Shown: positions 1-43,528 of the stretch, piece after piece
Numbering within the stretch: the first letter of the stretch is position 1
How the letters are laid out: each line of letters opens with the position of its first letter
Assembly (NCBI GenBank): GCA_040752915.1
Contig: JBFMHB010000022.1
Location: forward strand, 1 to 43,528
Source of the DNA: Acidobacteriota bacterium
Lineage (GTDB): Bacteria; Acidobacteriota; UBA4820; DSQY01
Length of the DNA: 43,528 nt
Direction: 5' to 3'
Notes under the pieces: model-generated
The model's database searches: none
What the model saw: only the letters and a program-made list of their open reading frames with translations
Told to the model about the DNA's origin: nothing
Position numbers and translations under genes: made by a program

Positions 1-608
1 CGGATTTTTTCCCGCGGAGCCTGATGCCCCGACGCCTGCGCCCCCAGATCCCAGGTTGGGCCCACTGGGCTCATTCTCAAAAAAGACAAGCATGCCGGGA
101 TGCCCCCTCAGGGGAAACCCGCGGGGCAGGAATTCGAATACAATATGTCAACACAAGACCTGACCCCGGATTCTTTGAGGATGCGGGCGCCGAAGCCTGA
201 CGCCGCAATAGGGCCGTCGCCGTCGGCGGCCCATCCGGGGCTTCCTCGAAGGGCACCCCGCCGGGGCTCCCTGGAACCAAGACCCAGCGCTGTTCCCCCG
301 AAGGGCCTCGTCGAAGGTAGGGTTGCACATGGACGCGGCACCCGGCCCTCCCGAAGGGCGGACGGGGCGAAGGGCCGGGACGGAGAGGCGCGTGCGCTTC
401 GACGGAACGGGACAAGCCCCGGAGGAGGCGCCGAAGGCGCCGGGCCGGGAGGAACAAGGGGCATTTGGGATTTGGGATCTCGGATTTGGAGACAAGGGCA
501 ACAGCTGAAGCCGTGGGGCCTGTGCCCTCGCCCGCTAGAAAGCAATGAACAGGAGTTCGAGGCCGGGGGCGGGAGGGCCATGGGGCCGGGAGACGCCCGC
601 GCGGCCCC
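1..608. other. Gene-poor GC-rich stretch at the left edge
   Basis: I see no credible gene here. Open frames exist on both strands, but they are Pro/Arg/Gly/Ser-rich, overlap each other in several frames, resemble no family I know, and two of them run into kdsA. Visible structure is minor: a hairpin CCCC-TCA-GGGG at 104-114, a symmetric GGCGCC-GAA-GGCGCC at 427-441, and an imperfect heptamer tandem of TTTGGGA type at 464-490. The last 20 bases lead into the kdsA promoter. The stretch may be the decayed 3' side of an upstream locus or plain intergenic DNA. Confidence 0.5.
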
Positions 609-636
609 TTGTCCTGAAGAACGGAGGTGCTATGCT
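609..636 (+). promoter_or_regulatory. Predicted kdsA promoter
   Basis: A -35-like TTGTCC (609-614), a 16-nt spacer and a -10-like TATGCT (631-636) place the transcription start near 643. This is only about 14 nt ahead of the ATG at 657, which has its own GGAG at 647-650, so the promoter argues against the more upstream start codons of kdsA. Called by eye. Confidence 0.4.
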
Positions 637-656
637 GTGCGAGCATGGAGCGAGAG

Positions 657-1499
657 ATGAGGAAGGAGCCGGAGGTTCGGCAGATCCAAATCGGGGAGGG
701 CGTGACCGCCGGGGGCGGACGGCCCTTTTTCGTCGCGGGCCCGTGCGTCATCGAGTCCGAATCCCACGCGAGGGCCGTCGCCCTCCAGCTCGCCTCGTGG
801 TCGCGGACCCTCGGCCTACCGCTCGTCTTCAAAGCCTCCTACGACAAGGCCAACCGGACCTCCCTTTCGTCCTTCCGCGGGCCGGGTCCCGAGGAGGGCC
901 TGCGGATTCTCTCGGAGGTGGCCCGGGAGACGGGGCTTCCGGTCCTGACCGACATCCACGAGGCGTGGCAGGCCGAGGAAGCCGCGGCGGTGGTGGACGT
1001 CCTCCAGATCCCGGCCTTCCTCTGCCGCCAGACGGACCTCTTGGTGGCCGCGGCGCGCACGGGCAAGGTCGTGAACGTGAAGAAGGGACAGTTCCTCTCC
1101 CCCTACGACATGGCCCACGCCGTGGAAAAACTCACCTCTTCGGGATGCGACCGGATCCTCCTGACGGAGCGGGGGGCCACCTTCGGCTACAACAACCTCG
1201 TGGTGGACATGCGGAGCATCCCGATCTTGCGCTCCTTCGGCTTCCCGGTGATCTTCGACGCCACCCATTCCGTGCAGCTGCCCGGCGGGGGCGGCGGAAA
1301 GTCGTCCGGCCAACGGGAGTTCGCGCCCGTGCTCGCGCGGGCGGCCGCGGCGGCGGGGGCCGACGGCTTCTTCTTCGAGGTCCACGAGGCGCCCGAGCGC
1401 GCCCTGTCCGACGGGCCCAACGCCTTGCCGCTGGACCGTTTCCCGGCGTTGGCCCGACACATCGCGGCGTTCTTCGATCTGGCCAGGAGACCGGAATGA
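657..1499 (+). CDS. kdsA: 3-deoxy-8-phosphooctulonate synthase (KdsA), metal-dependent class
   Basis: Condenses arabinose 5-phosphate with phosphoenolpyruvate to Kdo 8-phosphate in the cytoplasm, the committed step to the Kdo of LPS. The 280-residue product has the family length and the signatures KASYDKANR, RGPGPEEGL, LCRQTDLL, NVKKGQFLSP and FGYNNLVVDM. The N-terminal GPCVIES carries Cys where E. coli KdsA has Asn; Cys here, with the later His in DATHS and the Glu and Asp of FEVHEAPERALSD, matches the metal-dependent class. ATG 657 is chosen because GGAG lies 6 nt upstream and a promoter ends near 643; GTG 627 or ATG 645 would add 10 or 4 residues. Its last bases overlap the kdsD start (ATGA), so the two are translationally coupled. 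Confidence 0.95.
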   Translation: MRKEPEVRQIQIGEGVTAGGGRPFFVAGPCVIESESHARAVALQLASWSRTLGLPLVFKASYDKANRTSLSSFRGPGPEEGLRILSEVARETGLPVLTDIHEAWQAEEAAAVVDVLQIPAFLCRQTDLLVAAARTGKVVNVKKGQFLSPYDMAHAVEKLTSSGCDRILLTERGATFGYNNLVVDMRSIPILRSFGFPVIFDATHSVQLPGGGGGKSSGQREFAPVLARAAAAAGADGFFFEVHEAPERALSDGPNALPLDRFPALARHIAAFFDLARRPE

Positions 1500-2455
1500 G
1501 CTTGAGCGGAGCGAAGAGAGTCCTGACCCTGGAAGCCGAGGCCCTGATCCGGCTGAGGGACAGCCTGGACGACACCTTCACGAAGGTCGTGGAGCGGGTG
1601 CTGGCGTGCCCAGGCCGCGTCGTCGTCACGGGGATGGGCAAGAGCGGACTGGTGGCCCGCAAGATCAGCGCCACCCTGGCGAGCACGGGCACCCCTTCCT
1701 TCTTTCTTCACCCCGCCGAGGCGCTCCACGGCGACCTCGGGATGGTGAAGGGGTCGGATCTGGTCCTCGCCCTGAGCAACAGCGGGGAGACGGAGGAGCT
1801 GGTGCGCCTGGCGCCCTACGTGAAGCGCATCGGGGCCGCCCTCGTGGCCGTGACCGACAGCCCCCGATCCACCCTGGCGCGCGCGGCGGACCTCCACCTC
1901 ACGGTAGCGGTGGACCAGGAAGCCTGCCCGCTGGGGCTCGCCCCCATGGCTTCCACCACGGCCCAGCTCGCCCTCGGCGACGCCCTCGCGGCGGCCCTCA
2001 TCGAGAGGCGCGGGTTCAAACCCGAGGACTTCGCCCGCCTCCACCCCGGGGGGAAACTGGGGAAGCGCCTCATGCGGGTCAGGGAACTCATGCATACGGG
2101 AACGGAAGTGCCCCGGGTGGCGCCCGACTCCCCGGTCAAGGACGCCATCTACGAGATCTCCTCCAAGAAGCTCGGCGTCACGCTCGTGACGGACGGGCGA
2201 GGCCGCCTGGCTGGGATCCTGACCGACGGGGACGTGCGCCGCCTCATCGAGAAACACGGCGGCGCGTTCCTGTCCATGACGGCGGGCGAGTGCGCCACCG
2301 CGAACCCCCTCACCATTTCTCCCGACGCCATGGCCGTGGAGGCCCTCGGAATCATGGAGAGCCGCAAGATCACCTCCATCGTCGTGGCCGACGACGCGGG
2401 CCGGGTGGCGGGGCTCCTCCACCTCCACGACCTGTGGGGCCTGCAACTGATCTGA
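1496..2455 (+). CDS. kdsD: Arabinose-5-phosphate isomerase (KdsD/KpsF family)
   Basis: Interconverts ribulose 5-phosphate and arabinose 5-phosphate, supplying the substrate of KdsA. The 319-residue protein has an N-terminal SIS sugar-isomerase domain (about 38-175: GMGKSG 46-51, SNSGETEE 94-101, LAPMASTT 148-155, then HPGGKLGK 183-190) and two CBS domains (about 200-255 and 265-315), the standard architecture and length of KdsD/GutQ/KpsF. The start ATG overlaps the kdsA stop by 4 nt. Adjacency to kdsA and kdsC favours the LPS-specific isomerase over GutQ-type catabolic paralogues. Confidence 0.94.
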   Translation: MSLSGAKRVLTLEAEALIRLRDSLDDTFTKVVERVLACPGRVVVTGMGKSGLVARKISATLASTGTPSFFLHPAEALHGDLGMVKGSDLVLALSNSGETEELVRLAPYVKRIGAALVAVTDSPRSTLARAADLHLTVAVDQEACPLGLAPMASTTAQLALGDALAAALIERRGFKPEDFARLHPGGKLGKRLMRVRELMHTGTEVPRVAPDSPVKDAIYEISSKKLGVTLVTDGRGRLAGILTDGDVRRLIEKHGGAFLSMTAGECATANPLTISPDAMAVEALGIMESRKITSIVVADDAGRVAGLLHLHDLWGLQLI

Positions 2456-2476
2456 CGGGGGCCCAGGCGCCTCTCT

Positions 2477-2506
2477 CTTCCCGCGGGAAGGACCCCGTGC
2501 TATTCT
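2477..2506 (+). promoter_or_regulatory. Possible kdsC promoter overlapped by a 14-bp palindrome
   Basis: The 75-bp gap between kdsD and kdsC holds a perfect palindrome CTTCCCGCGGGAAG (2477-2490). A -10-like TATTCT lies at 2501-2506; with a 17-nt spacer the -35 position (TTCCCG, 2478-2483) falls inside the palindrome. An operator over the -35 of a secondary promoter for the kdsC-to-prmA block is a fair reading, but the -35 match is poor. Confidence 0.3.
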
Positions 2507-2531
2507 GACCCGGCACGGAGCGCCCGAAGCC

Positions 2532-3098
2532 ATGACCGTCTCCAGTCTGGACTCTCTGCCCCAGCCGCTGAAGGACCGCCTGAGGAACGTGAGGCTCCTC
2601 CTTCTCGACGTGGACGGCGTCCTCACCGACGGGGGCCTCTATTTCGCCAACGGCGGCGACGAGTGGAAGCGTTTCGACGTGAAGGACGGAGCCGGGATCT
2701 ACATGGCCCGGAAGCTGGGGCTGGAGGTGGGCCTGATCACGGGCAAGACCTCGGACATCGTGACGAGGAGGGCCGAGGAGCTGGGCGTGGTCCTCGTGCG
2801 GCAGGGGGCCATGGACAAGGTGCCGGCCCTCGCGGAACTGGTGCGGGAGGCGGGGTGCTCGACCGCCGAGACGGCCTACGTGGGCGACGAGGTTCTGGAT
2901 CTGCCCGTCATGGCGCGGGTCGGCGTCTCGGCGTGTCCGGCCGACGCCCACGCCCTGGTGAAGCGGCACGCCGATGTCGTCCTGTCGGCCCCCGGGGGGC
3001 GAGGCGCCGTACGGGAGTTCGTGGACTTACTGCTCGATGCCCGGGGTGGGCTGGACCGGATCGAGCGCATGTTCTGGGAGGGCAGGCCGGATGCGTAA
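2532..3098 (+). CDS. kdsC: 3-deoxy-8-phosphooctulonate phosphatase (KdsC, HAD family)
   Basis: Removes the phosphate from Kdo 8-phosphate to give Kdo. The 188-residue protein is a small, cap-less HAD phosphatase: nucleophile motif LLDVDGVLTDG (Asp26 and Asp28), motif II at ITGKTS (69-74), Lys96, and motif III GDEVLD (118-123). KFDVKDG-like text (RFDVKDGAGI 48-57) is typical of KdsC. It follows the two other Kdo genes, so the pathway to free Kdo is complete in three neighbours. Its stop overlaps the next gene by 8 nt. YrbI-type phosphatases of other sialic-type sugars are the main alternative. Confidence 0.92.
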   Translation: MTVSSLDSLPQPLKDRLRNVRLLLLDVDGVLTDGGLYFANGGDEWKRFDVKDGAGIYMARKLGLEVGLITGKTSDIVTRRAEELGVVLVRQGAMDKVPALAELVREAGCSTAETAYVGDEVLDLPVMARVGVSACPADAHALVKRHADVVLSAPGGRGAVREFVDLLLDARGGLDRIERMFWEGRPDA

Positions 3099-3441
3099 TC
3101 TCCTCGGCACGCTGAAGTGGCTGATCATCGCCCTGGTGATCCTCGCCTGGTTCGCCTTGAGCGTGGGCAACCGCCAGCTTTCCACGGTCTTCGTCCTCAT
3201 CCCCGGGGTCATCGAATTCCAGAGCGTCCCCTTGCCGGTCCTGCTCATCTTCCCCCTCGTCGTCGCCTTCCTGGTCTTCTGGTTCGTGGGCATGCTCGAC
3301 CAGGTGGACCACTTCCTCCGCGCCCGAGAGCTGCGCAAGCGCATCCGGGATCTGGAGCAGGAGGTGGACCAGCTCCGGAACCTTCCCATCCGCGACGGGC
3401 TGCTCGGCGAGAAGGCCGTCGAGGAGGAATACCGGCCGTGA
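3091..3441 (+). CDS. lapA: LapA-domain inner-membrane protein (DUF1049)
   Basis: Partner of LapB in control of LPS synthesis. In E. coli LapA and LapB sit in the inner membrane and act on the FtsH-LpxC proteolysis axis. This 116-residue protein has two membrane segments (about 8-24 and 46-67) and a charged C-terminal coiled coil (about 74-97), the usual LapA plan. The start ATG lies inside the end of kdsC and the stop overlaps the lapB ATG (TGATG), so all three are coupled. Identification rests on topology, length and the lapB neighbour more than on strong motif identity. Confidence 0.8.
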   Translation: MRNLLGTLKWLIIALVILAWFALSVGNRQLSTVFVLIPGVIEFQSVPLPVLLIFPLVVAFLVFWFVGMLDQVDHFLRARELRKRIRDLEQEVDQLRNLPIRDGLLGEKAVEEEYRP

Positions 3442-4616
3442 TGAAGGCCTTCGGCATCCCGAATTGGGTCCTCGCCACCTTCATCCTCGTCTTTCTCCTG
3501 GGGCTCTTCCTGGGCGCGCGGCTCCCCTTGTTCCGCCGGCCCACCGGAGACGGGAAGGACGCCCGCCGCTCCCTGCATTACATCCGCGGCATGTATGCCA
3601 TGCTGACGGGCGACGTGGAGAACTCCATCCGCCACCTCACCAAGGTCGTGGAGGTCTCCACCGAGCCCGTGGAGGTGTACCTCGCCCTGGGGAATCTCTA
3701 CCGACAGCGGGGCCAGATAGACCGGGCCATACGGGTCCACCAGTCCCTCCTCACGCGCGCCTCCCTGAGCGAGGAGGAGCGGGTTCTGGCCCTGAACGCG
3801 CTGGGCATGGACTTCAAGACCGGCGGGCTCATGGACCGCGCCGTGAAGACCTTCCGGGACGCGCTGGCCCTCCATCCCCGGGACCCCGACGCCCTCGCCT
3901 TCCTCGTGAAGCTCTCGGAGGACCTGGGCGAGTGGGGGGAGGCCTACGAGTACGCCGTCCGGCTTCAGAAGGTGCGCCATCAGAAGGACCCCAAGACGCT
4001 CTCCTTCCTCCTCGCCCAGAAGGCGCAGAGGCTGGCCGAATCGGGGCTCCACCTGCGGGCCGCCTGGCAGCTCCACCGGGCCCTCCGCCTGTATCCCGAG
4101 AACACGACGGCCACCATCTTCCTGGCCCGCCTGTACCTGAAGGTGAACAAGGCGGACCGGGCCCTCAAGACCGTCGAGCGGGCCCTCCGGGAGACCCCCC
4201 ACAAGTCCTTCATGCTCCTTTCCCTCCTGCGAGAGATTTACGCCCAACGCCAGGACCTCGGCGGCTACCTGGACACCCTTCACCGCCTGGGTCACGAGCA
4301 GGGACAGAAGCGCGCCCTTCTTCAGGAGCTTCAGGAGTTCCTCGACCTGAAGCGAAGGGAGCCCGCGGCGGCCGTCACCCGCCACCTCGTTCGACACTTC
4401 GGGCGGTCCCGCCTGGTGCAGAAGACCCTTTGGGACCTCAGCCGGCGGGGCGCCGTGGATCCATCCCTGGTCAAGGAGTGGGCCGATGCGCTCGCCGGCA
4501 GCGAGCAGATGATGGACGCCTACGTCTGCATTTCCTGCGGGTACAAGACGCTGGAGATCCTCCATCGCTGCCCCAACTGCAAGGAGTGGAATTCCTTCGT
4601 GGACGGAGAAGGCTGA
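3441..4616 (+). CDS. lapB: LPS assembly protein LapB (YciM): TPR protein with zinc ribbon
   Basis: Inner-membrane adaptor that in E. coli promotes FtsH-dependent turnover of LpxC and so balances LPS against phospholipid. The 391 residues (E. coli about 389) comprise an N-terminal membrane anchor (about 8-25), a long helical TPR array, and a C-terminal rubredoxin-like zinc ribbon with Cys363-x2-Cys366 and Cys377-x2-Cys380 followed by KEW. That ribbon is the hallmark of LapB and is required for its function in E. coli. It overlaps lapA by 1 nt. A gene order of Kdo synthesis, lapA, lapB is functionally coherent. Confidence 0.93.
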   Translation: MKAFGIPNWVLATFILVFLLGLFLGARLPLFRRPTGDGKDARRSLHYIRGMYAMLTGDVENSIRHLTKVVEVSTEPVEVYLALGNLYRQRGQIDRAIRVHQSLLTRASLSEEERVLALNALGMDFKTGGLMDRAVKTFRDALALHPRDPDALAFLVKLSEDLGEWGEAYEYAVRLQKVRHQKDPKTLSFLLAQKAQRLAESGLHLRAAWQLHRALRLYPENTTATIFLARLYLKVNKADRALKTVERALRETPHKSFMLLSLLREIYAQRQDLGGYLDTLHRLGHEQGQKRALLQELQEFLDLKRREPAAAVTRHLVRHFGRSRLVQKTLWDLSRRGAVDPSLVKEWADALAGSEQMMDAYVCISCGYKTLEILHRCPNCKEWNSFVDGEG

Positions 4617-4654
4617 CACCCGGGGGACACCGTCCCACGGATCGGGAGGCGGGC

Positions 4655-4927
4655 ATGCGGGCGAGACGGGACTTTCGTTCTCTGGCGGAGGTGGCGCTCC
4701 CCCTCCGCGGGCGCCTCGCCGCGGGGGACCCCACCGAACTCCTCCGGTCCGCGTTTCACCTGGCTCCGGGCTCCGTCCGGGCGGAGATCCGGGAGGAAAC
4801 CCTGACGATCCGGACTCAGGACAAGACGGTTCGCTTCGCCCTCGAGGGCGCCGAGCCGCAGATCCTCTCCTGGTTCCACCAGAACGGCTTCACGGGCCTC
4901 AGGAGGGTCGCGTGGTCTGCGGTCTGA
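4655..4927 (+). CDS. Small conserved-looking hypothetical protein between lapB and nadC
   Basis: A 90-residue basic protein with no membrane segment and no family I recognise with certainty. GGGAGG lies about 6 nt ahead of the ATG at 4655, a strong ribosome binding site, and the 3' end overlaps nadC by 16 nt, both of which argue for a real gene. The C-terminal half alternates hydrophobic strands (a TLTIRTQDKTVRF stretch), with a faint resemblance to DUF721/DciA-like proteins that I would not rely on. Confidence 0.65.
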   Translation: MRARRDFRSLAEVALPLRGRLAAGDPTELLRSAFHLAPGSVRAEIREETLTIRTQDKTVRFALEGAEPQILSWFHQNGFTGLRRVAWSAV

Positions 4928-5760
4928 GCGTCCAGGCCCTGGACGCCTTCCTCCTCGCGGCCCTGAGGGAGGACGCCCCCGACGGAGACCGCACCACCGA
5001 GGCCCTGTGCATCTCGGGACGGGGGCGCGGATCGGTCCTGGCCAAGGAGGAGCTCGTGGTCTGCGGCCTGCCGGCGGCCCTGCGCGCCTTCCGCCTCGCC
5101 GACCCGGCATGCGCCGTCGAGGCCCTCGCGGAGGAGGGCGCCCGCGTTCCCGGGGGGACCGTGGTGGCCCGAGTGGAAGGCCCTCTGGCGTCCCTTCTCC
5201 TGGCGGAGCGCGTGGCGCTCAACCTGCTCCAGCGCATTTCGGGGATCGCGACCTTCACCCGGGCCTGCGTGGACGAGGTGGCCGGCCGCGCGGTCCGCCT
5301 CCTGGACACCCGCAAGACCACGCCCGGCATGAGGGCGCTGGAGAAGTACGCCGTCCGGACGGGCGGGGGAATGAACCACCGGATGGGCCTCTCGGACGGC
5401 ATCCTCATCAAGGACAACCACGTGGCGGCCGTTGGCTCCATCGGCGAAGCGGTGCGCCGCGCGCGGGCTCACGCGGGCCACCTGCTCAAGGTCGAAGTGG
5501 AGGTGACCACCCTCCTGCAGTTCCAGGAGGCCGTGGCGGCGGGCGCGGATCTCATCCTCCTGGACAACATGTCCGATGAAGACATGAGGGAAGCCGCCCG
5601 GATGCGGCCTCCCGGAATCCTCCTCGAGGCCTCCGGCGGCATGCGTCCGGGACGCCTGAGGGCGGTGGCCGAAACGGGGGTCGACTTCATCTCGTCGGGC
5701 GCCCTGACCCATTCCGCGCGCGCCGTGGACCTCTCCCTGGAGATCGAACCGGCGCCATGA
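4912..5760 (+). CDS. nadC: Nicotinate-nucleotide pyrophosphorylase, carboxylating (NadC)
   Basis: Converts quinolinate and PRPP to nicotinate mononucleotide, CO2 and pyrophosphate in de novo NAD synthesis. The 282-residue product shows the quinolinate phosphoribosyltransferase signatures: LLAERVALNLLQRISGIAT, DTRKTTPG (132-139), NHRMGLSDGILIKDNH (155-170) with the substrate-binding Arg, His and Lys residues, and LLDNM. It starts at GTG 4912, with AGGAGGG at 4901-4907 inside the end of the previous gene. Its stop overlaps the birA start (ATGA). nadA and nadB are not in the window. Confidence 0.95.
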   Translation: MVCGLSVQALDAFLLAALREDAPDGDRTTEALCISGRGRGSVLAKEELVVCGLPAALRAFRLADPACAVEALAEEGARVPGGTVVARVEGPLASLLLAERVALNLLQRISGIATFTRACVDEVAGRAVRLLDTRKTTPGMRALEKYAVRTGGGMNHRMGLSDGILIKDNHVAAVGSIGEAVRRARAHAGHLLKVEVEVTTLLQFQEAVAAGADLILLDNMSDEDMREAARMRPPGILLEASGGMRPGRLRAVAETGVDFISSGALTHSARAVDLSLEIEPAP

Positions 5761-6569
5761 CCGCCCCCCCCAGCGCCTGCCCCCGCCCGCCGGTGTCCCT
5801 CACCACGCGCTGGCTGGGCCGCCCCTGCCTCTTCGTGGGCACGGTGGAATCCACGAACGACGAGGCGAGGCGCCACCTGTCCCGGTTTGGGCCCGAGGCG
5901 CACGGGGCGGCCTTCTATACGGACGACCAGAGGAGCGGGCGGGGTCGCCATGGGCGCGCCTGGATCGCAGCGCCCGGAGCGGCCCTCGCCCTGAGCGTCG
6001 CCCTCTGGCCCCCGGAGGGGAAGGCCGGTTCCCTCTCCCTGCTTCCCGTGGCGGCCTCCGCCGCCGTGGCCCGGACCCTGAGGGACCTCTGCGGGCTGGA
6101 GGCCGCCCTCAAATGGCCCAACGACGTCCTGGTGGGGGGGCGGAAGGTGTCGGGCGCGCTGATGGAGGCCGCGTGGAAGGGCGAGGAGCACTCGGGACTC
6201 GTGCTGGGCGCAGGGGTGAACCTCCTCCAGGAGGAGAGAGACTGGCCCGCGGACTTGCGGGACCGGGCGGCTTCGATCCGATCCCTGGGAGGGTCCTCCC
6301 CCACCCTGGAGGTCTTGGTCGGTCACCTCCTCGATCGAATGGAGCCCCTCCTGGAAGATGGCTTTGAAGGCGGCCAGGGGCTCCTCCAGTCCGTGAGCGA
6401 TCTCTGGATCCACCGGGAAGGGGATATGCTGGAAGTCCAGGCGGGCGGGGAGACGGCCGTCGGGCCGTTCCTGGCGATCGGACCCGAAGGGGAGCTCGTG
6501 CTCGAAGTGGCGGGGGAGGCAAGGCGCGTGCGTTTCGGCGACGTCGAGCGTCTGAGGAGGCGGCCATGA
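5757..6569 (+). CDS. birA: Biotin-[acetyl-CoA-carboxylase] ligase (BirA), catalytic-only form
   Basis: Activates biotin to biotinoyl-AMP and attaches it to the biotin carboxyl carrier protein. The 270-residue product has the ligase motif GRGRHGRAW (61-69), KWPNDVLVGGRKVSG (119-133, with the active Lys130), GAGVNL, and a C-terminal SH3-like domain. It lacks the N-terminal winged-helix domain of E. coli BirA, so it should be a pure enzyme and not a biotin-operon repressor. It sits between nadC and coaX with 4-nt overlaps on each side; birA-coaX adjacency is common in bacteria. Confidence 0.94.
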   Translation: MTAPPSACPRPPVSLTTRWLGRPCLFVGTVESTNDEARRHLSRFGPEAHGAAFYTDDQRSGRGRHGRAWIAAPGAALALSVALWPPEGKAGSLSLLPVAASAAVARTLRDLCGLEAALKWPNDVLVGGRKVSGALMEAAWKGEEHSGLVLGAGVNLLQEERDWPADLRDRAASIRSLGGSSPTLEVLVGHLLDRMEPLLEDGFEGGQGLLQSVSDLWIHREGDMLEVQAGGETAVGPFLAIGPEGELVLEVAGEARRVRFGDVERLRRRP

Positions 6570-7342
6570 TCTTCGTGATGGACGTGGGAAACACGCAAAG
6601 CAACGTGGCGCTCTTCAGGGGGCGCGAACTCGTCCTGTCCTGGAGGCTCTCCACGGCGAGGCACCGGACCCAGGACGAGTGGGGGGCCCTCCTGCAGAAT
6701 CTCTTTCACCACAACGACCTCCGGTTGGAGGAGGTATCGGGCGTGGCCATTTCCTCCGTGGTGCCGCCCCTCGACGCCCCTCTCCGGCAGATGAGCCGCC
6801 GTTACTTCCATCGCGATCCCCTTTTCGTGGCGCCGGGCATCAAGACGGGGATCCACATCCTGTACGACAGCCCCTCGGACGTGGGCGCCGACCGGATCGT
6901 CAACGCCGTCGCCACCTACGCCTCGTGCGAGTGTCCGGCCATCGTGGTGGATTTCGGCACGGCGACGACCTTCGACATGCTGGGCGAGGGGGGAAACTAC
7001 CTCGGGGGGGTCATCGCCCCCGGGCTTTCCATCTCCGCGGAGGCCCTCTTCGAAAAGGCGGCCAAGCTCCCGAAGGTGGAGATCGCGCGCCCCAAGAAAG
7101 TCATCGGCAAGAGCACCGTGACCTCGATGCAGTCCGGGTTCTATTGGGGCTACGTGGGTCTGGTGGAGGGCATCATCCGAAAGATGAAGAAGGAGTTCGG
7201 GACCGTCCGCTCGGTGGTGGCGACGGGCGGGCTCGCGCCGGTCATCGTGAAGGACTGCCCCTCCATCGACGCGGTGAACGAGAACCTGACCCTCGAGGGC
7301 CTTCGGATTCTGTACGAGATGAACGTGCGCGAGGGGGCGTAG
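6566..7342 (+). CDS. coaX: Type III pantothenate kinase (CoaX)
   Basis: Phosphorylates pantothenate, the first step to coenzyme A. The 258-residue protein has the ASKHA-fold markers of CoaX: DVGNT (6-10), GADR (107-110), DFGTATTFD (129-137) and GGVIAPG (147-153). It overlaps birA by 4 nt. Type III kinases use little or no feedback by CoA, a family property and not something read from this sequence. Confidence 0.95.
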   Translation: MIFVMDVGNTQSNVALFRGRELVLSWRLSTARHRTQDEWGALLQNLFHHNDLRLEEVSGVAISSVVPPLDAPLRQMSRRYFHRDPLFVAPGIKTGIHILYDSPSDVGADRIVNAVATYASCECPAIVVDFGTATTFDMLGEGGNYLGGVIAPGLSISAEALFEKAAKLPKVEIARPKKVIGKSTVTSMQSGFYWGYVGLVEGIIRKMKKEFGTVRSVVATGGLAPVIVKDCPSIDAVNENLTLEGLRILYEMNVREGA

Positions 7343-7360
7343 CCGCCGAGGCGGCGGACC

Positions 7361-8062
7361 ATGGACGAGAACATCCGGGCCTATTTCGACCGGATCGAAG
7401 CGGCCTTCGGACGGAGGAGGGGCGCGCCGCTCCTCCTTTCGCCGCTGGACTTCGAGAAGGCGGTGGAGTGGTTCGCCTCCGGCGTTCCCGCCGAGGCCGT
7501 CGAGGCCGGCATCGCGGCGTACTTCGAGCGCCTCGATCGGCGAAAGGTTCCCTCCCGGCACGCCGTGTGCCTTTCCTTCGCGGAGAGGGACGTGGCGAAG
7601 GCCCTGGCGGCAAGGAGGCAGGCCGCCGTGGGGCGTGCCGCCGGCGTGGAGGCGGCGCCTCCCTCCGCCGAGCGCATCGCGGCCTTCCTCGAATCCCGCG
7701 CCCGGAACCTGGAGGCCCTTCTCGAGCGCCCGGGCCTCAGGGATTCGGCACCCGTTCTCTGCCGCTTCGCGGAGGTCGCGGCGGCGGAGTTGCGCGAACT
7801 GAAGGCCGAGGCCGGCGGATCCGAGGCGCGCCTGGAAGCGGCCCTCTCCCCCCTGGATCAGGAACTCGTTCGCCTCGCCCTCCTCGACGGCCCCCCGGAC
7901 CTGGCCGAGGCCTGGCGCGCCGAGGCCCGAGAGCGCCTCGGGGACCTGGCCGACGCGTTGGAGCCGAGGGTCCTCCGGCAGACCCTCGACCGTCTGGCGG
8001 CCGTCTCCGCCCTCCGCCACTGGGGGTTGGAGCGGCTCTCTCTCCTGTATTTGGAGGAGTGA
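7361..8062 (+). CDS. Uncharacterised helical protein between coaX and prmA
   Basis: A 233-residue soluble protein I do not recognise. It is rich in Ala, Leu, Glu and Arg, has no signal peptide, Cys motif or membrane segment, and looks almost entirely alpha-helical, with a variable linker about 86-105. The N-terminal third (DFEKAVEWFASGVPAEAVEAGI) could be a small helical DNA- or protein-binding module. It starts 18 nt after coaX and its stop lies 1 nt before the prmA ATG, so it belongs to the same transcript. Confidence 0.75.
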   Translation: MDENIRAYFDRIEAAFGRRRGAPLLLSPLDFEKAVEWFASGVPAEAVEAGIAAYFERLDRRKVPSRHAVCLSFAERDVAKALAARRQAAVGRAAGVEAAPPSAERIAAFLESRARNLEALLERPGLRDSAPVLCRFAEVAAAELRELKAEAGGSEARLEAALSPLDQELVRLALLDGPPDLAEAWRAEARERLGDLADALEPRVLRQTLDRLAAVSALRHWGLERLSLLYLEE

Positions 8063-8063
8063 A

Positions 8064-8873
8064 ATGGGCGACGCCGTCCTCGTCGTGCGGGGCTCCCGCC
8101 CCCTGACCGAGCGCGTAGCGGAGGGGCTCCGGGACGCGGGGACCGCGGGGGTGTGGGAACGGGACCCGCGGCACTGGGAGGCCTACTTCGAAGCGCCCGT
8201 GGCCGGTCTTGGGGAGTCCCTGGAGGCCGCCGAGGCCGGCGTGCGGTGCGCCTGGCAGGAGCGCGAAGGCGTGGATTGGGTGGCCCGATACCAGGCGGGA
8301 CTGAAGCCCATGGCTCTCGGCCGAAGGCTGGCCGTTCTGCCCGCCCTGGAAGCTCCCAACCCCTGGCCCGGCCGCGCGGCGGTTCGGCTCGTGCCCGGAT
8401 GCGCTTTCGGGACCGGCGAGCACTATTCCACGGCGTCCTGCCTCAGGGCGTTGGAATCCTGGATGCCCGCCGGCGCCCGTGTGCTGGATGTGGGGTGCGG
8501 GAGCGGAATCCTCGCCGCGGCGGCCCTCCTCCTCGGCGCGAAGGAAGCCTGGGCCTGCGACGTGGACCCCCTGGCGGTCCGGGTCGCGTCCGAAACGGCC
8601 GCCGTCAACGGCACGCCCTTTCCCGCCTTCGTGGGAGGGGTGGAGTCGGCGCGGGGCCAATACGACGTCGTCCTCGCCAACATCCTCGCGGAGACCCTCG
8701 TGGAGATTCTGCCGCACCTCTTCGCGAGGACGGCGCCCGGCGGGAGGCTCATCCTCAGCGGAATTCTCCTGGAGAAGGGGGACGCCGTCCTATCCGCCGC
8801 TTCCGGTCTGCGGGTGATCGAGAGGCGGACCGACGGCGAGTGGTGGACCTTCGTCCTGGAGCGGCCCGCGTAG
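8064..8873 (+). CDS. prmA: Ribosomal protein L11 methyltransferase (PrmA family)
   Basis: SAM-dependent class I methyltransferase that trimethylates ribosomal protein L11 in characterised members. The 269-residue protein has a poorly conserved N-terminal substrate-binding part, then PGCAFGTGEHYST (111-123), the SAM motif DVGCGSG (142-148), the acidic end of strand 2 at CDVDP, and LANIL (204-208) in the catalytic position; GTGEH and NIL are characteristic of PrmA. GGAGG in the end of the previous gene provides its ribosome binding site. It is the last gene of the block; no clear terminator follows. Confidence 0.88.
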   Translation: MGDAVLVVRGSRPLTERVAEGLRDAGTAGVWERDPRHWEAYFEAPVAGLGESLEAAEAGVRCAWQEREGVDWVARYQAGLKPMALGRRLAVLPALEAPNPWPGRAAVRLVPGCAFGTGEHYSTASCLRALESWMPAGARVLDVGCGSGILAAAALLLGAKEAWACDVDPLAVRVASETAAVNGTPFPAFVGGVESARGQYDVVLANILAETLVEILPHLFARTAPGGRLILSGILLEKGDAVLSAASGLRVIERRTDGEWWTFVLERPA

Positions 8874-8888
8874 CGACCCATCGCGATG

Positions 8889-8913
8889 GCTATATTACAT
8901 TATTATATATAGC
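8889..8913. repeat. AT-rich inverted repeat
   Basis: Arms GCTATAT (8889-8895) and ATATAGC (8907-8913) enclose an 11-nt A/T-rich centre; ATCGC (8880-8884) and GCGAT (8912-8916) add an outer, partly overlapping symmetry. The reverse strand reads CGCTATATATAATAATGT, which resembles a XerCD dif core but is about one base short and has several mismatches. It could equally be a DNA-unwinding element. Confidence 0.6.
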
Positions 8914-8981
8914 GATTCAAAACATTGCCCAAGGGCTGTGCAAGGAGCAGGATCCCCTCTCTTTTCACGGAGTTCTCGGAG

Positions 8982-9028
8982 ATTCCACAGGGTTTTCCAG
9001 AGGCTTTTCCACACGATTCGTGGAAAAG
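8982..9028. repeat. Cluster of TTTTCCACA-like repeats with a perfect 9-bp inverted repeat
   Basis: Related 9-mers lie at 8993-9001 (TTTTCCAGA), 9005-9013 (TTTTCCACA) and, on the other strand, 9019-9027 (TTTTCCACG), with a shorter ATTCCACA at 8982-8989. The last two full copies form a perfect inverted repeat, CTTTTCCAC (9004-9012) and GTGGAAAAG (9020-9028), with a 7-nt loop. TTTTCCACA is one mismatch from the DnaA box TTATCCACA. No T tract follows, so a terminator is less likely. Confidence 0.55.
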
Positions 9029-9182
9029 TCTGGCCGACGAAAGCGAGTGCTCACGCGCGTTTGAAGAGCCCACACGGGAGCGCGCCGTATCGACTCGCAG
9101 GAGCCTTTGTATATCGTGCCGAATCGGGCCGAACCTGGCGTAGCGGATGAAACTTGACTTCCCGAGTGGGAAATTCGGCCGC

Positions 9183-9211
9183 TTGACGACCCGCGCCGCC
9201 GCGCCTATTCT
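9183..9211 (+). promoter_or_regulatory. Predicted thiC promoter
   Basis: TTGACG (9183-9188), an exact 17-nt spacer and TATTCT (9206-9211). The implied start of transcription, near 9217, coincides with the first base of the riboswitch P1 helix, which supports both calls. Confidence 0.65.
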
Positions 9212-9216
9212 GAAGG

Positions 9217-9323
9217 CGTTGCTGGGGGCGCGGCCGAAGCCGCTGAGACGTCCGTGGGGAGCACCCCGGCCGGACGGTCCCTTCGAACCTGACCCAGGTC
9301 ATGCTGGCGTAGGGAGCGCAACG
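9217..9323 (+). ncRNA. TPP riboswitch (THI box) in the thiC leader
   Basis: The conserved THI-element cores are present in order: CTGAGA (9242-9247), a variable hairpin (TCCG/CGGA arms with a GGGG/CCCC stem around 9250-9273), GAACCTGACCCAGGTCATGC (about 9285-9304) and GCGTAGGGA (9307-9315). The closing P1 helix pairs CGTTGC (9217-9222) with GCAACG (9318-9323). It lies 58 nt ahead of thiC, the commonest TPP-controlled gene. No U-tract terminator follows, so control is more likely at translation initiation; ACGGTCCCTT occurs both inside the aptamer (9274-9283) and just after P1 (9321-9330), which might allow alternative pairing. Confidence 0.9.
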
Positions 9324-9351
9324 GTCCCTTTCCCCTCCTCCCCTGACCTGA

Positions 9352-10962
<1,611 letters not shown>

Positions 10963-11004
10963 ATGACCTTTCGGGGCGGCTGGATCAACCGGCTTCCCGC
11001 GGGC

Positions 11005-11033
11005 TTTACCTTGGAGCCCCCGAGCGTTAGGAT
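11005..11033 (+). promoter_or_regulatory. Possible promoter of the MgtC/DUF4010 gene
   Basis: TTTACC (11005-11010), a 17-nt spacer and TAGGAT (11028-11033), ending 26 nt ahead of the ATG at 11060. Moderate matches only, but correctly placed in the 97-bp gap after thiC. Confidence 0.3.
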
Positions 11034-11059
11034 GAAGCCAAACGAGGCAGGGGGTTTTC

Positions 11060-12328
11060 ATGTGGAAGGAACTGGCCGAGCTCTTTCCGCCCGAAGGATT
11101 CAAGGTCCTGCTGACGCTCTTCCTTTCCTTCCTGATCGGCCTGGAGCGGGAGGAGCGCAAGGGGACCGCGGGCCACTACGTCTTCGGCGGCGTGCGGACC
11201 TTCCCCCTCATCGGCCTCCTGGGGTACGCGACGGCCCTCGTCTCGGGCGAACAGCTTCTGCCCCTGGCCTTCGCCTTCGCGGTGGTCGGCTCCTTCCTGC
11301 TCGCCTCCTACCTCCACAAGCTCAAGGCGTCGGATGAGGCGGGGGTCACGACGGAAATCTCGGGCCTGATGACCTTCGTCGTCGGGGTCCTGGTCTACCG
11401 AGACCTGTTCTGGATCGCCTCGACCCTGGTGGTACTCAGCCTCCTCCTCCTCGAACTCAAACAGGCCCTGGAGGGGCTCTCCAGGCGGCTCCCTCCCGAG
11501 GAGGTCGTGACCTTCACCAAGTTCCTCCTGCTGACGGTTGTCATCCTCCCCGTGGTGCCCAACCAGCCTTTCACCCCCTTCGCCGTCAATCCCTTCAAAC
11601 TCTGGATGGTGGTGGTGGCGGTGAGCACCGTTTCCTACGGGAGCTACGTCATCCAGAGGTTTACCCGAGGCCGGGGAGGGGTCCTGCTCTCGGCCGTCCT
11701 CGGGGGAGCCTACTCCTCCACCGTGACAACCGTGGTGCTGGCCAAGAAGTCCCGCGGGAACCGCCTCTCCCGGCTGTACTCCGGCTCCATCCTGCTGGCC
11801 TCCGGACTCATGTACCTGCGCATCGTGGTCCTCGTGGCCGCCTTCAACGGGGCACTCGCCCGCCAGATCCGGGCCCCCTTCCTGATCCTCGCGGCCCTGG
11901 CGATCCTGGGCGGGCTGGTCTGGGCTCGGATGGAACGCCGGGACAAGGAGGCCCAGGAGCCTCCGGACCCCGCGCGCAACCCCCTGGAATTTCGCGCGGC
12001 GTTCTTCTTTGCCCTCATCTTCGTGGCGGTCCTGGTGATTTCCGAGCTGGTCTTCGAATCCCTGGGCAGGAGCGGATTGTACCTTCTGGCCCTGGTCATG
12101 GGCGTGACGGACGTGGACCCCTTCATCATGGGGCTGACCAGCGCCGCGGGGACGGCCACCCCCCTTGAGGTGGCCTGCGCCGGGATCGTGATCGCTGCAT
12201 CCAGCAACAACATCGCCAAGGGGATCTACGCCTACGCCTTTTCGGACCGACCCACGGGCCTGCCCGCCCTGGCTCTCCTTACTCTTCTGGCGGCCGCGGG
12301 CCTTCTCCCCCTGCTCTGGATTGAATGA
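11060..12328 (+). CDS. MgtC/SapB-family membrane protein with DUF4010 domain
   Basis: A polytopic inner-membrane protein of 422 residues. The N-terminal part (about 15-140) has the MgtC/SapB signature SFLIGLEREER followed by GVRTFPLIGLLGY; the rest (about 185-415) matches the DUF4010 pattern, with GGAYSSTVTTVVLAKKSR and MGVTDVDPFIMGL. I count roughly a dozen hydrophobic segments. MgtC relatives have been linked to Mg2+ limitation and to control of the F-type ATPase, but the DUF4010-bearing subfamily has no established function. It stands alone between thiC and amrB. Confidence 0.85.
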   Translation: MWKELAELFPPEGFKVLLTLFLSFLIGLEREERKGTAGHYVFGGVRTFPLIGLLGYATALVSGEQLLPLAFAFAVVGSFLLASYLHKLKASDEAGVTTEISGLMTFVVGVLVYRDLFWIASTLVVLSLLLLELKQALEGLSRRLPPEEVVTFTKFLLLTVVILPVVPNQPFTPFAVNPFKLWMVVVAVSTVSYGSYVIQRFTRGRGGVLLSAVLGGAYSSTVTTVVLAKKSRGNRLSRLYSGSILLASGLMYLRIVVLVAAFNGALARQIRAPFLILAALAILGGLVWARMERRDKEAQEPPDPARNPLEFRAAFFFALIFVAVLVISELVFESLGRSGLYLLALVMGVTDVDPFIMGLTSAAGTATPLEVACAGIVIAASSNNIAKGIYAYAFSDRPTGLPALALLTLLAAAGLLPLLWIE

Positions 12329-12359
12329 CCTGAGGGGCATCTGGCGTGGAGGACCGGGG

Positions 12360-12388
12360 TTTTCTACCGGGTCTACCGGTGTTATCGT
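12360..12388 (+). promoter_or_regulatory. Possible amrB promoter containing a repeat-type operator
   Basis: A -35-like TTTTCT (12360-12365), a 17-nt spacer and a -10-like TATCGT (12383-12388). The spacer consists of the inverted repeat ACCGG-GTCTA-CCGGT (12366-12380), which also forms part of a tandem 9-mer TCTACCGGG/TCTACCGGT (12363-12380). A regulator bound there would lie between the two promoter elements. Confidence 0.3.
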
Positions 12389-12430
12389 TCCCGGAGCGGG
12401 CCGTCCGCCGCGCAGGAGGGTAAGAGCCCG

Positions 12431-13261
12431 ATGGGTCCGGAATACACCGCGAGGAGGCCGGCCGTCGCCGGGAGTTTCTACCCCTCCCACCCGGTCCAGC
12501 TGAGGACCGCGGTGGAGCGGTTTCTCGTCCGCACCCTACCCCCCGTCCGCCCCACAGCGTTGCTGGTCCCTCACGCCGGGTACCTGTACAGCGGGTCCAC
12601 CGCCGGGAAGACCTACGCCGCCTCGTCGCTCCCGGAGAGGATCCTCATCCTGTGTCCGAATCACACAGGCCTGGGTTCGCCCCTGTCCCTCTACCCGGGG
12701 CGGGCTTGGCTGACTCCCCTGGGCGAGTGCCCGGTGGACGCCGAACTCAACGGGCTTCTCCTCAGCGAAGTTCGGGGGCTCGAGCCGGAGGAAAGGGCCC
12801 ATCTGCAAGAACACGCGGTCGAGGTTCAGATCCCGTTCCTCCAGGTGTACGTCCCCGGGGTCCGGGTCTCGGCCGTCGCCGTCGGCATCCATGACCTTCA
12901 CGTCCTGCGGAGCCTGGGCGAAGGCATCGCCCGGGCCCTGGCCCGCCTGGACGACCCGGCGGCGATCGTGGTCTCCACCGACATGAACCACTACGAGGAC
13001 GCCCGCACCAACCGCGACAAGGACGACCTCGCCCTGGACGCCGTGCGGTCCATCGATGCCGAGGGCCTCCACCGAGCCGTGCTGGCACACGACATTTCCA
13101 TGTGCGGTTTCGCGCCCGCCGTGGCGGCCCTCACGGCCGCCCGCCTGCTCGGCGCCAACGCCGCCGACGTCGTGGACTACACCCACTCGGGCATGGTGAC
13201 CGGGGACGAGGACCAGGTCGTATCCTACGCCGGAGTCCGGATCTTCAGGGAGGCAGCGTGA
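12431..13261 (+). CDS. amrB: AmmeMemoRadiSam system protein B (MEMO1 family)
   Basis: The 276-residue protein belongs to the MEMO family, structurally related to non-haem iron class III dioxygenases. Visible signatures are RRPAVAGSFYP (8-18), VPHAGYLYSG (46-55), CPNHTG (75-80), EHAVEVQIPFLQ and STDMNHYE; the His residues of PHAG and NHTG are the conserved pocket ligands. In many prokaryotes it is encoded with AmrA (AMMECR1) and a radical SAM AmrS, but neither is in this window. The biochemical role is unsettled; a bacterial link to protein or RNA modification has been suggested by gene context only. AGGAGGG lies 10 nt before the ATG; the stop overlaps the lptD GTG. Confidence 0.9.
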   Translation: MGPEYTARRPAVAGSFYPSHPVQLRTAVERFLVRTLPPVRPTALLVPHAGYLYSGSTAGKTYAASSLPERILILCPNHTGLGSPLSLYPGRAWLTPLGECPVDAELNGLLLSEVRGLEPEERAHLQEHAVEVQIPFLQVYVPGVRVSAVAVGIHDLHVLRSLGEGIARALARLDDPAAIVVSTDMNHYEDARTNRDKDDLALDAVRSIDAEGLHRAVLAHDISMCGFAPAVAALTAARLLGANAADVVDYTHSGMVTGDEDQVVSYAGVRIFREAA

Positions 13262-15453
13262 GGCGCATCCTCCTCGCGGTCTGTCTCATCGCCGCCGCGG
13301 TGCCGGCCCGGTCCCAGATCACGCCCATTCCCTGGCGGCCCAAAGCCTCGCCCGCCCAGAAGCCGCCGGCCCAATCCGCCGCTCCCGCCCCTCCCGGAAG
13401 TCCCTCGGTCCCTACGGAGCCCGAGTACCTTCTGACCTTCGACCGGATCACGACCGTTTCTCCCGGGGTTTTCCTCGCGGAGGGCAACGTCCGGTTCGTT
13501 TTCGGCGAGATGCTCCTCACGGCGGACGCCGTGACGTACGATTCGGAAGCCGGGAAAGTCCGAGCCGAGGGCGCGGTGGCCGTGGATTTCGGAGATTTCA
13601 CCGTTTCGGGGTCGGTGCTCGAATACGACCTGAATTCGGCCACCGGATCCGTCAGGGACGCATACGGGCTCCAGAAGAACGGCGATTTCACCGTGACCGG
13701 CAGCGAGATTCGAAAAACGGGTCCCGACTGGTACGAAGTCGTTGACGGCACCCTCACCTCGTGCACGGCCGCCGTGCCGCCCTGGAGCGTCCGGCTCACC
13801 CGGGGACGCTTTCACGTGGACCACTACGCGTTCTTGCGGAACCCGCGGTTCCGGGTGCGAACGGTCCCCGCTCTGTACCTCCCCTACGTGGTCTGGCCCC
13901 TCAAGCCCGAGAGATCCACGGGCCTCTTGATCCCGGACGTCGGAAGCAGTTCGCGCCATGGAGCCACGGTGAGCACGGCCCTCTACCTGGCCCCGAGGGA
14001 CTGGTGGGACGAGACCCTGTTCGCGGACTGGTACGAGGAGGAAGGTTGGGGCGTGGGGAGCGAGTTCCGTTACGCCCTCACCGAGCGGTCCTACGGGTGG
14101 GCCAGGGCCTACCATATCCGCCAGGACAGCGACGGGAGAAGGCGGTGGGAGGCGACCTGGAGCCACCTCCAGGATTTCCGCAGGGGCTGGTACGCCGTGG
14201 CGGACGTGAACCTCCTCTCGGACATCGATTTTCCCAAGGAGTACGAAAGGGACTACACCCGAGGCACCCTCTCCCGAACGGACTCCCGGATCTTTCTCGG
14301 GTGGAGGCGTGGGGCCTACTCCCTCCTTTCGAGGGTCGAGAGGCGCCGCCAGTATTTCACCGAAGACCGCGACCTGATCCAGCGGGCTCTCCCCCTCGTG
14401 GAATTCCGCTCCAGCCTCCAACCCCTCGGCCGGAGCCTGTACGCGGGCTTCGAGACCTCATTGGGGGCCCTCCACAAGGAGTGGGTCGCGGGGAGCTCCG
14501 CCGCGAACCCGGGAAAGAACTCCATGGACTACGGGCGCGCCGACCTCCACCCGTTTGTGGAATGGCCCCTGCACCCCGCCCCCTGGCTCGACTTCACCCC
14601 CAGGGTGGAGGGACGGGCCACCTACTACGGCGAAGGGGTGGACCCCGTGACGGGAGGGCCCGAAGGGAGCGACCTCTGGCGGACGTACGCCCGGGCTTCG
14701 CTGGACGTTTCTGGCCCCAGGCTGTTCAGGCGGTTCGATTCGGGGTTCAAGCACGTGGTGGAGCCTTTCCTCAATTACACCTACATCTCCGGGGACAGGG
14801 ACGCGGTCCGGCTGCCCCTTTACGACGAGGTGGACCAGGTGGGCCTGGACCTGGACCTCTTCAAGTACGGGTTGCGGAACCGCATCTACGGGAAGAAGGG
14901 AAGCCTCCGCCTGGACGCGGAGCTGTACCAGAGCTGGCGCCTGAATGGGGATCTGACCTACCTGGACGGGCGTTCGAGCCCGCGGTCGCCGGTGGTCCTC
15001 GCGGTCCGGTTCTGGCCGCTGGAGACGTGGAGCGGCGACCTACGCCTCAGCTACAACCCCCTGGCCCGCCGCCTGGCCTCCAAGTCCCTTTCGGTGACGT
15101 ACAGGCCCAAGGAGAAGGAGAAAGACGCCTTCGTCCGCGTCACCTACCTCAAGGCGGGCGCATTGGGCGCGGACCCCACCGCGTCGGCCGCCGAGGAGCT
15201 CCGGCTGGCGGCCTACCTCGACCTCCTGGAGGACCGGATCACGCTGAATCCCGTCCTCGAGCGGGACCTGCGCGACCATGACTGGCGCAACCTGCGCCTG
15301 ATTTTCTGGTACAGGGGCTCTTGCTACTCCATCGGCTTCGAGGCGGGCCGGAGGACCATCGGGAGTTTCCGGGACACCAACTACCGCCTCCTGGTCAGCT
15401 TGAAGGGAGCGGGGACCGTGGTGGACCTGTACGGCGGAACGGCGGCGTACTGA
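13258..15453 (+). CDS. lptD: LPS-assembly protein LptD (outer-membrane LPS translocon)
   Basis: Beta-barrel that, with the lipoprotein LptE, inserts LPS into the outer leaflet of the outer membrane. The 731-residue protein has a signal peptide (1-20, ending ARSQ), a Pro/Ala-rich linker, an OstA-type beta-jellyroll (about 60-190: FLAEGNVRFVFGEMLLTAD, GDFTVSGSVLEYDL) and a barrel with the LptD signature VPALYLPYVVWPLKPERSTGLLIP. It ends in an aromatic residue, as expected for BAM-inserted barrels. The GTG start overlaps the amrB stop (GTGA). Its partner LptE is encoded about 10 kb away at 25.3-25.9 kb. Confidence 0.92.
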   Translation: MRRILLAVCLIAAAVPARSQITPIPWRPKASPAQKPPAQSAAPAPPGSPSVPTEPEYLLTFDRITTVSPGVFLAEGNVRFVFGEMLLTADAVTYDSEAGKVRAEGAVAVDFGDFTVSGSVLEYDLNSATGSVRDAYGLQKNGDFTVTGSEIRKTGPDWYEVVDGTLTSCTAAVPPWSVRLTRGRFHVDHYAFLRNPRFRVRTVPALYLPYVVWPLKPERSTGLLIPDVGSSSRHGATVSTALYLAPRDWWDETLFADWYEEEGWGVGSEFRYALTERSYGWARAYHIRQDSDGRRRWEATWSHLQDFRRGWYAVADVNLLSDIDFPKEYERDYTRGTLSRTDSRIFLGWRRGAYSLLSRVERRRQYFTEDRDLIQRALPLVEFRSSLQPLGRSLYAGFETSLGALHKEWVAGSSAANPGKNSMDYGRADLHPFVEWPLHPAPWLDFTPRVEGRATYYGEGVDPVTGGPEGSDLWRTYARASLDVSGPRLFRRFDSGFKHVVEPFLNYTYISGDRDAVRLPLYDEVDQVGLDLDLFKYGLRNRIYGKKGSLRLDAELYQSWRLNGDLTYLDGRSSPRSPVVLAVRFWPLETWSGDLRLSYNPLARRLASKSLSVTYRPKEKEKDAFVRVTYLKAGALGADPTASAAEELRLAAYLDLLEDRITLNPVLERDLRDHDWRNLRLIFWYRGSCYSIGFEAGRRTIGSFRDTNYRLLVSLKGAGTVVDLYGGTAAY

Positions 15454-15495
15454 CGCAGGACGCGGGGCCGCGCGCCGCTCCCGGGACGGGGGGAC

Positions 15496-16992
15496 ATGAA
15501 TCCGGACACCCAGCGAGAGATCGCACGCAAGGTGCTCCACATGAGCATGGGGCTCTTCGCGCTGTGCCTGAGGTGGCTCACGCCCTGGCAGGCGGCGCTC
15601 TGCGCCCTGGCCGCCCTCGCCCACAACCTCTGGCTGTTCCCTTTGTACGGGCGAAAAAAGCTGGAGAGGCCCGAGGAAAAGGCCCGCGGCTACACGGGCA
15701 TGGTCGGGTATCCCGCCGTCGTCCTGGCGCTGATCCTCCTTGGGGCGCTCCTCCCCATCACGCCGGACCTCGCCGACCTTTCCCTACCTCCCGGGGAGGC
15801 CCTCGCCTTTTACCGCCGGGCGGGTCTGGCCGTGGCCGCGGCGGCCTGGGCCGTTCTGGCTTTCGGCGACGCCTCGGGGGCCCTCTGCGGCATCCTTCTC
15901 GGCGGCCCCCGCTTGCCCTGGAACCCGAAAAAGACGTGGGCCGGCCTCGCCGGGTTCTGGATCGTAGCTTCGGCCACGTCGCAGGCTTTCTTCCGGTTCG
16001 TTCTGGAGGGCGCGGGTCCATTTCCCTGGACACCCGGTCTCCTCTGGGGCCTCTGCGCCACCGCCTCGGCCGTGGCGGCGGTGGTGGAATCCCTCCCGGG
16101 CCAATTCGACGACAACCTCACGGTGCCCCTGGCCGCCTGGTCCGTTCTGGCCTTCCTCCCGGGCCTCGCCCCGGGATGGCTCGCCTCAAGCGCCCTGGGC
16201 CGGGCCATCTCGGAGGGTTTGGGTACTCCGACCTTCTTGGGCTTACTCGCTCTGGCCATCGCAAACCTGGCCCTGGCCGGAACGGCCCTGCGAAAGGGCT
16301 GGGTCGACGGGACCGGGTTCCTCTTCGGCGCGGCCGCGGGTCTCTCCGTGCTGGCGGCGCGAGGATGGAGGGGGTTCTCCCTGCTGCTGCTCTTCTACTT
16401 CCTGGCCCACTTCAGCACCTACTTCGGCCGCCGGATCAAGGAGGACCGGGGGATCGCGGAGGCCGACGGGGGCCGGCGCGGGACCGGATCGGTCTTCTCC
16501 AAGGGGTTCATGCCGGCCGTCTTCGCCTGGATTTCCCCCCCCGCCTTCGCCGCGGCCCTGGCCGTTTACGCCGCGGACACGGTGGCCTCGGAATTCGGGA
16601 AGACGGCCCGCGGCCGGACCTTCGCCCTTCTCGCCCGCCGTCCCGTTCCTCCGGGCACCGCCGGCGCCCTGTCCTTCCGGGGCACGGCGGCCGGCATGGC
16701 GGCCCTGGCGGCCGTCGCGCTGGCGTACGCCCTTCTCCTGGAGCCCTCCGGGCCCTTGGGGCACGCAGGCCCCTTCCCTCTCGTGGGGACCTGGTTCTGG
16801 TTCCCCTTCGCCTCCATCGCCTTCGCGGCCCTTCTCTGGTTCTTGGCCGAGTCCGTCGTCAACGAGTGGAACTCGGGGCGGGACTTCGTCTCCAAAATCG
16901 TGGTCCACGTTCTGATCGGGGCCATGGCCGGGGCCTTCACCTGGGCGCCCGCGGCCCTGTGGAACGCATGGCTATTTCATGGTTGGAGGTAG
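15496..16992 (+). CDS. Fusion of a VTE5/dolichol-kinase-type prenol kinase with a DUF92 (VTE6-like) prenyl-phosphate kinase
   Basis: A 498-residue polytopic membrane protein with two halves. Residues 1-235 match the SEC59/DGK1/VTE5 CTP-dependent lipid kinase family: ARKVLHMSMG (10-19), FGDASGALCG (123-132), NPKKTWAG (143-150) and ESLPGQFDDNLTVPL (198-212). Residues 240-498 match DUF92 (TMEM19/VTE6): ADTVASEFGK (360-369) and RPVPPGTAGALSFRGTAAG (382-400). In plants VTE5 phosphorylates phytol and VTE6 phosphorylates phytyl phosphate, so the fusion could turn an isoprenoid alcohol into its diphosphate in one protein. The substrate (phytol, geranylgeraniol, polyprenol) is not readable. The next gene is a UbiA prenyltransferase, which would use such a diphosphate. 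Confidence 0.82.
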   Translation: MNPDTQREIARKVLHMSMGLFALCLRWLTPWQAALCALAALAHNLWLFPLYGRKKLERPEEKARGYTGMVGYPAVVLALILLGALLPITPDLADLSLPPGEALAFYRRAGLAVAAAAWAVLAFGDASGALCGILLGGPRLPWNPKKTWAGLAGFWIVASATSQAFFRFVLEGAGPFPWTPGLLWGLCATASAVAAVVESLPGQFDDNLTVPLAAWSVLAFLPGLAPGWLASSALGRAISEGLGTPTFLGLLALAIANLALAGTALRKGWVDGTGFLFGAAAGLSVLAARGWRGFSLLLLFYFLAHFSTYFGRRIKEDRGIAEADGGRRGTGSVFSKGFMPAVFAWISPPAFAAALAVYAADTVASEFGKTARGRTFALLARRPVPPGTAGALSFRGTAAGMAALAAVALAYALLLEPSGPLGHAGPFPLVGTWFWFPFASIAFAALLWFLAESVVNEWNSGRDFVSKIVVHVLIGAMAGAFTWAPAALWNAWLFHGWR

Positions 16993-16996
16993 AGCG

Positions 16997-17971
16997 GTGA
17001 GCCTCAAGCCCTGGATCGACCTGGTCAGACCCTTCACGCTCCTCCCCCCTCTCCTGGGGATCCTCTCGGGATCGGCCTGCGCCTGGGGCGGAGCGCACAA
17101 CCCATACGCCTCCTTTACCCGGGATCTCTTCTGGACCCTCCTCGTGGCTTCCCTCTGCGCCTCCCTCATGAACGCCGCGTCCAACATCATCAACCAGGTC
17201 TACGACCTCGAGATCGACCGCGTCAACAAACCCTCTCGCCCGCTCTGCACGGGCCAGGTGACGGTTCGCCAGGCCCTCTGGGTCTCCTGGGTGATGTACG
17301 TCCTCTCTCTCGTCCCCATCTGGTGGGTGGTCCCGCCGCCCCACAATTCGGGGTTCTGGGCCCGCACTACGGCGCCGTGGCACGCCCACGCCTGTTTCTG
17401 GATTTACCTCGCGGGCCTTCTGTGCACCTACATTTACAGCGCACCGGGCCTTGGGCGCACGAAGCGCCTGGGCATCTGGGCCAACGTCACCATCGCGGTG
17501 GCCCGGGGGGAACTCCTCAAGGTGGCGGGGTGGGCCATGGTGGCCTCCGCGGCCGTCTGGGAACCCTGGTACCTCGGTGCGGTCTTTTTCCTGTTTCTTC
17601 TGGGGGCCTCGTCCACCAAGGACTTCTCCGACATGGAGGGCGACCGCTTGGGGGGATGCCGGACCCTCCCCATCGTCTACGGTCCGCGAAAGGCCGCGTG
17701 GATGATCGCCCCTTCCTTCGTCCTCCCCTGGCTCCTCTTTCCCCTCGGGCTCGTCCTGCCCGCGCCCGGAGGCGGCCGCCTCTTGACCGGATCCCCAGCC
17801 CTGCTCCTGGCCCTCTCCGTCGCCCTGGTGGCCTGGGGCGGAAGGACCGTGTACCTGATCCTCAGGAATCCTGACGAACTCGCCTTCACCGAGAACCACC
17901 CCTCCTGGACCGAGATGTACGCGATGATGATGGCGGCCCAGGTCGGCCTGGGGCTGGCCTACCTGCTTTGA
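16997..17971 (+). CDS. UbiA-superfamily prenyltransferase
   Basis: An integral-membrane enzyme of 324 residues that transfers a prenyl chain from a prenyl diphosphate to an acceptor. Both Asp-rich metal motifs are present: NQVYDLEID (66-74), followed by RVNKPSRPL, and DFSDMEGD (209-216). The first motif resembles homogentisate phytyltransferase/chlorophyll-synthase-type members more than UbiA or CyoE, but the acceptor is unknown. GTG 16997 is preferred to ATG 16979 because GGAGGT (16985-16990) lies 6 nt ahead of it. It begins 4 nt after the kinase fusion, so the two are almost certainly co-translated; the shared substrate logic is inference. Confidence 0.85.
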   Translation: MSLKPWIDLVRPFTLLPPLLGILSGSACAWGGAHNPYASFTRDLFWTLLVASLCASLMNAASNIINQVYDLEIDRVNKPSRPLCTGQVTVRQALWVSWVMYVLSLVPIWWVVPPPHNSGFWARTTAPWHAHACFWIYLAGLLCTYIYSAPGLGRTKRLGIWANVTIAVARGELLKVAGWAMVASAAVWEPWYLGAVFFLFLLGASSTKDFSDMEGDRLGGCRTLPIVYGPRKAAWMIAPSFVLPWLLFPLGLVLPAPGGGRLLTGSPALLLALSVALVAWGGRTVYLILRNPDELAFTENHPSWTEMYAMMMAAQVGLGLAYLL

Positions 17972-18049
17972 GGTGCGGGACCGAATCCGGCCGGGAGTCA
18001 CGGCATAACGGCGGGCGGGCCGGGTTATACTCTGTTCAAGGAGATTGGA

Positions 18050-18484
18050 ATGGCCGAGGTCCATGACAAGAAGAGCGCCTACCCGTGGAAGGCGGTGGCC
18101 GTGGCGGCGGCCCTGATCGTCCCCGCCGTTCTGACTTTCCTTTTCTGGAGGACGACGCCCACGGTAGGGGGGTGGAGCGACGCCCCCCGACCGGAGCCGC
18201 TCGCCCCCTCCCACCCGGCCGCCGCCGCCACTCCTTCGGTAACGGACCCGAAGAAGATCTACGACGAAAACTGCGCCGTCTGCCACGGCGCGAACCTCGA
18301 GGGATCGGGGACCGTGCCGGCGCTTGCGCGTCCGAACTGGCCCTTCCACGAGAACCCCGACCAGCTCCTGAAGGTCATTCACGAGGGCAAGGGCCTCACC
18401 ATGCCGGGCTTCCGGGGACGTTTGTCCAACCAGCAAATTGAAGCGCTGATCGAGTACCTTCAGGAATCCAACCGCCGGCGGTGA
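18050..18484 (+). CDS. Membrane-anchored class I cytochrome c
   Basis: A 144-residue electron carrier facing the periplasm. An uncleaved N-terminal anchor (about 14-33) and a Pro/Ala-rich linker precede one haem domain with CAVCH (75-79) and a probable axial Met at TMPGF (Met118). The ATG follows AAGGAG (5-6 nt spacing) and a -10-like TATACT lies at 18026-18031, so it may have its own promoter although it follows the prenyltransferase by 78 nt. A partner oxidase or reductase is not in the window. It ends the rightward run before a convergent gene. Confidence 0.9.
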   Translation: MAEVHDKKSAYPWKAVAVAAALIVPAVLTFLFWRTTPTVGGWSDAPRPEPLAPSHPAAAATPSVTDPKKIYDENCAVCHGANLEGSGTVPALARPNWPFHENPDQLLKVIHEGKGLTMPGFRGRLSNQQIEALIEYLQESNRRR

Positions 18485-18523
18485 CGCGGGCGAAGGGTTT
18501 CGAGGGAGACCCTCCCGACTTCC

Positions 18524-18544
18524 AAAGCCCCACCGGGGCCTTTT
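18524..18544. terminator. Bidirectional intrinsic terminator
   Basis: GCCCC-ACC-GGGGC (18527-18539) is flanked by AAA on the left and TTTT on the right. It sits in the 64-bp gap between the convergent cytochrome c and permease genes and could end both transcripts, although the stem is short. Confidence 0.6.
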
Positions 18545-18548
18545 CTGG

Positions 18549-20153
18549 TCACGCGCCCGAGGCGGTTTCCCCGTTGAGGAAGCTGTGGCGGAAGCCGTAC
18601 GCCCCGTAGAGCGCGAGGCCCAGCAACAGCCAAATCAGGAACCTCACCCAGGCCGATGCCGGCAGGCTCGCCATGAGGTACAGACACAAGATGATTCCCG
18701 TCAAGGGCAGGGGCTGGTTTCGGAAGACGGCGTACAGGATGGCGAGGACCGCAAGCAACGCCCCCTTGAAGAGCCAGGTGAACCAGGCCGGAGCGCCCTC
18801 CGCGAACAGGGCCCCCTCCAGGACTCTGGGCGCGTGAATCGGCAGGAAGGCCACGGCCGCCAGGAGCGCCGCGCCCAGGCAAAGGGAGAGCCACGGCCCG
18901 CCCGGCACCTGGAAAGGCCGGTGTATTTCCGGGCGGCTCCTTCTCAAGACAATGACCCCCCCGCACACAATGCAGAAGGCGAAAAGTGTCCCGATCGAGC
19001 AGAGTTCGGAGGACACGTTGATGGGCGTCACCGCCGCGGCGATCGCCACGATCAGGCCCGTGCCAAGGGTCGTCAGGTGGGGCGTGCCGTATCGCGGGTG
19101 CACCCTGGACAGACCGGGAGGCAGGAGGCCGTCCCGGGACATGGCGAACAGGATCCGAGGCTGTCCCATGAGGAGCACCAGCAGGACGCTGGTGATCCCC
19201 GCCAGCGCCCCCACGCTGATCAGCGCGCTGGCCCAGGGCATGTGCAGGGTGTTGAGGACGAGGGCGATGGGATCGGCCACCCCGAGCTGGGAGTAGGGAA
19301 CCACGCCCGTCATGATGGCGGCGACGGCGATGTAGAGGACCGTGGCGATGAGGAGCGAAGCCATGATCCCCCTGGGCAGGTCCCTCTGGGGATTCCTGGC
19401 CTCCTCCGCCGTCGTGGAAACGGCGTCGAAGCCCACATAGGCCAGAAAGACGATGGCCGCGGCCGTCATGACGCCCGAAAACCCGAAGGGCATGAACGGT
19501 CTCCAATTGGCTGGATTCACGTGCCACGCCGTGGCGAGGATGAAGAAGAGGATCACGGAGACCTTCAGGACGACGATGGCGAGGTTGACCCGGGAACTCT
19601 CCTTGATGCCCCGCACCAGGAGCCACGTGATGAAGAGGACGATCAGCACGGCCGGAAGGTTGATCAGGCCTGGGTTCGGATCCCAGGGGGAAGCCGTCCA
19701 AACCCGGGGCAGGAGGTCGGCGCCGCCGCCCAGGGTCATGTTGAGCAGGTTCACGAAGTAGGCGGACCACCCCGTGGAGACCAGGATCGCCGCCACCATG
19801 TACTCGAGAATGAGGTCCCACCCGATGACCCAGGCCGGGAATTCGCCCAGGGTTGCGTAGCCGTAGGTGTAGGCGCTCCCCGAAACCGGGATCATGGCCG
19901 CCAGTTCGGCGTAGCAGAAGGCCGAGCAGGCGCAGGCCGCCGCGGCGATGGCGAAGGACAGGACAATGCCGGGACCGGCGTTGTGCGCGGCCTGGACGCC
20001 CGGCAGGACGAAGATCCCAACGCCGATGATGCAGCCGATGCCGATGGCGGTCAGGTCCCACGCCGAGAGCACCTTGCGTAGCCGCCGGCCCTCCACGTCC
20101 GTGTCCATGAGCAGACGAGATAGCGACTTGGTCCTCATCAGCCGAGATGACAT
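18549..20153 (-). CDS. APC-family amino acid permease (CAT-like)
   Basis: A 534-residue secondary transporter with about 12-14 membrane segments. The APC signature is clear: AIGIGCIIGVGIFVLPG in helix 1, CYAELAAMIPVSGSAYTYGY in helix 3, and FLAYVGFDAVSTTAEEARNPQRDLP in helix 6. The N-terminal context (KVLSAWDLTAIGIG) and the extended C-terminal helices resemble cationic amino acid transporters, but substrate cannot be assigned. The start at 20153 has GGAGGGGG just upstream; a longer frame to 20225 exists without support. It is the last gene of the leftward run pepE-NRDE-exonuclease-permease, 97 bp after the exonuclease. Confidence 0.9.
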   Translation of the reverse strand: MSSRLMRTKSLSRLLMDTDVEGRRLRKVLSAWDLTAIGIGCIIGVGIFVLPGVQAAHNAGPGIVLSFAIAAAACACSAFCYAELAAMIPVSGSAYTYGYATLGEFPAWVIGWDLILEYMVAAILVSTGWSAYFVNLLNMTLGGGADLLPRVWTASPWDPNPGLINLPAVLIVLFITWLLVRGIKESSRVNLAIVVLKVSVILFFILATAWHVNPANWRPFMPFGFSGVMTAAAIVFLAYVGFDAVSTTAEEARNPQRDLPRGIMASLLIATVLYIAVAAIMTGVVPYSQLGVADPIALVLNTLHMPWASALISVGALAGITSVLLVLLMGQPRILFAMSRDGLLPPGLSRVHPRYGTPHLTTLGTGLIVAIAAAVTPINVSSELCSIGTLFAFCIVCGGVIVLRRSRPEIHRPFQVPGGPWLSLCLGAALLAAVAFLPIHAPRVLEGALFAEGAPAWFTWLFKGALLAVLAILYAVFRNQPLPLTGIILCLYLMASLPASAWVRFLIWLLLGLALYGAYGFRHSFLNGETASGA

Positions 20154-20250
20154 CTCCCCCCTCCTGGCTCTTTCCCCGGACGGACACCCGGCATCATTAT
20201 GGGACAAGAAGGCGGCGCCGGCCAAGACGGCGGGCGCGCCCCACCGCGTC

Positions 20251-20877
20251 TCACTCGGGACGGGGGCCTTCCTCGGCCAGGGGAACCGCGGGGAGGCGCC
20301 GCAGGGCCTCGTACAGGGCGAATCCGATCCACGCGTCGGTGGCCGCGTACGTGATCTGGGAGGGGGTCAGCACATCCCGAGCCCAGTTCGAAGTCCGCTG
20401 CCCCTTGGCGATTCGGAGACCAAGGACTTCCGCGGCCAGTCCCCGCAAACCCCGGGCCTTCAAGCCCGCCCGCTCGGCCAGGTCCCCCAGCTCCACGAAG
20501 CCGCCCGGCTGAAAGTAGGAGAAGGCCTGCAGGTCCAGCACGTCGCGTCCCACGGCGACCCCCGCCTTGACCACCGAGGCGTCGGCCAGGAGCGCCTTGA
20601 GACCCTCTGGAAAACCGATGCGCCCCAGTTGGAAGAGAACGGCGAGGTCCGAGCACGCAAGCTGGACGAGCGCAGGTGGATAAGCCACTCCCCTGCGGAA
20701 GGACGGCCGAGTCTCCGTGTCGAAACCGAGGACAGGCTTCCCCCCAAGCCGAGCCAGGGCGGCCTCGACCTCCTCATCGCGCTGCACGACGAGAACCTCG
20801 CCTTCCCAGCGTCCGGGCGGCAGGTCGTCGGGCGCGGATTCTGCGAACGCCGTCGGATTCACGGAGTCGGCGCTCAT
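20251..20877 (-). CDS. RNase D-like 3'-5' exonuclease (DEDDy)
   Basis: A 208-residue single-domain nuclease. The DEDDy catalytic set is complete: Asp53 and Glu55 in GFDTETRP, Asp112 in VGRDVLDLQ, and Tyr177/Asp181 in ITYAATDAW. It lacks the HRDC domains of full-length RNase D (about 375 residues), so it is one of the short exonucleases of unknown RNA or DNA substrate. The ATG overlaps the stop of the NRDE gene (ATGA), showing translational coupling. Confidence 0.88.
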   Translation of the reverse strand: MSADSVNPTAFAESAPDDLPPGRWEGEVLVVQRDEEVEAALARLGGKPVLGFDTETRPSFRRGVAYPPALVQLACSDLAVLFQLGRIGFPEGLKALLADASVVKAGVAVGRDVLDLQAFSYFQPGGFVELGDLAERAGLKARGLRGLAAEVLGLRIAKGQRTSNWARDVLTPSQITYAATDAWIGFALYEALRRLPAVPLAEEGPRPE

Positions 20878-21644
20878 GAGAGCTCCAGGCGGAAGGAGTA
20901 CCGGACCACTCCGCCCCCCTCGGACCCGGGATCCCTTTGAAGCTCGGCCCAGGACACGGCGCCCGCCGAGGTCCACAGGACCGCGGTGGAGGAGCGGGTT
21001 CCGTAGGCCGCCGTCCTCGTGAGGATGGGGGAGAGGAGCCGCTCCGCTTCCATGCCGACCCCCGTGTCCGGCAGGGCGTCATCGGGGGCGGGGCGGTCGT
21101 CCGACAGAAGGTCAAGCAGGTCGTCGGGCGCGGGGACGCGCTCGTCAAGAAGCCGGCGCAGGGCCCTCGTGCCGGCTTCCGTCTTCGGCCAGGGTTCGTC
21201 CAGCACCCCGTTGCTGAATCCCCACACCCCCGGCTCAAGCCGACGCAACCCGCTTGCCTGGTTCGAAAGCGCCAGCAGGTCCTGACCGTCAAAGAGGAGG
21301 AGGTTGAAAGCCGGATACCGGTCCGCTTCGGCCTGCAGGCGAAGGGCGTAGGCCTCGGCGGTTTGGCGGGACAGGAGGAAATCCCGCACGAGGTGGCCGC
21401 GAGACGGCGCCCCCGGCACGACGGCGCCCCGGCCGCGCACGTTCGTGACGGCGGCCAGCCGACCTTCCCGGGCCACGCCCAGCCAGGTTCCCCCCTCCCT
21501 GAGGTCTCGCCCAGCCAGCAGGTTCGGCGCATCGGGCCACCACCCCGAAACCGCCGTGGGGCGGTCGTAGGCCTCGTCGCGGTTGGCCGCCACGACGAGT
21601 TCGAGCCCCGGGCGCGCTTTCCATCCGATGAGGACCAGGCACAT
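20874..21644 (-). CDS. NRDE-family protein (TANGO2 homologue)
   Basis: A 256-residue protein beginning MCLVLIGW, with the family motif ANRDE (19-23) that names it, then RPT, GGTWLGV, AAVTNVR and GVWGFSNG. Cys2 is positioned as in the Ntn-hydrolase-like TANGO2 family. Human and yeast relatives have been linked to haem or lipid handling, but no bacterial function is established. It starts 6 nt after pepE and overlaps the exonuclease gene. Confidence 0.88.
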   Translation of the reverse strand: MCLVLIGWKARPGLELVVAANRDEAYDRPTAVSGWWPDAPNLLAGRDLREGGTWLGVAREGRLAAVTNVRGRGAVVPGAPSRGHLVRDFLLSRQTAEAYALRLQAEADRYPAFNLLLFDGQDLLALSNQASGLRRLEPGVWGFSNGVLDEPWPKTEAGTRALRRLLDERVPAPDDLLDLLSDDRPAPDDALPDTGVGMEAERLLSPILTRTAAYGTRSSTAVLWTSAGAVSWAELQRDPGSEGGGVVRYSFRLELS

Positions 21645-21650
21645 GGGGCG

Positions 21651-22364
21651 TCAGCCGAGGAGTCCGTCGAGGGACGACCCCGGGGGGACCTCCGCCGGAT
21701 CCTCGCCCTTCCGGAAGATCCTGGCCGGTCGGTCGCCCAGGAGGACCAAAGAGGACCCTTCGCGACGGAGAAGGCTGCTTTCCCTCAGACCGACCACGAC
21801 GACCCCCGGATTGGCTTCCAGAAATTCGAGGATCCTTTCCTCCCGAGTCTCGCCGCCATGCCCCGGGAGAGTCGCGTCCGTGTAGTGGGGATTGATCTGG
21901 AAAGGAACCAGGCCCAGCGCGGAGAGGCCGCCCGTTTCCACGATGGGCATGTCGTTCGTCGTCCGAATCGAAGGGCAGGCCACGTTGGCCCCGGCGCTCC
22001 ATCCCACGTAGGGCATTCCCGCGGCCGCCCGCTCCGCGATGGCCTTCCCCAAACCCGTTTCGCGAAGGTGCCTGAGGAGGTGGAAGGTGTTGCCTCCTCC
22101 GACGGCCACCGCATCGGCCCGGGCCAGTTCCTCCAGCGGGCTTTTCACCTCGTGGGCGGACACGACCTCCGCTCCGACCGCCGCGAATCGGTCCCTGACC
22201 TTGGACGCGTAGTCGTCCCAGTGGATGCGTACCCCCGCGAAGGGTACGAAGAACACGCGCCGGGAACCTGCCAGGAAGGACCGGAGGTGCGCCTCCGGCC
22301 AACCGAGGTACGGCTCCCCCGGGTTCGTCGAATTGCTAAGAAGGAGAAGCCGGATGGGCGCCAC
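21651..22364 (-). CDS. pepE: Dipeptidase E (peptidase family S51)
   Basis: Cytoplasmic Asp-X dipeptidase. The 237-residue sequence closely follows E. coli PepE: GGGNTFHLL (89-97), the nucleophile elbow GWSAGANVACPSI with Ser123, TTNDMPI with Asp138, and INPHYTD with His160. The 15- and 22-residue spacings of this triad equal those of E. coli Ser120/Asp135/His157. It starts with GTG, with GGAGG about 5 nt ahead and a -10-like TATACT on the minus strand near 22384-22389. First gene of the leftward run; together with the peptide importer it suggests peptide use. Confidence 0.94.
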   Translation of the reverse strand: MAPIRLLLLSNSTNPGEPYLGWPEAHLRSFLAGSRRVFFVPFAGVRIHWDDYASKVRDRFAAVGAEVVSAHEVKSPLEELARADAVAVGGGNTFHLLRHLRETGLGKAIAERAAAGMPYVGWSAGANVACPSIRTTNDMPIVETGGLSALGLVPFQINPHYTDATLPGHGGETREERILEFLEANPGVVVVGLRESSLLRREGSSLVLLGDRPARIFRKGEDPAEVPPGSSLDGLLG

Positions 22365-22479
22365 GATGCCTCCAGGCGGCGTAGTATATCAGACGGCCGC
22401 CCCCGCATGTTGAAACCAAGCGGAAAAACGGACGTATGACTCCGAAGGACACCTCCGGAACCCACAGGACTCCCCCTTC

Positions 22480-22502
22480 CCGCCCTTCGGGGCGGTTTTT
22501 TT
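22480..22502 (+). terminator. Perfect intrinsic terminator with no gene ahead of it
   Basis: CCGCCC-TTCG-GGGCGG (22480-22495) followed by seven T (22496-22502): a six-pair stem with the very stable UUCG tetraloop and a U tract. On the + strand nothing is encoded between pepE (which points left) and this hairpin, so it must serve a short non-coding transcript or act as an attenuator of the gene at 22613. Confidence 0.8.
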
Positions 22503-22612
22503 CGGACTGGCCAGAGGCCGTGCGGCTCCGAAGCGTGGCTTGCTCGGACGGCCGTCGTCCCATTGTATAGTATGGGCCACGGGCCGAGTGGGGCCCCGCG
22601 GGAGAAGTCGCC

Positions 22613-24247
22613 ATGTCGCGCACCTTTACGATCCTGTTCGTGGACGACGACATCGGGGAGATTCAGGACGTTGTGGGCGAGTACTTTTCCCGGTCTCGCC
22701 CCGAATGGCGCTGCGCCTTTGCGGACTCGATGGAACGGGCGCGCGAAGCCCTGCTTGCGGAGTCGCCGGACGCCGTGGTGCTGGATCTGGAGCTTTCCCC
22801 GGGCGGCCGGGAGGGACTCGACCTCCTCTACCACGTCCGCAGGCACTCGCCGACCGTTCCCATCATCGTTCTCACCGACATCCGCGACGCCCAGGTCCTG
22901 CGGGACGCGTTCCTCACCGAGAAGGTCTCCGAGGACCTCACGGTGGAGGACGTGGATCCGGAGGCCTTCCTCTTCAAGGAGGAGATCCTCGCGAGCCAGC
23001 GCCTGGACGTCCTGGAGTGGAAGATCGCGAGGGGCCTCCACAAATACGGACGGGTGGCGAACGACACGGGCATCCTCATCACCCACGGCACCGACACGAT
23101 GGCTTGGGGCCTCTGCTACCTCCGCTACGCTCTCAAGGGCCTTCGGGCCAACGTGGCCGTGACGGGCTCCCAGGTCCCGCTCGAGGGATACTTCTCCAGC
23201 TCCGACGCACTCGGCAATTTGAAGACCGCCCTGTACCTCCTCAACCGTCTGAGGCCGGCCCACCTCTTCGCCGTGTTCAACAACGGACAGCGCGTCTTCT
23301 CCGGACGGCTGACCAAGTACCGGAAGTGGGACACGGACGCCTTCGAGGGCCGCCTGGCGGCCAGCGCCAGCCCCGATGGGATCACCTCGGTCCGGAAGGA
23401 CTGGGTCTTCATCCCCTACCCGGACCAGCGGCTCCAGGACCTTCACCTGATCCGGACGGGAGGGACCATCGAGTCCCAACGATCGCCCCATGAGTTCGGG
23501 GCGCTCAAGCCCACGGGCGACTTTGTCTGGAAATACCTCAACGACCCCCTTTCGGGGTTCTTCGTCAATCCGCACCGCCACGACCTTTTCTCTCTGGACT
23601 CCTCCAACCTCTCTTACGAGCATTGGGCCCGAATCGCGATGGAGGTCCAACGGATCGGCGTGGCGACGGCCGACACCCGCTTTGACCCGTCGGTGAAGCC
23701 CGTGTTCGCGAACCCCGTCTTCACGACGCAGGATTACGCCGCCCAGTTCGGGGCCTGCGGGAAGGGCGCCGTCTTCTGCGGGTACGGAGGGGGGAACGCC
23801 AACATCCTGGATGCCTCCGGCCACTCGGTCCTCCCCGCCCTCAGGGACGCCGTGGAATCGGGGAAATTCGTGGCCGTCACCTCTCAGGTTCCCCTCGAAC
23901 CCTACGATGCGGATTACGAAACGGGCCTCACCCTTCTGGAGGCAGGCGGGGTTCCTTGCGGCGATCTGCCCCTGGCCGACGCGCAGTTGAAGCTCAGCTA
24001 CATCCTTGGCCACGAGGAGGAACTCCGGACGGTGGCCGCGGAGGCGGGCCTCTCCCCGCGGTTCCTGGCCACGGCGGCTTTCCTGTCCGGCGTGTCCATG
24101 CGCCGGGCCTACAGCATGGAACTGTTCTGCAGACTGCTCGAAAAGAGGGGGACGCCCCTGCGCATCCACCCGGAGGACCCCTTCGTGGCCCGGCCCTTCG
24201 AGGCGGGCCTGCGGGCCGTGGTTCAGGCTTGCCGGGACCCGAAGTAG
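22613..24247 (+). CDS. Response-regulator receiver fused to a circularly permuted type I asparaginase
   Basis: The 544-residue protein starts with a receiver domain (about 5-128) that keeps the phosphorylation set: Asp11-13, acceptor Asp58 in VVLDLE, Thr88 in VLTD and Lys122. The rest aligns with E. coli AnsA but in a different order: HGTDTM (158-163), TGSQVPL (184-190), FNNGQRVFSGRLTK with the catalytic Lys235, then RTGGTIESQRS (281-291), DSSNLSYEHWARIA (329-342), and last the C-domain (GYGGGNAN 390-397 onward). In AnsA the TGGTI and DSSD segments come first. All catalytic residues (Thr282, Ser330, Thr160, Asp161, Lys235) are kept, so activity is plausible, perhaps under phosphorylation control. 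A -10-like TATAGT lies at 22566-22571; GGAG precedes the ATG by about 9 nt. No histidine kinase is adjacent. Confidence 0.88.
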   Translation: MSRTFTILFVDDDIGEIQDVVGEYFSRSRPEWRCAFADSMERAREALLAESPDAVVLDLELSPGGREGLDLLYHVRRHSPTVPIIVLTDIRDAQVLRDAFLTEKVSEDLTVEDVDPEAFLFKEEILASQRLDVLEWKIARGLHKYGRVANDTGILITHGTDTMAWGLCYLRYALKGLRANVAVTGSQVPLEGYFSSSDALGNLKTALYLLNRLRPAHLFAVFNNGQRVFSGRLTKYRKWDTDAFEGRLAASASPDGITSVRKDWVFIPYPDQRLQDLHLIRTGGTIESQRSPHEFGALKPTGDFVWKYLNDPLSGFFVNPHRHDLFSLDSSNLSYEHWARIAMEVQRIGVATADTRFDPSVKPVFANPVFTTQDYAAQFGACGKGAVFCGYGGGNANILDASGHSVLPALRDAVESGKFVAVTSQVPLEPYDADYETGLTLLEAGGVPCGDLPLADAQLKLSYILGHEEELRTVAAEAGLSPRFLATAAFLSGVSMRRAYSMELFCRLLEKRGTPLRIHPEDPFVARPFEAGLRAVVQACRDPK

Positions 24248-24263
24248 CCGGCCTGGCCGGCGC

Positions 24264-25319
24264 CTACTCCCCCAACTCCTCCCGCTCCTGGGTGTTGAGC
24301 CGGGCCAGGGCCGAACGGTAGGGCCACTCCTCCAGAAACCCCTCCTCCCTGAGCAGGCCGAGCTTGGCGCGGTGGTATTCCCAGTAATCCTCGGCGTCCA
24401 GCGGCTCCACCCGGTCCGCCAGCTTGACGAGCCTGGCCAGCCAGGCGAGGACTTCCCTGCGCCGGCGCTGGTCCCACCAGGGGATCCCTGGCGTCTCCAC
24501 GGGCTCGGTCCCCGTCTCCACCGTCACGGACACCCTGAGGAGGGCCGCGGCGAGCAGCGAGGCGACGAGCCCCGCGGTGGACAAGCCCAGGAGCCAGACG
24601 ACGAGGGACCCCCCCGCCGCGCGGGCGAGCCAACCCGCGGGCGCCGCGCACAAGAAGCAGAGGACCGCCACGGAAAGGGGGACCCAGGGGATGCGCCAAC
24701 GAATGCCCACGGGGGCGCGCAGGGCCGTGAGGGCGTAAAAGTCCCGCCGGCCGAACCCCGCGGGGCCTTCCCTCGAAAAAACCACCCGGTCGTATAGAAA
24801 GACGCTCCTCCAAAGCGATCCGGCGGTCCGGATTCGGCACTCCCCGAGGTCCAGGGCCTCCAGCGTTCCCTGGAGGGGGAAGCGGGCCTTGGCGACGGCC
24901 TTCCACAGGTCCTCCAGGAACCGGTCCATCGTTCCGCCCCGGATTCCCCGCAGTTCGGCCAGCTCCAGCCCCTGAAAATCGAAAAGCCTCACCGTCCACC
25001 GGCGAAGCCCCGCCCAGAATAGGAACCAGGCGGCGGAAAGGACGACCCACACCGGCACGAAGGGCAGCCAGAAACCCTTGAGAACGAAGGGTGTGAGGAG
25101 GGAAACCGCCGTGGCGGCCACCAGGAGCAGTCCGTTCCGCAAGGGGAACGGCGCCCGGGCGAAGTGGTCCCAGATCTCGTCGTAGTAAATGAGGTCGGTG
25201 TGCACCTTGATCCCGGAGGCGAAGTCCTCCTTCTGCATCCCCTCTTCCAGGAGGGAGAAGACCGTCCAGAAGCCGGGCGGGCCGCTCTGTTCGTGACGGA
25301 TCAACCGATCAGCGCTCAT
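24264..25319 (-). CDS. Uncharacterised four-helix membrane protein downstream of lptE
   Basis: A 351-residue protein I do not recognise. It has a soluble N terminus (1-58), two membrane segments (about 61-80 and 84-104), a middle soluble region (105-208), two more segments (about 211-232 and 238-262), and a charged helical C terminus ending in many Glu/Arg. The start ATG overlaps the lptE end by 11 nt, with GGGGGG as ribosome binding site. Coupling to lptE may mean an envelope role, but nothing in the sequence proves it. It ends 16 bp from the convergent asparaginase gene; that gap is a GCCGG-CCTGG-CCGGC hairpin. Confidence 0.8.
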   Translation of the reverse strand: MSADRLIRHEQSGPPGFWTVFSLLEEGMQKEDFASGIKVHTDLIYYDEIWDHFARAPFPLRNGLLLVAATAVSLLTPFVLKGFWLPFVPVWVVLSAAWFLFWAGLRRWTVRLFDFQGLELAELRGIRGGTMDRFLEDLWKAVAKARFPLQGTLEALDLGECRIRTAGSLWRSVFLYDRVVFSREGPAGFGRRDFYALTALRAPVGIRWRIPWVPLSVAVLCFLCAAPAGWLARAAGGSLVVWLLGLSTAGLVASLLAAALLRVSVTVETGTEPVETPGIPWWDQRRRREVLAWLARLVKLADRVEPLDAEDYWEYHRAKLGLLREEGFLEEWPYRSALARLNTQEREELGE

Positions 25320-25887
25320 TTCCCCCCTCGACCATGGCGGAAACGAGGGCCCGCGCGAAATCTCTGGCGATCACCTCGTAGGCGACGACCTCCTCGCTGG
25401 CGTAGGTGGAGGGGGAGCCCGAGCGCGCGTAGTTCTGGGTGAATCGGTATCCCTGGGAATCGAAAAGGATCGTTCCCGCCCGATCCGTGAGTCGAACCCG
25501 GGCCGACAGGGTGACCTGGTAGCGGTCCGCCCTGCCCTCGGAGTCATAGGACAGGGGCGCCACGTTGAAGCCGCGGATCGCGCCGGTGAGGACCGCATCG
25601 GCGCCCTCGCGGCCGGATTGGACCCGCACCTTCAGGCGCCGTGAGGCCTCCTGCACGACGGCCTCGGTGACCCGCTGGTCGATCTGGAGCACAGGGACCT
25701 GTCGCTCGAAGGGAAGGACCGCCAGGGTGCGGACCGTGGGAGGAAGGGTGCCCGTCCCCAGCAGGCGGTACCCGCAGCCGGCCAGCACGGCCAGGGCCGA
25801 GGCGACCACGGCCGCGCGAAGGAGCCTCGCCGCCCACGCGGCGCGCGCCGAAACCTGGATTGACCCGGCCACCCTCGATCTCTTCAA
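25309..25887 (-). CDS. lptE: LPS-assembly lipoprotein LptE
   Basis: Outer-membrane lipoprotein that plugs the LptD barrel. The 192-residue product has a signal peptide ending in the lipobox LAGC, followed by GYRLLG, the usual N terminus of mature LptE, and then an LptE-type fold (TLAVLPFERQ, VTEAVVQEASRRL, ALVSAMVEGG). The start chosen is TTG at 25885-25887, because GGAGG lies 5 nt ahead; an open frame extends to 26004 inside leuS without a ribosome binding site. It follows leuS by 44 nt, as in E. coli, but the usual third member holA lies elsewhere. Confidence 0.85.
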   Translation of the reverse strand: MKRSRVAGSIQVSARAAWAARLLRAAVVASALAVLAGCGYRLLGTGTLPPTVRTLAVLPFERQVPVLQIDQRVTEAVVQEASRRLKVRVQSGREGADAVLTGAIRGFNVAPLSYDSEGRADRYQVTLSARVRLTDRAGTILFDSQGYRFTQNYARSGSPSTYASEEVVAYEVIARDFARALVSAMVEGGNER

Positions 25888-25931
25888 GGAGTCCTCCCGT
25901 CGGCCGCTTCTCGGAGAAAGGGGCCGATGTG

Positions 25932-28385
25932 TCACTTGACCACGAGGGTCACGATCCGTCTGGGCACCACCAGTTCCTTCACGATCTGCCTGCCGTCCGT
26001 GCAAGCGCGGATCTTCTCACCCGCCTTGGCGATGCGGAGGACCTCCTCCGGGGAAGCGTCCGCTGGAACGCGGATCTGATCCCGGACCTTGCCATTGACC
26101 TGGACCGGAAGGACGATCTCCGCCTCCCGGGCCACCTCGGGATCGAAGGAGGGCCACGGGCCGTCCACGAGGGAGGGGCCGAGGCCGATGATCTCCGCCA
26201 GGGCGTCCGCCGCGTGGGGCGCAAAGGGGGCCAGCATGGTCACCAGGGAGACCACGGCCTCCCGGAGGACGTAGCGCTCCCGCGGCGTCCGGCCGTACGT
26301 GGGGAGAAAAGCGTGGATGGCGTTCACGAGTTCCATGAGGCCCGCCACGGCCGTGTTGATCTTGAGGCGCTCTTCCAGCTCCGCGCTGACCTTCGCCACC
26401 GTCTGGTGCGTCTTCCTGCGCAGGGCGGATGCGGGCCCGTCCGGGACCTCGGCGGGCCCCTTCAGGTCCTGTGCGAGGTCCTCCACGAGGGCGTACACCC
26501 GGGAGAGGAAGCGGTAGGCCCCCTCGGCGCCCTGGTCGCTCCAATCGAGTCGGTCCCAGGGCGGGGAGAGGAAGAGGATGTTCAGCCTCACGGCATCCGC
26601 GCCGTACCGGGCGATCATTTCGTCGGGCTCCACCAGGTTGCCGAGGCTCTTGCTCATTTTGGCCCCGTCCTTGATGACCATGCCCTGGCACATGAGGCGC
26701 TTGACCGGCTCGCCGAAGGACAGGAGGCCCAGGTCCCTCAACACCATCGTGAAGAAGCGGCAGTAGATGAGGTGCATCGTGGCGTGTTCGATTCCGCCGA
26801 TGTAAAAATCCACGGGCGCCCAGTATCGGACCGCGGAAGGGTCGAAGGGCGCGGCGGACTCGCGCGGGCTGCAGTAGCGCAAGAAGTACCACGAAGAATC
26901 CACGAAGGTGTCCATCGTGTCCGTCTCTCGCCTCGCCGGGGCTCCGCACTTCGGACACGCGGCGCGGAGGTACTCCTCGTGGCCCGCCAGCGGGCTTTCT
27001 CCCTTGCCGGTGAACGCAACGTCCTCGGGAAGGAGGACCGGCAGGCTGTCCTCGGGCACGGGAACGGCCCCGCAGGACTCGCAGTGGACGATCGGAATCG
27101 GGGTTCCCCAGTAACGCTGACGGGAGATCCCCCAATCCTTGATGCGGAAGGTGACGGCGGAGCGCCCGAAACCCGCCGCCTCCGCGGCGGCCGCCATGGC
27201 CCGCACGGCCTCCCGGTTGGAAAGGCCCGTGTAGGGTCCGCTGGCTTCCAGGATGCCGTCCGCTGGGACCGCCTCCGTCAGCGATTCCGACGCGAGTCCC
27301 CCGCTCTGCACGACCACGCGGATGGGCAGGCCGTAGGCCTTGGCGAACTCGAAGTCACGCTGGTCGTGGGCGGGAACGCTCATGATGGCGCCCGTTCCGT
27401 ATTCCATGAGGACAAAGTTGGCGAGGAAGATGGGAACGCGCTCTCCGGAGAAGGGGTTGATGGCGTGGGCGCCCGTGAACACGCCCTCCTTCTCCTTGCT
27501 TGTGGCGCGATCGTGGGTGCTCAGCGCGCGCATCTTGGCCCGGAACGCCTCCACGGCCTCGCGGCGTTCGGGCGGTGTGATCTCCAGGGCCCTGGGGTGT
27601 TCGGGCGCGAGGACAAGGAAGGTGGCGCCGAAGATGGTGTCGATGCGCGTCGTGAAGACGCGGATGGGATCCCCGCCGCCCTCCACGGCGAAATCCACGA
27701 AGGCGCCTTCGGAGCGGCCGATCCAGTTCCGCTGCATGGCCGCCACCTCGGCGGGCCAGTCCGTCAGGCCGTCCAGGCCGTCGAGGAGTTCCTGGGCGTA
27801 GGGCGTGATGCGCAGGAACCACTGGTCCATTTCGCGGATCGTGACGGGGTTGTGGCACCTCCAGCATGAGCCGTTCTCCACCTGTTCGTTCGCGAGGACG
27901 GTGGCGCAGTCCGGGCACCAGTTCACGGCCCGCTTGGCCCGATAGCAGAGGCCCTTCTCGAACATCCGGAGGAAGAACCACTGGTTCCAGCGGTAGTACT
28001 CGGGATCGCAGGTGCGCACTTCGCGCCGCCAGTCGTACAGGAACCCCATCCTGCGCAGCTGGGCCTTCATGGAGGCGATGTTGGCCTCGGTCCAGACCTT
28101 GGGGTGGACGCCGCCCTTGATGGCGGCGTTCTCGGCGGGAAGACCGAAGGCGTCGAAGCCCATGGGGTGGAGCACGTTCTTGCCCCGCATGCGCTGGAAC
28201 CGGGCCACCACGTCGCCGATGGTGTAGTTTCGGACGTGGCCCATGTGGATCTTCCCCGAGGGGTACATGAACATCTCGAGGCAGTAGAACTTCTCCCGGG
28301 ATGGATCCTCGCCGGAAGCGGCCAGGCCCATGGCTTCCCAGTGTTTCTGAATGCGCTCCTCCACCGCGATCGGATCGTAGGACAT
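25932..28385 (-). CDS. leuS: Leucyl-tRNA synthetase (LeuS)
   Basis: Charges tRNA-Leu in the cytoplasm. The 817-residue protein is a full-length bacterial class I LeuRS: HMGH (47-50) in the Rossmann fold, a Cys-rich zinc module (CPDC and CWRC in the 150-180 range), the CP1 editing domain with a GTGAIMSVPAHDQRDF stretch, a tryptophan-rich DSSWYFLRYCSP region, KMSKS near 575-579, an anticodon domain and a C-terminal RNA-binding tail. AGGAGGT precedes the ATG by 8 nt. It has a good promoter of its own just upstream. Confidence 0.97.
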   Translation of the reverse strand: MSYDPIAVEERIQKHWEAMGLAASGEDPSREKFYCLEMFMYPSGKIHMGHVRNYTIGDVVARFQRMRGKNVLHPMGFDAFGLPAENAAIKGGVHPKVWTEANIASMKAQLRRMGFLYDWRREVRTCDPEYYRWNQWFFLRMFEKGLCYRAKRAVNWCPDCATVLANEQVENGSCWRCHNPVTIREMDQWFLRITPYAQELLDGLDGLTDWPAEVAAMQRNWIGRSEGAFVDFAVEGGGDPIRVFTTRIDTIFGATFLVLAPEHPRALEITPPERREAVEAFRAKMRALSTHDRATSKEKEGVFTGAHAINPFSGERVPIFLANFVLMEYGTGAIMSVPAHDQRDFEFAKAYGLPIRVVVQSGGLASESLTEAVPADGILEASGPYTGLSNREAVRAMAAAAEAAGFGRSAVTFRIKDWGISRQRYWGTPIPIVHCESCGAVPVPEDSLPVLLPEDVAFTGKGESPLAGHEEYLRAACPKCGAPARRETDTMDTFVDSSWYFLRYCSPRESAAPFDPSAVRYWAPVDFYIGGIEHATMHLIYCRFFTMVLRDLGLLSFGEPVKRLMCQGMVIKDGAKMSKSLGNLVEPDEMIARYGADAVRLNILFLSPPWDRLDWSDQGAEGAYRFLSRVYALVEDLAQDLKGPAEVPDGPASALRRKTHQTVAKVSAELEERLKINTAVAGLMELVNAIHAFLPTYGRTPRERYVLREAVVSLVTMLAPFAPHAADALAEIIGLGPSLVDGPWPSFDPEVAREAEIVLPVQVNGKVRDQIRVPADASPEEVLRIAKAGEKIRACTDGRQIVKELVVPRRIVTLVVK

Positions 28386-28413
28386 CGGTCCGGAACCTCC
28401 TGAAACGTGGGAT

Positions 28414-28441
28414 TTTATATCGAATCGGAGGGGGCCTACAA
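28414..28441 (-). promoter_or_regulatory. Predicted leuS promoter
   Basis: Read on the minus strand: -35-like TTGTAG (28441-28436), a 16-nt spacer and -10-like TATAAA (28419-28414), 29 nt ahead of the leuS ATG. No T-box or other leader structure fits in so short a leader. Confidence 0.5.
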
Positions 28442-28455
28442 GCCCAGAATTCTGG

Positions 28456-29139
28456 TCACTTGCACTTCTTCTGCGGCCCTTCGGGCTCCTGGACGAAGCG
28501 GCCGTTCTCGAAGACCATGTCGTCCTCCAGGCACTGGGTCCCGATGTGCTCCCTGGGCAGTTCGCTCAGGGAGAGCTGTCCGTCGGAGCCGGCGCACAGG
28601 AGCACGTATTCCCGTCCATCCGCCGACACACCGTAGCTGTACGGGTGTCGCCACGGGTCCAGCACCGGCAGGGACGGAGAGTAGCCGGGCTCGAGGAGCG
28701 GCTTCAGCGCCTCCGCGTCCACGATGCTGTAGTACGAATCGGCATCGTGGCCCGTCTGGGGAAAGCCGCCGTGATCTGCGGCGTAGGCCTCGCACGCCTC
28801 CGAGAGGGCTCGAATGTCCGCCGCGGCCCGCTTTTGCAAGGCCCGGTTCTTGGCCGCCAGGAAGTTGGGGATGGCCACGGCGGCCACGATGCCGAAGACG
28901 CACAGGCCGAGAAGGACCACGACGGCCGCGACGGCGGCCACGAGCCCCACGGGAAAGCGCTTTTTCGGAGCGGGCGGCGCCGCCGAAGGGGGGCCAGAAG
29001 GCGCAACGGGCGAAGCAACGCTCGATGCGGCCGCCGGCCCGTCCGGCCGAGCTTCCTCCTCCGACTTCGGCGCTCCGCACCGGGAGCAGAACTTGGCGCC
29101 CTCCTCGTTGGCGTTTCCGCAAGGACACGTCCAGGCCAT
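28456..29139 (-). CDS. Zinc-ribbon protein with a pseudopilin (GspG)-like C-terminal region
   Basis: The 227-residue protein begins with a treble-cleft type zinc ribbon (Cys5, Cys7, Cys18, Cys21; the first pair is C-x-C), then a Ser/Ala/Pro linker (30-60), a long hydrophobic helix (about 63-90) and AIPNFLAAKNRALQKRAAADIRALSEACEAYAADHGGFPQ-type text in two steps (89-104, 105-128), which is the helix-alpha1 and downstream layout of GspG/type IV pilins. A prepilin peptidase site is absent from the N terminus, so it is probably a signal-anchored protein with a cytoplasmic ribbon, not a processed pilin. Start ATG 29139 follows GGGAGGG. It precedes leuS by 70 nt on the same strand. Confidence 0.8.
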   Translation of the reverse strand: MAWTCPCGNANEEGAKFCSRCGAPKSEEEARPDGPAAASSVASPVAPSGPPSAAPPAPKKRFPVGLVAAVAAVVVLLGLCVFGIVAAVAIPNFLAAKNRALQKRAAADIRALSEACEAYAADHGGFPQTGHDADSYYSIVDAEALKPLLEPGYSPSLPVLDPWRHPYSYGVSADGREYVLLCAGSDGQLSLSELPREHIGTQCLEDDMVFENGRFVQEPEGPQKKCK

Positions 29140-29203
29140 GGCACCCTCCCCAGAGACCCTTGCCCGCATGGTAGCACGGCGGCGCCTCCCCGGAGGAGCC
29201 CGG

Positions 29204-29240
29204 AAAAAGAAAGGCGGGGAGCCTCGCAGGGCTCCCCGCC
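29204..29240 (-). terminator. Intrinsic terminator of the TPR-protein gene
   Basis: A perfect 10-bp stem, GGCGGGGAGC (29213-29222) with GCTCCCCGCC (29231-29240), 8-nt loop. On the minus strand it is followed by TTTCTTTTT (29212-29204), 22 nt after the TPR gene stop. Confidence 0.85.
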
Positions 29241-29262
29241 GCCTGATTTTCGCGAGCCGCCG

Positions 29263-30249
29263 CTATCGCTTGCGCGCCGCTTCCACCTGTTTGATGAGGT
29301 CCGCGACCGCCTTCTTCTTCGCCTCGTTCTTGGAGATCTCCATGTACTTCCGGAGGACGGGGAGGGCCTCGTCGTACCGCTTGAGGTTGACCAGGGCGTT
29401 GCCCTTGCCCAGCAGGGCCTTGTCGCTGGCTGGGCGGAGCACGAGGATCTGGTCGTAGAGTCCGAGCGCCCCGGCGTAGTCCTTCTTCTTTTCGTGGATC
29501 ACGGCCACCTGGTCCAGCACGGCGGGCCGGAGCATCTCGTTCTTGCTCACCTGCAGGTACTTGTTCAGGGAATCGAGTGCGGCGTCGTACTTCTCGCCCT
29601 TCAAGTAGTTTTGGCCGACCGCCAGGAGGACCTGTTCGTCGGAGGGGGACAGCGCCACGGCCTTGTCGAGGAGGGGCTCCGCATCGGCGTACTTGCCCTG
29701 GTTGAAGAGAAGGATCCCGGCCGCGAAGGCCACGTCCTTGAAGTCGGGATTGGCCTGGAAAATCGCCCGGTACTGGGTAAGGGCCTCCTCGAGCTTGCCG
29801 TTCTTTTCGTGGATCTGGGCGATGTTGTAGCGGAGTTCGTTGTCGGCGGGATCGATGTCGATGGCCCTCTGGTAGGCCTCCATGACCTTCTCGTCCTGCC
29901 CCAGCTCGTGGTAGCAGGTGGCCTCATAGAGGAGGGCCTTGGTCCCGAAGGGGTTCAGCTCCACGGCCTTCTCGAAGGCCCCGATGGCCGCCTCGAAGTT
30001 CTTCAGGTTGAAGTAGGCGGCTCCCAGGTTGAGATAAAGCCCCTCGGTGACTTCGCCCGCCTCGATGAATTTCTGAGCCAGTTCGACGGCCTTCTGGTTC
30101 TCCCCCTTCGTCACCAGGTCTTCGATCTTCATGGCCTCTTTGGAGGCTTCCCCTTCTTTCCCTTTGGAGCCTTTGCCCTGGGCGAGGATCCCAAAAGAAA
30201 GCGCGGCCGATAGGACGGCCACCATCCCGATCGCAAACTTGCGGTGCAT
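29263..30249 (-). CDS. Exported TPR-repeat protein
   Basis: A 328-residue protein with a signal peptide (about 1-23, after which LAQGKGSKGKEG begins a Lys/Gly-rich stretch) and seven or so TPR units from about residue 35 to 310, each with the usual GxAYF, ALxxY and NPxxxxA spacing. Such periplasmic TPR proteins act as assembly scaffolds, but no specific partner is visible. Start ATG 30249 follows AGGAGGAG; the frame extends to 30300 without support. It has a strong promoter and its own terminator, so it is monocistronic. Confidence 0.85.
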   Translation of the reverse strand: MHRKFAIGMVAVLSAALSFGILAQGKGSKGKEGEASKEAMKIEDLVTKGENQKAVELAQKFIEAGEVTEGLYLNLGAAYFNLKNFEAAIGAFEKAVELNPFGTKALLYEATCYHELGQDEKVMEAYQRAIDIDPADNELRYNIAQIHEKNGKLEEALTQYRAIFQANPDFKDVAFAAGILLFNQGKYADAEPLLDKAVALSPSDEQVLLAVGQNYLKGEKYDAALDSLNKYLQVSKNEMLRPAVLDQVAVIHEKKKDYAGALGLYDQILVLRPASDKALLGKGNALVNLKRYDEALPVLRKYMEISKNEAKKKAVADLIKQVEAARKR

Positions 30250-30262
30250 CCTGCTCCTCCTT

Positions 30263-30280
30263 GCCGTCCGGCCGGACGGC
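30263..30280. repeat. 18-bp perfect palindrome in the TPR gene leader
   Basis: GCCGTCCGGCCGGACGGC is exactly symmetric. It lies between the expected transcription start (near 30284) and the ribosome binding site of the TPR gene, so it is either an operator or a 5' UTR hairpin. Confidence 0.5.
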
Positions 30281-30290
30281 ATCGTGCGCC

Positions 30291-30319
30291 AGCGTAGCAC
30301 TCCGGGCTCCTCCTGTCAA
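30291..30319 (-). promoter_or_regulatory. Predicted promoter of the TPR-protein gene
   Basis: Minus strand: consensus TTGACA (30319-30314), an exact 17-nt spacer and TACGCT (30296-30291). This is the best promoter match in the window and predicts a strongly expressed transcript starting near 30284. Confidence 0.65.
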
Positions 30320-30510
30320 TCCAAGACCTTTGTCGGGCGGGACTTCCGGCCTAGGGAACACGCGCTGCACCCTTCCTCCGGCTTCCGCCCCGGCCATCCG
30401 TCTGTACGAGATCTTCGAGGGCTTGGTTCAAGGGCTGCCATCTCGCGAGGAGGACGGGTGGCGGCCGACCGCCCCTTAGGCTAGACTTTCAGGGATCTGC
30501 GGGGGTCACC

Positions 30511-32157
30511 ATGTCGAGTGGGAAACCGGGACGGTCGGAGCAGTGGCGCAAGTACCTGGAGGACAGCGCGCACCGGCTTGCGCTGGCGGAGTCGCAGGCC
30601 GGCAGGCTCCAGTCGGAGTCTGGGTCCCGGGAAGCTCTCGAATCTCTCCAGTCGATCTTTCACGATTTCGCAGGTTCCGGGGCCCTCTACGGGCTTCCCG
30701 AGGTGAGTGCCCTGGGGGGAGAGGGGGAGTACCTCTGCACCACCGTGGGCCTCTCTGAGCGGCCCGCAACGCTGGCGGAGGTGGACCAGGTTGCGACCCT
30801 CATCCGGCGCCTTCGAACCGTGTTCCAGCGTGTGATGACGGGCCCGGAGGGACCGAGACCGCCGGCCGATGCCCCCCGTTCGACCCCCCTCCTCCTTCTC
30901 GCCGGATCGCCATCGCCCGAAAGGTCCGCCATGGCGGACTTTCTCCTCAAGCGCGGGCTCCAGGTGGAAGGCCTGGACGGCTTCCGGGCCGCCGTCGAGC
31001 GTTTTCGGGCGGGCCTGCCGGACCTTCTCGCCACCGAGGTTTCGCTTCCCGACGGCACGGGCTTCGATCTCGTCCGGCGATTCAGGGAAATCGAGGGGGA
31101 ACGGTCCATCCCCGTGCTCCTCCTGGGAGCCCCGGAGCTGTTCCACGACAAGGTCGAGGCCATTGCCTGCGGGGCCGACGGGTTCCTGCCCTCCCCCGTG
31201 GACCCGAGCACCCTGTTCCGGAAGTTCCGGATCCTCCTGGGGCGTCGCCGAGCCGCCTCGGGAAGGGTCCTGGCGGTGGAGGACGACCCCTCCCAGGCCG
31301 CGTTTCTCGAGACCACCTTGAAAGCCGGAGGATACCAGGTCCGGATGGTCACGGAGCCCATGGCCTTCGAGCGGGAGATCCATGCGTTCCGGCCCGAGCT
31401 GATCCTGATGGACGTCCTTCTCCCAGGGGTTTCGGGGTATGACCTGGTGCGCTTTCTGCGCCAGGAAGAGGGCTTCTCCACGGTCCCCGTGGTCTTTTTG
31501 ACGACCGAGGGTCGCCGAAGGGCCCAGATTCGAGGCGCCGAGGCCGGCGGGGACGACTACCTCGTCAAGCCGGTCACCCCGGAGGATCTGCTCACGACGG
31601 TGAAATCCCGCCTGATCCGGTATCGGTCCCTTCAGGAAATGATGGACCGGGACGAACTCACGGGACTCCTGGCCCACACTCCGTTTCTTCAGCAGGCCCG
31701 ACTGTGCCTCTCTCGCTTTACGCGCAGGCAGGTGCCTTACGCACTCGTCCTCGTGGAGATCGACGGCATGGAGGCACGGACCCGGGAGGCCGGCGCGCGG
31801 GCCCGGGACGTCCTGATTCAGGGGCTCGCCAAGTACTTGCAGAGGAAGGTCCGCCAGACCGACGTGATGGGACGGTACGGGGACCAGTGCCTGGCTCTGG
31901 TCCTCGAGCACCTGTCCCCCACCGACGCCGTCCGGCTGTTGGACAGGCTCCAGACGGAGTTCTCCCAGATGGACTGGCCGGTGGAGACCGACCGGCGGGT
32001 AAGGGCCTCCTTCAGCGCCGGTGCGGCCATGGCCAGCCCCTCCATGAAGACACTCAAGGCCTGGCTGGACGCCGCCTCGGGGGCGTTGAAGTCGGCTCGG
32101 CTTCAGGGAGGCGGTCGGGTGGCCCTCGCTCCACCGACGGAGGCGCCACCCGGCTGA
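30511..32157 (+). CDS. Multi-domain response regulator: HPt-like, pseudo-receiver, receiver, degenerate GGDEF
   Basis: A 548-residue PleD-like cytoplasmic signalling protein. Residues 1-110 form a helical HPt-like module with His51 in FHDFAGSGALYG. Residues 125-245 are receiver-like but lack the acidic pair, have Glu176 at the acceptor position and no Lys before the last helix, so they should not be phosphorylated. Residues 251-368 are a complete receiver (Glu257/Asp258/Asp259, Asp301, Thr331, Lys353). Residues 375-540 are GGDEF-like, but the signature is RYGDQC (455-460), so diguanylate cyclase activity is unlikely. GGGGGT precedes the ATG. It converges on holA. No kinase gene is adjacent. 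Confidence 0.85.
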   Translation: MSSGKPGRSEQWRKYLEDSAHRLALAESQAGRLQSESGSREALESLQSIFHDFAGSGALYGLPEVSALGGEGEYLCTTVGLSERPATLAEVDQVATLIRRLRTVFQRVMTGPEGPRPPADAPRSTPLLLLAGSPSPERSAMADFLLKRGLQVEGLDGFRAAVERFRAGLPDLLATEVSLPDGTGFDLVRRFREIEGERSIPVLLLGAPELFHDKVEAIACGADGFLPSPVDPSTLFRKFRILLGRRRAASGRVLAVEDDPSQAAFLETTLKAGGYQVRMVTEPMAFEREIHAFRPELILMDVLLPGVSGYDLVRFLRQEEGFSTVPVVFLTTEGRRRAQIRGAEAGGDDYLVKPVTPEDLLTTVKSRLIRYRSLQEMMDRDELTGLLAHTPFLQQARLCLSRFTRRQVPYALVLVEIDGMEARTREAGARARDVLIQGLAKYLQRKVRQTDVMGRYGDQCLALVLEHLSPTDAVRLLDRLQTEFSQMDWPVETDRRVRASFSAGAAMASPSMKTLKAWLDAASGALKSARLQGGGRVALAPPTEAPPG

Positions 32158-32179
32158 GGGCGCCGTATCCCGGACCGGG

Positions 32180-33205
32180 TCAGGGAGGGGAAGCGGCCGC
32201 GCGGACCATGGTCCTCAGCAGGACGCGCTGGACGTGGCCCCACGGGTCCCCCGGCGCACCCTTCAAGGCCAGATCCAGTTCGAACAGGCGGTTCAGGACC
32301 TGGCGGATCCGGGCCTCCGGCCACTTGTCGAGCGCGCCGGCGAGCTTCTGGACCTGAACGGTGTGAACGTAGCCGAGCTCTTTGTGAGGAACGCTCCGCG
32401 GGTTCCCACCCTCCGCCCGAATCGCCTGGAGGTATAGGAGCCCGCGCATCTGCTTCGCCGCCATGCCCAGGAGACCCAGGGGCTCGGCGTCTGGGTCGCG
32501 GCGCAGCCCATCGAGCCGGCGGACGAAGGCTTTGGCGTCGCCCGCGAGCCACGCATCCAACACCTCCCAATGGTGCGGCGTGCCTCCCGAACCGAGAAGG
32601 GCCTGAAGGTCCGCGGCCTCCACGACCCGCTCCTCCCGCTTGTACAGGAGAAGGAGGTCCAGGGCTCGGACGACCAGGGCCAGTTCGCCGTGGGCCCATT
32701 CGTCCAAGGCCTCGAGGGCCTCGTCCGTGATGCGCATGCCCTCGGACTTGACCCGGTCGCGGGCGTAGGCCCGCAGGTTGGGAGGTTGGCAGCTCTTGAC
32801 CGCGGCGGCGGCCAGGAGGTCCTTCCAGAGACCGGTGTTTTTCAAATGCCTGAGGTCCAAGTTCCCCTGGCGGTCCTTCTTCCCCAGATCGGCGGCGACC
32901 TCGAGGAGAAGGGCGGCCGACGGGCTCGGGTTCTTCAGGTAATCGGCCAGAACCTGGAGGGTCTCGCCCCCTACGGCCTGGGCGTTTCGAACCCGCACCG
33001 GCTGAACGGACCGAAACAAGGGGACGGACCGAAGTTCCCCCAGGAGGGTCGCCGGCGCGGTGTCCGGACCGCTCAGGGTGGCGACCCCGTCCCCTTCGCC
33101 CCAGAAGGCGCACCAGGCATCCGCCTCCCGCTCCATCAGCCGGGGATCGGTGGCCCAGAGGACGCAGTTCCGGGGAAAGGGCTCTCCCGACGGTCTTGCC
33201 GCCAA
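32180..33205 (-). CDS. holA: DNA polymerase III subunit delta (HolA)
   Basis: Clamp-loader subunit that opens the beta clamp. The 341-residue length is normal, and the layout (N-terminal degenerate AAA+ region with FRSVQPVRVRNAQ, a middle lid domain, and the C-terminal collar with WEVLDAWLAGDAKAF, LLGMAAKQMRGLLYLQAI and LFELDLALKG) fits the family. Start TTG 33205 has AGGAGAGG 1-2 nt ahead of it in the 10-nt gap after the upstream permease gene, so it is co-transcribed with the ABC importer, an unusual neighbourhood. Confidence 0.88.
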   Translation of the reverse strand: MAARPSGEPFPRNCVLWATDPRLMEREADAWCAFWGEGDGVATLSGPDTAPATLLGELRSVPLFRSVQPVRVRNAQAVGGETLQVLADYLKNPSPSAALLLEVAADLGKKDRQGNLDLRHLKNTGLWKDLLAAAAVKSCQPPNLRAYARDRVKSEGMRITDEALEALDEWAHGELALVVRALDLLLLYKREERVVEAADLQALLGSGGTPHHWEVLDAWLAGDAKAFVRRLDGLRRDPDAEPLGLLGMAAKQMRGLLYLQAIRAEGGNPRSVPHKELGYVHTVQVQKLAGALDKWPEARIRQVLNRLFELDLALKGAPGDPWGHVQRVLLRTMVRAAASPP

Positions 33206-33215
33206 GACCTCTCCT

Positions 33216-34286
33216 TTACGCGGGCGGTCCGCCGGTGGCCTCCAGGGCTTCCCGCAGCGCCTCGCCCAGACGATTGTACGCCAGGACGGCGCCGAAAATG
33301 GCCACCCCCGGGAAGAGCCCCAGCCACCAGTCGGACCAGTAGCGCGTGACGAGGCTCATGATCCCTCCCCACGACGGCTCCGGCGGCTGGATGCCCACGC
33401 CCAGGAAGGAGAGGGCGGCCTCCGCGAGGATCGCTCCCGCCATGCCGAAGGCGGCGTTCACGACGAGGGGCCCGGCCGCGTTGGGAAGGATGTGGCGGAA
33501 GACGATGCGGCCGTGACCCGCCCCCAGGGCCCGGGCGCCCTCGACGAATTCGGCGCCCCTCAACCGGATGAATTCGGCCCGGGCGTAGCGCGCCACGGAG
33601 GGCCAGGAGGAGAAGCCGATGACCAGCACGACGCTCCACAGGTTGAGGTACTTCGGATCCATGACGGCCGTCACGGTGAGGATGAAGAAAAACGTGGGGA
33701 AGCAGAGCATGACCTCGACGGCGCGGGACACGAGGATCGAATCCACCCACCCCCCCGCGTAGCCGCCGAGCGCGCCCAGCCCGACCCCCACTGCAAGGGC
33801 CAGGCCCATGGCCAGAACCCCCACGAGGAGAGACACCTTCGTCCCGTGGATCAGGCGGGCGAGGACGTCTCTTCCCACGTCGTCGCACCCCAACCGGTGC
33901 GGGGAGAAGGGCCGAGGGGGCAAATGGACCCGATCCAGGCTGGTCTGGTAAGGGGAAAAGGGCACGGGGGGAAGGAGGAAGAACCCCACCCGACTCCGGT
34001 CCCCCCCTTTCCCGGACAGCCAGTCCGGATCGGCTTGAAGCCGAAGGGACACGGAATCCGGCTTGAGCCAGAAGCTGAAGGGGGCCAGGTCCCGAAAGGC
34101 GGTGAAATGGACCCTTCCCTCGTAGCGGATCACCAGGGGCTTGTTGTTGGCCAGAAGCGGCGCCAGGTAGGAAATGGCGGCCATGGCCGCCACGAAGGCC
34201 GCCGCCGCCACCGTTGCCCGCCGTCCCCGACGGCACCCGCTCCGACGGCCCGCCGCCGCGTCTGCTCCGCGTTCCCGGCCGGTCAT
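33216..34286 (-). CDS. ABC transporter permease, DppC/OppC type
   Basis: Inner-membrane permease of a peptide/nickel-type importer. The 356-residue protein has an N-terminal helix (about 25-45), a long periplasmic insertion (about 46-135) that contains HRLGCDDVGRDVLARLIHG, the usual lead-in of DppC proteins, then five helices with the EAA loop EFVEGARALGAGHGRIVFRHILPN (ATPase contact). The ATG overlaps the upstream permease stop (ATGA). The ATPase subunits are not encoded here, so they must come from elsewhere in the genome. Substrate class is inferred from family only. Confidence 0.9.
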   Translation of the reverse strand: MTGRERGADAAAGRRSGCRRGRRATVAAAAFVAAMAAISYLAPLLANNKPLVIRYEGRVHFTAFRDLAPFSFWLKPDSVSLRLQADPDWLSGKGGDRSRVGFFLLPPVPFSPYQTSLDRVHLPPRPFSPHRLGCDDVGRDVLARLIHGTKVSLLVGVLAMGLALAVGVGLGALGGYAGGWVDSILVSRAVEVMLCFPTFFFILTVTAVMDPKYLNLWSVVLVIGFSSWPSVARYARAEFIRLRGAEFVEGARALGAGHGRIVFRHILPNAAGPLVVNAAFGMAGAILAEAALSFLGVGIQPPEPSWGGIMSLVTRYWSDWWLGLFPGVAIFGAVLAYNRLGEALREALEATGGPPA

Positions 34287-35302
34287 GGCTCACGCCTCAC
34301 GCGGGGGTCCGCCGCGGAGTAGGCGAGGTCCACCGCCAGGGTCGAGGCGAGGACGACGGCCGCTCCGAGGACCGATTCGGCGAGGATGAGCGGATAGTCC
34401 CGGGTGAACACCGCCTTCATGTACATCTGGCCCAGGCCGGGCCAGGCGAACAGGCTCTCGACGATGACGCTGCCCGAAACGAGCGCCGGCACCAGCAGCC
34501 CCCCCAGGGTGAGCATGGGGAGCAGAGCGTTTCGAAATGCGTGTCGGAAGAGAACCTGCCGCTCCGACAGGCCCTTCGCGCGAGCCACCCTGACGAAATC
34601 CCTGGAGAGGGTCTCCAGAACGGCGCCCCGCGTGAAGCGCGCCACGAAAGCCATGCCCCCGTATGCGAGACACACCGCCGGGAGGAGGGCGTGGCGGAGG
34701 ACGTCCAGAACGCGCGCGGCGGGACCCAGGGAATCGTACCCGTCGGACCGCATCCCCATGAAGGGGAGGAGGTCCCACTTCACTCCGAAGAGCAGGATGA
34801 GCAGGACGGCGATCCAGAAATTGGGCAGGGAATAGAGGATGTACAGGACGCCCGAGGCGGCCCGATCGAAGACGCCTCCCGGGCGAAGCGCGGAGCGCAG
34901 GCCCACGGGAACCGCCAGCCCCGCCATGAGCAGGAGGGCCAGCCCGTTGAGGCACAGCGTGGCCCCGAGGGGGCTCCCCAAGAACCCCCCTCCACCGCTC
35001 CCCGCGCCGAAGAGCACCTGGCTCACGGGGCGCCGTTCGCTGAAGGACTCGCCCAGCGATCCCGAAAGGAGCGTCCCGAGCCACTTTCCGTACTGGACGT
35101 ACCACGGACGGTCCAGCCCGTATCGGGCCAACATGGCTTCGTAGTCCGCGGGATTCATCTGGCGAACGGCCCCCTCCCCCGTGCTTCTCGCGGCGGAAAA
35201 CGGGTTCCCGGGAGCCGCCTTCACGACGAGAAAGACGACCAACGTGATGAGCACGAAGGTGGGGACCATCAGCAGGATGCGACGCGCCGCATAGGCCCAC
35301 AC
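34283..35302 (-). CDS. ABC transporter permease, DppB/OppB type
   Basis: Partner permease of 339 residues with the DppB hallmarks: N-terminal RRILLMVPTFVLITLVVF helix, a periplasmic segment with LGLD-like MLARYGLDRPWYVQY, SLGESF, and the EAA loop DFVRVARAKGLSERQVLFRHAFRNAL. A Gly-rich insertion (GAGSGGGGF) follows the first periplasmic domain. Starts at GTG with GAGG ahead, 74 nt after the binding-protein gene, and overlaps the second permease by 4 nt. Confidence 0.9.
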   Translation of the reverse strand: MWAYAARRILLMVPTFVLITLVVFLVVKAAPGNPFSAARSTGEGAVRQMNPADYEAMLARYGLDRPWYVQYGKWLGTLLSGSLGESFSERRPVSQVLFGAGSGGGGFLGSPLGATLCLNGLALLLMAGLAVPVGLRSALRPGGVFDRAASGVLYILYSLPNFWIAVLLILLFGVKWDLLPFMGMRSDGYDSLGPAARVLDVLRHALLPAVCLAYGGMAFVARFTRGAVLETLSRDFVRVARAKGLSERQVLFRHAFRNALLPMLTLGGLLVPALVSGSVIVESLFAWPGLGQMYMKAVFTRDYPLILAESVLGAAVVLASTLAVDLAYSAADPRVRREP

Positions 35303-35376
35303 GAGAGAACCTCAGGAGTCCGGTCCTGAATGACCGACCGCCGCGCGCGCCCGAGGGCATGGCCCTCCCGCCGCCG

Positions 35377-37125
35377 TCACGGTCTCTTCTCCGCGGGCAC
35401 CCACCACTCGAGAAGCGAGGGATACCAGGTGAAGAGCCCGTAGCCCGCGCGGCTCACCCGGACGTTCTGGAAGCGGTTTCGGACCGCCACCATCTGGCTT
35501 CCCAGCAGGAGATACGTGTGCGGCTGATCCTCGGCGACCAGCTCGTGGATCCGCCAGAGTGCCTTGCGGCGCTCCTCCCGGTCGAAGGTCCCCTGCTGGA
35601 GTTCGATGAGGCGGTCCACCTCGGGATTGCTGTAGGAGACGTCGTTCTGCCCGATTCCCTGCCCGGACGGGAGGAGCCCGCCCTGGGAGGAGTGGAGGAA
35701 CTGGTGGGGATCCGGGTCGTCCCCGAGGTTCCATCCCGACAGGCAGGCCTGGAAGTTGTGGCGGTGCGTGCGGTCGAGGAAGACCCCCCATTCCACCCTG
35801 CGCACCGACATCTCCACCCCCACCCGCCGAAGGTCCTGTTGGAAGACCTCCAGCCAGCGGGAGAACATCTCCGCTTCGGCGGGGACGAGACACTCGAAGG
35901 CAAATCGGAGGCCGCTCCGGTCGCGGATCCCATCCCCGTCCGAGTCCTTCCAGCCCGCCTCGTCGAGGAGGGCCGCCGCCCTTTGGGGATCGTAAGGATA
36001 GGGCTTCACCGCCGGGTTGCTCTCCCAGCCGCCCGGGTAGAAGGGGCCGGTCGCCACGGAGCCGTGGCCCGCGAGGATCTTGTCCACGACCCCCTGCCGG
36101 TTCATGGCGAAGGTCATGGCGCGCCGAACCCGGCCGTCGCGGAAGAACGGGTTGGAGCCGTCCATGTTCCACCCGATGTAAAAGAACTGCCGGCTCGTGT
36201 ACTCGAAGACCCAGGAACTGCCGAGAAACGCCGGATCGTTCCGCACCTGGGGCCACTGTTCCGTTGAGAGCGCCGCCATGTCCAGCTGGCCCGTCTGGTA
36301 GGCCGCGAACTGGGTCTGGCTCTGGGGCACGATCTTGAAGACCAGCCGGTCGAGGTGGGGCCGCCCCCGGAAGTACGATTCGTTGGCCTCCAGGACCACC
36401 CGTTCCCCCCTCCGCCACTCCTTGAGGCGGAAGGGGCCGGTGCCCACGGGGGAGGCGCCGGCGGGAGAGGTATTGAAGGCCTTTCCACCGCCCTTGGGGT
36501 AGGCGCACAGGTGCTTGGGCATGACGTAGAACACCCACGCGGCGAGACCCGGCGCGTAGGGCGATTTCCAGCGGACCACGACGGTGTGGTCGTCGGTCTT
36601 GTTCACGGATTCCACTTCCGTGAACGCGGGCCGCTTGTTCACGGCATCCACGTCGGGGTCCATGGCGGCCTCGTAGGTAAAGAGCACGTCGTCCGCCGTG
36701 AAGGGTTTCCCGTCCTGCCAGCGCACGCCCCGGCGCAGTCGAAAGGTGGTCGTCTTGCCATCGGGCGTGGTCTCCCACGACTCGGCCAGAACCCCCACGG
36801 GCTCCATGGCCTCGTTCATGTCGAGGAGGGGGTCGAAGATCCACTTGTACACGAGGAAGGAAACCTGGTCGCTCGCCACCACGGGATTGAGGGTGACCGG
36901 ATCGGCGGGGAGCGCCCGGGTGAAGGTCCCTCCGGGTTCCGGGGCGCGGCCCTGGTACTCGGGCAGGAGCCCGATGGTCCGCGCGGAGGGCGCCTCGGCT
37001 TCCGGTCTGGGAGTCCCTCCGGCGGGCCCCTTCCCCTCCCCTCCTCCGCCGCCCGAACACGCGGCAAAGACGAGGAGCGCGGCAGCCAAGAACGGGGTGT
37101 GACGATACCGGAGAGACGTTCTCAT
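35377..37125 (-). CDS. Peptide-type ABC transporter substrate-binding lipoprotein (SBP family 5)
   Basis: The 582-residue extracytoplasmic receptor of the importer. A lipoprotein signal (residues 1-22, FAAC lipobox with Cys23) and a Gly/Pro linker precede the SBP_bac_5 fold: LPADPVTLNPVVASD, ESWETTPDGKTTTFRLRRGVRW, PFTADDVLFTYEA, PVGTGPFRL and a C-terminal lobe with RRALTFAMN-like text (VRRAMTFAMNRQ). Members bind di/oligopeptides, nickel or opines; the ligand is not readable here. GGGGAGG precedes ATG 37125; the frame continues upstream to 37431 across the divergent promoter region, which is not credible. The order binding protein, DppB, DppC is standard. Confidence 0.92.
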   Translation of the reverse strand: MRTSLRYRHTPFLAAALLVFAACSGGGGGEGKGPAGGTPRPEAEAPSARTIGLLPEYQGRAPEPGGTFTRALPADPVTLNPVVASDQVSFLVYKWIFDPLLDMNEAMEPVGVLAESWETTPDGKTTTFRLRRGVRWQDGKPFTADDVLFTYEAAMDPDVDAVNKRPAFTEVESVNKTDDHTVVVRWKSPYAPGLAAWVFYVMPKHLCAYPKGGGKAFNTSPAGASPVGTGPFRLKEWRRGERVVLEANESYFRGRPHLDRLVFKIVPQSQTQFAAYQTGQLDMAALSTEQWPQVRNDPAFLGSSWVFEYTSRQFFYIGWNMDGSNPFFRDGRVRRAMTFAMNRQGVVDKILAGHGSVATGPFYPGGWESNPAVKPYPYDPQRAAALLDEAGWKDSDGDGIRDRSGLRFAFECLVPAEAEMFSRWLEVFQQDLRRVGVEMSVRRVEWGVFLDRTHRHNFQACLSGWNLGDDPDPHQFLHSSQGGLLPSGQGIGQNDVSYSNPEVDRLIELQQGTFDREERRKALWRIHELVAEDQPHTYLLLGSQMVAVRNRFQNVRVSRAGYGLFTWYPSLLEWWVPAEKRP

Positions 37126-37149
37126 GGCTTTCCTCCCCAAGGCCCCTTG

Positions 37150-37179
37150 AGTGTATCCCCCGCTCACGGATTCGAGCAA
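37150..37179 (-). promoter_or_regulatory. Predicted promoter of the binding-protein/permease operon
   Basis: Minus strand: -35-like TTGCTC (37179-37174), an 18-nt spacer and -10-like TACACT (37155-37150), 24 nt ahead of the ATG. Its -35 overlaps the left arm of the inverted repeat at 37176-37206. Confidence 0.4.
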
Positions 37180-37206
37180 GGCGGGAAAGCCTTTGCCCGG
37201 CCTTGC
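37176..37206. repeat. 31-bp interrupted inverted repeat between divergent promoters
   Basis: GCAAGGC (37176-37182) and GCCTTGC (37200-37206) form the outer arms; inside, GGG-AAAG and CTTT-CCC continue the symmetry with two unpaired bases. The arms overlap the -35 elements of both flanking promoters, a good place for a shared regulator. Confidence 0.5.
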
Positions 37207-37231
37207 TTTCACGCGGGGGCGAGGGTAGATT
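37203..37231 (+). promoter_or_regulatory. Predicted promoter of the propeller-protein gene
   Basis: TTGCTT (37203-37208), a 17-nt spacer and TAGATT (37226-37231), placing the start of transcription near 37238, about 70 nt before the ATG at 37307. Confidence 0.4.
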
Positions 37232-37306
37232 CTGGAATGAGAACGCGCGCCGGTGGAGGTGGCATCGCACCGAAAGGGCGTTTCTCCATCCTCAGGGGAG
37301 GGGTCC

Positions 37307-40300
37307 ATGGTCCGATCTCTCGCGTTTCGGCTGGCCATCCTGTCCCTTTTCGCGTGCTCGGCCCTGACGGACGCCCGCGCCGCCCTCCGGCTGAATCCAT
37401 CCGAGGCTCCCGCCGCCGCGGCGCGGACCATCCCGGGGCGGATCGCCTTCGCCCCGAACCTGGGTCAGACGGACCCGTCGGTCCGCTTCACCGCGGTGTC
37501 CGGCGGAGCCACCGTGTTTCTCACCGGCGGAGGGGTCACGCTTCTCCTTTCCTCGGGGGTGGACCCGGCGCCCCCTCGCAGGCCGGGAAAGGAGGCCCAT
37601 CCCCTTCAGCCTCCAAAGCTGACGGGGCTGAGGATCGTGTTTCCGGGCGCCTCGCAGGCTCTCGATGCCTCGGGCCTCGATCCCCTTCCCGGCGTTCTGA
37701 ACGTCTACCGGGGAAAGGACCCCTCCCGATGGAGGACGGGAATTCCCCTTTACGGGCGCGTCCGGATGGAGGGGCTGTACCCCGGCGTGGACGTGGAGTA
37801 CCGGGGCGTCGAGGGCGGGCTGGAGTTCGATCTTCTGGTGGAGCCGGGGGTCCGCCCCGAGTCCCTCGCTTTCCGCGTGGAAGACCTGGAGGGCAGGCCG
37901 CTCCGCCTGAAGGAGGCCGGCCACGGGACCCTCCGCGTCCGGTGCGGCGGGCGCGAGATCCGGCTGGGACTTCCCCACGTGTTCCAGGGCGAGGGACCCG
38001 AACGGCGGGAGATTCCCGGGCGCTTCCGGCCGGGCCGGCGAGGCACCGTCGGCTTTCACCTGGAGGGTGCCGAGGGCGGAGGCCCGACGGTCATCGATCC
38101 CACGATGCTGTGGGGCACCTACCTGGGGGGCTCCAACGCGGACCGCGGCTACCGCCTCGCCCTGGACTCCTCGGCCAACGTGTACCTCACGGGCCTCACA
38201 ATGTCCACCGACTTTCCGGTGGACCTCTCCACCCACGGCGACTACGACGTGTTCGTCGTCAAGTTCACCCCCGACGGCCAGAGCCTCCTCTACTCCACCC
38301 TCATCGGCGGGCTGAACGCAGACGTTCCCCTCCCCATCGCCGTGGACGTGTACGGCCACGCCTACGTGGGAGGGTACACGACCTCGCCGGAGTTCCCCGT
38401 CGTGGGCGGATTCCCGGGGCCCGGACAGGGATCCGACGGGTTCCTCGTCAAGCTGAACACCACGGGGCAGATCGCTTACTCGGCCGTGCTCGGGGGAATG
38501 AACATGGACCAGGTCACGGGCGTGGCCGTCCGGGAGACCGGGAAAGCCTATCTGACGGGCTTGACCTACTCCTCCACCTTTCCCCTCGCCGGCGGGCCCG
38601 GCGACAGCACCTTGGGAGGATTGAAAGACGCCTTCGTCTCCATCGTGGACACGCTCCTGACTGGAGGGGCCTCCCTCCTTTACTCGAGCTTCCTGGGCGG
38701 CTCGGGCACGGACGAGGCCTGGGACGTCCGGGTGGACGCCGCAGGCCGGGCGCTGCTGGTCGGAAGCACGGGCTCTTCCGACTTCCCGGTCACGCCGGAC
38801 ACGGCGTTTCAGCCCTCCATCGGGGGCTCCAACGACGCCTGGGTGGGCCTGTACAACCCCTTCGTCGGGGCCCTTCCGCCGGGGCTCGTGTACGGCTCCT
38901 TCCTCGGCGGAAGCGCGTACGATGCCGCCACCGCGGTGGAGAAGTACGGCTTGGACCGGATGGTTGTCACGGGCTTCACTTACTCGGGCAATTTCCCGAC
39001 GGTGGACGCCACCCAACCCGCTTTCGGTGGGGGGGAGGACGCCTTCGTGGCCCTCGTCGACCCTTCGTTTTCGGGTCCCACCAGCCTCCTCTTCAGCACC
39101 TACGTGGGCGGAACCGGCAACGAGAGTGGCTACGCCATCGCCGTATCCTCTTATTGGGAACTGTTCGTCACGGGCTACACCTCGTCCAGCGACTTTCCCC
39201 TGGCCGATCCCCTCCCGGGGATGAACTTCCTGAACGGCCCCGAAGACGCCTTCGTCTGCCAGTGGGAGCCCATGATCGTCGGCCCCCAACAAGAAGGGAA
39301 GGCGCCTTCGAGCGCCATGTGGACCCTCCTGACCTCCACGTACCTGGGCGGGGCCGACGAGGATTACGGGGAAGGCATCGCGTGGCATCAATTCGGGCCG
39401 GGAGACGAGCGCGTATTCGTCTCCGGGTCCACGCGGTCTTCCGATTTCCCCACGGGAAACGCCTTTCAATACGCCTTGAACGGCCCCGAGGACGCGTTTC
39501 TCGTGTCCGGCACGGAGTCCGCCCCCTGCACCGTGGCCTGCTCGGGAGCGCCCGACGTGGACAAGGGCCTCGCCCCGCTCGTCGTGACCTTCACGGGAAC
39601 TGCCACGCCCTCGAACTGCACCGGGCCTGCCATCTATTTCTGGGATTTCGGAGACGACACCACCTCCTCCGTGCAGAACCCGACCCACACGTACTCTCTG
39701 CCCGGATCCTACAACTGGACGCTCACCGTCACCGTCGACGGCGTCCCCTGCACGGCCTCGGGCACCGTGGAGGTCTGCGAACTCACCTGCGTCCCATCGG
39801 CGCCTCCGTGGGGCTTCGTCGGAGTCGACCAGAATTTCTCCATTGCGCCGGACTTCGGCGGGTGCGGCCCCGTGACCTACTCCTATGCCTGGAGCTTCCA
39901 GGATGGCTTCACGGCCATGACCCAGGACGTGAGCCACGCCTTCGCCGCGCCGGGGACCTACACCTGGGAGGCCCACGTCATTGCGGCGGCGCCCGGCCCT
40001 CCACAGTGCGACGTATTCGGCTCCATCGAAATCTGCGGCCTTGACTGCACGGCCATGGCGGCCCCCTCCTCGGGCGGGGCCCCCCTCGCCGTGACCTTCA
40101 CGGGCACCTCGGCGGTGAGCGGCGCCTGCCCCCACAGCCCGGTCTACTTCTGGGACTTCGGAGACGGGGCCACCTCCACCGAAGCTTCTCCGATCCACGT
40201 GTACTCCGCCCCGGGGATCTACACCTGGTTCTTCGAGGCCTCCACCCCGGGGGCCGCCTGCACCCGGACGGGGACCGTCGAGGTCTCGGCCAGCGCGGGG

Positions 40301-43297
40301 GTCCTCTACGGCTTCGTGGGCATCCAGGGGGAGTCCCTGCTCCCGCTCAACGGGGACGGCATCGTCTCCGCCACGGTGACGGCGCGGAACGTCTCCACGG
40401 GAGAGCGGACCGCCGTCCCCGTCGTGGCCGGGCAGTACGTCTTTCCGACGCTTTCCGACGGGGAATACGAATTGCGGGCCACGGTGACCTACTGGGACAA
40501 CATCCTGTTCGACGCCCGCCTGCGGAACTTCGGCTGCGAAATGCCTTCGGGCGGCCGCATCGAGAAGACGGTGGAGAGGATTCTGCCCGATACGGTGAAC
40601 GTGCTCTCCACGGGGGAGGTGCAGGCCGACATCGCCTTCCCGCCGCCCGTGGTCTTCCTCCACGGGCTCCTGGACTGCTTCAAGAAGTGGTTCTCGAGCG
40701 ACCCCCAGGACCCCGATCTGCCCTATTACTGGGACAACAAGACGAGGGCCGCCGGCTTCTTCGCCTTCACGCCCAACTACGTCTGGTGGGGCCCCGAGGC
40801 CACCTGGGCCGAGAAGTCCTACCAGGTCTTCGACCAGGTCACCGCCGACCTCCACGGCCTGCACACCGCGCCCATCCAGTCGCCTTCGTCCTCCATCCCC
40901 CCCTGGACCCTCGCGGCCCACGACATGGGGGGCCTGGTGGCCCGCGTCCTGGCCTCCGGCGAACTGGCCCACAGCCCCCAGGTCCGGGCCCTGCGGTCGG
41001 TGATCCTCCTGGGGGTCCCCAACAGCGGCTCGGACTTCCTCCTGGGCGGGGGCGGCAGCGAGGTCGTGGGCACCGAGGCCATCGTCCGCCGCTTCAACGG
41101 CCTCTACCCGGACTTCGGCTCCCACGCGGACCGGGTCTACGCCGTGGGAGGGAACAAGGACTGGTGGGGGACCGGAACCTCCGACGGGAAGGTCTCCCTC
41201 TACTCGGCCTTCGTCATCACCCGCCTGGCCTGCTCGGAGACGGCCTTCGGCTACCCCGCGTGCCGGCCCTACCCAGCCGTGGTCTTCGACAACGGCCCGG
41301 GCCACATCTTCCCGTATACCCACGCCGAGCTCGGCTCCCCGCCCTCCACAGCGGAGATCCTGGAGGGCGTCCTCTTCCCCCTCGCCGAGACCCTGGGGCC
41401 CTCTCCCGCGAATCTCCTCCAGACGGCCGCCGCGCCCGACGACGAGAACCCGCTTAGCCCGATTGGACAAGCCATCTGGGGCACGACGGCCCGCTCCACG
41501 GGGACGAAGGGGGGGACGGTGAACGCCTTCGCCGGCCTCTCGGTCACCCAGACCTTCCCCTTCACCGTGGGCGCCACCGACGGCCTGGCCCTTTCGGTCT
41601 TCGTCTCCGACGGCGCCGGGACCTTCACCCTGAGCAATCCCCAGGGAGCGCCCGTCGCCTCGACCTCCGCCGACGACGACTTCGTCTGGAGCGTCCTCAA
41701 CCCCGAGGAGGGCGAGTGGACCCTGGCCGTGACGGTGGATTCGGGGAGCGTCACCTTCCGAGCCACCTCCTTCGAGAACAGCCCCGCCGGCATCCAGGCC
41801 TACCTCACCCAGGACCGCTACGCCCCCGGCGAGAGCGCCCTGCTTCGTCTCGATCTGGAAGGGGACCCGGCGGACCTCGTCTTCTCCTCGGTGACCGCCT
41901 ACGTCACCGCCGGGGGGTCGGTCCTCGAGACGGTCTCCCTCTACGACGACGGCCAGCACGGCGACGGCCAGGCGGGGGACGGGTCCTTCGGAGGGACGGC
42001 CACGGCCCCCCTCCAGGCGGGCTCTTACCCCGTCCTCTTCTCCGCCCAGGGCACCTACAACCAGCGGCCCGTCACCCGCATCGCCCACGACACCCTCTTC
42101 GTCGTACCCCCCGAGCACCTCTTCGGGGGGACCTTCAGCGATGGCCCCGTGGATACAGATGAGGACGGCCTCTTCGAGGCCCTGGAGGTCTCCGCCCTGG
42201 TGAACGTCTCTGCCCCGGGGACCTACGGCCTGTCGGGGGACCTCTTTGATGGTGAGGGGTACTTCCTGGCCCACGCGGGCGCCTCCTTCACGGCACCCGC
42301 CGCCGGCCCCTTCCAGGGCACCCTCACCTTCGATCTCTCGGGAATCTCCTGCGGCCAGGTGGGCAGCGCCTTCTCGGCCGAGAACCTCCGCGTCCTGGAC
42401 GGCGCCACCCTTCGGCCCCTGGACGCCTGGGGAACGCCCGTGGCCACCGCGGCCTATCCCGCCGGCTCCTTCGAATGCGATCCCTCCCCGCCGGGCCCCC
42501 GCATCCGGGCCCTCCGCCCCGACGAGGGAATCCAGGGCCAGACCCGGACCTTCTTGATCAGCGGCAACAGCTTCCGCGACGGCGCCATGGCGGACCTGGG
42601 GGCCGGCGTTTCCGTCCAGGAGGTTACATTCCTCTCCGAGAGCGTTCTCTCCGTGAGGGCCGCCGTCTCCCCCTCGGCCCTCCCCGGGCCGCGCATCGTG
42701 ACGGTGACCAATCCCGGCGGCGCCTCGGCCTCCCGGACCGGGGCCTTCGAAGTGGTGGCCGATGCCCCGCCCTCGGTGGCCCTCCTGACCCCCGCCGAAG
42801 CCTACCTCGTCCTGGGCGCCTCCGACGTGGCCGTGACGGCCCTGGCCACCGACGACGTCCAGGTGGAGCGGGTGGACTTCCTCGTGGACGGCGCCGTCCA
42901 GGCCAGCGTGACGGAGCACCCCTTCACCTGGACCCTCTCTCCCGGAAGCCTCTCCTCGGGCGCCCATGCCGTCACGGCGAGGGCCTACGACGGGAAGGGC
43001 CAGAGCGACGAGGCCTCCTTCCTCGCCGTGAAGGACCCGCCGGCCATCACGGCCGTCACCAAGATGGCGGCGCCCTTCCGGATCAAGTTGACGGGCCAGA
43101 ACTTCCAGGCGGGAGCCCAGGTCTACATCGGAAGCGACAGCCAGCCCTGGCCCTCAACGACGGTCAAGAACTCCACCAAGGTCATTCTGGGTGGGGGGGC
43201 GGCCCTCAAGGCCAAGTTCCCCAAGGGCCAGGCCGTGACCCTGCGCCTCGTGAATCCCGACGGGGGCTGGTGCACGGCCACCTACACGCGGCCCTAG
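37307..43297 (+). CDS. Very large secreted protein: SBBP seven-bladed propeller, PKD domains, alpha/beta-hydrolase, Ig/TIG-like tail
   Basis: A 1996-residue exported protein. After a signal peptide (1-25) comes the domain that precedes SBBP propellers (IAFAPNLGQTDPSVRF onward, to about 265). Seven SBBP repeats (about 269-735), each with YLGG...VYLTG..SSDFP-type text, make one seven-bladed propeller. Three PKD domains with Cys pairs follow (about 745-995; FWDFGD twice), then a carboxypeptidase-regulatory-like module (about 996-1110). Residues about 1112-1365 are an alpha/beta-hydrolase (VVFLHGLLD) whose nucleophile elbow reads AHDMGG, with Asp1206 in place of Ser. The tail has a PPC-like domain, TIG/IPT-like and Ig-like modules. 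ATG 37307 follows GGGGAGGGG; an in-frame start at 37253 would spoil the signal peptide. It may act at the cell surface on lipids or esters, which is inference. Confidence 0.88.
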   Translation: MVRSLAFRLAILSLFACSALTDARAALRLNPSEAPAAAARTIPGRIAFAPNLGQTDPSVRFTAVSGGATVFLTGGGVTLLLSSGVDPAPPRRPGKEAHPLQPPKLTGLRIVFPGASQALDASGLDPLPGVLNVYRGKDPSRWRTGIPLYGRVRMEGLYPGVDVEYRGVEGGLEFDLLVEPGVRPESLAFRVEDLEGRPLRLKEAGHGTLRVRCGGREIRLGLPHVFQGEGPERREIPGRFRPGRRGTVGFHLEGAEGGGPTVIDPTMLWGTYLGGSNADRGYRLALDSSANVYLTGLTMSTDFPVDLSTHGDYDVFVVKFTPDGQSLLYSTLIGGLNADVPLPIAVDVYGHAYVGGYTTSPEFPVVGGFPGPGQGSDGFLVKLNTTGQIAYSAVLGGMNMDQVTGVAVRETGKAYLTGLTYSSTFPLAGGPGDSTLGGLKDAFVSIVDTLLTGGASLLYSSFLGGSGTDEAWDVRVDAAGRALLVGSTGSSDFPVTPDTAFQPSIGGSNDAWVGLYNPFVGALPPGLVYGSFLGGSAYDAATAVEKYGLDRMVVTGFTYSGNFPTVDATQPAFGGGEDAFVALVDPSFSGPTSLLFSTYVGGTGNESGYAIAVSSYWELFVTGYTSSSDFPLADPLPGMNFLNGPEDAFVCQWEPMIVGPQQEGKAPSSAMWTLLTSTYLGGADEDYGEGIAWHQFGPGDERVFVSGSTRSSDFPTGNAFQYALNGPEDAFLVSGTESAPCTVACSGAPDVDKGLAPLVVTFTGTATPSNCTGPAIYFWDFGDDTTSSVQNPTHTYSLPGSYNWTLTVTVDGVPCTASGTVEVCELTCVPSAPPWGFVGVDQNFSIAPDFGGCGPVTYSYAWSFQDGFTAMTQDVSHAFAAPGTYTWEAHVIAAAPGPPQCDVFGSIEICGLDCTAMAAPSSGGAPLAVTFTGTSAVSGACPHSPVYFWDFGDGATSTEASPIHVYSAPGIYTWFFEASTPGAACTRTGTVEVSASAGVLYGFVGIQGESLLPLNGDGIVSATVTARNVSTGERTAVPVVAGQYVFPTLSDGEYELRATVTYWDNILFDARLRNFGCEMPSGGRIEKTVERILPDTVNVLSTGEVQADIAFPPPVVFLHGLLDCFKKWFSSDPQDPDLPYYWDNKTRAAGFFAFTPNYVWWGPEATWAEKSYQVFDQVTADLHGLHTAPIQSPSSSIPPWTLAAHDMGGLVARVLASGELAHSPQVRALRSVILLGVPNSGSDFLLGGGGSEVVGTEAIVRRFNGLYPDFGSHADRVYAVGGNKDWWGTGTSDGKVSLYSAFVITRLACSETAFGYPACRPYPAVVFDNGPGHIFPYTHAELGSPPSTAEILEGVLFPLAETLGPSPANLLQTAAAPDDENPLSPIGQAIWGTTARSTGTKGGTVNAFAGLSVTQTFPFTVGATDGLALSVFVSDGAGTFTLSNPQGAPVASTSADDDFVWSVLNPEEGEWTLAVTVDSGSVTFRATSFENSPAGIQAYLTQDRYAPGESALLRLDLEGDPADLVFSSVTAYVTAGGSVLETVSLYDDGQHGDGQAGDGSFGGTATAPLQAGSYPVLFSAQGTYNQRPVTRIAHDTLFVVPPEHLFGGTFSDGPVDTDEDGLFEALEVSALVNVSAPGTYGLSGDLFDGEGYFLAHAGASFTAPAAGPFQGTLTFDLSGISCGQVGSAFSAENLRVLDGATLRPLDAWGTPVATAAYPAGSFECDPSPPGPRIRALRPDEGIQGQTRTFLISGNSFRDGAMADLGAGVSVQEVTFLSESVLSVRAAVSPSALPGPRIVTVTNPGGASASRTGAFEVVADAPPSVALLTPAEAYLVLGASDVAVTALATDDVQVERVDFLVDGAVQASVTEHPFTWTLSPGSLSSGAHAVTARAYDGKGQSDEASFLAVKDPPAITAVTKMAAPFRIKLTGQNFQAGAQVYIGSDSQPWPSTTVKNSTKVILGGGAALKAKFPKGQAVTLRLVNPDGGWCTATYTRP

Positions 43298-43334
43298 GTC
43301 CAGGACCATTAGGGAGAAAAAGTCCGGAAACCGA

Positions 43335-43364
43335 CGAGGGGGCGGCCTCCGGGCCGCCCCCTCG
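43335..43364. terminator. Strong 13-bp hairpin between the propeller gene and a small convergent ORF
   Basis: CGAGGGGGCGGCC (43335-43347) and GGCCGCCCCCTCG (43352-43364) pair perfectly with a TCCG loop. No T tract follows immediately on either strand (on the minus strand a CTTTTTC comes about 15 nt later), so it is a probable but non-canonical terminator for the two convergent transcripts. Confidence 0.55.
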
Positions 43365-43388
43365 AGCACTCGCCCCGCCTGCGGCGGA

Positions 43389-43469
43389 TCAGGCGCCCGT
43401 GCCCCAGATAGCGCCCATCACGGGAGAACAGACTGTAAAGACGAGAGCGGCGATCGTGAAAGACAGCAT
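43389..43469 (-). CDS. Small membrane peptide (26 residues), hypothetical
   Basis: An ORF of 26 codons reading out from the right edge towards the propeller gene. It begins MLSFTIAALVF, continues hydrophobically through VCSPVMGAIW and ends GTGA, so it would form one short membrane helix. The reason to take it seriously is the ribosome binding site: AAGGAGGTG (43482-43474), the longest SD match in the window, with optimal spacing to the ATG. A CTCC just upstream could fold onto the SD. It is too small to assign; a subunit-like micro-protein or a leader peptide are both possible. Confidence 0.5.
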   Translation of the reverse strand: MLSFTIAALVFTVCSPVMGAIWGTGA

Positions 43470-43505
43470 CTCGCACCTCCTTGGAGGAGAGGGTCCCGGG
43501 GGCGG

Positions 43506-43520
43506 CCCCCCCCCCCCCCC
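43506..43520. repeat. Run of 15 C at the right edge
   Basis: An uninterrupted C homopolymer within GC-only sequence, 8 bases from the end of the window. Such runs often end assemblies; its true length is uncertain. Confidence 0.7.
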
Positions 43521-43528
43521 GCCGCGCG

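Follow-up and report, generated by a model that had tools for sequence, protein, structure and literature searches.

We found that a gene in the 43,528-nucleotide stretch of acidobacterial DNA analyzed here (hereafter, the window) encodes a receiver domain joined to an asparaginase-type protein whose N-terminal domain is permuted, with the second half of the canonical domain preceding the first (Table 1). We consider it quite probable that this protein represents an asparaginase-type amidohydrolase module that went through a one-time permutation and carries interchangeable N-terminal partners, with modulation by phosphorylation being conceivable in the window protein.

Table 1. Positions of the receiver–asparaginase gene, its parts, and other elements of the window
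Feature	Position	Strand	Basis or remark
ORF, 544 aa, receiver and permuted asparaginase-type amidohydrolase	22613..24247	+	internal stops absent
Receiver domain, residues 6–125 (Asp11, Asp12, Asp58, Thr88, Lys122)	22628..22987	+	Pfam Response_reg, homologue profile, AlphaFold
Asp58 codon, predicted phospho-acceptor	22784..22786	+	residue comparison; missing in L003, L094, and L095
Predicted helix, residues 131–144, linking receiver to HGTDT strand	23003..23044	+	AlphaFold model
Segment B, second half of canonical N-domain: HGTDT (Thr160-Asp161), TGSQ, Lys235	23060..23392	+	PF00710 profile 65–170 (protein), 54–171 (DNA)
Segment A, first half of canonical N-domain: TGGTI (presumed nucleophile Thr285), DSSN	23438..23662	+	PF00710 profile 2–71
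Asparaginase C-domain	23690..24232	+	PF17763 (E = 7.7e-12), best stretch residues 381–474; alignment
Terminator-like hairpin with seven T	22480..22503	+	~110 bases before the start codon; the flanking genes are divergent
TPP riboswitch (Rfam RF00059, E = 6e-11)	9214..9333	+	just upstream of ORF 9382–10962, which is ThiC-like by eye
Hpt, two receiver stretches, and GGDEF in one protein	30511..32157	+	no link to the permuted asparaginase

Class 1 asparaginases serve as drugs, and their fold is well known. Those of type I (AnsA, Pyrococcus horikoshii PH0066) share PF00710, PF17763, and the HGTDT, Lys, TGGTI, and DSS elements with the window protein, but their order is TGGTI, DSS, HGTDT, TGS, Lys, and C-domain, whereas the two halves are swapped in the window protein and likewise in its relatives. 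An earlier note on this DNA had described the layout as receiver, HGTDT, TGSQ, Lys235, TGGTI, DSSN, and C-domain. The frame, length, and motifs were as claimed, with HGTDT at residues 158–162, TGSQ at 184–187, TGGTI at 282–286, and DSSN at 329–332. In a Pfam scan of the protein, Response_reg matched residues 7–99 (E = 7.3e-9), PF00710 (the asparaginase N-domain) matched with E = 1.2e-20 split over two stretches, and both asparaginase profiles passed their cut-offs (PF00710, 74.3 bits vs 22.5; PF17763, 45.6 vs 34.6). Searched against the DNA of its own genome, PF00710 aligned in reversed order, with profile positions 54–171 at 22994–23350 followed by positions 2–71 at 23441–23653. This reversal is far above chance and identical in all full-length homologues found. 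The rearrangement is limited to the N-domain, giving the order B-A-C with the C-domain at its usual place, and could have arisen if the N-domain was first duplicated in tandem and the outer halves were then lost.

The nearest solved structures in a PDB sequence search were GatD (1zq1) and archaeal asparaginases, not E. coli AnsA. The earlier note had called the match to E. coli AnsA good for each segment; by sequence this stood for the HGTDT segment only (E ~1e-10), and the TGGTI segment was weak when taken alone. The window protein (GALKP) has no counterpart of the residue that we take to be the flap Tyr of AnsA and AnsB, which many canonical relatives and GatD also lack. The NCBIfam type I model TIGR00519 scored 83.4 bits, below its cut-off of 260.5, a shortfall expected for a permuted protein.

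The AlphaFold model built from a 12-row alignment was confident (mean pLDDT 86.4, pTM 0.86), and its best 50 PDB structure matches were all class 1 asparaginases or GatD, with E values down to 5.7e-13, which supports an asparaginase-type fold at the level of prediction. Sequential superposition on asparaginases was poor (TM on target up to 0.61, rmsd mostly 15–20 Å), as expected because the topology is permuted. The protein would be a cytoplasmic amidohydrolase in which Thr285 is the presumed nucleophile, Thr160, Asp161, and Lys235 would form the second catalytic group, and the receiver would be joined directly in front of the strand bearing Thr160-Asp161. All four residues are present, as the earlier note had observed, and are invariant throughout the window's order, whose members also carry SSN or SSD as in type I enzymes. 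Because the protein is the sole such enzyme in its genome and has a DSSN pocket segment like that of type I asparaginases, L-asparagine is the most likely substrate. In the archaeal relative L007 (L007:5995-7554), Ala takes the place of the nucleophile (CGGAIE), and the C-terminus is extended by a stretch containing a weak TSP3-like repeat. Hydrolase activity is therefore not required of every family member, and L007 has possibly lost it.

A scan of GTDB genomes recovered full-length acidobacterial homologues with 55–69% identity, as well as collinear relatives from a Thermoplasmata archaeon, a rumen Bacteroidales, an Ignavibacteriales, a WOR-3 bacterium, and a Tannerella MAG, all with HGTDT before TGGTI; these MAGs represent the phyla Thermoplasmatota, Bacteroidota, Ignavibacteriota, and WOR-3. 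The other loci of the scan had the canonical order with a TGGT-type motif before HGTDT, except for one fragment that ended short of that motif. The permuted gene was present in all nine near-complete genomes of the window's order (six genera, two families). None of the nine encoded a second PF00710 protein, leaving the permuted gene as the only one there. Across Acidobacteriota, the gene was present in 10 of 396 genomes, each belonging to the window's order, and surveys of the phyla of L011 (1 of 396 genomes) and L007 (1 of 194) returned only the genome already known. The family is thus conserved, patchily distributed, and rare outside the window's order. No full-length relative was found among the viral contigs, phages, and plasmids searched, and no relevant defense profile was found either, so that a link to mobile elements or defense was rejected. 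As a separate observation, L009:5001-7000 and L012:5001-7000 were identical across the 2000 bases compared, although they are filed as Ignavibacteriales and Cloacimonadota MAGs from the same sampling site, so one of the two bins is probably contaminated.

A segment order unlike that of any described asparaginase might be taken for an assembly artefact or a decaying pseudogene of an ordinary ansA. We regard this as vanishingly improbable: the order recurs in many independent assemblies across phyla, the frames are intact, and the core is under purifying selection (dN/dS 0.11–0.25, with some synonymous distances near saturation). The same evidence bears out the view of the earlier note that the segments were swapped naturally in an enzyme that looks intact, and the homologues rule out the misassembly that it had named as a refutation.

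We then placed the family in a phylogeny of 13 permuted cores, set back to the canonical order in silico, alongside 65 ordinary asparaginases and 15 GatD sequences from archaea. All 13 permuted sequences fell into a single clade (support 100/100), apart from both GatD (100/100) and the ordinary asparaginases. The clade sits on a long branch whose exact sister is unsure, with bootstrap values not fully settled. Given this single clade, the simplest reading is that the permutation probably arose once, in a common ancestor, and founded a family.

The receiver is a true one, as a profile of six homologues matched PDB response regulators with E = 2.5e-8, and its AlphaFold model consists of alternating strands and helices. 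The window protein has the complete acceptor set, which is kept in five of the ten receiver-bearing members of the order (the window protein, L001, L002, L006, and L093). In L003, the receiver carries D58A and K122R; in L004 and L005, Thr88 is replaced by Cys and Asp12 is absent; and those of L094 and L095 are degenerate domains that have lost Asp58. One genome, G018 (WY4.bin4), encodes two receiver–permuted asparaginase paralogues, of which L006:5998-7623 has the complete acceptor set and L004:6001-7626 has the Thr88 replacement. The receiver also changes at roughly twice the rate of the core (dN/dS 0.33–0.61 vs 0.11–0.25, some synonymous distances being near saturation); the enzyme is therefore the constrained part.

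These observations bear on whether the protein is a direct two-component output enzyme in which phosphorylation of Asp58 would turn amide hydrolysis on or off, a role that the earlier note had proposed and that we hold to be less likely than not. It agrees with the complete acceptor set of the window protein and four homologues, and with the short link between receiver and catalytic strand in the AlphaFold model. Additionally, two permuted proteins from other phyla, L009 and L011, have a long N-terminus with receiver-like motifs and a large upstream gene with kinase-like motifs, both recognized by eye. However, these likenesses lacked statistical support: homology of the N-terminus to the acidobacterial receiver was not supported (E = 0.08), and the upstream gene had no profile or PDB match and a model with a pLDDT of 33. 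The loss of the acceptor Asp in L003, L094, and L095, the Thr88 replacement in L004 and L005, the weaker constraint on the receiver, and the absence of a kinase gene adjacent to the window ORF also argue against this role. As in response regulators with enzymatic output, the window protein has a receiver fold in which the acceptor set is complete; its output is an amidohydrolase, and the acceptor residues are not conserved in close orthologues. Since all phospho-acceptor residues are present in the window receiver, modulation of the enzyme by an unlinked histidine kinase is conceivable. Judging from their residues, the decayed receivers of several sister lineages can hardly be phosphorylated. 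Phospho-gating may therefore operate in the window protein and some lineages, but it is not general, is not a defining property of the family, and is clearly dispensable in relatives.

At the homologous loci in Acidobacteria we found no conserved operon partner, nor, among the loci compared, any conserved neighbor hinting at asparagine metabolism. The LptE–LeuS side was the only neighborhood common to the window and L001 and L002, and the divergent S51 peptidase gene (21651–22364) was not beside the homologues whose upstream DNA was compared (the L001 sequence starts at the gene). The upstream DNA was likewise not conserved among the homologues compared, and an Rfam scan near the promoter returned no RNA element. 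The hairpin in this region (Table 1) has no plus-strand gene called just before it and lacks a conserved counterpart ahead of the homologues compared. Elsewhere, the window contains a TPP riboswitch and a multidomain Hpt–receiver–GGDEF protein (Table 1).

Outside Acidobacteriota, the permuted core occurs with other partners. In a rumen Bacteroidales MAG (L008:5386-7296), a NAD synthetase domain (PF02540, E = 8.9e-44) precedes it, although no further NadE-fused member was present among 300 genomes of that family, whereas the proteins of L007 and L010 have no N-terminal partner and begin close to the HGTDT strand. The idea of the earlier note that the receiver takes up a place freed by the permutation is consequently not supported in that form, as the same N-terminus holds NAD synthetase in L008 and nothing in L007 and L010. 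In L009 (L009:7583-12547) and L011 (L011:7521-12516), the permuted asparaginase shares an operon with a GatC-like gene (a weak match, E = 0.019), a GatA-like amidase gene (E = 2.5e-111), and a gene in which GatB is joined to AspRS in a single protein. The two GatB–AspRS proteins are 60% identical to each other, and a literature search found no paper on such a fusion. Together, the L008 fusion and the two operons suggest an amidase or ammonia module with exchangeable partners. The L008 protein resembles glutamine-dependent NAD synthetase (NadE with a nitrilase-type glutaminase) in joining an NH3-using synthetase to an amidase, but its amidase is the permuted asparaginase core rather than the CN-hydrolase domain of NadE, and it is known from a single MAG.

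These partners raise the alternative that the core is a GatD-like ammonia donor, hydrolyzing glutamine or asparagine and feeding the ammonia to tRNA amidotransferase, NAD synthetase, or another partner. GatD, the archaeal Glu-tRNA(Gln) amidotransferase component whose asparaginase-type core is the ammonia source, is the top PDB sequence match and the second best fold match of the window protein, shares its GAV/GAL loop without the flap Tyr, and would fit the Gat-type operons and the NAD synthetase fusion. It differs, however, in its canonical order, its own N-terminal extension, and SED instead of SSN in the pocket segment, and the NCBIfam GatD models scored 71–75 bits, below their cut-offs of 310–324. 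In the tree, the permuted sequences group apart from GatD; the DSSN segment is as in type I asparaginases; and in Acidobacteria the gene has no linked partner. Moreover, a GatB_N search found GatB in one of the nine near-complete genomes of the order, and it is missing from the other eight and from the window's own genome; cooperation with GatCAB in the window's genome is therefore rejected, and a tRNA-amidation role cannot be transferred to the window protein. We consider an ammonia-donor function unlikely. A broader proposal, still doubtful in our estimate but less so, keeps to the permuted module with exchangeable partners: one ancient rearrangement made a plug-in amidase with a new N-terminus by the catalytic Thr-Asp, and the partner either gates the reaction directly (as a receiver would, making amide hydrolysis a direct two-component output) or uses the ammonia set free, as in the NAD synthetase fusion and the tRNA amidotransferase operons. 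In the reading that we favor, the permutation would likewise have given an amidase module whose N-terminus is close to the active site and to which different partner domains became attached.

Full-text literature searches for permuted asparaginases and receiver–asparaginase proteins, in which most subscription journals were outside coverage, returned nothing relevant, in line with the earlier note, which knew of no characterized protein with this layout. The "circular permutation" match that was examined, an entry in the reference list of PMC10204187, concerned an engineered Ntn-type enzyme, hASRGL1.

Annotation by profiles breaks permuted proteins of this kind into pieces or scores them too low. 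The receiver-intact and receiver-decayed orthologues, two of which are paralogues in one genome, offer natural material on whether a phosphorelay can exert direct control over nitrogen metabolism. As a natural and conserved permutation with interchangeable partners, the family implies that the asparaginase fold tolerates new termini by the active site.
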